From IMG/VR virus record IMGVR_UViG_3300010883_000164, positions 1 to 35,417 of that record: a stretch of 35,417 bases of DNA. The stretch is one strand, 5' to 3'. The stretch is from a virus. Positions 1 through 35,417 of this stretch are shown here, piece by piece (position 1 is the first letter of the stretch; each line of letters begins with the position of its first letter). Under the pieces are notes generated by a model, which did no database searches, had not been told where the DNA came from, and saw only the letters and a program-made list of their open reading frames with translations. A program made the position numbers and the translations under genes.

Positions 1-183
1 ATAGAACTCAACCCAGCCTTCAGGCACAGGGCGGTGTTTCATGTCTGGGTCATGCTCTCGCCAGTAAAGGTAGAAACCTTCGTGCTCATAGCCGAGAAAC
101 TTGTTACAAAAATGTTCAATGATGTTTCTTGCTACTCTAGGCCCGTGTTTGGGCTTGAAGCAATAGCTAGATAAATTTGGCAT
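1..183 (-). CDS. hypothetical protein, 5' part only
   Basis: An open frame starts at an ATG at 183 and stays open through 61 codons to the left edge, so the C-terminus is missing. A strong Shine-Dalgarno sequence (GGAGGA) lies about 8 bases upstream, and a promoter-like element precedes it at 205-232, so this looks like the first gene of its own transcript. The visible part is rich in aromatic residues, His and Pro (motifs YLYWREHD and PVPEGWVEFY). I do not recognise the family. Confidence 0.7.
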   Translation of the reverse strand, partial: MPNLSSYCFKPKHGPRVARNIIEHFCNKFLGYEHEGFYLYWREHDPDMKHRPVPEGWVEFY

Positions 184-204
184 GTCGTCGTCCTCCGTGT
201 ACAA

Positions 205-232
205 ACTGTAGTTACACGTGGGTGGGAGTAAA
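205..232 (-). promoter_or_regulatory. sigma70-like promoter, copy 1
   Basis: On the minus strand TTTACT (227-232) and TACAGT (205-210) are separated by 16 bases. The block from TTTTACTCCC through CGTGT and beyond is nearly the same as the element at 1907-1934, and both sit just after a stop codon and just before a strong ribosome binding site. The repetition is the main argument. The -10 box of this copy is weak. Confidence 0.45.
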
Positions 233-238
233 ATATTA

Positions 239-445
239 TTATACCACCACGAACTCGTAGTCGCACAATATCATCATGCGGCTTCCGCAAAGAATTCTGT
301 AGGCGACACAGTCGCGTCGCGTTGAATCTTCAGGGAAAAAATCGATATGCTCCGCAATCACAACGCCATGGCTACAGTTTCCCAAAGCCAGTTCTTGGGG
401 ATCTAGTATCTTGACTAGCGCTCCTAGCTTGAGCTTTCCAGCCAT
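239..445 (-). CDS. small SH3/KOW-like protein
   Basis: A protein of 68 residues with the pattern seen in its neighbours: LKLGALVKIL near the N-terminus, a GVV turn, then alternating hydrophobic strands ending DYEFVVV. This suggests a small SH3- or KOW-like beta barrel; the fold is inferred from pattern only. The ATG at 445 lies inside the end of the preceding gene (overlap 22 bases). At the position where neighbouring modules have a GTG start this gene has CTC, and it starts four codons earlier at an ATG instead. Function unknown. Confidence 0.65.
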   Translation of the reverse strand: MAGKLKLGALVKILDPQELALGNCSHGVVIAEHIDFFPEDSTRRDCVAYRILCGSRMMILCDYEFVVV

Positions 446-687
446 ATGTACTCATTCGCTATTTCTTCACTGAGGATCGTCTCGATTCGTTCCTTTGTCC
501 GTCCGTCACAGTTATAGATGTCTTCAGGCCAAGCAACATCGACTACTGTGCATATGTCTTCTGAATATTCATCTTTAGTGTTATATGGTTCGCCAGAGAG
601 TACGATACCATATTCTATCTTTTGATCCATGTTAAAATAGCCAATCAAATCGCCAGCTTTCACTTGCCGATCTCTTTTGCCTTTCAC
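424..687 (-). CDS. small SH3/KOW-like protein with duplicated start region
   Basis: A protein of 87 residues from the GTG at 687, or 79 from the in-frame GTG at 663. The second GTG opens VKAGDLIGYF, the N-terminal signature shared with adjacent modules; a GIV turn and a VDVAW strand follow. The two possible starts were created by a 24-base tandem duplication (657-705). The GTG at 687 overlaps the TGA of the upstream gene as GTGA, which suggests coupled initiation. The C-terminus (YIWLESSS) overlaps the next gene. Function unknown. Confidence 0.65.
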   Translation of the reverse strand: MKGKRDRQVKAGDLIGYFNMDQKIEYGIVLSGEPYNTKDEYSEDICTVVDVAWPEDIYNCDGRTKERIETILSEEIANEYIWLESSS

Positions 688-705
688 TTGCCGATCTCTT
701 TTGCC
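657..705. repeat. 24-base perfect tandem duplication
   Basis: Two head-to-tail copies of a 24-base unit (period 24 across 657-705) span the end of the zinc-ribbon gene and the start of the next gene. The period is a multiple of three, so the downstream gene gained eight codons and a second GTG start without a frameshift. Confidence 0.95.
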
Positions 706-884
706 ATGTTGCTACTTGTCACGTACATGTATGCGCCTTTGTTATACGCCGGAGCGGTACAACGCGCCTTGCGTAAAATTTGCCGAGTGGCTTCTTGGTC
801 GCCACACTCAAGGCACGTCTGGTACCCAAGCGAACGCCGCTTAGGATTATAGTCTTCGCCACATTCAACGCACTCAGGATTCAC
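684..884 (-). CDS. small CxxC-CxxC zinc-ribbon protein
   Basis: A protein of 66 residues from the GTG at 884. Two pairs, C5-x2-C8 and C24-x2-C27, in the setting CVECGEDYNP...CLECGD, form a likely zinc ribbon; the rest is a short basic segment and a polar tail. Similar Cys-rich small proteins are common in T4-related phages, with no settled function. The longer open frame to 1025 is not used: the GTG lies 5 bases after a GAGGT ribosome binding site and overlaps the TGA of the preceding gene, the same junction found at the neighbouring modules. Confidence 0.75.
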   Translation of the reverse strand: MNPECVECGEDYNPKRRSLGYQTCLECGDQEATRQILRKARCTAPAYNKGAYMYVTSSNMAKEIGK

Positions 885-1065
885 TTGTAACCTCAATATA
901 TTTCTCGTCCATTGCACCTCCGTAGTGGAAGCTAGCGCTCGGAAGCGGCCAAAGATCCCAGTAAACTGTTCGACCAATGTAATCCTTTGACATCTCTGTC
1001 CTTCCAAGAATAATATAGTAACCAACCTTTGCTGGTAAAACTTGCACTAAATCACCTCGTTTCAC
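874..1065 (-). CDS. small SH3/KOW-like protein
   Basis: A protein of 63 residues beginning VKRGDLVQVL from the GTG at 1065. A beta-rich middle follows (YYIILGR, VYWDLW) and the C-terminus is YIEVTSES. The frame extends upstream to 1170, but the GTG is preferred: it has GGAG upstream and overlaps the TGA of the preceding gene in the same nested pattern as its neighbours. Its own end (GAG GTT ACA AGT GAA) carries the ribosome binding site and GTG of the next gene. Function unknown; a role in nucleic-acid or protein binding is only a guess from the KOW-like N-terminus. Confidence 0.7.
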   Translation of the reverse strand: MKRGDLVQVLPAKVGYYIILGRTEMSKDYIGRTVYWDLWPLPSASFHYGGAMDEKYIEVTSES

Positions 1066-1261
1066 TGATAAGCTCCAAGTGTTCCTCTTCGTGAAAAGAA
1101 AAATCATCGTTCCATTGAACTCGAAAAGACTTCCAGGCTTCGGATCGCGGCATATCCTCGCCACCTTCACCCTGGTCTACCATAGTAATAACGCCGGGAC
1201 CATAGTAAACACCTATTATCTGCCAGATTTCCTTTAGCAGAACAATGTCACCTACTTTCAC
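1052..1261 (-). CDS. small SH3/KOW-like protein
   Basis: A protein of 69 residues starting at a GTG (1261) with VKVGDIVLLKE, then a GVIT turn, an FRVQW strand and the C-terminal motif HLELISETR. GGAGGT lies 5 bases before the start. The TGA of the upstream gene is nested in its fourth and fifth codons (GGT GAC). The pattern resembles small phage and bacterial SH3-like proteins whose first strand reads GDxVxL and whose last strand has VxW. I do not recognise a named family. Confidence 0.7.
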   Translation of the reverse strand: MKVGDIVLLKEIWQIIGVYYGPGVITMVDQGEGGEDMPRSEAWKSFRVQWNDDFSFHEEEHLELISETR

Positions 1262-1424
1262 TTACAACCTCCACATCGTTGGTGTCGAGGTAAACGGTAG
1301 TACCCGCAAAGTTCACGGCGACGGTCGTCGACGCGATCTTTATTACTAAACCGACTTTGTCTTCATATCCCATACCGCGTCGGGTTTTACGGGAAGACAA
1401 CACGACTAAATCACCGGGCTTCAC
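1248..1424 (-). CDS. small SH3/KOW-like protein, 58 residues
   Basis: This short gene is easy to miss. From the GTG at 1424 it reads VKPGDLVVLSSRK, then KVGLVIKI, TTVAVNF and the C-terminus VEVVSESR before TGA at 1248. GAGGT lies 5 bases upstream of the GTG inside the preceding gene. Both ends use the nested junction: the TGA of the upstream gene lies in its GGT GAT codons, and its own 3' end carries GGAGGT and the GTG of the next gene. It fills what would otherwise be the only gap in this array. Function unknown. Confidence 0.72.
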   Translation of the reverse strand: MKPGDLVVLSSRKTRRGMGYEDKVGLVIKIASTTVAVNFAGTTVYLDTNDVEVVSESR

Positions 1425-1629
1425 TGATAACCTCTACCCATCCAGTTTCTATGGCACTCAAATCCATCGGCGCGGGTCGCCTCTGATGTGCAGGCCATAG
1501 AACAAGTTGTGTGCGCGCCCCGGTGTAGGGCACTTCAACCAGAGGACCAACGATAATGCCTATGTCTCTTTGGTCCACGTCTCTTAATAGACTACCAATC
1601 GGTATAGAGTGTGTCTTGCCATTGTTCAT
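1411..1629 (-). CDS. small SH3/KOW-like protein
   Basis: A protein of 72 residues starting at the ATG at 1629 inside the end of the preceding gene. IPIGSLLRD takes the place of the usual xxGDLV, followed by IGIIVGP, QLVLW and the C-terminal motif WVEVISEAR. The codons for EVISEAR carry GAGGT and the GTG start of the next gene. Function unknown. Confidence 0.65.
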   Translation of the reverse strand: MNNGKTHSIPIGSLLRDVDQRDIGIIVGPLVEVPYTGARTQLVLWPAHQRRPAPMDLSAIETGWVEVISEAR

Positions 1630-1822
1630 CGTTCATCGCTTGCAGGTTTAAGCCTGCGTATGTTCCCTGTGCTCCAGAGCTAGCCTCGTCGAGCCACAGT
1701 ACCGTGTATTGATTATCACCCAGCGAACTTGTGACCACACCTAATGTAGACTTCAGTACACCACCGTCAAGTTTCAAATGAACTAGATCACCACTAATTA
1801 TATTATTGCTTTGTTCCAACAC
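1592..1822 (-). CDS. small SH3/KOW-like protein
   Basis: A protein of 76 residues. The GTG at 1822 has GGAGGA about 7 bases upstream. The core reads IISGDLVHLK, LGVVTS and YTVLWLD, matching the modules downstream, so this is probably the first gene of the array. It ends in DTLYTDW rather than the EVISE motif, and the next gene starts at an internal ATG. Function unknown. Confidence 0.68.
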   Translation of the reverse strand: MLEQSNNIISGDLVHLKLDGGVLKSTLGVVTSSLGDNQYTVLWLDEASSGAQGTYAGLNLQAMNDEQWQDTLYTDW

Positions 1823-1860
1823 AGCAGTCCTCCATAAACTTTTGAGTGTCGAACTTCGGA

Positions 1861-1884
1861 TCAGCTTAAGCCTTTGCGCATCAT
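1861..1884 (-). CDS. possible 7-residue leader peptide
   Basis: A strong ribosome binding site (AAGGAGG) and two adjacent ATG codons (1884, 1881) follow the promoter-like element at 1907-1934, but the frame closes after MMRKGLS. It could be a leader peptide upstream of the small-gene array or the remnant of a decayed start. Too short to support on its own. Confidence 0.2.
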   Translation of the reverse strand: MMRKGLS

Positions 1885-1906
1885 AACGCCTCCTTCGTCC
1901 ACATAC

Positions 1907-1934
1907 ATTATAATAACACGGGCGCGGGAGTAAA
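1907..1934 (-). promoter_or_regulatory. sigma70-like promoter, copy 2
   Basis: The minus strand carries TTTACT (1929-1934), a 16-base spacer and a perfect TATAAT (1907-1912). The flanking TTTTACTCCC and CGTGTTA are shared with the element at 205-232. It sits in the gap before the small-gene array and immediately after the stop of the upstream gene, as expected for a promoter driving the array. Confidence 0.6.
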
Positions 1935-1937
1935 AAG

Positions 1938-2396
1938 CTATTTGCGAGAACGAATCTCGTCTACTGCATCAAACGTTTCTTGCAGCAATTGCAGGGCTAT
2001 CTTGGACTCGTCTGTCTGCTCGGACATTTTAGAGAAAGCCTCCAGGGCGTCGCCAAGCTGCTCCATGTTGTCTTTCATGCGGGCTATCACCTCGTCCAAC
2101 ACGGCGTAGGGGTCTTCGTTAGCTTGGGTGCGTAGGAGCAGAAAGTCCTGCGTACTCATAGTGTTCGAACAGGACAGATTGCCATGATGGCTTGACTTTT
2201 TGTCTTCACCTGAATCAACTGACGCAGGCTTCTGTTCTGGAGGCTGCGTGTTGACTTTCTGTGTTTCTTGCTGGGCCATGGGGGCTGGGTTGGACGGTTG
2301 TACCATCCTAGTAGCCAAGCTAGCACCTATAGAATTTATACTCATGTCATTTACACCGTCTTCTTTATCTTTATATCCTGTGAGCGGAAGATACAT
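1938..2396 (-). CDS. hypothetical helical protein
   Basis: A protein of 152 residues from the ATG at 2396, or 135 from the ATG at 2345 (MSINSIGASL); neither start has a good ribosome binding site, so the start is uncertain. The first half is low complexity, rich in Pro, Gln and Ser. The second half (from about residue 80) is acidic and helical with heptad-like spacing (VLDEVIARMKDNMEQL, ALQLLQETFDAVDEI), a probable coiled coil. Function unknown. Confidence 0.6.
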   Translation of the reverse strand: MYLPLTGYKDKEDGVNDMSINSIGASLATRMVQPSNPAPMAQQETQKVNTQPPEQKPASVDSGEDKKSSHHGNLSCSNTMSTQDFLLLRTQANEDPYAVLDEVIARMKDNMEQLGDALEAFSKMSEQTDESKIALQLLQETFDAVDEIRSRK

Positions 2397-2425
2397 GGTA
2401 TAAATAACTAGTGTAAATTACTTAA

Positions 2426-2439
2426 AAAATTATAATTTT
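2426..2439. repeat. 14-base AT palindrome at a stop codon
   Basis: AAAATTATAATTTT is a perfect palindrome that includes the TAA of the 2430-2702 gene and is followed on the minus strand by more T residues. It could act as a weak terminator or be a chance AT-rich sequence. Confidence 0.3.
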
Positions 2440-2702
2440 GTACGTTTAAGACAACGACGGAGAGTAGTAAGCTCTTTATCCACATCGATGCATTTTAACT
2501 CATCGATACGATAAACGTATCGATGAAAGTCTTGCTGCCCTCCACGGAGCGACGAGAGCGCCTGCATTGCTCGTTCATACTGTGTGTCATCGATCCAATC
2601 AACTTCGGCATAAGCCCAACGCTCTATAATATACTTATCGTGTACAACGCCGTATCGTCGGATTCCTTGGTAGTCTTGAAAAACTACGTCATTAATGTTC
2701 AT
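2430..2702 (-). CDS. small SH3/KOW-like protein with basic tail
   Basis: A protein of 90 residues. The first half follows the pattern of the array downstream: INDVVFQDYQG, YGVVHDK, AYAEVDWID. After about residue 65 it turns highly charged and ends in a basic tail (TLRRCLKRTKL). The ATG at 2702 has AGGTAA upstream. It may be an outlying member of the same small-barrel group with an added helical tail. Function unknown. Confidence 0.62.
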   Translation of the reverse strand: MNINDVVFQDYQGIRRYGVVHDKYIIERWAYAEVDWIDDTQYERAMQALSSLRGGQQDFHRYVYRIDELKCIDVDKELTTLRRCLKRTKL

Positions 2703-2709
2703 GGCTTAC

Positions 2710-3243
2710 CTACTCTAGTGTAAAACTTCTGACTTCAATCTTCTCGAACCAGATCACAACCCCCATGCCACCCGTCTTGTAATACGCGCCCTTGTACGGC
2801 GGTGCGTCTGCGGGCAAAATACTTTCCGGGGGCGCGCCATACAAAGATTTGCGCGGGCGGTTTGCTAGGCTACGTAAAATACGATCAACGTCAGGTGCCA
2901 TCCCTTGCTGCGGGATCGACTTTTGAATCAAGCCCAGAGGGTCAGTGGCGAGGTCATATATTTGTTCCGCTGGAACTTGCGTGGAAAACAAGCTAGCACC
3001 TTGTTTCACAATATTTTCTGCGTGATCCAGGTCTGTATAAAAAAACACTCTAGGCATATCCGAGACGTTGTAGTCGTTGCGACTATATTGTCCTCGCTTA
3101 GACAAGAAGTATTCTGGATCTAAATGTAGGGAATCGTCGCCGGTTTTTGAATAGTGGTACAAACGTACTCGGCCACCGATGCTATACTCGCTTATGGACT
3201 CTTTGAGGAGAAAATCTCTCCATTTTTCGTAAAAGTGTTTCAT
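2710..3243 (-). CDS. conserved phage protein, possibly ADP-ribosyltransferase-like
   Basis: A protein of 177 residues from the ATG at 3243; an earlier GTG at 3276 is also possible, and neither has a clear ribosome binding site. Visible motifs in order are FYEKWRDFLLKE (3-15), RLYHYSK (27-33), PRVFFYTDLDHAENIVKQG (64-82), AEQIYDLATDPLG (92-104) and YYKTGGMGVVIWFEKIEV (154-171). A YHxS strand, a 'FYT...A' segment and a closing GxxVxWFxxI strand recall ADP-ribosyltransferase-fold proteins, but the catalytic Glu is not obvious. The N-terminus resembles those of T4-type head proteins. Recognition is tentative. Confidence 0.65.
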   Translation of the reverse strand: MKHFYEKWRDFLLKESISEYSIGGRVRLYHYSKTGDDSLHLDPEYFLSKRGQYSRNDYNVSDMPRVFFYTDLDHAENIVKQGASLFSTQVPAEQIYDLATDPLGLIQKSIPQQGMAPDVDRILRSLANRPRKSLYGAPPESILPADAPPYKGAYYKTGGMGVVIWFEKIEVRSFTLE

Positions 3244-3260
3244 GTACTTAAATAGTTTCG

Positions 3261-3497
3261 CTATTTCTTCATGCACTGTAAATAATACTTTCTATCGTGC
3301 ACCGCATATGAAGATTTTAAGTAGGCCATGGCTTCTGCAACTGTTACTTCGTAGTCCTGAGCCTTCATGGCCTCGACGATGTCCTTGGCAATTGTCTTGT
3401 CGGGCTGGTAATTGTCTTTCTGGGATTGAAGGAGCTTCTTGTACCCCTTGACCCGGTCTTCTTTGTGCGAAGAAAAAATAAGTTTGTTACCTTTCAT
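3261..3497 (-). CDS. hypothetical protein
   Basis: A basic, helical protein of 78 residues (RVKGYKKLLQSQKDN; VAEAMAYLKSSYAVHDRKYY). The ATG at 3497 lies about 10 bases after AGGAG. It is the first gene after the tRNA-Arg and the promoter-like element at 3542-3569, and it runs into the next gene. I do not recognise the family. Confidence 0.65.
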   Translation of the reverse strand: MKGNKLIFSSHKEDRVKGYKKLLQSQKDNYQPDKTIAKDIVEAMKAQDYEVTVAEAMAYLKSSYAVHDRKYYLQCMKK

Positions 3498-3541
3498 GCT
3501 CTGTTCTCTCCTTTTATTAGACTACCAACTTTCATATACAC

Positions 3542-3569
3542 ATGATAATCACCAGTATATAAAAGTAAA
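3542..3569 (-). promoter_or_regulatory. sigma70-like promoter, copy 3
   Basis: The minus strand carries TTTACT (3564-3569), 16 bases and TATCAT (3542-3547): the same -35 box and spacing as the elements at 205-232 and 1907-1934, without the CCC block. It lies between the 3' end of tRNA-Arg and the gene at 3261-3497. Confidence 0.35.
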
Positions 3570-3646
3570 TGGTACGCCCGACTGGGTTCGAACCAGTGAC
3601 CTACGGCTTAGAAGGCCGTTGCTCTATCCAACTGAGCTACGGGCGC
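3570..3646 (-). tRNA. tRNA-Arg (anticodon UCU)
   Basis: A complete cloverleaf of 77 bases including an encoded CCA (3570-3572). The acceptor stem GCGCCCG pairs with CGGGCGT (one G-U pair). The D arm, the anticodon loop CTTCTAA giving UCU (reads AGA, and AGG by wobble), and the T loop TTCGAAC are all normal. The phage may use it to read AGA codons that are scarce in the host; that role is inferred. Confidence 0.95.
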
Positions 3647-3652
3647 AGATCC

Positions 3653-3760
3653 TTAATACATCATCATGTACAGTGCAAAAAATACACCGCCAGTTAGTGA
3701 GGCGATCATAACCCTCTTAAAGATCTCATCGCCGCTATGCAGCCTTGCAAACTCGTTCAT
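3653..3760 (-). CDS. 35-residue single-pass membrane microprotein
   Basis: A strong GGAGGA lies 5 bases before the ATG at 3760. The product starts MNEFARLHSGDEIFKRV (polar, 17 residues) and ends in a hydrophobic stretch, IASLTGGVFFALYMMMY, typical of one short membrane helix. It overlaps the end of uvsE by 26 bases and ends just upstream of tRNA-Arg. The good ribosome binding site and the amphipathic design argue that it is translated. Function unknown; a host-membrane or lysis accessory role would be a guess. Confidence 0.6.
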   Translation of the reverse strand: MNEFARLHSGDEIFKRVMIASLTGGVFFALYMMMY

Positions 3761-4682
3761 GCTGTTCCTCCATTAGTTGTCGCATCTTAAAAAGCCCAAG
3801 TTCCTTGTGCTTGCACTCCAACATAACATCGAGGTCTAGGTTGTAAAGATCAATCGGTGTCCAGTACGAATCAGAGTGCGCGTTGTCTCGAATCTTGGGA
3901 TCGTTGTGCTCAATCGATCTGGACTGGGAGTAGTGTACAACCGGACGTACATTATCCCACGTCATGCAGGCAGTCAACAGAGCTTCCTCTTCATCTTGCC
4001 CACCAGTACAAAACTTGTGGTGGTGGTAGTCAAAAACAATTGGGATGCCGATGCGGCTGTAGACCTCATCGTACAACTCCTTGGTTGAATACAGGCTAGC
4101 CTTGTCATCGTTCTCGACCGTCAGCCTAGAGCGCACAGACTCAGAGAGTCGCTCAAAGTTACGACAAAAATTACCGATGGCCATCTGCTTGTCGTTGTAG
4201 TGCGCGCCGACATGAATATTAATCTTAGCATACGGCGATCGTGGAAGGCCCATGAGGTCAAAAATCCTACCATGATTTTCCAAGTCAGTGATCGTGTTGG
4301 TCACTACATGTGGCCTGGGACTAGTCAACTTGTTGTACGGGCCAGGATGAGTAGTAATGCGCTGGCCATAGACTTGTGCAAGTGCGCCGGCGCGCTTGAG
4401 AGACGCATCGATAGCTTTGAAATCGGGCAACTCTTCTATCTCGTACTCGCTGTGCCATGGGAGAATGTCAGAAGACATACGATAAAACTTAATGTCGTTA
4501 TCGTGGTTCCACTGAATGATCCTCTCAAGGTCTAAACAGTTTTGAATTGCTAGCTCAGAAGCGTAGGGAAGACCCTTCGCTTTGAAAGTCCTGCGAATCA
4601 TCGATCGATTCGTGGTGACCCTCTTGGCTTTGGGCTGATCGCTCAGCCCCATGTTAATACACGCATACCCTAAATTATACAT
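3735..4682 (-). CDS. uvsE: UV damage endonuclease (UvsE/UVDE family)
   Basis: A protein of 315 residues that nicks DNA 5' to UV photoproducts to start repair. It is a TIM-barrel enzyme with metal-binding His, Glu and Asp residues. Visible family features are the N-terminal strand LGYACIN, the RMSSDILPW block, THPGPY, HVGAHYNDK, VENDD (a metal-binding Glu) and FDYHHH. Length is close to that of bacterial UVDE. The start is the ATG at 4682, with GAGGT 5 bases upstream; the frame continues to 4724, but those residues are translated tRNA-Leu sequence and are not real. Its 3' end overlaps the microprotein at 3653-3760. It would protect or repair phage DNA in sunlit water. Confidence 0.93.
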   Translation of the reverse strand: MYNLGYACINMGLSDQPKAKRVTTNRSMIRRTFKAKGLPYASELAIQNCLDLERIIQWNHDNDIKFYRMSSDILPWHSEYEIEELPDFKAIDASLKRAGALAQVYGQRITTHPGPYNKLTSPRPHVVTNTITDLENHGRIFDLMGLPRSPYAKINIHVGAHYNDKQMAIGNFCRNFERLSESVRSRLTVENDDKASLYSTKELYDEVYSRIGIPIVFDYHHHKFCTGGQDEEEALLTACMTWDNVRPVVHYSQSRSIEHNDPKIRDNAHSDSYWTPIDLYNLDLDVMLECKHKELGLFKMRQLMEEQHERVCKAA

Positions 4683-4694
4683 AAATACCTCGTT

Positions 4695-4782
4695 TGGTAG
4701 CCCCGGCGGGACTCGAACCCGCAAGCCCGTGCTGGGCGACAGATTTTAAGTCTGTTGTGTATGCCAATTCCACCACAGGGCC
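4695..4782 (-). tRNA. tRNA-Leu (anticodon UAA)
   Basis: A complete 88-base class II tRNA with an encoded CCA at 4695-4697. The acceptor arm GGCCCTG pairs with CGGGGCT (two G-U pairs), the anticodon loop CTTAAAA gives UAA, an extended variable arm follows, and the T arm carries TTCGAGT. It lies between the microprotein at 4794-4847 and uvsE and is probably processed from their common transcript. Confidence 0.94.
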
Positions 4783-4793
4783 ATGGTTGTTTG

Positions 4794-4847
4794 TTACTCT
4801 ACAAACATAGCAACTAAAGAAAGCCAGTAAACGCCAACTGGCACCAT
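4794..4847 (-). CDS. possible 17-residue hydrophobic peptide
   Basis: An ATG at 4847 opens MVPVGVYWLSLVAMFVE before TAA. The sequence is almost wholly hydrophobic and could span the membrane. It lies directly after the 56-residue gene and before tRNA-Leu, with an AGG close to the start. It is included because of its membrane-like composition and position; conservation in related phages would be needed to accept it. Confidence 0.3.
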   Translation of the reverse strand: MVPVGVYWLSLVAMFVE

Positions 4848-4850
4848 GGC

Positions 4851-5021
4851 CTACTCTTCCAGCGCCAGCAGTTTTTGCAGCTTGCCCCTCACATTGTCAA
4901 TAATTTTAAGTTTTGAGTCAGCCGTTCCTGCGCCATAATCAATAGCTTGGCGAAGCAAGTACAGCTCTTTTAAAACGTCATTAATGACCGCGTCCTTTTT
5001 GTCGGGCACGTAAACACGCAT
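4851..5021 (-). CDS. 56-residue hypothetical helical protein
   Basis: The ATG at 5021 has AGGA 7 bases upstream. The product begins MRVYVPDKKDAVIND and continues as one or two amphipathic helices (VLKELYLLRQAIDY; DNVRGKLQKLLALEE), consistent with a small helical hairpin. It lies in the def-to-tRNA microprotein run. Function unknown. Confidence 0.6.
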   Translation of the reverse strand: MRVYVPDKKDAVINDVLKELYLLRQAIDYGAGTADSKLKIIDNVRGKLQKLLALEE

Positions 5022-5042
5022 ATTCTAATCCTCGATATAGTG

Positions 5043-5189
5043 TTAGATGTCTATTACGATGACACCACGATCGTTGTTGTCTTCTTCTTCCGCTTCTTCT
5101 TCTTTTATACGTAACCATTCTTCATAGAGACGACGATCATATTCTGATCCAGGCGCTGGAATTTGCAAATATGGCCTGTCTTCGGTCAA
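5043..5189 (-). CDS. 48-residue acidic phage microprotein
   Basis: It starts at the TTG at 5189, whose last two bases overlap the TGA of the basic microprotein upstream, so initiation is probably coupled. It reads MTEDRPYLQIPAPGSEYD, then a Glu-rich helix, and ends DRGVIVIDI. Short proteins with an 'RPxLxIPxP...RGVIVID' plan next to a small basic protein are familiar from T4-related phages, though their function is unknown. The strongly acidic product follows a strongly basic one, so a binding pair is possible. Confidence 0.55.
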   Translation of the reverse strand: MTEDRPYLQIPAPGSEYDRRLYEEWLRIKEEEAEEEDNNDRGVIVIDI

Positions 5190-5344
5190 CGGCCTTGGCC
5201 TCGGTACTGTTTCTTGCGGTGTCTAAACTTGCTCGGAGTGGACCCGCTGGGTCCGCCTCCTGCGTTGTATTGCTTAGAAAACTTTCCGTTTCCAATACTG
5301 GTCTTCTTTTTGCTGATCGGTATTCTAGATTTACCTTTTGCCAT
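5186..5344 (-). CDS. 52-residue basic phage microprotein
   Basis: The ATG at 5344 follows GGAGGTGAAAG. The product starts MAKGKSRIPISKKKTSIG and ends KFRHRKKQYRGQGR: very basic, Gly- and Lys-rich, probably unfolded alone. A short family with the same 'KSRIPISKKKTSIG ... YRGQGR' ends recurs in T4-type phages. It could bind nucleic acid or the acidic partner just downstream. The start overlaps the end of def by 14 bases. Confidence 0.72.
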   Translation of the reverse strand: MAKGKSRIPISKKKTSIGNGKFSKQYNAGGGPSGSTPSKFRHRKKQYRGQGR

Positions 5345-5777
5345 CTTTCACCTCCAAGTCATTAATAGCTCTGTCAAACATAGTTACGCCGTTGAGATGG
5401 TCAATCTCATGCTGCACGCAGACACACTCCAGGGGGTTTTTTTCAAACGAAAACATGTACTGCTTGTTGCTTGAGCAACTTACAATAATCTCTGTCCACC
5501 TTTCTGTCAGTACGACTTTGCCAGGGAAAGAAAGACAACCTTCTTGAAAATAGCTTTTACCAAATTTACCAACGATCTTAGGATTAACTAACACTATAGG
5601 TTTGGTTACATTAATTACGCAAACTCTTCTGTCGATGCCAACTTGATTCGCTGCCAAGCCTACTCCATCATAAGTACCAGCTAAAATAGCTAGCAGCCTT
5701 TCTCCGATGATTGTGCCTTCGCGTGCACTGCAAGGCTTGCAAGCCTTGCGAAGCTCTTTCTCACACGTTACAAACAA
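5331..5777 (-). CDS. def: peptide deformylase
   Basis: A protein of 148 residues that removes the N-formyl group from new proteins. All three family motifs are present: GVGLAANQVG (38-47), EGCLSFPG (79-86, metal ligand C81) and QHEIDHLNG (122-130, ligands H123 and H127, catalytic E124). It is slightly shorter than bacterial enzymes, as expected for phage versions that lack the C-terminal extension. The start is a TTG at 5777 with GAGGGG about 8 bases upstream. Marine phages often carry def, probably to keep up with rapid phage protein synthesis. Confidence 0.95.
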   Translation of the reverse strand: MFVTCEKELRKACKPCSAREGTIIGERLLAILAGTYDGVGLAANQVGIDRRVCVINVTKPIVLVNPKIVGKFGKSYFQEGCLSFPGKVVLTERWTEIIVSCSSNKQYMFSFEKNPLECVCVQHEIDHLNGVTMFDRAINDLEVKDGKR

Positions 5778-5794
5778 TGGACGTCCCCTCTATA

Positions 5795-6412
5795 CTAACT
5801 AGCCACGGGGTGCCTCTTAACGACGAATTTCGCCACATAAAAGCTAAAACTTGCTAGAAATACTCCTGCAACCACATCTGCGATGAAGTGTTGTTTAAGA
5901 ACAAGCGTCGACAGAATGATTCCTATGGCCCACAGTAAGAATACTCGGCCCATCCAGGGTTCATGTTTGACCCACTGAGTATTTATTGCCGCCAAGAACA
6001 TTAACCAAGCGAAAGCCACGTGGCCCGACGGGCACGTGTTGTGCGCGTAATCTAGTTCTTGGGTGGCCATCAACAGGGCGCTGGACAGTCCAGAGGCTAC
6101 TACATCTGGACGTGGATATTCTATTGGCAGAGCAACGAAGCATAAAAACATAACGACGGAAGCCATCATACAACTATAAAACGTGCGCCAGAAAACCTTC
6201 GCCTTCTTGATCAGCACAACCATCACGATCATAACAAGAAGAGGTAGTGAGTGGTAAATCCAAACAAATTCCGGCATCAATGGTATGTACTCGTCAATCT
6301 CGACAAGGAGAGATATATCGCCACTTGTTACCAACCTCTGTATCAAAAAGTAGCCGCTTAAAAAGAAAAAAAATATCAAAGAAGTATACAATGATTTCTT
6401 TTTCAAGCTCAT
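5795..6412 (-). CDS. PAP2-type membrane phosphatase
   Basis: A protein of 205 residues with about five to six membrane helices. It carries the PAP2 signature: YPRPD (about 99-103) in place of KxxxxxxRP, PSGH (128-131) and STLVLKQHFIAD (168-179) giving the catalytic H175 and D179. Family members dephosphorylate lipid phosphates such as phosphatidic acid or undecaprenyl pyrophosphate. In a phage this could alter the host membrane or cell-wall precursor pool; that is inference. The ATG at 6412 has no clear ribosome binding site and lies 12 bases after a long imperfect hairpin (6425-6491). Confidence 0.87.
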   Translation of the reverse strand: MSLKKKSLYTSLIFFFFLSGYFLIQRLVTSGDISLLVEIDEYIPLMPEFVWIYHSLPLLVMIVMVVLIKKAKVFWRTFYSCMMASVVMFLCFVALPIEYPRPDVVASGLSSALLMATQELDYAHNTCPSGHVAFAWLMFLAAINTQWVKHEPWMGRVFLLWAIGIILSTLVLKQHFIADVVAGVFLASFSFYVAKFVVKRHPVAS

Positions 6413-6424
6413 TCAGTGGTATCC

Positions 6425-6491
6425 GAGAAGGTGATTAGAGGCGGCGCGAGTGTGCAAAACGTTACGCACCTACACCTCTAACTATCTTCTC
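6425..6491 (-). promoter_or_regulatory. long imperfect hairpin in the PAP2 gene leader
   Basis: Arms 6425-6441 and 6475-6491 pair over 17 positions (14 Watson-Crick pairs, one G-U, two mismatches). The 33-base loop contains a further GTGC/GCAC pairing. It fills the gap between two genes, has no T-run, and ends 12 bases before the PAP2 start codon, which lacks a Shine-Dalgarno sequence. It may be a processing site, a translational control element or a non-canonical terminator. Confidence 0.55.
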
Positions 6492-6514
6492 AAAATACTA
6501 AAACCACAATACAA

Positions 6515-6853
6515 TTAATTTTTTTGCAAAGAAACCGACAACATGCATAGCTCACGGAGTGCAGCATGTTTTGACAACACTAATGATTGTAGTATGTTCA
6601 AACTATCTTCCGCTATTAAAAACTGCTTGTCTTCAGTCAATACTGCAGTGTCGATTTCTCTTTCCAGTATGCTGATCGTGCTATAGCTAGTCCAATAAAC
6701 TTCGCTAAGGAGAAAACAGATATACTCGTTGGCCATGGCCATGTCTAAGTATGTGGACAAGAAGTCCCTTGAGATATCACAATCATCCTGAGCATCGTTT
6801 AGGATTTCATATACGCCGTCAACGCTCAAGGTATATAACCTACTCTTTTCCAT
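6515..6853 (-). CDS. hypothetical helical protein
   Basis: A protein of 112 residues, almost entirely helical in appearance and mildly acidic (YEILNDAQDDCDISRDFLSTYLDMAMANEYI; ILEREIDTAVLTEDKQFLIAEDSL). The ATG at 6853 overlaps the end of the glutaredoxin gene by 14 bases. I do not recognise the family. Being in one operon with glutaredoxin is the only functional hint. Confidence 0.65.
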   Translation of the reverse strand: MEKSRLYTLSVDGVYEILNDAQDDCDISRDFLSTYLDMAMANEYICFLLSEVYWTSYSTISILEREIDTAVLTEDKQFLIAEDSLNILQSLVLSKHAALRELCMLSVSLQKN

Positions 6854-7097
6854 GGTCTAGGTTCTCTAAATAAGTAACCAAGTCTGTATAACCGCCAACA
6901 AATTGAATATGTGGACCGTGCATGTGAAATACCATTGGTACAGTCTGGTGCGTATACGCCCACTTCATGTGGTCTAACATTTTGTCCTGCTCGTCAAATG
7001 GGATTATTGCAACGTCTTCGCCATGTTCGCGTAATAGGTCTTCCGCCTTTACGCAGTAAGGACAAGATGTTTTAACATATAAAATAAACTTATTCAT
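6840..7097 (-). CDS. glutaredoxin
   Basis: A protein of 85 residues with the thioredoxin fold. The N-terminal strand KFILYVKTSCPYCVKAEDLL carries the CPYC active site (13-16). The cis-Pro strand TVPMVF (about 53-58) and the C-terminal FVGGYTDL (about 66-73) complete the classic glutaredoxin layout. It would transfer electrons from glutathione to disulfides. In this phage the ribonucleotide reductase, with its C-terminal Cys pair, is a plausible client. It overlaps both neighbours by a few bases, so it is co-translated with them. Confidence 0.92.
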   Translation of the reverse strand: MNKFILYVKTSCPYCVKAEDLLREHGEDVAIIPFDEQDKMLDHMKWAYTHQTVPMVFHMHGPHIQFVGGYTDLVTYLENLDHGKE

Positions 7098-7392
7098 TGT
7101 TCTCTCTAATCTTGTTTATGATTAGATTCGGGTGGCCGACAACAGAGACCTGTCTGGCATAACCTTTATCCGCAATGTGAACTTTCGTAAAGCCAATGCG
7201 GCCGTCGAGGTCTTGTTTCAAAGGCTTCGTCTTGTGTTCTGCAACAAGCGTCGGGTCCTCTTCAAGCAGAAAAATATATTTGGGGTTAACCCAAATGTCT
7301 TTAAGAAGATAATCCTTTTGGATTATAGGCCCTTCTTGATCCGTTCTACTAATAGAAATGTTTGTGCTGGTGACTCTAGTTAAGTTGATCAT
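7090..7392 (-). CDS. conserved phage hypothetical protein
   Basis: A protein of 100 residues with alternating strands: INLTRVTS at the N-terminus, YLLKDIWVNPKYIFLLEED in the middle and IGFTKVHI ... VSVVGHPNLIINKI at the end. Small proteins with this 'MINLTRV ... VNPxxI ... VVGxPxxI' outline recur in T4-type phages without known function. The ATG at 7392 follows AGAGGA. It overlaps both neighbouring genes. Confidence 0.68.
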   Translation of the reverse strand: MINLTRVTSTNISISRTDQEGPIIQKDYLLKDIWVNPKYIFLLEEDPTLVAEHKTKPLKQDLDGRIGFTKVHIADKGYARQVSVVGHPNLIINKIRENNE

Positions 7393-7594
7393 AAATTCCT
7401 CTCATTTGTTTTTTTTCGATTAACCATTTTTTATTTTCGTGCAACACACTAAGTTTGTCTCCCACTTCCCCGAGCAGAAGTACGTTAACCGGCTTGCTGA
7501 GCTTTATAAAGCTTCGGACGGTGTTGTCTTCTGCCGGGGAGAGCATATAGGTCTCAGCCGGCACGTATATTAACTCATATTTCTTTTTCTTCAT
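7376..7594 (-). CDS. small hypothetical protein
   Basis: A basic, beta-rich protein of 72 residues (YELIYVPAETYML, VNVLLLGEVGDKLSVLHENKKWLI). The ATG at 7594 follows GAGGCAGTAG and lies inside the preceding gene's 3' end. I do not recognise it. It belongs to the overlapping gene run between GroEL and glutaredoxin. Confidence 0.62.
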   Translation of the reverse strand: MKKKKYELIYVPAETYMLSPAEDNTVRSFIKLSKPVNVLLLGEVGDKLSVLHENKKWLIEKKQMRGIYDQLN

Positions 7595-7874
7595 CTACTG
7601 CCTCCTCATTGTCCTCTTGAATTGCCTCTAGCGCAGACGGATCTAAAGCAGAGGAGTATCCTGCCACGATGTTGTACGTTTCATCTAGCATTTGATCTAG
7701 GTCTGACAGTTCGTATCTGACGTCGGAGATTTGTGTTAAGAGATCTTCTGTCGAAAAGTAGTTGAATTTCTCCTTTGACATCTGCGACAATTTAGATTTG
7801 GCGTCCAGCAACCGCTGCACAATTATACCGGGGATTTCCTCGACGTCGTGGGAGGCAGAAAGTTTAACTCTCAT
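7575..7874 (-). CDS. conserved phage helical protein
   Basis: A protein of 99 residues beginning MRVKLSASHDVEEIPGII, followed by two long helices with coiled-coil spacing (QRLLDAKSKLSQMSK; LLTQISDVRYELSDLDQMLDE) and a Glu-rich acidic tail. The N-terminal pattern is familiar from small phage proteins of unknown role. The ribosome binding site AAGGAG and the ATG lie inside the last codons of groEL, so translation is coupled to the chaperonin. Confidence 0.66.
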   Translation of the reverse strand: MRVKLSASHDVEEIPGIIVQRLLDAKSKLSQMSKEKFNYFSTEDLLTQISDVRYELSDLDQMLDETYNIVAGYSSALDPSALEAIQEDNEEAVDEEKEI

Positions 7875-9456
7875 CTTTGATCTCCTTAATGATACAGGTC
7901 GCTGTGGTCAGCAGGGTAGTAACCACAGAAACAGCGTTTCTGAGCGCCGTTGCCGTAACTTTGGCCGGGTCAATGATGCCGGCCTCGAACATGTCGACGA
8001 CCTTTTCCCGCAGGAAGTCGTAACCCTGATTACTTGTTTTTTTTCTTTTAGCCGCCTTGCGTATCGCATCGACAATTAGATCTCCGCTGACTGCGCAGTT
8101 CTTCGCTATCTGACGTGTGGGTGACTCAAGAGCGGTCAACAGAATCTGCTTGCCGAACTCTTCCGTGGGCGTGTCAACGTTGACCTTGACATTGCCGCAA
8201 TGCAACAGTGCCGCGCCTCCGCCGGGAACAATTCCGCTTTGCTGTGCAGAGCGTACGGCTTCTAACGCGTCCTCGATGCGATGCTTCTTCTCCACCATTT
8301 CAATCTCGCTAGCTGCGCCGACCTCGATGATGGCAACGCCGCTCTGAAGGCGTGTGACTCGGTGTTGCAACCGCTTGCACTCGTTAAAATCTTCTGTTTG
8401 CTTTATCTCGGATTTAAGAGCCTCTATCCTGTTTTCAATCTGTTCCCAATCTCCGGCGCCATCAACGACTGTTGTAAAACTTTTTTCAATCTCAATCATT
8501 TTTGCTTGGCCAAGGTCGGAGAGCTTTACGTCTTCTAACGCGACGTCGCCGCTTTTTGTGATGTAAGTGGCTCCGGTGGCCAGAGCAAGGTCTGATAATA
8601 TTTCTCTTCTTTCTTTCCCGAAACGCGGTGCTATACATGCAGCTACCTTCATGGTGCCACGAACAGTATTCATTATCAAAGCAGCGAGCGCTTGTCCCTC
8701 GACCGCGTCGGCGACGATAATAAATGGTCTGTCCTCTCTTGCTACCTGCTCTAGTATCGGCAGGATCTGCGGAACTTGATCGAGCCTTTCGTCGGTTACC
8801 AAGAGTAAAGGGTCCTTGTATTCCACTGTGTTCTTCCTTTCGCTAGTGACAAAAGCTTGCGCAGCGTAGCCGGCATCGAACCTGAAGCCTTCGACTAGGT
8901 TCAGCTTTGTGTCTTCTGTCTTCCCCGCGCGGACCGTCACCGCGCCTTCGTCTCCTGCCTGGTCGGTAGCTGTTGCAATTAGCTCACCAATTCCGATGTC
9001 GTTATTCGCAGAAATGGCTGCGATATTCTTAATTTCATCAAACGTTTTTACAGGGCGCGCCATCTCCTCTAGATTGCCTAGCACAGCAGCTAGCGTCTTA
9101 TCCATCCCTCTTTTGAGTTCTAAGGGGTCGTGCCCTGCGCGCACATATTTTTGAGCTTCGTTGAAGATTGCCCGGGCTAGCACTGTAGACGTGGTCGTAC
9201 CGTCGCCGACGGTGTTGTTGGTGTTCTCGGCAACCTCCTTCAGCACAGAAGCTGCAGCATCCTCAAACGGATCTGCTGTTTCGAAAAACTTTGCGACTGT
9301 AACACCGTCCTTGGTGATCACCGGCCTGCCTCCTGCACGGAGCATGACGTTTCGGCCACGTGGTCCAAGCGTCACAGCAACGCAATCTGCTAATTTGTTT
9401 ACTCCAGACGACAGCTTCTCTTGTAGCTGCTCGTCAGAAAGACATAACTTACTCAT
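7864..9456 (-). CDS. groEL: GroEL-type chaperonin
   Basis: A full-length group I chaperonin subunit (530 residues; E. coli has 548). ATPase residues are kept: TLGPRGRN (29-36), KDG (49-51), GDGTTTS (84-90) and IEDALEAV before VPGGGAAL near the second nucleotide-binding block. The apical and intermediate domains are complete. The C-terminal GGM tail of host GroEL is missing; the protein ends CIIKEIKDES. It probably folds phage capsid or other virion proteins together with the phage GroES encoded at 23949-24227. It has its own promoter-like element at 9474-9501 and a good ribosome binding site (AGAGGTG). Confidence 0.97.
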   Translation of the reverse strand: MSKLCLSDEQLQEKLSSGVNKLADCVAVTLGPRGRNVMLRAGGRPVITKDGVTVAKFFETADPFEDAAASVLKEVAENTNNTVGDGTTTSTVLARAIFNEAQKYVRAGHDPLELKRGMDKTLAAVLGNLEEMARPVKTFDEIKNIAAISANNDIGIGELIATATDQAGDEGAVTVRAGKTEDTKLNLVEGFRFDAGYAAQAFVTSERKNTVEYKDPLLLVTDERLDQVPQILPILEQVAREDRPFIIVADAVEGQALAALIMNTVRGTMKVAACIAPRFGKERREILSDLALATGATYITKSGDVALEDVKLSDLGQAKMIEIEKSFTTVVDGAGDWEQIENRIEALKSEIKQTEDFNECKRLQHRVTRLQSGVAIIEVGAASEIEMVEKKHRIEDALEAVRSAQQSGIVPGGGAALLHCGNVKVNVDTPTEEFGKQILLTALESPTRQIAKNCAVSGDLIVDAIRKAAKRKKTSNQGYDFLREKVVDMFEAGIIDPAKVTATALRNAVSVVTTLLTTATCIIKEIKDES

Positions 9457-9473
9457 GTTTCACCTCTATAGAG

Positions 9474-9501
9474 AATATAAGACATTATACAACAAAGTCA
9501 A
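9474..9501 (-). promoter_or_regulatory. putative groEL promoter
   Basis: The minus strand carries TTGACT (9496-9501), a 16-base spacer and TATATT (9474-9479); a perfect TATAAT (9484-9489) also lies between them. The site is in the 57-base gap before groEL. If TATATT is the -10 box, the leader would be only about 12 bases, so the exact boxes are uncertain. Confidence 0.35.
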
Positions 9502-9513
9502 GAGTTATGTTAA

Positions 9514-11289
9514 CTAGTTTTTGTCGTTGGCGGTGGGATTTTCAGAAAGAAGGCCTGCGGATGCTCCGGCTGTACCACGCCCAGTGACGCCGCTAACTTC
9601 TTTTGTCTTGAGGCCAATGTTCTCAGCAGCGCCAATGGCTGTAACTGCGCGGCTGTCCTCACGAAGACCGCCGGCAAAATAAGTCTTGATGTTCAATGTT
9701 AAAAGTTTAAGGTTATCAAAGATATCAAAAATATTAGCGTTGACAACAGCAACAACCTGATTGAGCATTTTTTGTAAGGCATCAGATCCGATTGACAGTT
9801 CACCAATCTCTACTCCCTTTTTGTTGCCTTCTGGAATTGTGTTTTCTCCAGACGCATCAGATAGACCGAGCACCATCCTGCCAGTCATATTAAAGTGACC
9901 GACATCCTGTATCTTGCTACCGTTGTAGCCTAGTGTCTGAGTTAGCGCTACTTTCTTCTCTTCTTCAGATAGCTTGTTGTAGGCAGTTACGGATCTCTCA
10001 ATCAACTCCGTATCAGTTCCTTGTAGGTACTCAGAAGTAATTTCCTTCTTTCTTAGCAGTTGTGCTGTCGTCAAAGAATATTTTGCAACCAGTTCTTGAT
10101 TCGCTAAGTTAAGCCGATCAAAAACGGCGCGCCGAGCTTTTTTGTCTGTATCTGGGAACACTCTTTCAAGACGCCGGAGAACAGCAGTAAGTTGAAGCTG
10201 CGCAGCCCCGCGTTGTATCGGCGCCGAATCAATAGTTTCTCCTTCTGGTGTCGTCTTTGGCTTACCGCCGGAAAATATTGTGTCGTCTTTGGAATAATCA
10301 AGTTTTGTAAACAAGTCATTGTAATCTATCGCACCAATGGCTTTTTCTATCTTGTCGTCCTGCAGTCTTTTCTTTGCGTTAGCTTGAAACTCTATTTCTG
10401 CATCTTTGGAAGATGGATACTCGCCCCCTTGCGAAAGCTGGGTTCGAACATCCGTACGATCTTTTATATACCTTGCAGGCAAAATGATATTGCGTCTTGA
10501 TCTCTTACTTGATGTCGACAGGATATTAAAAAGGTTGTCTAACGTAAAATTGAATCTGTAGAATTTAATTGTTCCTTGCTGCTCCATGGGCCGGTTTTCA
10601 GGCGCAGTTAGACTCTTCGCGCATACAACATATTGCATGTAGCCCGGGCCGCTGATGAGATCTTTAACTAAATCTTTGTAGCTACCACCGACCTCCACTG
10701 TGTCCTCTTTATAAAGCTTGAGAGAAATTGGTATACCGGAAGCGGTTGTCAAGTCAGCAATTGTGCCACTGTTAGCGGGCTCCTGCTTACCGCCCAGAAG
10801 AACAGCCAAGAAAGACTCAAAAGAAAAGCCTGCGCTTGAAGCATTAAAGTTACTAACAATCTGAGTTAGCGTTTTGTAGAATACCAGATACGACAAGACA
10901 GCCGAAACCTTGTTGTTGGGGGATTTTTCGCTCAGATTGAGCTTCTCAATAAGCCCCTGGTCCATGTCATAAAACTGCTGCAAGGAGTCAAGCTTGTCAG
11001 CAAGATCTCCGCCTTGAATGTTCTTTAGAAAATTCATAAGCTGGCCACGGGCTGTCGAGGAAAATTCCTTTGCGTCTTCGGGTGTCGACATATCTGACCA
11101 TCCAAGCTCCGTAATAGAAATTTCTGGAATAGCCGAAATAGACAAGGTGTCGCTCTTTGCAGATTCCATCAAGAGTTTATAATTCTCAACTCCCGACTGC
11201 TGCTCGTCAATTAATTCAAATATAGTTTGCAGCGTCATCTCTTCTACATAGAAGCTTTCTTGAAGTAACCGCATCTCTTGTTCATTCAT
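9514..11289 (-). CDS. probable virion protein with a possible nuclease-like segment
   Basis: A protein of 591 residues. The N-terminal half is acidic and helical, the middle has mixed strands, and the C-terminus is Gly/Ala/Ser-rich and low in complexity. Segments such as FSFESFLAVLLGGKQ (155-169), GTIADLTTASGIPISLKLYK (175-194) and VGGSYKDLV (200-208) recall large conserved proteins of T4-like marine phages. The order E158, D179, S189-x-K191 is compatible with a degenerate PD-(D/E)XK nuclease core, but this is speculative. It follows the acidic scaffold-like gene and the ClpP-like protease, which favours a head role. The ATG at 11289 has AGAGGT upstream. Confidence 0.6.
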   Translation of the reverse strand: MNEQEMRLLQESFYVEEMTLQTIFELIDEQQSGVENYKLLMESAKSDTLSISAIPEISITELGWSDMSTPEDAKEFSSTARGQLMNFLKNIQGGDLADKLDSLQQFYDMDQGLIEKLNLSEKSPNNKVSAVLSYLVFYKTLTQIVSNFNASSAGFSFESFLAVLLGGKQEPANSGTIADLTTASGIPISLKLYKEDTVEVGGSYKDLVKDLISGPGYMQYVVCAKSLTAPENRPMEQQGTIKFYRFNFTLDNLFNILSTSSKRSRRNIILPARYIKDRTDVRTQLSQGGEYPSSKDAEIEFQANAKKRLQDDKIEKAIGAIDYNDLFTKLDYSKDDTIFSGGKPKTTPEGETIDSAPIQRGAAQLQLTAVLRRLERVFPDTDKKARRAVFDRLNLANQELVAKYSLTTAQLLRKKEITSEYLQGTDTELIERSVTAYNKLSEEEKKVALTQTLGYNGSKIQDVGHFNMTGRMVLGLSDASGENTIPEGNKKGVEIGELSIGSDALQKMLNQVVAVVNANIFDIFDNLKLLTLNIKTYFAGGLREDSRAVTAIGAAENIGLKTKEVSGVTGRGTAGASAGLLSENPTANDKN

Positions 11290-11316
11290 AAACTGGACCT
11301 CTAACTTAAATAGTAT

Positions 11317-11961
11317 CTAAACGATGATATCGGCGATACCTAGTTCGACTGCCTTCTCCGCATCAATATACACATTAGTTTTTCTATCCATAAGCTTTTT
11401 GATGTGTCTCTCGGTCATGTCTGTTTCGACAGCTAAAGCTTTAATATAAAGCTTTTGTGTCAGTTTCGCCTCTTCGAACTCATTCTCGACGTCATGTAAA
11501 TGGCCGTGCTGGCCAGAGATAACTCCGTGTATCATGACGCGGCAATGTTTGCCAATCCTTCGTTCACCTTTGGTACCCGAAGCCAAGAGGAGCACGGCTG
11601 CGGACATGACTTTACCAATCCCGTGCGTGCGCACATGTGTCCTGTCTCTTATCGATCTTATAACATCGTAAACAGAGAACATCTCGGAGGCGGATCCGCC
11701 ATAAGATGAAATATAAAAGTCCAACGGCTCGTAAACTTCTTCGTACACATGTTCGTCTTCGTCTTCTGTGGGCACCTCGATCAAGGCTCTTCCCGCTTCA
11801 TGTAAGGCTAGCAGGCCCCAGATTGTCTCTGATGACTTCTCTTCCGTGATATCGCCATATATGCCGGTAACCCGAAGCTCCGTTTTTTCAAACGCCGTGT
11901 TAAGCATTGTGATTAGCTTTTCGTCTGATTCTTTTTTCTCTTCATCTTTTGTGAACTTCAC
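11317..11961 (-). CDS. ClpP-like serine protease
   Basis: A protein of 214 residues of the ClpP fold. YISSYGGSASEMFSVYDVI (83-101) matches the substrate-binding strand and helix, KVMSAAVLLLASG (117-129) gives nucleophile S120, and RVMIHGVISG (141-150) gives H145. At the place of the triad Asp there is Asn (N196 in NVYIDAEKAVELGIAD). It begins at the GTG at 11961 with GGAGGA upstream. Its neighbours are an acidic scaffold-like protein and a probable virion protein, so it may be a capsid maturation protease rather than a Clp partner; both remain possible. Confidence 0.87.
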   Translation of the reverse strand: MKFTKDEEKKESDEKLITMLNTAFEKTELRVTGIYGDITEEKSSETIWGLLALHEAGRALIEVPTEDEDEHVYEEVYEPLDFYISSYGGSASEMFSVYDVIRSIRDRTHVRTHGIGKVMSAAVLLLASGTKGERRIGKHCRVMIHGVISGQHGHLHDVENEFEEAKLTQKLYIKALAVETDMTERHIKKLMDRKTNVYIDAEKAVELGIADIIV

Positions 11962-11977
11962 ACATTCCTCCGTTTAT

Positions 11978-12007
11978 AAAAAAAAAGGCAGGGCGGTGCC
12001 CTGCCTT
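11978..12007 (-). terminator. strong intrinsic terminator
   Basis: On the minus strand a perfect GC-rich stem (GGCAGGGC / GCCCTGCC, extended by two A-T pairs) with a three-base loop is followed by a run of nine or more T residues. It lies after the acidic protein gene and before the ClpP-like gene, so it separates or attenuates expression between them. Confidence 0.93.
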
Positions 12008-12032
12008 AAGACATACGTCTTTAGTTTCTTCT

Positions 12033-12749
12033 TTAGCTTTTGCTTCTTTTTCTAAGTCTCTTGGCTAGACGCCGGCCGACGCGACGAGTAACTTCGTTGA
12101 CAAGCTCGTCTTCTTCAAGCTCCATACCAACTTCGTCATCCATGTCCATGCCAAGTTCTTCCTCTAGGTAGTCCTCGTCCATGAAATCGTCTTCCATCAT
12201 GTCCTCGTCATCCATATGACCCATTTCCATCATCTCATCATCTTCCATGTAGCCACCCTCGTCCAAAAAGACGCCGGCGGCTTCAAGAGATTCCATAAGT
12301 GCGTCAACCTCTTCGTCTTCGCCACCTTCAGGGGGAGCTTCAGGGCCGGGTGGCATTCCTTCTTCGCCGCCCTCGGGAGGCATGTCCATATCCATTTCGG
12401 GCTCACCCCCCATCTCTTCGCCACCTTCTTCAGTTTCCATAGAAACGTTGGGGGCGCCAGGAAGTTCGTTAAGCGCGGAGACAACAGCACCCATGACCTG
12501 CTCAATAGCAGATTCCATGCCTTCGTCTTCACCTTCACCTTCCATCTCGTCCTCGTCGGGCATCTCTTCGTCACCCTCCATGTCCGCCATGGCAGGATCC
12601 TCTTCTCCGGCTTCAGGAGCCTCCTCGGCGTCGGGCTCTTCTAAGTCTTGCTCGTTGAGGCGGCCGATAAAAGCGTCGCCTAGGGGTCTGAGGTTTGCTA
12701 GCCCCATCATCTTTCTAATCTGTGACTCTGTCAGAAGGGTCTTGCTCAT
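12033..12749 (-). CDS. very acidic, Met-rich scaffold-like protein
   Basis: A protein of 238 residues. A short folded N-terminus (LLTESQIRKMMGLANLRPL, 5-23) is followed by about 190 residues dominated by Glu, Asp, Met, Gly and Pro. It ends in a strongly basic tail (RRVGRRLAKRLRKRSKS). Such charge segregation and low complexity fit a scaffold or internal core protein, as in T4-type heads, where an acidic core is removed by a protease; the ClpP-like protease is the next gene. The 'LTESxIRxxxxLANL' start is also seen in marine T4-like phages. The ATG at 12749 has AAGGAG upstream. Role inferred. Confidence 0.7.
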   Translation of the reverse strand: MSKTLLTESQIRKMMGLANLRPLGDAFIGRLNEQDLEEPDAEEAPEAGEEDPAMADMEGDEEMPDEDEMEGEGEDEGMESAIEQVMGAVVSALNELPGAPNVSMETEEGGEEMGGEPEMDMDMPPEGGEEGMPPGPEAPPEGGEDEEVDALMESLEAAGVFLDEGGYMEDDEMMEMGHMDDEDMMEDDFMDEDYLEEELGMDMDDEVGMELEEDELVNEVTRRVGRRLAKRLRKRSKS

Positions 12750-12782
12750 TTTGTTGCTCCTTAAGTATACCTTTGTTGGTAC

Positions 12783-12796
12783 TCTATTTAAATAGA
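12783..12796. repeat. 14-base palindrome upstream of the acidic protein gene
   Basis: TCTATTTAAATAGA is a perfect palindrome overlapping the stop of the sigma-like small gene, 34 bases before the next start codon. It may be an operator or a chance AT-rich palindrome. Confidence 0.3.
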
Positions 12797-13027
12797 CTCT
12801 TTTTCGAAGAAATGACTTATTTTTTTTAAAGCCTGGTCTTCTAATTGTTTCACTCTAACAAAACTTATTCCAAGTCTTGCCGCACACTCACGTAATGTCA
12901 TTGCACCGTTCTTATCGACAGTCTCCAAAACACAGTTATAATCCTCTGGATATTGTACATGATTGCGACATTCTACAATCGGGCACGGGGTGTTCATTTT
13001 CTTACAAGTTTGCAAACATTTCTTCAT
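12788..13027 (-). CDS. small Cys-rich protein with sigma region 4-like helix-turn-helix
   Basis: A protein of 79 residues. The N-terminus is Cys-rich (C4, C8, C15, C20), a possible metal site. The C-terminal half reads MTLRECAARLGISFVRVKQLEDQALKKI, which follows the sigma70 region 4.2 pattern (TLxExxxxLGxSxxRVxQxExxALxKL), so it should bind a -35 box or act as a transcription co-factor. It is far too short to be a full sigma factor. It starts at an ATG overlapping the stop of the RHH-like gene (ATGA), so the two are co-translated. Confidence 0.72.
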   Translation of the reverse strand: MKKCLQTCKKMNTPCPIVECRNHVQYPEDYNCVLETVDKNGAMTLRECAARLGISFVRVKQLEDQALKKISHFFEKESI

Positions 13028-13356
13028 ACGTCATTTTCCAATATATCAAATATGTTTTCGATATCACTTTCTACCAAGCCGAAGTCTTTCAACTTATCCT
13101 GCCCGGCTATTTTCATCTTCATGATCTTGTTGCGTTTTCGCTTGCCTTGGATATTATATTTTTCTTTACAGCCGTGGAGATAATCAGTAACTTGCGGATT
13201 GTCGTCCAAGTAGCCCTCGACCATCAAGCGGAAGAACTCAGATTGCTTTAATCCGTCATGCTGGCATTTAATGCGCAGTTGGGCTTGGCGCGTTGGCGTG
13301 TCGTAAAACATTATCTTCTTTCTAGTTTCAGGGTCTGGGGTTGGAATAGAGTTCAT
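13024..13356 (-). CDS. ribbon-helix-helix-like small protein
   Basis: A protein of 110 residues. After a short N-terminus comes MFYDTPTRQAQLRIKCQHDGLKQSEFFRLMVEGYL, with a strand (AQLRIKC) and two helices (KQSEFFRLMVEGYL) like MetJ/Arc-type DNA-binding proteins. The C-terminal half is basic, then acidic. The start used is the ATG at 13356, 5 bases after GGAGG and overlapping the TGA of the IMPDH-like gene; the earlier ATG at 13368 lies before the ribosome binding site. It is probably a phage transcription regulator paired with the sigma-like protein downstream. Confidence 0.68.
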   Translation of the reverse strand: MNSIPTPDPETRKKIMFYDTPTRQAQLRIKCQHDGLKQSEFFRLMVEGYLDDNPQVTDYLHGCKEKYNIQGKRKRNKIMKMKIAGQDKLKDFGLVESDIENIFDILENDV

Positions 13357-14375
13357 TTGTTCCTCCATAATATGTGCGTATTGCTTTCACTTTGTCCTGC
13401 TTGGGACTGTACAACGAAATTACATGAACTTCGAAGTTGTTCCAAATTTCGAGCCCCCGTATAAGACAGGCCACTACGGATACCACCATCAATATCTTGA
13501 ATAACACGGGTAACACAGCCCCTGTAAGGTACGGTGGTTGCGACACCTTCCGCCGTAGAACTTTTGCCACGCCAGTCGCGTTGTGCTTGGGAGCTAGCCA
13601 TCCCTCGATATGCTTTGTATTTTTCGCCTTTGACATTTGTGAATGTTTGACCCGGTGTCTGATCGGTCCCAGCTAACACTGACCCTACCATCACGAAGTC
13701 CGCCCCTGCAGCTAGTGCTTTGACCATGTCCCCAGAAGTTTTAATTCCGCCATCTGCAATTATTTTTGTTTTATAAGTAGTCTGCGAAACATCAAAAATA
13801 CTTTGTAATGTAGGTACACCATGGCCGGTGACTAATCTGGTTGAGCAGATTGAACCTCCGCCAATGCCAACCCGTACGGAGTCAGCGCCCCAGTCGGCTA
13901 GTTGTTCAAACGCGTCTAGAGTCGCAACATTGCCGGCCATAAGATGAGCTGTTCCGGTAAAAGCTCCTCTCAAAGAACTTAAGCAAGTTTGCATCATCGC
14001 ATGATGTCCATGGGCCACATCGATACACAACACGTTCGCACCGGCCTCGACCAGTTCTTCAGCGCGGTTCATGTAGTCACCCGTCATGCCAATCGCTGCA
14101 GCGATATTAACGGTACCGGCCGAGCGAGCGTGCCTAACCAAGGAAGCCTGCTCGGAGGCTGTGTTATACCGATGTACGACACCCATTCCCCCTGCAGAGT
14201 CCAGGGCCCGGGCCATAGCGCTCTCGGTAACCGTGTCCATCGGGCTGGAGATCAAGGGCAGCTTCAGCGTGGTCCTGTCATCTAATATTGAGGACAGATC
14301 AATCTGCGACCTAGACTCAATGTCGCTATACTTCGGTACTAAGAGGACGTCATCAAAAGCGTAAGTTTGTTTCAT
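13353..14375 (-). CDS. IMP dehydrogenase / GMP reductase family enzyme
   Basis: A TIM-barrel enzyme of 340 residues. Family blocks are [22 protein letters not shown], the [19 protein letters not shown] loop with the catalytic Cys, [25 protein letters not shown], and [11 protein letters not shown] followed by [15 protein letters not shown]. The CBS pair of ordinary IMPDH is absent, and the length fits GMP reductase or a CBS-less IMPDH. Loop details (GVP rather than GYP, AEGV) lean slightly to IMPDH, which would feed guanine nucleotide synthesis. AGAGGA precedes the ATG at 14375. Confidence 0.9.
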
Positions 14376-14376
14376 G

Positions 14377-14709
14377 CTATTCCTCTAAAGTTTCCAAGTA
14401 CCTTTCCAGGTACCAGATTGCTTTTTCAATGTCTCTGACTTTCGTTCCCTTATGCTTATGCCTTGAGATATATTTAATTGCGTTGCCGCAGTGGAAGCCG
14501 AGGCTCCAGTCTTCAATTACATCAATGGTTTCGTAGGAACCATGGTTATAGTGCCCAGGGTGAGAAACCAATTCGGGCGCCTGGACTATTTCAATAGCGC
14601 ATGGGTCTACGTCATCGAGTTCTAAAGGTTCAGCTTCGAAGTAGGCTTCGTCATCGTCATCGAACTTGCTAATAAGCAGTTCTTTTATCTCTTGATACTT
14701 GTTACTCAT
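14377..14709 (-). CDS. DUF3310 protein
   Basis: A protein of 110 residues with an acidic N-terminal half and a C-terminal DUF3310 domain: SHPGHYNHG, ETIDVIEDW, GNAIKYISRHKHKG and DIEKAIWYLERYLE. DUF3310 proteins are widespread in phages; T7 gp1.7, which has nucleotide kinase activity, is related. It lies between dUTPase and the IMPDH-like enzyme, consistent with a nucleotide-metabolism role, but activity cannot be read from this sequence. Confidence 0.85.
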   Translation of the reverse strand: MSNKYQEIKELLISKFDDDDEAYFEAEPLELDDVDPCAIEIVQAPELVSHPGHYNHGSYETIDVIEDWSLGFHCGNAIKYISRHKHKGTKVRDIEKAIWYLERYLETLEE

Positions 14710-14711
14710 AT

Positions 14712-15239
14712 TTAAAATCCTGATGGCATGCCATCTAGTGGGTGTGGGAGATCGTCTTTCTTGGTGGGGCGCGCATCCGTAGGGCTGTTGGTGCTGCCTA
14801 ATGCTCCAGCGCCACGGTTGGAGATTGTTATGTCATCGCGGTAAAGGCCTGTGCCTTGCAACTGCACGGGGCGGAAATGCACCACAGGGACCAGAACCAG
14901 TTGTGCGATTTTGTCCCCAGAAGCGACGTACTGGACTTCCGTGCCAATGTTGTGTAAATCGATGAAGACTTCTCCTTCGTACCCACTGTCGACAATGTGC
15001 GCACCGACGACCAAGGATCTTTTTGCGCCCATGCTTGATCTGTTACAGACTTGTAGCATGTAACCATGAGGTACACCGAAACTTAGTCCCGTGGGAAGAA
15101 GCATGCTTCCCCCCGGTTTAATCGATGCCGACGAGACACTTGGGTCATTAGGACAGTAATAAACATCCAGGCCGGCGTCGCTAGGATTGGCTCTAGAGGG
15201 CTCTTTGCTCCCCGTTCTCATTTTGTATTCTAAGATCAC
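14712..15239 (-). CDS. dut: dUTP pyrophosphatase
   Basis: A trimeric-type dUTPase of 175 residues, hydrolysing dUTP to dUMP and pyrophosphate. The five motifs are visible: SDAGLDVYY (20-28), NRSSMGAK (66-73), VGAHIVDSGYEGEVFID (78-94, catalytic D84), GDKIAQLVLVPV (108-119) and NRGAGALGST (141-150). The start is the GTG at 15239 after GGAGGAAAG; the longer frame to 15284 overlaps the previous gene further and begins with unrelated residues. A Pro/Asp-rich tail follows motif V. With ThyX it keeps uracil out of DNA and supplies dUMP. Confidence 0.95.
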   Translation of the reverse strand: MILEYKMRTGSKEPSRANPSDAGLDVYYCPNDPSVSSASIKPGGSMLLPTGLSFGVPHGYMLQVCNRSSMGAKRSLVVGAHIVDSGYEGEVFIDLHNIGTEVQYVASGDKIAQLVLVPVVHFRPVQLQGTGLYRDDITISNRGAGALGSTNSPTDARPTKKDDLPHPLDGMPSGF

Positions 15240-15490
15240 CTTTCCTCCAATTGTTCTACTAGCTCTTTTGCTTTGCCCCAACACTCAGGGCAATACAGGC
15301 TAACTCTGTTCTTGTCCTGACGTACTACAACTTTCCATGTTTTGACATGTTCCATAGACTTCTTGTCAAAGCTCTCCTTGCAGGACATACATTCTTCTCC
15401 AAGCCCGCCAAACATAGTAAGCTGTTTCTTCATCTCTTTTTCCGCCTTTTGCTGTTGGCGGCGCTGTATTGATCTTTTTAAGCTGCCCAT
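15236..15490 (-). CDS. small zinc-ribbon phage protein
   Basis: A protein of 84 residues. The N-terminal 25 residues are a basic helix (RSIQRRQQQKAEKEMKK). Next come CMSCKESFDKKS and, after a KTWKVVVRQ strand, VSLYCPECWGKA: two CxxC knuckles that form a probable zinc ribbon. The 'FDKK ... WKVVV ... LYCPECW' outline is a recurrent T4-type phage family of unknown function. It sits directly after dnaE, so a replication role is possible. Confidence 0.75.
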   Translation of the reverse strand: MGSLKRSIQRRQQQKAEKEMKKQLTMFGGLGEECMSCKESFDKKSMEHVKTWKVVVRQDKNRVSLYCPECWGKAKELVEQLEER

Positions 15491-15494
15491 TGTT

Positions 15495-18400
15495 TTACCC
15501 TAGTAGTTTGAACGTGTGTCGAATTGACCTAGTACTGAAGCCCCACTCTTCGCTGAAATCTAGCTTGGCGGCATAAGGACGGTTCAAGTGGATCTTGTCG
15601 TGTTCTTTGACGCCCCAGCACTTAATAGTCGTGTTTGACGAGGTCTCATCGATAACCTTGACAAGCCAGTACAACTTGCCGTTCTTCGTCTGCTTGGGAA
15701 TAATCTCGCGCGGGATGAACCAAGCTACCCCCAAGTCATTGTCCCAAGAGCCAACGGGGGGAACACAATGCCTTTCGATGGACTCTCGAATTTGTCGAGT
15801 CATCACCAAATCGAATGGAAAGATGCCTGTCAAAGATGACACGAAGTCAATCTTCTCCTCGATAGAAAAGTCTGTCTCTGGCGAATATAGTTCAATGTTC
15901 TCACCTAGCTTCTTCAGGTTCTTCGGGCGATCTTGGATACATGCCATCCAAAAATGCTTACAGCCATTAAATCGGTCGTCGACCAAACCATCAAGGGCTC
16001 CTGACCTGCAGAGCACATCGAGCGCCTTCTTGTTCAGTTTGGAGTAAACGATGCCTTCGTTAAACAACAGGTCCTCGATTGAGTTAAAAGGGCGGTTGTT
16101 GATGATTTGCTCAATGGCTTTATCGCCTAGGCCCTTGACAGAGCTAAGAGGCTGCACCAATGTGGTGCCGTCATGATCGATTTCCCACTGAGATGTTGAT
16201 GTGTTAATGTTCACATTTTCAATATAGAAACCATTCTTCTGAGCTAAATTAATTGCTGCTTCTTTTCTTGATTCCGGCTCCTTATCAAGGAAGGCCGCTG
16301 TCCAACACTCAGGATAATAGTTCAGGAGCCATGCGCACTGGTAAGAAAGTGCGCTATAAGCAACAGCGTGAGACTTATTGAAACCATAACCAGAGAAATA
16401 TTCAAAATTTCTCCAGAGCGAGTCTGCGGTGGTTCTATCAATTGACTTAGCAATGCATCCTCTAATGAATTTCTCTCTGATCTTTTCTTTCTCTTCATGT
16501 CCTTTACCTGTACCTTTCTTCGTAAGGAGTTTACGGAGCTTGTTGCCTTCGTCTAGAGTGATGTTGTCGCCTAGCTTATGTGCCAGCAATGCAAGTTGCT
16601 CTTGAAAAATCAAGAAGCCTGCTGTCTCTTCTGTTACCTCTTTGACAAGGTCATTGACATACTGAATGTCAGTTGGGTTGTTCTTCGCCTTAACATAGCC
16701 CTTATCAACGCCTGCGCTCAGGGGTCCGGGTCTGTAAATAGACGTGATGGCGGAGATGTCAATAATGTTCTGTGGCTTCGCGCGACGAGCTAACCTTTGT
16801 GCGCCGGCGTTTGTAAACTGGAATACGCCAACAAATTTGCCTTTGTGAAAGATGTTCTTGTAGACCTCTTGATCGTTAAGATCAATCTTGTCTGGATGTA
16901 AGTTGTCATCATAGTACTTTTTAACGTCTTCGAACGTGGGATTGGCCACACCATGGTGCCTCTTAAGTACGTGACCAACGGCAGATTGGATCATCTCCAG
17001 GGTCGACAAGCCAAGCAAATCAAACTTGATGAAGCCCATGGGCTCTAAATGTCTAACATGTATGCCCTCGGACCATGGCGTCTGAATTACTCCTCCCGAA
17101 CAAACCAAGGGCATATGCTTGTCTAGATCCTCACCGATTACGACGCCGCCGGCATGGCGACTAACAGAGCGTACCTGCCCTACCAGTCCTTCAACGTGAG
17201 TCTTAATATGCGGATACTTGTTTAGAAAATGTCGCAAGGAGTCGGAGAATTCCATAACCTCCTCGAATGTTGGCGCGTATACGCCGGCGCGGATGCCATG
17301 CTTCTTCTTTGCTTTTGGCGTCGCTTCCTTAACCATTTTGCCAGTAACGGCGTTGACCTCGGGAAAAGGCACTCCGTAGAACTTGCTAATGTCTTTGATA
17401 AGAGACCTTAGTTGCATTGTGTTGAAGTTAGAGATGGGCACAACTGTGGTCTCCCCCCACTCTTCAGCTAGGATCTCTTTGAGGCCAAAAGCATCGCTGA
17501 CATCATAATCAATGTCTGGGTAATCTGTGGCGTCAGACCTCAAGAACCTGCTAAAAAGCAAACCATATTTGATAGGGTCGATCTGTGTAATTCCAAGTAC
17601 ATACGCGACAAGAGAACCAGCCGCTGATCCACGGCCTGGACCCGAAAGCATGTGCTCCTGGGTCTTGTTTGCCACCGCTTTCATCGTCAAGAAATACTCG
17701 CAGAAGCCTCTGTCGTCGATTACATGGATCTCGTGTTTAAGTCTGTCGACATATTCTTTGTTTTCCGACAAGCCTAGTTTTCGTAAGCCAGTGACACAAT
17801 CCTTCGTGAGCGTTTCCGTAGCGAACTCGCCCTCTGGGATGATGAACTCTGGCAAGCGCACTTTATCGTCTGGCAGGAAGTCATCGATAGCCTCGTGGGC
17901 GATCCAGTGCGTACGAACGAAAGAATCATAAATGACATCATCGTCATACGTGACGTTACATTCCTCGGAGTACTTTTTATAAGCAGCCCACATCTGATCT
18001 CCGTTCTTTGGATATAGTTCCATACCCATTTCGTCAACATCGATCGGAAGCTCAGACTTCATGTACTCTGGTGCCTTCTTACCGAGCCAGCCAAGTCGCT
18101 TGTACAATTCCCTGTCTTTCCAAGCGTCCGGGCTTGGATAATGTGAGTCTGCCGTAGAAATAAGCTCAATGCCAAATTCTTCTGCCATTTGAATGACATA
18201 TTTGTTCAAGGTATGCTGTTCCGGTACATTGTTCCATTGTAGCTCTCCGTACCACCTATCACCCAGAATAGACATCATATTACGCGAGGTCTCGCGCATG
18301 GAGTTCAAGATAGCTTCTTCACCGTCGTCTCGGTTATCCCAGTAGTCGCCGGCATATACTCCGCCTAGACATGCAGATGACGCGATGACACCTTCACCAT

Positions 18401-18920
18401 ATTTTTCAAGTAGGTCATAATCCAATCGTGGGTAACGATAGAAATTGTCACCCTGATGTGTCTTAGAAATAATCTTAAAGATGTTATTCAGACCGACTTG
18501 GTTCTGTGCGACCAGAACTAAGTGGCGTCTTGCGTTGATTTTGTTGCGAATCTTAGCTTTCGACTCGTCTTCGTCCTCGGCCGCTACTTTATCATCAGTT
18601 GATAAGGATTTTGCCTTCTTCTTGTCTGTCTTGGCTTGCTCGTACTCCTGCTTCCACGCCTTAATCGAAGGGACGAAGTATGCCTCAACACCGAAGATGG
18701 GTTTGAATTCTTTACCGGCGGACTTCATCTTCTTGGCGTGAAGTACCTGATATGGTAATCCGTTCATGTTGCCATGGTCTGTTAGCGCGAGGGCTGACAT
18801 TCCGTTCTCGTAAGCAAAATCCATGTGATCTTGCGGATAGCCAAAGCCGTCGAAGACAGAACCTGCGACGCTATGCGCGTGCAAGCCGACGAACGGGATA
18901 GATGATTTACTGCGTTTCAT
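15495..18920 (-). CDS. dnaE: DNA polymerase III alpha subunit (DnaE type)
   Basis: A family C polymerase of 1141 residues, about the length of bacterial DnaE. The N-terminal PHP domain keeps the usual metal ligands: H14, H16, D48, H49, E79, H133, C184, D258 and H260, so it may be an active proofreading exonuclease. The palm has GPGRGSAAGSLVAY (about 427-440), PDIDYD (468-473; catalytic D471 and D473) and IKFDLLGL (631-638; D634). Helix-hairpin-helix (KGLGDKAIEQI) and OB-like regions follow. The ATG at 18920 has AGGAG that can be locked in a hairpin (18927-18947). It is the second DNA polymerase in this window. Confidence 0.97.
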   Translation of the reverse strand: MKRSKSSIPFVGLHAHSVAGSVFDGFGYPQDHMDFAYENGMSALALTDHGNMNGLPYQVLHAKKMKSAGKEFKPIFGVEAYFVPSIKAWKQEYEQAKTDKKKAKSLSTDDKVAAEDEDESKAKIRNKINARRHLVLVAQNQVGLNNIFKIISKTHQGDNFYRYPRLDYDLLEKYGEGVIASSACLGGVYAGDYWDNRDDGEEAILNSMRETSRNMMSILGDRWYGELQWNNVPEQHTLNKYVIQMAEEFGIELISTADSHYPSPDAWKDRELYKRLGWLGKKAPEYMKSELPIDVDEMGMELYPKNGDQMWAAYKKYSEECNVTYDDDVIYDSFVRTHWIAHEAIDDFLPDDKVRLPEFIIPEGEFATETLTKDCVTGLRKLGLSENKEYVDRLKHEIHVIDDRGFCEYFLTMKAVANKTQEHMLSGPGRGSAAGSLVAYVLGITQIDPIKYGLLFSRFLRSDATDYPDIDYDVSDAFGLKEILAEEWGETTVVPISNFNTMQLRSLIKDISKFYGVPFPEVNAVTGKMVKEATPKAKKKHGIRAGVYAPTFEEVMEFSDSLRHFLNKYPHIKTHVEGLVGQVRSVSRHAGGVVIGEDLDKHMPLVCSGGVIQTPWSEGIHVRHLEPMGFIKFDLLGLSTLEMIQSAVGHVLKRHHGVANPTFEDVKKYYDDNLHPDKIDLNDQEVYKNIFHKGKFVGVFQFTNAGAQRLARRAKPQNIIDISAITSIYRPGPLSAGVDKGYVKAKNNPTDIQYVNDLVKEVTEETAGFLIFQEQLALLAHKLGDNITLDEGNKLRKLLTKKGTGKGHEEKEKIREKFIRGCIAKSIDRTTADSLWRNFEYFSGYGFNKSHAVAYSALSYQCAWLLNYYPECWTAAFLDKEPESRKEAAINLAQKNGFYIENVNINTSTSQWEIDHDGTTLVQPLSSVKGLGDKAIEQIINNRPFNSIEDLLFNEGIVYSKLNKKALDVLCRSGALDGLVDDRFNGCKHFWMACIQDRPKNLKKLGENIELYSPETDFSIEEKIDFVSSLTGIFPFDLVMTRQIRESIERHCVPPVGSWDNDLGVAWFIPREIIPKQTKNGKLYWLVKVIDETSSNTTIKCWGVKEHDKIHLNRPYAAKLDFSEEWGFSTRSIRHTFKLLG

Positions 18921-18926
18921 ATTAAC

Positions 18927-18947
18927 TCCTATGAAGAGAACATAGGA
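18927..18947 (-). promoter_or_regulatory. hairpin that can hide the dnaE ribosome binding site
   Basis: A perfect 7-base-pair stem (TCCTATG / CATAGGA) with a 7-base loop (TTCTCTT) ends 6 bases before the dnaE ATG. The AGGAG of the ribosome binding site is in the 3' arm. Folding would block initiation, and a protein binding the hairpin could control it. Confidence 0.65.
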
Positions 18948-18967
18948 ACGCTAGCGCAGATTAAAGC

Positions 18968-19195
18968 TTAAAATTGATTAATCTTTGTTTTTTTAGCCTC
19001 ATCGTCTCTTTTTAACAGATAAGCAGACATACTTTCCAAGTTGTAACAATTCGGCATAGGGATGAAGGGCATCAGGCCATGTAACAAGAAGTAACATGAA
19101 GATATAGCCATTTTTATCCCGATAAGAGCAGCGAACGTGGCATGTTCTCGCCATGTCTTCCCGCTAGCGTCCAAGTGCTTAGTAAACAATTTCAA
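18968..19195 (-). CDS. DUF6356 small membrane protein, possible holin
   Basis: A protein of 75 residues. The start KLFTKHLDASGKTWREHATFAALIG matches the DUF6356 pattern (LFxxHPxSVGExYxEHxxFA), followed by one hydrophobic helix (about 24-48) and a Pro-rich LMPFIPMP segment, then a charged tail. DUF6356 has no established function. The TTG start at 19195 lies one base after the stop of the muramidase-SGNH gene, so the two are coupled. Being next to the cell-wall enzyme makes a holin or lysis-accessory role reasonable, but that is inference. Confidence 0.75.
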   Translation of the reverse strand: MKLFTKHLDASGKTWREHATFAALIGIKMAISSCYFLLHGLMPFIPMPNCYNLESMSAYLLKRDDEAKKTKINQF

Positions 19196-19196
19196 C

Positions 19197-21020
19197 TTAC
19201 CACTTCATCCTTACTTCTTTAACCAGTCCTCGGAGAGACGCCATGCTCTCAGCCAGCGCCTTTTGACTTTCTTTGTCCTTAATGTCCCGTATTAAAACAA
19301 AGGTGTTATAATGTTCATCTCCGAACACGTAGTCTCTTTCGGGCAAGGTATCTGCTTTGTTAGTACTCTTGAGATAAGAATCAACTTCACTGTAGAATTT
19401 GTCAAAGTCAAAGTCAGGCTGGTGCTTCTTAATAAAGTTTAAATATTTAGCCTGTACTCGGCCTTTCTTACCAGAAGGCAGCTCCGCGCTGCGTGCATCC
19501 TCACCGAACTCATCAGGATCCGGAGCGTTCTGTTCAGCTTTTGCCTGTGCGATTAGTGCCTTCACTTGCTTCGCCGTTGGGGGGCCCATTTTAGCGATTT
19601 TGTCTTTTTGAGCTAACAGATTTTTAATAAGTGTTGCGTTCCTCTTCCAGTCTTGCATCTTGCGCTGCTTCTCCGACTCTTCATCGCTCTGGGCGATTGC
19701 AGCTGCAGATCCTCCGGCTGAGGCGACTGCTTGCCCGCCCAGGAAGCCTTGGCGCGCGCTGAATTCTTGTTTCGCCATATTGCGCGTTAGGTGCACATTA
19801 TCTTTTCTTTTGCCTAGTTCTGCTGTATCGTAGGCATATTCACTAGTTGGATTCCAAAAAGCGATCCCGGCCTCTTTAGCAGCTTTTGCCATGGCTGCGT
19901 TCATTTTGGCGCGCAAATCATTAGACTTCACGCCTTTGTATGTCCTATTGGATCCAATTGGCACGGAACCAGCAAAGGTCGAGCCTGGGTACTTTGCCAT
20001 CATCTGCATTAAAGGTTTTATCTTCCTGTCTATGTACGCCGCGAGCGTAGAGTCCTTGTACGCTCGGCCTCCGTCGTTCCCACCAAGAGAGGTACAGTGG
20101 ATCTGAGTTACACCAGAACCAAGGATCTGCTTCGCAAAACTGCTTCCGCCCGGGCGGCCCGAAACGACTTTCTCTAATACGCTTATCCAAAAGCTAGCGC
20201 CGGAACCGTTTCTGTGCAGTGCTAGCACTGAAGCACCGCGAGATTCATAATATCTTTTGTACTCTTGGTTTATGTGGGCAGAGTTAGAATCACCGATGAG
20301 GACAATGCGGCCACCGCCGGTGGCGGGTGAAGTGCCGGCTGTGTCCGTGCCTACTTGGCCGGATTGCTTCATCTTTCTGTAACCGTTGCGGCTCTTCGCA
20401 ATTCTAGAGTTGTCTTGGTTGTTGGGGTTAGCTGTATTATATATCTGTTGCATCCAGCTAGCATAGCGCCCTTGGCGATCGCCATTGTAATAGTAGCCAA
20501 TGCCATACCAGTCTTTGTTCTTAATGGCTTCGAATAGAGGTCTTTTAGTTCGAACGAAGTCAATAAAGCCTTTGATCTGGGCATCGGCAGATTGTTTGAA
20601 CGCCCTGACCATTTCTTCCGGGCTTCCATAGCCTAGTTTTCTGTAACTCCATCCATGAATCTGAAATGCACCCCAGGAAGTATTTGCATATGCGCCATGA
20701 GGCCAAAGGTCTATGCCGGCTCGGAGTATGGCGCGTGAGCCAGACATTCTTTTGTTGGCCCAAGAAGGTAGTTCACGCGAGGGAAACTTCTTTTTAAGCT
20801 TCGGAGTAAAGTGTCGACCAATCATAAACAGAAATTTTATATTCTGGCCAGTGGTGATGGGGGCGCCGCCCGTCTCGATCGCCAAGATTGCTTTAACTAT
20901 TGCCGGTTCGATACCAAGGGCCGCGGCCGCTTTTGGCACAGTGCTGTTGCCGTGGTTCCTGTTAACCGTATCTAATTGTTTGCGCAGGCTCGCGCTCGAA
21001 CGTTCTAAAAGTATATCCAT
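19197..21020 (-). CDS. muramidase-like / SGNH hydrolase fusion
   Basis: A protein of 607 residues with two enzymatic parts. Residues 30-200 look like an N-acetylmuramidase domain: ILAIETGGAP with a likely catalytic E49, NTSWGAFQIHGWSY (113-126) and WYGIGYYYNG (171-180). After a Gly/Thr-rich linker, residues 235-425 form an SGNH hydrolase: GDSNSAH (nucleophile S245), LGGNDGG (N315) and DNVH (D407, H410). A charged helical tail of about 170 residues follows. It may cleave and de-O-acetylate peptidoglycan, as an endolysin or tail-borne enzyme. No signal peptide is seen. AGAGGT precedes the ATG. Confidence 0.85.
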   Translation of the reverse strand: MDILLERSSASLRKQLDTVNRNHGNSTVPKAAAALGIEPAIVKAILAIETGGAPITTGQNIKFLFMIGRHFTPKLKKKFPSRELPSWANKRMSGSRAILRAGIDLWPHGAYANTSWGAFQIHGWSYRKLGYGSPEEMVRAFKQSADAQIKGFIDFVRTKRPLFEAIKNKDWYGIGYYYNGDRQGRYASWMQQIYNTANPNNQDNSRIAKSRNGYRKMKQSGQVGTDTAGTSPATGGGRIVLIGDSNSAHINQEYKRYYESRGASVLALHRNGSGASFWISVLEKVVSGRPGGSSFAKQILGSGVTQIHCTSLGGNDGGRAYKDSTLAAYIDRKIKPLMQMMAKYPGSTFAGSVPIGSNRTYKGVKSNDLRAKMNAAMAKAAKEAGIAFWNPTSEYAYDTAELGKRKDNVHLTRNMAKQEFSARQGFLGGQAVASAGGSAAAIAQSDEESEKQRKMQDWKRNATLIKNLLAQKDKIAKMGPPTAKQVKALIAQAKAEQNAPDPDEFGEDARSAELPSGKKGRVQAKYLNFIKKHQPDFDFDKFYSEVDSYLKSTNKADTLPERDYVFGDEHYNTFVLIRDIKDKESQKALAESMASLRGLVKEVRMKW

Positions 21021-21065
21021 GTTTAAACCTCTATTCTAATTAGTTACTTCGCCTTAAGCTCGCCA

Positions 21066-21803
21066 TTATTTGAAGTAATTGCAATATTCATGCCAGTTCG
21101 AAACTTTCTTATAGTTGAACTCGGTGCGGTGGATCCCAACGGCCCTCAGCGGGGAAAGTAAATGGGAAAGCTCAAGATCCGCAAAGGGCCCGAGGTTCGC
21201 CGTCGGGGATTGCAAGTCGTAACAATGTTTTTGAAGCTCCTTAATAATTTCCATGCTGCACACAAATGGTAGAAAATCTTCAGTAAAGATACTGTGTTGG
21301 GCGTCTGCGAAAACAATAGAATCTTTTTGTAGTTGTTTTCTTAGAGGTCTAATCACATCACTATTAATTACAGAATAGGGCCAGCAGACAAAAAAGTGCG
21401 CAGGGGCGGTGTGTTTGCTTAGACCTCCAAATATCTTTTTAGCCAGCAAAGAGCCAAAGATCGCAGTCCAGCCTATATGGTTCCGAAGCTGCAGGTCTCT
21501 AGCCGGTATGGCACAGTAGAAAACAGGGATGAACCTTTTGTGGTCAGAGGCGTGTCTCGCGTGTGCACGATATCTATAAACAGGGTCCTCCACCTTCTCG
21601 CCAATTAGCGAGCGAACAAGTGGTTGTTGGTCTTCACCGCATACAATCCATATAGTACTGCAGCCTGCCATGGCACAGTTGTACACAGCATGCTGCAAAA
21701 GAGTTTTGTTCTTGTCGTAAGGCATAAGCACGTGGTGCCATGGCAAAGAGATGTCTGAGGCATGCCCAGCAACGGGTATGATACCGGCTAAATTTTCGCT
21801 CAT
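21066..21803 (-). CDS. nucleotidyltransferase-like protein
   Basis: A protein of 245 residues. The N-terminus (GIIPVAGHA, then LPWHHVLMPYDKNKTLLQHAVYNCAMAGCSTIWIVCG) follows the Rossmann-like plan of sugar or cytidylyl nucleotidyltransferases: a strand plus glycine loop, a substrate loop, a helix and a second strand. FFVCWPYSVIN (about 137-147) is where these enzymes have the metal-binding strand. The classic GGxGxR motif is changed to AGHASD, so activity is uncertain. It starts at the base after the stop of the preceding unknown gene, suggesting a pair. Confidence 0.6.
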   Translation of the reverse strand: MSENLAGIIPVAGHASDISLPWHHVLMPYDKNKTLLQHAVYNCAMAGCSTIWIVCGEDQQPLVRSLIGEKVEDPVYRYRAHARHASDHKRFIPVFYCAIPARDLQLRNHIGWTAIFGSLLAKKIFGGLSKHTAPAHFFVCWPYSVINSDVIRPLRKQLQKDSIVFADAQHSIFTEDFLPFVCSMEIIKELQKHCYDLQSPTANLGPFADLELSHLLSPLRAVGIHRTEFNYKKVSNWHEYCNYFK

Positions 21804-22550
21804 TTAGTGTGCCTCTTTCCCTTGGCCTCGCCAACTTATATTTTGTGGCGTGGCTTCACTGCATGTAACATCGTATACTTTGAAAACGTCTCTTTTCCAA
21901 AATTTTAAAACGATATCTTTGCCCAGATCTTTGGCTATTTTTCGTATTTTAAATCGGGTGGCGGTGTCGGAGTACTCATGACTGACAAGTTGTTCCTCGC
22001 TCAGTTGGGAGAGACTGAAGACATCATAGTATTCTCTGCCGTCGATACGGTTACTTTTATAAAAAGAGACCTTTTTGATCGAGGGATCGATGTTGTTAAC
22101 TAGCTCATAGGGGTCGTCTCCTCCACGATAAACGTCGTACCAATCGACAACTTTGTTGTAACAAAACTTTTTGGTTAACCATTCCTCTACACCTGCAACG
22201 TTGTTCGTAGTGAACATGTTGAGATGATCAAAAGCAATTCTGTATAAAGAGCCCTGGCTTGTGTGCACCGCGACGGTGCTGCCCTCAACTCGGATCTGTG
22301 TAAGAGGGCCAGAAAATGGTACAAGCGCTTTGTTATACGCATCGTATATTACTGCAGCCCAGCATTGCTCTGCGCCGGCTATACTCCCAGGTAAGTCAAG
22401 AGAATTAACATCAGGAAAACCGTTAAGAAGCAAGTAAGTCTTGTTTGTAGTGGCAAATCGTATTGCATCTAATGTATTTCCTACGGTTATATTCGGCCAG
22501 TAGAAATCAGCATCCACATCCGTCCGTTTCGTTACCAGTGCACTCTTCAA
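21804..22550 (-). CDS. hypothetical protein paired with the nucleotidyltransferase-like gene
   Basis: A protein of 248 residues beginning at the TTG at 22550 (AGGA 6 bases upstream) and overlapping the lysozyme-like gene by 44 bases. Mixed alpha/beta sequence: TVGNTLDAIRFATTNKTYLLLNG at the N-terminus, LVPFSGPLTQIRVEGSTVAVHT in the middle and FKIRKIAKDLGKDIVLKFWKRDVFKVYDV near the end. No motif I can name. Its tight coupling to the nucleotidyltransferase-like gene suggests they act together. Confidence 0.65.
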   Translation of the reverse strand: MKSALVTKRTDVDADFYWPNITVGNTLDAIRFATTNKTYLLLNGFPDVNSLDLPGSIAGAEQCWAAVIYDAYNKALVPFSGPLTQIRVEGSTVAVHTSQGSLYRIAFDHLNMFTTNNVAGVEEWLTKKFCYNKVVDWYDVYRGGDDPYELVNNIDPSIKKVSFYKSNRIDGREYYDVFSLSQLSEEQLVSHEYSDTATRFKIRKIAKDLGKDIVLKFWKRDVFKVYDVTCSEATPQNISWRGQGKEAH

Positions 22551-23259
22551 CCTGTTTCCTGTGTGCCTTTATACTACGATGCCAATTTTTTACAATTCTA
22601 TAAAAACGTGGTTGCTCTCGGCAGCGGCCTGTTGCCTTGGGAGACCTTATAGCCGTTACCCAACCAGTAATCCAGCGCTTACGAATGTTCTTAGAATGAC
22701 GTTTGCCACAGTTCTTGCGCACTTTGCTTGTTTGCCGAACAATATGTTTCATGTATGCATGAGCAGACTGTATTGGATGTGTTCTATTAACATGGTAAAC
22801 GCGTTCCCACCATGGCCACATCTGAAATAGTCCATGAGCCATGGCCTTTCTGCTTTTGCTAAACTTTCTGTCGCCCAAGGCGTTCGGGTTATACCCTGAC
22901 TCGTGGCAGGCAGCTGCTAACAGCATCCCGCGTAAAGAGTTCGGTACGCCGTAGCTTTTTTCTATTTCGAGCAAACGAAGCAGGAGCGCTTCTTCTCGCG
23001 CGCGGCGGTTCACCCGGGTCCTCTTGCGGTTAGCGTTTCTACAATTGTTTAGCGCTTCATAGATGATCTCGTCATCTTGGATTGGCTCGTCTTGTCCCAG
23101 GACAAGGACATATTTTAAATCTGAAGGTCCGTTGTATGGCAAAGGAACAACCTTCAATACGTTGCTGCCGCTCATAACATGAACTAACCTTTCATACTTT
23201 ATATCTGGTGGCGCCTGTAACATGGCGATCATGGAAACACCTAAAATAAAACTACTCAT
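22507..23259 (-). CDS. exported lytic transglycosylase-like protein
   Basis: A protein of 250 residues. The N-terminus MSSFILGVSMIAMLQAPPD has a short hydrophobic core, a possible signal peptide or anchor. Residues 105-155 carry the SLT/lysozyme-type pattern: LLAAACHESGYNPNALGD with likely catalytic E120, then MAHGLFQMWPWW. The C-terminal part is very basic and ends Cys-rich (ECTGNETDGCGC). It would cut peptidoglycan glycan chains. GGAG upstream of the ATG at 23259 lies inside the end of thyX. Confidence 0.78.
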   Translation of the reverse strand: MSSFILGVSMIAMLQAPPDIKYERLVHVMSGSNVLKVVPLPYNGPSDLKYVLVLGQDEPIQDDEIIYEALNNCRNANRKRTRVNRRAREEALLLRLLEIEKSYGVPNSLRGMLLAAACHESGYNPNALGDRKFSKSRKAMAHGLFQMWPWWERVYHVNRTHPIQSAHAYMKHIVRQTSKVRKNCGKRHSKNIRKRWITGWVTAIRSPKATGRCREQPRFYRIVKNWHRSIKAHRKQVEECTGNETDGCGC

Positions 23260-23959
23260 TTCTACTCTCCTTCTGCGTCATGTAAGCTCCGACGGCGAGG
23301 GGCCAAGCGCCCTTTGCAATGTTCAACATCGCACGTGCAGCCTCTTGTATTTCCCATTGGGCGCCTGCGTGCATTCGCAGATTAACAAACTTTAGCAAAT
23401 TACTTAAATTCACTGTGGCATAGTATTCGGTATACATATTTTGTGGTAAGACGCCGCGTGCCTGCTCGCGGCAAACTCCGTTATCGATAAGCTTTTCATA
23501 CAGTTTTAAGCTTTTCCTGTGATGATTTCTAATTAGGTAGCTTGCGCTGTTTCCGCCATTTATATTTTCTGCGTCAATCAGCGGATCAGTCATTTCGTCG
23601 ACGTTGCTTGCTTGGCGGTTGCTTGTGTGCTGCGTTCGGAAAAGTGAAGGCTCATAAAACGTGATATCAACGTCAGTATACCTTCGGCTGATTTCGTTGT
23701 ACGACCAAGTTCTGTGACGCATGTGTTGAGCGCGCACGAACAAAGGCACACTCATCCTAAAAGTAATTACATTATGCTCGAACGTGGAGGTGTGCTTGTG
23801 CTTGATCAAATAATTGATGAGTTTCTTGTCTTTTTCGTCGACAGCTGATTTGTGCTTGCCAAAAGAAACTCTGGCAGAATTTACAATTGTCAGATCTGTG
23901 CCCATCGAATCGACTAGCTCAACAAACCCTTTTCCATCGTTGTATAATTCAACTCTCAT
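23252..23959 (-). CDS. thyX: flavin-dependent thymidylate synthase
   Basis: A protein of 235 residues converting dUMP to dTMP using methylenetetrahydrofolate and FAD. The ThyX motif RHRTWSYNEISRRY matches RHRxxSxNExSxRY exactly. Other family segments are FEHNVITFRMSVPLFVRAQ, ARGVLPQNMYTEYYATVNL and LRMHAGAQWEIQEAA. The ATG at 23959 is preferred over the GTG at 23965. It overlaps GroES upstream and the lysozyme-like gene downstream. It completes a dUTP-dUMP-dTMP route with dUTPase and perhaps the deaminase. Confidence 0.97.
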   Translation of the reverse strand: MRVELYNDGKGFVELVDSMGTDLTIVNSARVSFGKHKSAVDEKDKKLINYLIKHKHTSTFEHNVITFRMSVPLFVRAQHMRHRTWSYNEISRRYTDVDITFYEPSLFRTQHTSNRQASNVDEMTDPLIDAENINGGNSASYLIRNHHRKSLKLYEKLIDNGVCREQARGVLPQNMYTEYYATVNLSNLLKFVNLRMHAGAQWEIQEAARAMLNIAKGAWPLAVGAYMTQKESRNE

Positions 23960-24227
23960 CGTCACCTAAGAAACCAACAACCTGGTTCTCCAGCAATAAA
24001 TAGTAAGTTTTTCCGTTTACTTCTGCGTTTTCAAGCATGTGGCTGAGCGCGAGGAGGGACATGCCCGGGAGCAAGCTCGACTCCGAGTTTGCCTCGACTA
24101 ATTTCACAAGTGAGAAGCGAGGCGTCTTCATCTCGATACCGTCAGGTACCAAAACCGTTGAAGAGTTCTTCTCTGAGTCTTGTTCGATCGGCTCGACAAC
24201 TAAGTATCTGTTAACTGGAAAAAGCAT
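23949..24227 (-). CDS. groES: GroES-type co-chaperonin
   Basis: A protein of 92 residues. It begins MLFPVNRYLVVEPIEQD, equivalent to the IRPLHDRVIVK strand of GroES. The region STVLVPDG (about 23-30) takes the place of the mobile loop with its hydrophobic tripeptide, followed by PGMSLLALSHML and YLLLENQVVGFL, matching the GDIV and EVLIMxExDILA strands. Divergent from bacterial GroES, in the manner of T4 gp31, and likely to cap host or phage GroEL. AGGAGG precedes the ATG. It lies about 14.5 kb from groEL in this window. Confidence 0.8.
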   Translation of the reverse strand: MLFPVNRYLVVEPIEQDSEKNSSTVLVPDGIEMKTPRFSLVKLVEANSESSLLPGMSLLALSHMLENAEVNGKTYYLLLENQVVGFLGDDES

Positions 24228-24228
24228 C

Positions 24229-24480
24229 TCAGCCTCCTACAATTTTGTTGTTGAGTTTGTTGAAATAGTTAACGAACTCGTCAATGTCATCGCCCTTTCG
24301 CAACATGCGATAGGCGCGCACTGCTTGCCTCATCTCGTCCCGGGACAACCAGCCATTCTTGGCATAGTTTGTACGGAGGTCTCTTTTGTGCTCCTTATAC
24401 GGTGCCATTTCATCTTCGATCGCTTGAAGAGCTTTAACATACTCCACCACATACTCATCTTTTGTTACATCGCTCATCAT
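24229..24480 (-). CDS. hypothetical helical protein
   Basis: An all-helical, highly charged protein of 83 residues (EYVVEYVKALQAIEDEMAPYKEHKRDLRTNY; RDEMRQAVRAYRMLRKGDDIDEFVNYFNKL). Two adjacent ATGs (24480 and 24477); the second has better spacing from AGGAG. It lies between the RNR and GroES genes. Small helical proteins of this type are frequent in T4-like phages; function unknown. Confidence 0.66.
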   Translation of the reverse strand: MMSDVTKDEYVVEYVKALQAIEDEMAPYKEHKRDLRTNYAKNGWLSRDEMRQAVRAYRMLRKGDDIDEFVNYFNKLNNKIVGG

Positions 24481-24486
24481 TTCTCC

Positions 24487-26343
24487 TTATTTGATTTCGC
24501 AGGATCCGCCGGCGCATGCCAGTTCCCCAGTTAAATTTGTCTCGTCATCATACTCTATGATTTTAGTTATGTCAACGTGTGTCAATGTCTCATACAACTT
24601 TTCGTATTCTTCTCGGGTGCATTCTTCAAATGGCGCCTGTTTGTAAGTGTGGTCCGCGTGGGGTAGCACTGAAAGGCCGTTGTACACGTCCCTGTGTATC
24701 CACATCCATTCAGCTACAAGCTGCCATTCTTTTTCTTTCACCGATATAGTCGCCGATACGTTGTGCGTGTTTTGGCCTCGTTGGTGTCCGGGCTTAACCC
24801 AGTCTTTATAGATTATATGAACCCTTTCCAGAAGGTCAAGAGCCGATTCGTTTCTCGTAATCGATCCACGTGGTGCTTTCTGAGGCACTGATATCACAGC
24901 AGTGTCGTGTGGCCTGAAGAATTCATCCTCCACTAGCTCAGGGTGGTGAATCAGCAGATGCGTGTATATCGCTTCATTTTTTCCAACCCTTATCCTGCGG
25001 ATGTAGTATTTGCTGTGCCACGCATGAATACCGGAAGAAGTGCCCAAGGTGAGGGAGGTCGTTCCGGCTGGCTTAACACACGTTGCTCTTGCAGATGGGT
25101 TGATCCCGATCAAGCCTGCGACGCGTCGATTTTCTTTTTTTACAGCTAGGGCCGCGGCCTTCATGTCTAAATTTAGTACTTTACCAGAAGCAATGCCGGT
25201 CATTGAAACACCGATGAGCGAATCTTTTTCAGTGGTCCTTCTCCAAACATCTCGCAAATAATGAAAGTCCGTGTATCCCGCTTGCAGCGTTGCGATGAAC
25301 GTAGCGATCCTTACTCTCTCTTCGTACTCTTCTTGGTTAGCTAGATCAGACGCGTTAACTTCAACTAAATTACAGAACTGGTATGGCCTGAGACCGATCT
25401 CGCAACATGGGTTAGTACCCCAGTCTTTATCATTGGAGAAATAGAACCCAGGCTCGCCGGCGCCGCTTGCCTTGACCCGTTCCCAGATGTTCATGAAGTA
25501 TTCTTCAGTGATGCGATGGCGCATAAGCACTACTGAATTGTTCGCCCTGCCTCTCTGTGGGTTTGCTTCCCACCAATTTGCAGTTTTTGCAGCAAGCATT
25601 TCTTCATCATCGGCTGAGAATAGTGAAATAAGAGCAGCGCGACGGATGCCCCCGGCAAGAACAGCATCAGCAATATAACAAACAATGTCATGAACTTCGA
25701 TAGGCTCAAGTTGGTCTCCTGGTTCTTTTTCGTCTAGGACCCCACGAATCTTAAGTAGACACTCTTTCAAGGGTTGCGGGCCCGGGGCCTTGCCCCCCGA
25801 AGTAAGTAGTCTAGAGCCCTTGGGACGAATATCAGAAAAATCAAATCTTATCTTTGACCCGCCTTTGAAGTAAGAGTTCATCAACACTTTTACAGCATCG
25901 GCCCAACCTTCAATCGAATCTGCAATAAGGTACCTTCTTGTTCTTTTTACGCTCGGTCTTTGGATTTCAGGTAGTTTCTCAACGTGGTGTTTTTGCACAG
26001 AAAATCCGACACCCGTTCCTCCAAGCAAGAGAAACATGCATTCGCTAAAAGCCAGCACATGATCAATAGGAAGGTAAGCACAGTTGTAAATCCGGTTAGG
26101 CGCCACTTCAATTGGCTTGCCGCCGAACTGCATCGATCGCATAGATGGTAATACTTTTTTGTCATAAACATATGTATACGCCTCCTCAATTTCTTTCTTT
26201 AAAGAAGGGTACTTTTTCAGATGCATCTTCTTGTTTCTTGTAACCAACTCGCCCCAGGTCTCACGGCGTTTTTCATCCGGTAGGTAACGAGCGTACTTCA
26301 TGTAGACTGTTATATCTGATAGAATTTTGTTGGCTAAATCCAT
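24487..26343 (-). CDS. nrdJ: adenosylcobalamin-dependent (class II) ribonucleotide reductase
   Basis: A protein of 618 residues of the monomeric class II type, reducing ribonucleotides with adenosylcobalamin. Key residues line up with the Lactobacillus leichmannii enzyme: YNCAYLP (C88), NPCCEIGL (N311, C313, E315) and FCNL (C324), the latter three with the same spacing as in that enzyme. The C-terminal redox pair is CAGGSC (C610, C615). It is shorter than the 739-residue bacterial form. The ATG overlaps the helicase stop (TAATG), with AAGGAG upstream. It needs host cobalamin but not oxygen or a second subunit. Confidence 0.95.
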   Translation of the reverse strand: MDLANKILSDITVYMKYARYLPDEKRRETWGELVTRNKKMHLKKYPSLKKEIEEAYTYVYDKKVLPSMRSMQFGGKPIEVAPNRIYNCAYLPIDHVLAFSECMFLLLGGTGVGFSVQKHHVEKLPEIQRPSVKRTRRYLIADSIEGWADAVKVLMNSYFKGGSKIRFDFSDIRPKGSRLLTSGGKAPGPQPLKECLLKIRGVLDEKEPGDQLEPIEVHDIVCYIADAVLAGGIRRAALISLFSADDEEMLAAKTANWWEANPQRGRANNSVVLMRHRITEEYFMNIWERVKASGAGEPGFYFSNDKDWGTNPCCEIGLRPYQFCNLVEVNASDLANQEEYEERVRIATFIATLQAGYTDFHYLRDVWRRTTEKDSLIGVSMTGIASGKVLNLDMKAAALAVKKENRRVAGLIGINPSARATCVKPAGTTSLTLGTSSGIHAWHSKYYIRRIRVGKNEAIYTHLLIHHPELVEDEFFRPHDTAVISVPQKAPRGSITRNESALDLLERVHIIYKDWVKPGHQRGQNTHNVSATISVKEKEWQLVAEWMWIHRDVYNGLSVLPHADHTYKQAPFEECTREEYEKLYETLTHVDITKIIEYDDETNLTGELACAGGSCEIK

Positions 26344-27710
26344 TAACTTTTCTCCTTGCGCGCATTTCTAAACGTTTTGTATTTTTCTCTAAGATTATCT
26401 GCCAACTCTTTAGGCGACCCGGAAGAAGAATATGTCGGCTCGTCTGCTTGCTCTAAAACCTTAAGCTGGACGTTGCTTGTGTCCATGAACATCGGAAAAA
26501 GTAAACCGTCAGGGCCGTTTCTATTTTTAGCTACGTACATTCTGGCTGTGTTCGCATTTTTGTCTTTCCTGTTCCGAGAGATAGAGCAAATAAAATCTGC
26601 TACGAAACATTTATTGAATGCCTCCGAAATCGATTCCATTGTGACAACCTCCGCGTTTAAGCCCGATCTATTGGTTTGTGATGCTGTCCACACCGGGCAG
26701 CGGAACTCTTGGGCTAGTGCTCTTAAGTTCTCATAAATAGATTCCAGTTCGTTCCTTTTCTCTTTGAAGTGTGTGGTCGGTCTAAGCAAGTCTGCGTAAT
26801 CCACTAAAATCATATCAACTTTGTGATCTCGTTTTTTTAACTTTTCTACATGGGCCCGAATTGTATTGGTTGTCGCAGTCTTTGTTGGGTATTCTTTGAT
26901 GATCAGAGCACCTTCTATACCGCTAATTGACTCTAGAACATCTTCTTTGCGGCTATATAACATAGAAAGCGGCACTCCAGAGATACAACTGTCGTATCGC
27001 TGGCCTGTGATCGCCTCGCTCAATTCTAGTGTATAATGCACCACATTTTTGCCATCTTTTACAGCTTGCGCTCCTAAATGAGCGAGAACCATAGATTTTC
27101 CTGCGCCGGTTGGCGCGACGACGACGCCTAGCTCACCTAGACCTAAGCCGTTATTTGTGATTTTGTCAATTCTGTCCCATCCAGTTGAAACGGGCGAGCG
27201 GGCTTTTATCTCATACCTAAGTTCAAAATCTTTTTTAAAGTCATGGCCAAAGTTGTTGTCAGTTCCAAGCTTAAGCGCCTCGTCAATAACGTGTTTAATT
27301 TGGTCGTATGAAGAACTTTGAATCAGCTCAACAGATTCCATCAAAGCTTCTTTCAGCTTTTGCTTTTTACAAAAGTCCAAGCTAGTATCTTTAATATACT
27401 GTGAGTCCTGAATGCCTTTGATCGTCACCCGAGCAAAATAGTCCCTAGTCTGCTTTTGCACTGACTCGGATTGTGCGTCGATCTCAGTTCTCAGGATTGA
27501 AGAGATAATTTTTTCAGTTGGGTGTACACCATATTTTTTGCGATAGCTATAGATCAAAGAAACAAACACACGAAGATACTTAAGTTCAAAAAAATTGACG
27601 TTTAGTACTTCTTCGATCTGATCTGCAAACGGTCTGTCTTGCAAAATCAGTTGTGCTAATGATTCTTGAAATTGTCGTCCGTATTTTGAAAAGCTAATTG
27701 ATTCTGCCAT
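26343..27710 (-). CDS. replicative DNA helicase (DnaB/gp41 type)
   Basis: A protein of 455 residues. The N-terminal helical domain (1-150) is followed by a RecA-like motor: VVVAPTGAGKSMVLAHLG (Walker A), VVHYTLELSEAITGQRYD (H1a), DMILVDYADLLRP (Walker B) and PVWTASQTNRSGL (H3), with an arginine-rich segment near AFNKCFVADFICSISRNRKDK (H4). It should unwind DNA ahead of the phage polymerase(s) as a hexamer. No primase domain is fused. GAGGA precedes the ATG, and it overlaps nrdJ by one base. Confidence 0.95.
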   Translation of the reverse strand: MAESISFSKYGRQFQESLAQLILQDRPFADQIEEVLNVNFFELKYLRVFVSLIYSYRKKYGVHPTEKIISSILRTEIDAQSESVQKQTRDYFARVTIKGIQDSQYIKDTSLDFCKKQKLKEALMESVELIQSSSYDQIKHVIDEALKLGTDNNFGHDFKKDFELRYEIKARSPVSTGWDRIDKITNNGLGLGELGVVVAPTGAGKSMVLAHLGAQAVKDGKNVVHYTLELSEAITGQRYDSCISGVPLSMLYSRKEDVLESISGIEGALIIKEYPTKTATTNTIRAHVEKLKKRDHKVDMILVDYADLLRPTTHFKEKRNELESIYENLRALAQEFRCPVWTASQTNRSGLNAEVVTMESISEAFNKCFVADFICSISRNRKDKNANTARMYVAKNRNGPDGLLFPMFMDTSNVQLKVLEQADEPTYSSSGSPKELADNLREKYKTFRNARKEKS

Positions 27711-27741
27711 TGTTTCCTCTTTATTTAAAGTTAGTCACAAA

Positions 27742-28713
27742 CTACTTGTTGTCTACAGATATCTTCTTGCAATGGGCAAACAAGTCTATAAAATTGATCT
27801 CACCAAAGCCGTCCTGCATCATGTATTTTGTAAGCTCAGTTTTGTTAAACGACATGTCGGGGTTTTCTAACGTTTCGTGCACCGTCCCCTTCGCGTTGAT
27901 AGACATGATAGGAACGTACAGCTGCATTATGTCGTAGTTCCTCCGGAGCAGATCTTGGTTTTCAACCACGTTTTGGTATGCTTTGATCTTCTTGTCCTGT
28001 AGCTGTTCCTTACAAAAGCTGGTCATGTGCTCGAAAGTTACAGACCTTTCTTCAGCAAGCATCGGGAACCTTTTGGCCGCTGTTTTCAGGCCGATTCCAC
28101 CTAAGCCCTCAATATTGTCTGACTTGTCGCCCACTAGGGCCCGGGCCATTGCGAAATTGTTGGGGTGGATGCCAAACTTGTCTAAGATACTGTTCTTATT
28201 TAGGACCTCTTTTTGCACTGGCCTCATCAAAACAGTTTTGTCGTTCAACAATTGAAAGAAATCTTTATCGCTCGAAACAATAATCTTTTCCCACTGTTTG
28301 TACCTCGGAGCTTGAGAGATATATGCGATAATGTCGTCTGCCTCGGTGGAGTCGAACATAAATTGCAAAACTGGCAGTTGGTTGTAATAGTCAACCAGTC
28401 TCATCTGCTGCCACACCTTGTTTTCAATCTCCTGTTCGTTGGAGAGATTTTTAATTGCTCTATTCAAGCGAATAGGCTTACGGCCGGCTTTATAATCCTT
28501 CTTAAGGAGCTTTCTCTTAGCGGATCCTCCGGCGCCGTCCCAGCAAATGATAATCATGTCGGGCTTTGTTTCTCTAACCAGCTTTTGCAAGCTTTGTATA
28601 CACCCTCTTAGCCCACCGATCGGTTGGCCCTGTATAGATAAGCTAGGGTTGACAATATAGTTTCTAAAAAATAAATTAAGTTGATCGATGATCAACATTC
28701 TGCCTTTGTTCAC
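27742..28713 (-). CDS. 5'-3' exonuclease / flap nuclease
   Basis: A PIN-like FEN-family nuclease of 323 residues. Acidic metal-site residues are visible: LIIDQLNLFFRNY, ICWDGAGGSAKRK, DSTEADDIIAYI, VSSDKDFFQLL and ARALVGDKSDNIEGLGGIGLKTA, the last with a helix-hairpin-helix. Comparable to T5 D15 and the 5' nuclease of DNA polymerase I. The GTG at 28713 is 5 bases after AGAGG; an earlier GTG at 28719 lies too close. It can remove RNA primers and flaps, complementing the polymerase at 32708-33880, which lacks this domain. Confidence 0.94.
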   Translation of the reverse strand: MNKGRMLIIDQLNLFFRNYIVNPSLSIQGQPIGGLRGCIQSLQKLVRETKPDMIIICWDGAGGSAKRKLLKKDYKAGRKPIRLNRAIKNLSNEQEIENKVWQQMRLVDYYNQLPVLQFMFDSTEADDIIAYISQAPRYKQWEKIIVSSDKDFFQLLNDKTVLMRPVQKEVLNKNSILDKFGIHPNNFAMARALVGDKSDNIEGLGGIGLKTAAKRFPMLAEERSVTFEHMTSFCKEQLQDKKIKAYQNVVENQDLLRRNYDIMQLYVPIMSINAKGTVHETLENPDMSFNKTELTKYMMQDGFGEINFIDLFAHCKKISVDNK

Positions 28714-28724
28714 GCGCACCTCTA

Positions 28725-29057
28725 TTAACGGTATATTCTGTTTCTGACTTTGTTTACTGAAGTTGCGATAAAGGAAAATATGCCATCAATCTTTCTAGCT
28801 TCCATCTGCATCTTTGCCATGTGTTGGCGGAGGCTTGTGTTCGTCAAGAAGAACTTAACTTTTAGCGGTGTTACCTCGACTGTCTTCGAGACTTTTTTAG
28901 CCGCCTCTTTGACTGTCACCACGGTAATGCCGCAGACTCCTCTTAGGTTGTCTGTTATGACAGTGTGACGCTTTGTTCGATCGGAGCGCATGAGTACATC
29001 GCACTCATACATCGTATCTTGTAAATATTCTTTAACAACGGTCTTCACATCACTCAT
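28725..29057 (-). CDS. hypothetical protein in the replication operon
   Basis: A protein of 110 residues from the ATG at 29057 (GGAGG 10 bases upstream). The frame opens earlier at 29081, but those codons contain the ribosome binding site. It is basic and mixed alpha/beta: VKTVVKEYLQDTMYECDV, CGITVVTVKEAAKKV, EVTPLKVKFFLTN, and a basic C-terminal helix ending NKVRNRIYR. It might bind nucleic acid, judging from charge and neighbours, but I do not recognise it. Confidence 0.66.
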   Translation of the reverse strand: MSDVKTVVKEYLQDTMYECDVLMRSDRTKRHTVITDNLRGVCGITVVTVKEAAKKVSKTVEVTPLKVKFFLTNTSLRQHMAKMQMEARKIDGIFSFIATSVNKVRNRIYR

Positions 29058-29089
29058 AACAGTCAAACCTCCAGGATACAATAACTAGT

Positions 29090-29536
29090 TCAAAGCTTAT
29101 ACATTTTTACATTTCCATTATCGGTCGTATAATAAACCCTTTTGACACCAACATGCTTCAATACATCATGACACATTTTACATGGTTTGCTTGAGCGAAA
29201 TTGCTCCTGCTTGTTTACCCTGCAAACATAAACATCCGAACCAGAGGTTACACTGCGGGCGATCCCCACTATAGAACCAAGTTCAGCATGGTGTGTACCA
29301 TGGCCCATATCTGGACCTCGAAACCTGGTACCAAAAGAAGAAAAGTTATCTTTGTTACAAGAAGCGTTAATCACGGATCCGCCCTTAACCAGTACTGCGC
29401 CATGGCGAAGCCTGTTATACGAGCTATTATAAGCAATATTTTTTGCTAGTTCAAAATATCTTTTTTGTCTTCTCGAAACATCGATGGTTTCTCCGGTGAT
29501 GTTCGTGTGATTCTTATATATGGCTTTGTTAGACAT
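29090..29536 (-). CDS. cytidine/deoxycytidylate deaminase-family protein
   Basis: A zinc-dependent deaminase fold protein of 148 residues. HAELGS (83-88: zinc ligand H83, catalytic E85) and KPCKMCHDVL (117-126: zinc ligands C119 and C122) are correctly spaced and ordered. The N-terminal helix and the HGAVLVKGG strand fit the family. As a dCMP deaminase it would feed dUMP to ThyX; the substrate cannot be proven from motifs, and base-editing or RNA targets are possible. The start is the ATG at 29536 after GAGGGA, not the GTG at 29548. Confidence 0.86.
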   Translation of the reverse strand: MSNKAIYKNHTNITGETIDVSRRQKRYFELAKNIAYNSSYNRLRHGAVLVKGGSVINASCNKDNFSSFGTRFRGPDMGHGTHHAELGSIVGIARSVTSGSDVYVCRVNKQEQFRSSKPCKMCHDVLKHVGVKRVYYTTDNGNVKMYKL

Positions 29537-29579
29537 GGCTTCCCTCACCTATAATATAGCAACAAGGGATCCGTCGTAA

Positions 29580-30698
29580 TCAGCCTTCTGGGTCGATATT
29601 GTAGAAGTCCTCTGCGGTGCCTTCTTTCTTGTCGAACCTCATAATCACTTCTTGGTCCATGACCGCCAATACTCTATTCTTAAATTTCTCATCTAGAAGC
29701 TTCTCGGACCATTTGGACGCTTGAAACTTTTCGGTTGTTGCGTCTTCATATACTAGCTCATACCAAGCTCCGCGCTGGAGGACGTTGTCCGAGCCCTTAA
29801 TCGCTTCTAACCAGGACTCTTGATCTTGGATCCCGATGTGGCCACCCCAGATAATTTTGAAAGTGCATTCCCTGCCCTCTGTGCCAAAGCGACTCTTCTT
29901 GAGCTTCGCCTTGACTTCGGACCCAACTCGGAAGCCTTTCTCGTCTGTGATAAAAGATGCTTTTGACTTGCGTCCTGTCAGCCAAATACGCAAAGAATAG
30001 GCATAGTGCATCGCTTTGCCGCCAGGAGTAGTATAGGGGTTGATCATCGCAGCAATTCGGCCTGCGGGGCCCTGCGGAATATTAGTTTTTAGTTGGTTTA
30101 GAACCAAAAACGTTGATTGGGAGTTGGCGATCGGCACTGTAAGCTTTGACATGCCTTTAGCTAGAATTCTAGCTTTGACCGCCATCGATGACTGAGGATT
30201 GAAATCTCCTTCGACGTCACTGATAGCTGGAGTAAGAGCTAGGCTATCCCACACAAACAACATGCGGTTTTCGTTAGACCCCAGTAGTTCTTCTATTGTT
30301 TCTAAAACGAACTCGACGCTTTGTGCTTGCACATAAAGCAGATTGTTAATGTCGCAGCCGGTATTTTCTAGGAAAGAGGGGTCGATAGCTGACTCTGAGT
30401 CGAAGTAGATAACATCAATACCCATTTTTTGAGCGTTGGCCGCAATTTGCGCGGCCATATAAGATTTGCCAGACCCTTCGAGACCGGCAATCTCAATAAC
30501 TTTTCCGACTGGTATTCCTGCTAGCTTGCCTCGGGCAACGATGCTGTCCAGCCACCTGGATCCAGTTGGGATCCAGTCTTTAACTGCCGTCGGGTTGTCT
30601 TGCGTTAAGTTGTGAGCAACCTCCATGCCAGCTTTTTTGTTAATAAGGCTGCGCATTTCAGAGATGTTTAGCTTACCAAGTTTTTTCGCCTTAGTCAT
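29580..30698 (-). CDS. RecA/UvsX recombinase
   Basis: A strand-exchange ATPase of 372 residues. GLEGSGKSYMAAQIAANA is the Walker A segment, VIYFDSESAID follows, NRMLFVWDSLAL is Walker B, and FLVLNQLKTNIPQGPAGRI together with TPGGKAMHYAYSLRIWL covers loop L2 and the core strand. Length and the shorter C-terminus suit phage UvsX-like proteins. It would drive recombination-dependent replication and repair with the SSB encoded just upstream. The preceding gap holds a terminator-like hairpin at 30740-30772. Confidence 0.95.
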   Translation of the reverse strand: MTKAKKLGKLNISEMRSLINKKAGMEVAHNLTQDNPTAVKDWIPTGSRWLDSIVARGKLAGIPVGKVIEIAGLEGSGKSYMAAQIAANAQKMGIDVIYFDSESAIDPSFLENTGCDINNLLYVQAQSVEFVLETIEELLGSNENRMLFVWDSLALTPAISDVEGDFNPQSSMAVKARILAKGMSKLTVPIANSQSTFLVLNQLKTNIPQGPAGRIAAMINPYTTPGGKAMHYAYSLRIWLTGRKSKASFITDEKGFRVGSEVKAKLKKSRFGTEGRECTFKIIWGGHIGIQDQESWLEAIKGSDNVLQRGAWYELVYEDATTEKFQASKWSEKLLDEKFKNRVLAVMDQEVIMRFDKKEGTAEDFYNIDPEG

Positions 30699-30739
30699 GT
30701 CTACCTCTTGTTTCTAATTTTGGAAACTCCATTAAAAAT

Positions 30740-30772
30740 TGAGGCACCTGTAAACCCGTGCCTCCCTGCGGT
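30740..30772 (-). terminator. terminator-like hairpin, copy 1
   Basis: On the minus strand a 7-base-pair stem (GAGGCAC / GTGCCTC) with a 10-base loop is followed by AATTTTTAATGG. The whole 33-base unit is repeated exactly at 31013-31045. It lies between the lipoprotein gene and recA. Confidence 0.75.
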
Positions 30773-30777
30773 ATATA

Positions 30778-30984
30778 CTACTCTTCCGTAGTGTCACTCA
30801 TAGCAACATCAGCTACGGTATCACTAGCTTCATCAACAGTGTCGCCGGGTGCGGTGACATCACTAGAAACTTCTTGTGAATCGGCCACTGCGTCAGCTGC
30901 TGAAGATGCGCACTCAGTATCGTCGCTACACGCGGCGATCATAAGTACGAACAGACACATGAGCGTCGTCATTAAATACTTCAT
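30778..30984 (-). CDS. small secreted lipoprotein
   Basis: A protein of 68 residues. The ATG at 30984 follows AAGGAGGAAAAT. The N-terminus MKYLMTTLMCLFVLMIAAC is a typical lipoprotein signal with a lipobox (MIAAC, modified C19). The mature part is short, low complexity and acidic (Asp, Ser, Ala, Val), like a linker. It is the only gene of this kind in the replication block and is framed on both sides by the same 33-base hairpin. A role in superinfection exclusion or in altering the host envelope is possible, by analogy with phage lipoproteins. Confidence 0.82.
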   Translation of the reverse strand: MKYLMTTLMCLFVLMIAACSDDTECASSAADAVADSQEVSSDVTAPGDTVDEASDTVADVAMSDTTEE

Positions 30985-31012
30985 ATTTTCCTCCTTTTTG
31001 TTTTTTAGAAAA

Positions 31013-31045
31013 TGAGGCACCTGTAAACCCGTGCCTCCCTGCGGT
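31013..31045 (-). terminator. terminator-like hairpin, copy 2
   Basis: Identical over 33 bases to the unit at 30740-30772. The stem GAGGCAC / GTGCCTC is followed here by ATTTTCTAAAAAAC. It lies just after the SSB stop codon and before the lipoprotein gene. Confidence 0.75.
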
Positions 31046-31050
31046 TTGAA

Positions 31051-31794
31051 CTAAGATCCGAGCAGCTCTTCAAAAGCGCGGTCGACCGAATTCTCGCTAC
31101 TTGAATTGTAGTGAGTCGTTTCAGTCGACGTCTCTTCGGCGTCGCTGGAATCGAGCAAAAACTCGTCCAGCATTGCCTGAACCTGCTCGGCTGTCTTCCG
31201 TTCAAAAGTCTCGTCGAAATCGGGGATTCCGTCGAGCCAACTACGAACCTCGTCCTCAGACGCAGACAAAGCGGAGGGACGACGACGCGGGGTGATAGCC
31301 GTCTGTGGGAATTGAGCGCCCGGTGGCTTGCCATAGTTAATGACAAGATCCGTGCCCTCAGCCACGTCAGTGATATCACCATAGTCCGGGTTGAGGACGA
31401 GGTTCAATAGTTCCTTGTAGGCCATCTTTCCAAAGCCCCACAATCGTGGGCCTTTATCTTCTTCTCCCCGTACGATAACGGCAGAGAAGAAGCGCTGGCG
31501 CGCAGAAAGGTTCTTGGCCATCTTGATTGACTCATCGGAGCCATCCTTATAAAGCTGGCGAACGAAATCATCAAGAGGATCGCTCTCACCAAAATTCTTC
31601 TTAGGACTAAGAAAACCTGGGTTCTTGCCAAGATTGTAGTGGAACCAATACTCCTTGAAGGGATCACCATCTGACGGTGGCAAAATACGAATTGTTTGTT
31701 CGCCATCTTCAGGGCGCCAAAAGACGCTCTTGCCATTACCGCGACTTTCTAAGGCTTCGCGTTTTGCCTTCATCTTTGTTAAGTCAATACCCAT
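31051..31794 (-). CDS. single-stranded DNA-binding protein (T4 gp32-like)
   Basis: A protein of 247 residues. The basic N-terminus (MGIDLTKMKAKREALESR) resembles the cooperativity segment of gp32. The core reads VFWRPEDGEQTIRILPP, KEYWFHYNLG, FFSAVIVRGEEDKGPRLWGFGKMAYKELL and DYGDITD. The C-terminal third is an acidic, Ser-rich tail ending FEELLGS, as expected for a protein-interaction tail. The T4 zinc site is not apparent. The start is the ATG at 31794 (GGAG upstream) rather than 31839. A hairpin lies in the leader at 31820-31843. Confidence 0.88.
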   Translation of the reverse strand: MGIDLTKMKAKREALESRGNGKSVFWRPEDGEQTIRILPPSDGDPFKEYWFHYNLGKNPGFLSPKKNFGESDPLDDFVRQLYKDGSDESIKMAKNLSARQRFFSAVIVRGEEDKGPRLWGFGKMAYKELLNLVLNPDYGDITDVAEGTDLVINYGKPPGAQFPQTAITPRRRPSALSASEDEVRSWLDGIPDFDETFERKTAEQVQAMLDEFLLDSSDAEETSTETTHYNSSSENSVDRAFEELLGS

Positions 31795-31819
31795 TATTTT
31801 CTCCTTTAAAAGGTAAAGT

Positions 31820-31843
31820 ATGATTGGTAAATACTCCAATCAT
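31820..31843 (-). promoter_or_regulatory. perfect hairpin in the SSB leader
   Basis: An 8-base-pair stem (ATGATTGG / CCAATCAT) with an 8-base loop lies 26 bases upstream of the SSB start codon, just after the FtsZ-like gene. There is no long T-run, so a control element is at least as likely as a terminator. Confidence 0.6.
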
Positions 31844-31862
31844 CTGTATGCTATTACAATAA

Positions 31863-32711
31863 TCACTCTTCTTCAGAAGTAAAAAGATTTTTATCCTGTT
31901 CCTGAATGAGCGTTGCATAGTGGTAGCCATAAGCATAGTTTTGGTCATATGCTGTCTGAAATATCGAGTAGGCATAGTCACAGTTCTCTTCCTGCCGAGA
32001 TGAGATAAATTCCCGTACATCAGGCAGCAAATTTCTGTTCTCTTTGATATAGTTTTCGCTAAGGGCGAAATAATAACTTTTAGCCCTAGGAGTTTGCAAA
32101 TCGTAAAACATCTCCTCAGAGGATTCTTCGAAGTTAACCAAAGAAAAGGTAGTTATCCTGGAAGTGTTTGGTACTTTGTTGTTACTCTTGAGCAGGGGTT
32201 CCGTGTTTCGAAAAACATTCACCATGTGGAACGTGTCAGCAATGAGTTGGTTGATCGGGTTCCAGTAGTCAATAATTGTTGGGTTGGCGATCTTTTCTAT
32301 ACGCTCGTTGTCAACGATTAAAAACTCTTCTAGTAGACCAGACCTGGTAAGCTCTTGCAGTATTTGGTTAACAAGCTTGTGCCGTATTTTTTGTATATCA
32401 GAGGTATCTGATGTTCTAGGCTTGATATACAGTATTTTTACCTTAGAGTTGCGCAACTCCTGCAGGATCCGAAGGGTGGCACCGGTGATCTTCCCTGCGC
32501 CACATAAAATCAGAGTCGCGGGGCCCTCGATATCGAGGTTAAGCTTTTCGTAATTTTTTTCATAGTCTTCGTGGTTTTCTTGTTCTTTCATCGGCAGAAA
32601 ATTTTCGTATCCATCGTCGATATTGTCTACCTGATATATATTGTAGACGCCGTATTTAGACAGGCACTGCGCGATGCGACAGCCGGCGGATCCCAGCCCT
32701 ACTACGTTCAT
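31863..32711 (-). CDS. divergent FtsZ/tubulin-superfamily protein
   Basis: A protein of 282 residues. Its layout follows the FtsZ GTPase domain: a first strand with glycine loop, VVGLGSAGCRIAQCL (3-17); YQVDNID (26-32), like the 'NTDxQ' strand; TLILCGAGKITGATLRILQEL (66-86) where FtsZ has GGGTGTG; VKILYIKP (91-98); and LEEFLIVDNERIEKIA (127-142) then IIDYWNPINQLIADTFHMV, like 'DTLIVIPNDRLL ... AFxxADDVL'. The tubulin signature is reduced to GAGKITG, so GTP hydrolysis may be altered. The ATG overlaps the polymerase stop (ATGA), and SSB follows. Tentative, based on pattern. Confidence 0.65.
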   Translation of the reverse strand: MNVVGLGSAGCRIAQCLSKYGVYNIYQVDNIDDGYENFLPMKEQENHEDYEKNYEKLNLDIEGPATLILCGAGKITGATLRILQELRNSKVKILYIKPRTSDTSDIQKIRHKLVNQILQELTRSGLLEEFLIVDNERIEKIANPTIIDYWNPINQLIADTFHMVNVFRNTEPLLKSNNKVPNTSRITTFSLVNFEESSEEMFYDLQTPRAKSYYFALSENYIKENRNLLPDVREFISSRQEENCDYAYSIFQTAYDQNYAYGYHYATLIQEQDKNLFTSEEE

Positions 32712-33880
32712 AGTATCTTCCTCATGGCGCCGAAGCTTTTTCCCATGGAAACGTTAACTTTGAAGCGACCTAAGTCTGTGTCCTCAAAGGTGGAAATAAT
32801 TTCTTGAAGCAGACCTTGGTCTTGTTTCGACATGTCGATCACCAAGCTATCGTGCACGCAGAAAGCAATTTCAGAGTTGCTGTTTTTGATAATGTCGTGT
32901 ATTTTTATAGCTTGAGTCAAAAACATGTCACTAGTTGTACTTTGCACAAGGTAATTCAAAGCTTTGTCTTCCTCAACAGCGATCTCTCGATTAAATGGTG
33001 TGGTAACTATACCAGAGTTGTAATGTTGCTTTAAAATATTTTCTTTTTTGATGTACTCAGACAGTTTTTTGTTTCGGGCTTTAGGGTTATAGAGCCAAGC
33101 GAAGACTTTTTGTTTTACTTCATCTCTGGTGTACTTGTCTTCGTATATCTCGTCCTTGAGAAAACTGTGAATATCGATGTTGGGTTGAGGCCGGCCTGAC
33201 AGGGCTAGCGCGGTGCGCATCTCTGCAGAATTGTAGTCTAGCTCGATGTAAAGGTCGTTGTTCGGTAGGACGAGGTGCCGAAAGTTTTTTGGAAGTGTTA
33301 AAATCGGAAAACTTTCTCGACGAGTTGTTAAGCGGCCGGTTCGGCTACCATACGGGTTATAGATAATGTTCTTGCGACCTTTTATCTGTAAAAACCTCTT
33401 CATGTCCAAATGATTAAACGGCTGGGCCGGGCGCTCTGCGATTCGTAAGTCTCTTTGCGAAATAAAGTTGATTAGTTCGTGGAGCTTAACCAGAAAATCA
33501 TAATTTTTTGGTTTAGCATACGTTTCAAAAACATACTTTGAAATGTCGTTTTTTACGGTACAGTAATCAAATAAAAAGCTTTTTGGTACCAGATCATAAA
33601 AACAGACATCTTTTAAATTTATTTTAGCATTGCAAAATGCGTTTAAAAAGGCTTTTCCTTTTGACTGCGCGATCGCTAATTTAGGTCGTAGCTCTTCTGG
33701 ACATGCTTTTTCCAGAGACACTCCCCCGGCCCAGATTTGTGCGCAGTCGATACCAGGAGGTGCATGGCAAGACCAGTCCCAAGTTTCAGAAAGCTCTAGG
33801 TTATTCGGGTAGTGGTACAGTTCGCCGTCACAATATATGGCGTAGCACTCTCTCTTATTGTCTAACGTTTGAAAAATCAC
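32708..33880 (-). CDS. family A DNA polymerase, polymerase domain only
   Basis: A protein of 390 residues. Family A motifs are GSRTGRLTTR (178-187), motif A YIELDYNSAEMR (211-222, D215), motif B with R252, K256, F260 and Y264 in RDEVKQKVFAWLY, and motif C FCVHDSLVI (340-348, H343, D344). The usual G after the motif B Tyr is Asn. No 3'-5' exonuclease motifs are visible in the N-terminal 150 residues, and the 5' nuclease is a separate gene (27742-28713). The start is a GTG with weak ribosome binding site, 3 bases after the preceding stop. Confidence 0.92.
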   Translation of the reverse strand: MIFQTLDNKRECYAIYCDGELYHYPNNLELSETWDWSCHAPPGIDCAQIWAGGVSLEKACPEELRPKLAIAQSKGKAFLNAFCNAKINLKDVCFYDLVPKSFLFDYCTVKNDISKYVFETYAKPKNYDFLVKLHELINFISQRDLRIAERPAQPFNHLDMKRFLQIKGRKNIIYNPYGSRTGRLTTRRESFPILTLPKNFRHLVLPNNDLYIELDYNSAEMRTALALSGRPQPNIDIHSFLKDEIYEDKYTRDEVKQKVFAWLYNPKARNKKLSEYIKKENILKQHYNSGIVTTPFNREIAVEEDKALNYLVQSTTSDMFLTQAIKIHDIIKNSNSEIAFCVHDSLVIDMSKQDQGLLQEIISTFEDTDLGRFKVNVSMGKSFGAMRKIL

Positions 33881-33883
33881 TAT

Positions 33884-35305
33884 CTATTCGGCTTTGTTTA
33901 ACACACTGGTGAACTCGTAGGGGTCATCTGCTAGTAAGGAGGTCTCTCGTGATTCCTTCTTTCTTAGCTCGAACTTACCCTTACTTTGTCCATACCAGTA
34001 TTTTCCTTCCGATATAAATTTAGTCTCGAAGAAGCCTTTTGTCAAGTCATTAATGTAATTTAAAGCAGCTGTGGTTCCAAAAGCTCTGTAATGACTTAGC
34101 ATGTCGCGTTCATGGCGCAGATATAGCTCGTTGTCGTGGCCATGTTTTGTTTCCAAGAGCCTAAACTTCAATATGTACCGTAACCAAAAATCGTCCTGGT
34201 ACACTTTGTCAAAGTCGGCTGGCACCTGGATCATTGTGCCGGCTGAGTTTGGTTGTAGACCTGGGATTTGTTCGCGATTAATATATTTTACGCGTAGTTT
34301 GGTGTTAAAGTCTAAAGTGCGATGGCACCGGTATGTCTCCAGCTTCGTGAAGCTCCTAAACTGAGCGTAGAAAGCAGAGTAAAACATAAACATGTAATTA
34401 CGTAAATTTTTAATTTCTACCAGGTGTGTTTTTGTGTAGTAGGCGTCGAAGACATTATCAAAATTTATCCCATACTTGCTCATGAAAAACGCTCCGCCGG
34501 TTGGGATGTCTTCGGCCAGCTGTGTTTGCCCCGTGATACCGTTTGACATGCCATTTTCATCAAACGTCATTTTGCCTAAGCTAAAGTTGTCCCGAACGCC
34601 ACCAGACGCTATGTTGAATACGAAACGCCAGGGGGCGTTTCTGTCCATCATAAGGCCGACTCTTCGGCTAGCTTTCAAGAACGTTTCGAAATCCGGGTCG
34701 TTTATAAATTGTTCTTTCAATCGGTCAAAAGCTACGCCGTGCTTATCGTCCGTTACTGAAAACATCAGGCCACTCACATAAGGAGAGCAGTGGTGAGATA
34801 GCACATAGCCAGTCTTTGTAAGGGGAAAATGGTACGCTGTCCTTGATAAATATCTGGAAAAGACCTTTAAGAAGCCGTCGAAATCAGCAATTTGTTCAAA
34901 ACGTCGATCAACCTCAAGGTACTCCTGCACAAAGTTAGTGTATAAAGAGTTAAGATGGCGGTAATAATTATATTCTAGGTCGCCGGAGCGCCAGGCTTTG
35001 CGGATTTGTAGTTTAGTTGGGTTGTATTTGCTTCTTCGAGCGATATGTGACCCTTTTAGGAGTCTGCTAATCTCGTTTTTTAAAAACAAGAAAGCATCTT
35101 TAGTGAAATCAACCAAAAATTCTGTTTTACCTCCTTCCGAGGTTTCGGCCAAAGATCCATCGTTGACTTGTATCGCGTTTCCTTGGCGGTCGATGCGCCC
35201 GTATAAGAAATGTTTTTGGTGTAGATCAAAAAACTTGACGTCTTTAAACTTTGGATAGATTTCCGCTAATCTGCTCCTGGATCTATATGTCGATGTCGTC
35301 GTCAT
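33884..35305 (-). CDS. conserved phage protein, probably structural
   Basis: A protein of 473 residues rich in aromatics. A central segment reads FSRYLSRTAYHFPLTKTGYVLSHHCSPYVSGLMFSV (149-184), followed by a stretch where DRNAPWRFVFNIASGG stands out. Large proteins with this 'PLTKTGYVLS...CSPYVSGL ... PWRFVF' plan occur in marine T4-like phages, where they are of unknown or structural function. It comes directly after a gene whose C-terminus looks like a tail or baseplate protein. Recognition is by pattern memory only. Confidence 0.6.
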   Translation of the reverse strand: MTTTSTYRSRSRLAEIYPKFKDVKFFDLHQKHFLYGRIDRQGNAIQVNDGSLAETSEGGKTEFLVDFTKDAFLFLKNEISRLLKGSHIARRSKYNPTKLQIRKAWRSGDLEYNYYRHLNSLYTNFVQEYLEVDRRFEQIADFDGFLKVFSRYLSRTAYHFPLTKTGYVLSHHCSPYVSGLMFSVTDDKHGVAFDRLKEQFINDPDFETFLKASRRVGLMMDRNAPWRFVFNIASGGVRDNFSLGKMTFDENGMSNGITGQTQLAEDIPTGGAFFMSKYGINFDNVFDAYYTKTHLVEIKNLRNYMFMFYSAFYAQFRSFTKLETYRCHRTLDFNTKLRVKYINREQIPGLQPNSAGTMIQVPADFDKVYQDDFWLRYILKFRLLETKHGHDNELYLRHERDMLSHYRAFGTTAALNYINDLTKGFFETKFISEGKYWYGQSKGKFELRKKESRETSLLADDPYEFTSVLNKAE

Positions 35306-35306
35306 C

Positions 35307-35417
35307 TTAGTTCGCCTTTACCTTGCCATGGCCAATTGTTTTGCCTTGTACTTCTGTTTCGAACAGACCTGGGCGAATAACCAATTTTGTTTCTAAAATT
35401 AAAAAATACCCGCCTAG
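35307..35417 (-). CDS. C-terminal end of a probable tail/baseplate protein (partial)
   Basis: A frame enters from the right edge and reads 36 residues to TAA at 35307, one base before the next ATG. It contains YFLILETKLVIRPGLFETEV and ends QGKTIGHGKVKAN. A beta-strand pattern with a 'LETxLxIxPGxFET' turn is common at the C-termini of T4-type baseplate and tail proteins. The gene's start lies outside the window. Confidence 0.6.
   Translation of the reverse strand, partial: LGGYFLILETKLVIRPGLFETEVQGKTIGHGKVKAN

Follow-up and report, generated by a model that had tools for sequence, protein, structure and literature searches.

A repeated 14-nt coding overlap joins the mini-genes of a viral array and probably serves as a seam for their exchange

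A mini-gene array on the minus strand of the window

The window analysed here, a stretch of 35,417 nucleotides of the IMG/VR virus record IMGVR_UViG_3300010883_000164, carries eight mini-genes, P1 to P8, on its minus strand between positions 239 and 1822. The array opens with P1 (1592..1822, 76 aa, GTG start, ...SGDLVHLK...) and proceeds with P2 (1411..1629, 72 aa), P3 (1248..1424, 58 aa), P4 (1052..1261, 69 aa) and P5 (874..1065, 63 aa, VKRGDLVQVLPAKVGYYII...), the C-termini of the latter four reading EVISEAR, EVVSESR, ELISETR and EVTSES, respectively, each directly before the stop codon. Then come P6 (684..884), which encodes a zinc-ribbon protein (phrog_4593, E 1.1e-11) and is not an SH3 unit, P7 (424..687, VKAGDLIGYF...; 87 aa from the GTG at 687, about 79 aa from the GTG at 663) and P8 (239..445, 68 aa, MAGKLKLGALVKI...). 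A non-array gene, MYLPLTGY... (1938..2396, minus strand), flanks the array.

An earlier note on this DNA had proposed that the end of one mini-gene is at the same time the start of the next, which was borne out at the GTG codons of positions 1424, 1261 and 1065: these are preceded by GAGGT, GAGGT and GGAGCT, respectively, with a 5-nt spacer, and open the peptide V-K-P/V/R-G-D. At the three junctions, the upstream TGA is indeed nested in the GGT-GA(T/C) codons (pattern GTG AAR NNN GGT GA), so that each of them is a 14-nt overlap, located at 1411-1424 between P2 and P3 (cassette junction 1405..1434, minus strand, GAGGTTATCAGTGAAGCCCGGTGATTTAGT), at 1248-1261 between P3 and P4 (1242..1271, minus strand, GAGGTTGTAAGTGAAAGTAGGTGACATTGT) and at 1052-1065 between P4 and P5 (1046..1075, minus strand, GAGCTTATCAGTGAAACGAGGTGATTTAGT). 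Searching the window for the pattern GAGGTNNNNAGTGAAANNNGGTGA with at most three mismatches returned exactly these three sites, against 0.08 expected by chance, and none of 100 shuffles contained three sites. The variant junction described at 884, into the zinc-ribbon gene, was also recovered, as a shortened junction (874..894, minus strand, GAGGTTACAAGTGAATCCTGA) with an 11-nt overlap (874-884) and an upstream tail ...SES. The claim that the repeated junction joins the array from 424 to 1629 nevertheless stands only for these links, three complete and one shortened, whereas the others are overlaps of different kinds: 38 nt between P1 and P2 (1592-1629), 4 nt between P6 and P7, and 22 nt between P7 and P8. 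The P6/P7 link is altered by a perfect 24-bp tandem duplication (657..704, minus strand), which spans the P6 stop and the P7 start and provides two alternative GTG starts (687 and 663). The 38-nt P1/P2 overlap is also present in L087, the closest relative of the window, indicating that some non-cassette overlaps are conserved as well.

Elsewhere, the window encodes a DnaE-type polymerase, a UvsX-like recombinase, a DnaB-like helicase, a ribonucleotide reductase and a GroEL-type chaperonin (7864-9456, minus strand; phrog_5725, E 1.3e-140). From its sequence, we take the reading frame at 3735-4724 (minus strand) to be a UvdE-like endonuclease; its longest TTG start overlaps a tRNA-Leu gene (4695-4782, minus strand). 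A tRNA-Arg lies at 3570-3646, and nothing beyond two tRNAs was returned by Rfam for positions 1-5000.

The SH3/KOW barrels suggested in the earlier note are supported by AlphaFold2 for both unit families tested, P4 being predicted as a five-stranded SH3-like barrel (pLDDT 89.2) and P3 as an SH3-like barrel (pLDDT 83.1). The best VIA-align matches of P3 are Ssl0352/NdhS (Z 8.9-8.0), the Spt5 KOW domain (Z 8.5) and NusG (Z 7.5), and the shapes nearest to P3 and P4 are the KOW domains of NusG/Spt5, NdhS/Ssl0352 and PsaE, with Tudor domains also matched; most of these Z scores are middling and the SH3-like barrel is a fold encountered very often, so that the matches give the fold class only. No significant family match of the SH3 units was obtained in Pfam or PHROG. 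In an isolate phage collection, tblastn gave one weak match for P4 (E 8) and none for 13 concatenated units; a match of 19 nt to Salmonella phage Det7 and related phages runs antisense to an annotated gene, probably reflects chance, and was discarded.

Spread and composition of the seam

Five viral contigs with long arrays of the same design were first detected by protein homology to P4, and a scan with a junction pattern of 20 specified bases located the junction elsewhere among viral contigs, in at least 120 stretches. Across the comparison set (135 loci, 1.27 Mb), overlaps of exactly 14 nt (n=713) greatly outnumber those of 13 nt (n=24), 16 nt (n=21) and 17 nt (n=56), frequencies that are inflated by the fact that most loci were picked by the junction pattern; in the homology-selected loci alone, the overlap is still found in 68 of 102 units. 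A looser junction pattern is present in 30 of 31 whole contigs, on one strand only in each, while a reversed-pattern control gave zero occurrences in whole contigs. Most units start with K-V-G-D-L-V, and, judging from the predicted folds, the cargo of the arrays would mainly be small SH3/KOW-like barrels, along with hitch-hikers such as zinc ribbons and MazG-like, Smr-like and GIY-YIG proteins.

The 135 loci contain 701 distinct 14-nt overlaps, and the consensus of the seam is TnGAGGTnnTnA[G/A]TGAAAGTCGGTGATnTnGT. Over 32 nt (-12 to +19), it carries 42.9 bits of information, whereas the ordinary 4-nt overlaps between other genes of these loci reach 10.1 bits. Within about 32 nt, the seam encodes the last residues and the stop of the upstream gene (A), a Shine-Dalgarno-like GAGGT, and the GTG or ATG start and first seven codons of the downstream gene (B). 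Besides, both other frames are stopped (by NTGA and GGTGA) at 805 of 1021 K-x-G-D starts, so that such a start closes out-of-frame upstream sequence within 14 nt; where both frames are stopped, ends using the 14-nt overlap only are found 549 times and ends using the 4-nt overlap only 81 times.

Some seam positions are conserved although they are silent. At +8, where C and A are both silent in the two frames (GTC/GTA for Val in B, CGG/AGG for Arg in A), C:A is 442:82, against an expected C share of 53% from Val codon usage and 33% from Arg codon usage, and in 93 of 114 loci C is the more frequent of the two. In the same line, the glutamate codon of the Shine-Dalgarno is GAG rather than GAA by 530:13, against a background of 44% GAG.

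In several loci, namely L093 (minus strand, 395 and 1507), L125, L023, L109 and L098, some K-x-G-D units do not overlap and are parted by intergenic promoter-like repeats (CTTGACAA ... TATAAT-like), two upstream regions of L093 being identical over 90 nt. These repeats would represent a second type of seam, reminiscent of the PeSL cassettes considered below.

The earlier note had also suggested that the matching C-terminal peptides might be a by-product of the junction, and for the last four residues this proved correct, the tail tracking the downstream overlap and being gained by unrelated families in front of a K-x-G-D gene. Thus, 452 of 592 K-x-G-D units with a 14-nt overlap downstream end in [SN]-E-x-[RGWS], as compared with 8 of 336 units having no downstream overlap or one of only 1-4 nt. 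The endings NESR, DENR, SESR and NETR occur in GIY-YIG, Smr-like and MazG-like genes solely where a 14-nt overlap with a following K-x-G-D gene is present, whereas their homologues with other successors have different C-termini; as some of the upstream genes scored without a K-x-G-D start are SH3 units with a wrongly assigned start, only these named families are relied on. The C-terminal [S/N]-E-x-R is therefore the start of B read in the frame of A and not a protein motif. An alternative would be a functional C-terminal peptide tag that many proteins have acquired, serving in localisation, degradation or the binding of a partner. The occurrence of S-E-x-R on several unrelated proteins agrees with such a tag, as does the depletion of GTT, which gives a tail Trp, at V3 (7/554, or 1%, in overlaps versus 30/174, or 17%, in non-overlaps), suggesting that some tail residues may be disfavoured. 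Yet a tail dictated by the start codon region of the next gene, nearly absent where no overlap follows and replaced by other C-termini in family homologues without a K-x-G-D successor, makes the tag extremely improbable, and it was rejected. When unrelated proteins have a conserved C-terminal peptide in common, it can hence be a by-product at the DNA level, which calls for caution in interpreting such peptides.

The by-product explanation does not extend as well to the preceding [hydrophobic]-[E/K]-[V/L]-[I/V] stretch, which is also common without an overlap: units lacking an overlap end in a hydrophobic-[EKQR]-hydrophobic-hydrophobic motif in 52-57% of cases, whereas 8-13% of interior windows contain it. 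This frequency indicates that the final strand of the SH3 barrel is real and that the Shine-Dalgarno falls within it. The stretch before the tail (L-E-V-I) would accordingly be of mixed nature, holding the Shine-Dalgarno and being in part a genuine SH3 strand, in agreement with the last strand of the predicted barrels.

Exchange of units and its possible explanations

The conservation of junction bases between differing neighbours, which the earlier note had put forward as a check, is observed in both the identity profiles and the position of the breakpoints. A direct case is L087, whose polymerase is 79% identical to that of the window and whose array stands beside a homologue of the flanking gene MYLPLTGY. 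Six of the eight mini-genes (P1, P2, P3, P6, P7 and P8; 41-85% identity, the P1 homologue being 85% identical) are found there in a changed order, P7-P8-(homologue of window 1-204)-P6-P1-P2-P3-other units, instead of P1-P2-P3-P4-P5-P6-P7-P8. At the exit of P3, 25 of 26 seam bases agree between the two, after which the sequences diverge into unrelated neighbours.

More generally, of the 832 homology ends that all-against-all blastn locates within arrays, 709 fall inside a band of 30 nt at the start codon, where 16.7% would be expected for uniform ends (mean per locus pair 86%, 156 pairs), and most homologous segments measure 150-300 nt, about one unit. Among the unit clusters with at least three recorded right-hand neighbours (n=32), right-hand neighbours of differing kinds occur in 30. 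When homologous units with different successors are compared (129 pairs), identity stays at about 0.8 through +19 and drops to background from +20, while homologous units with different predecessors (95 pairs) are at background up to -13 and rise from -12; the unit pairs are not independent, and no p-value is therefore attached to these profiles. At the variable seam positions, identity above that of unrelated pairs extends to about +11 at most in the different-successor set and begins only at about 0 in the different-predecessor set, which places the switch of ancestry inside the 14-nt overlap. Between unrelated clusters, the unit bodies are at random identity (0.26-0.29) and the seam at 0.66-0.90. 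Units have been reordered and replaced among related T4-type viruses, with homology beginning and ending at the seam.

We regard it as likely that the mini-genes of the array are interchangeable, being linked by a seam with several purposes and exchanged through it, the parts played by recombination and coupling being what we infer. The seams would act as short direct repeats for phage recombination, probably with a phage recombinase such as the UvsX-like protein encoded in the window, and whole genes could be exchanged or moved through them with reading frame, Shine-Dalgarno and stop intact, while the 14-nt overlap would couple translation along the mRNA.

The main rival sees in the seam a translational-coupling element only, whose Shine-Dalgarno, start and stop would be held at their optimum by selection; gene order would change by illegitimate recombination, with selection subsequently retaining the intact genes. 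It accounts for the fact that the most conserved positions are the Shine-Dalgarno, the start and the stop, and any gene-level exchange under such selection also predicts breakpoints at gene boundaries. However, joins in random frame should yield mixed overlaps in both frames, with 14-nt and 4-nt ends equally represented; the strong excess of 14-nt ends given above is read instead as frame-preserving exchange by seam homology. This rival likewise leaves aside the conservation of doubly synonymous and otherwise silent positions, as well as that extending to +19, past the usual initiation signals, and we consider it rather unlikely. Alternatively, the array could be a tandem-duplicated family, in which the N-terminal coding sequence and the overlaps would have been inherited from one ancestral duplication and shuffling would be minor. 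The common K-V-G-D-L-V start and the predicted SH3-like barrels of both tested families would fit such an origin, but the bodies of unrelated clusters resemble one another no more than random sequences do while their seams are conserved, unrelated folds occupy the same seams, and nearly all clusters have differing neighbours. In addition, no more than 7 pairs of units from one locus share a cluster, so that little recent duplication is visible, and a tandem-duplicated family appears quite improbable.

Within the exchange of units through the seam, a more ambitious proposal, which we advance tentatively and at somewhat less than an even chance, is that a large clade of uncultured T4-type viruses keeps a dedicated and self-sealing gene-swapping region, where the seam would combine a both-frame terminator, a ribosome-binding site, a start and recombination homology, and would serve to shuffle SH3-type effectors. 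If this gene-swapping reading is true, the recombinase of the phage itself could exchange whole genes between viruses, with frame and expression preserved. As to the cargo, our best guess, to be held loosely, is a fast-changing accessory set of host-interaction or counter-defence adaptors.

Carrier viruses and comparison with known systems

The T4-type capsid protein gp23 (PF07068) is encoded in 25 of the 31 contigs tested, which reach up to 267 kb. The DnaE-type polymerase of the window shares 61-79% identity with that of 22 of 28 array contigs, gp23-bearing ones included, and 40-48% with two more, which suggests that the window, itself a fragment without gp23, probably derives from a T4-type virus of the same array-carrying group. 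Concerning the host, a scan of genome contigs returned six stretches with the junction, two of which (L136 and L140) are binned in one Halobacteriovorax MAG, the contig of L140 being equal in length (101,404) to the viral contig of L044; this is possibly a hint at the host, or else a binning artefact.

No earlier description of a coding-overlap seam was found in the open-licence literature, but several known systems share some of its features. In T4-type phages, PeSL cassettes, consisting of an intergenic promoter and a stem-loop, are transcriptional elements lying between small accessory genes, for which modular shuffling was proposed (Arbiol 2010 and Comeau 2014, as cited in PMC4503421 and PMC3950731). 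The present arrays likewise belong to viruses mostly carrying gp23 and show a repeated element between small genes, whereas the seam consists of 14 nt of overlapping coding sequence, leaves no intergenic space and would act on translation. A repeat scan detected no inverted repeats at the junctions of the window, and attC-like integron cassette borders were rejected on this ground. The SAS/ESAS elements of cluster K mycobacteriophages, in turn, are 13-bp repeats (GGGATAGGAGCCC) that include the Shine-Dalgarno and lie 3-7 bp upstream of the starts of many unrelated small non-structural genes (PMC3203893). The seam resembles them in being tied to start codons; unlike SAS, which stay upstream and have no reported role as a recombination seam, it has a different consensus, runs to +19 (codon 7) and fixes the upstream C-terminus. 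With regard to the cargo, the 58-69 aa units of the two families are predicted to share the barrel of KOW-type SH3 proteins (NusG/Spt5, NdhS/Ssl0352, PsaE), but differ from these in being stand-alone mini-proteins of phage arrays without a significant sequence family match.

Finally, the borders of modules in lambdoid phages may carry short conserved boundary sequences, for which a role in directing homologous recombination and mosaicism has been proposed, although most mosaic borders lack them (as cited in PMC3029335). Phage mosaicism could result either from homologous exchange at short conserved boundaries or from illegitimate joining with subsequent selection, a long-standing question for which the arrays offer a natural case with hundreds of aligned boundaries and measurable breakpoints. 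As in the lambdoid phages, a short conserved seam separates modules that are non-homologous on either side, as seen from the identity profiles and the breakpoint band; unlike the lambdoid boundaries, this seam belongs to the coding sequence of the two genes that it joins and is repeated at most of the gene borders in an array.
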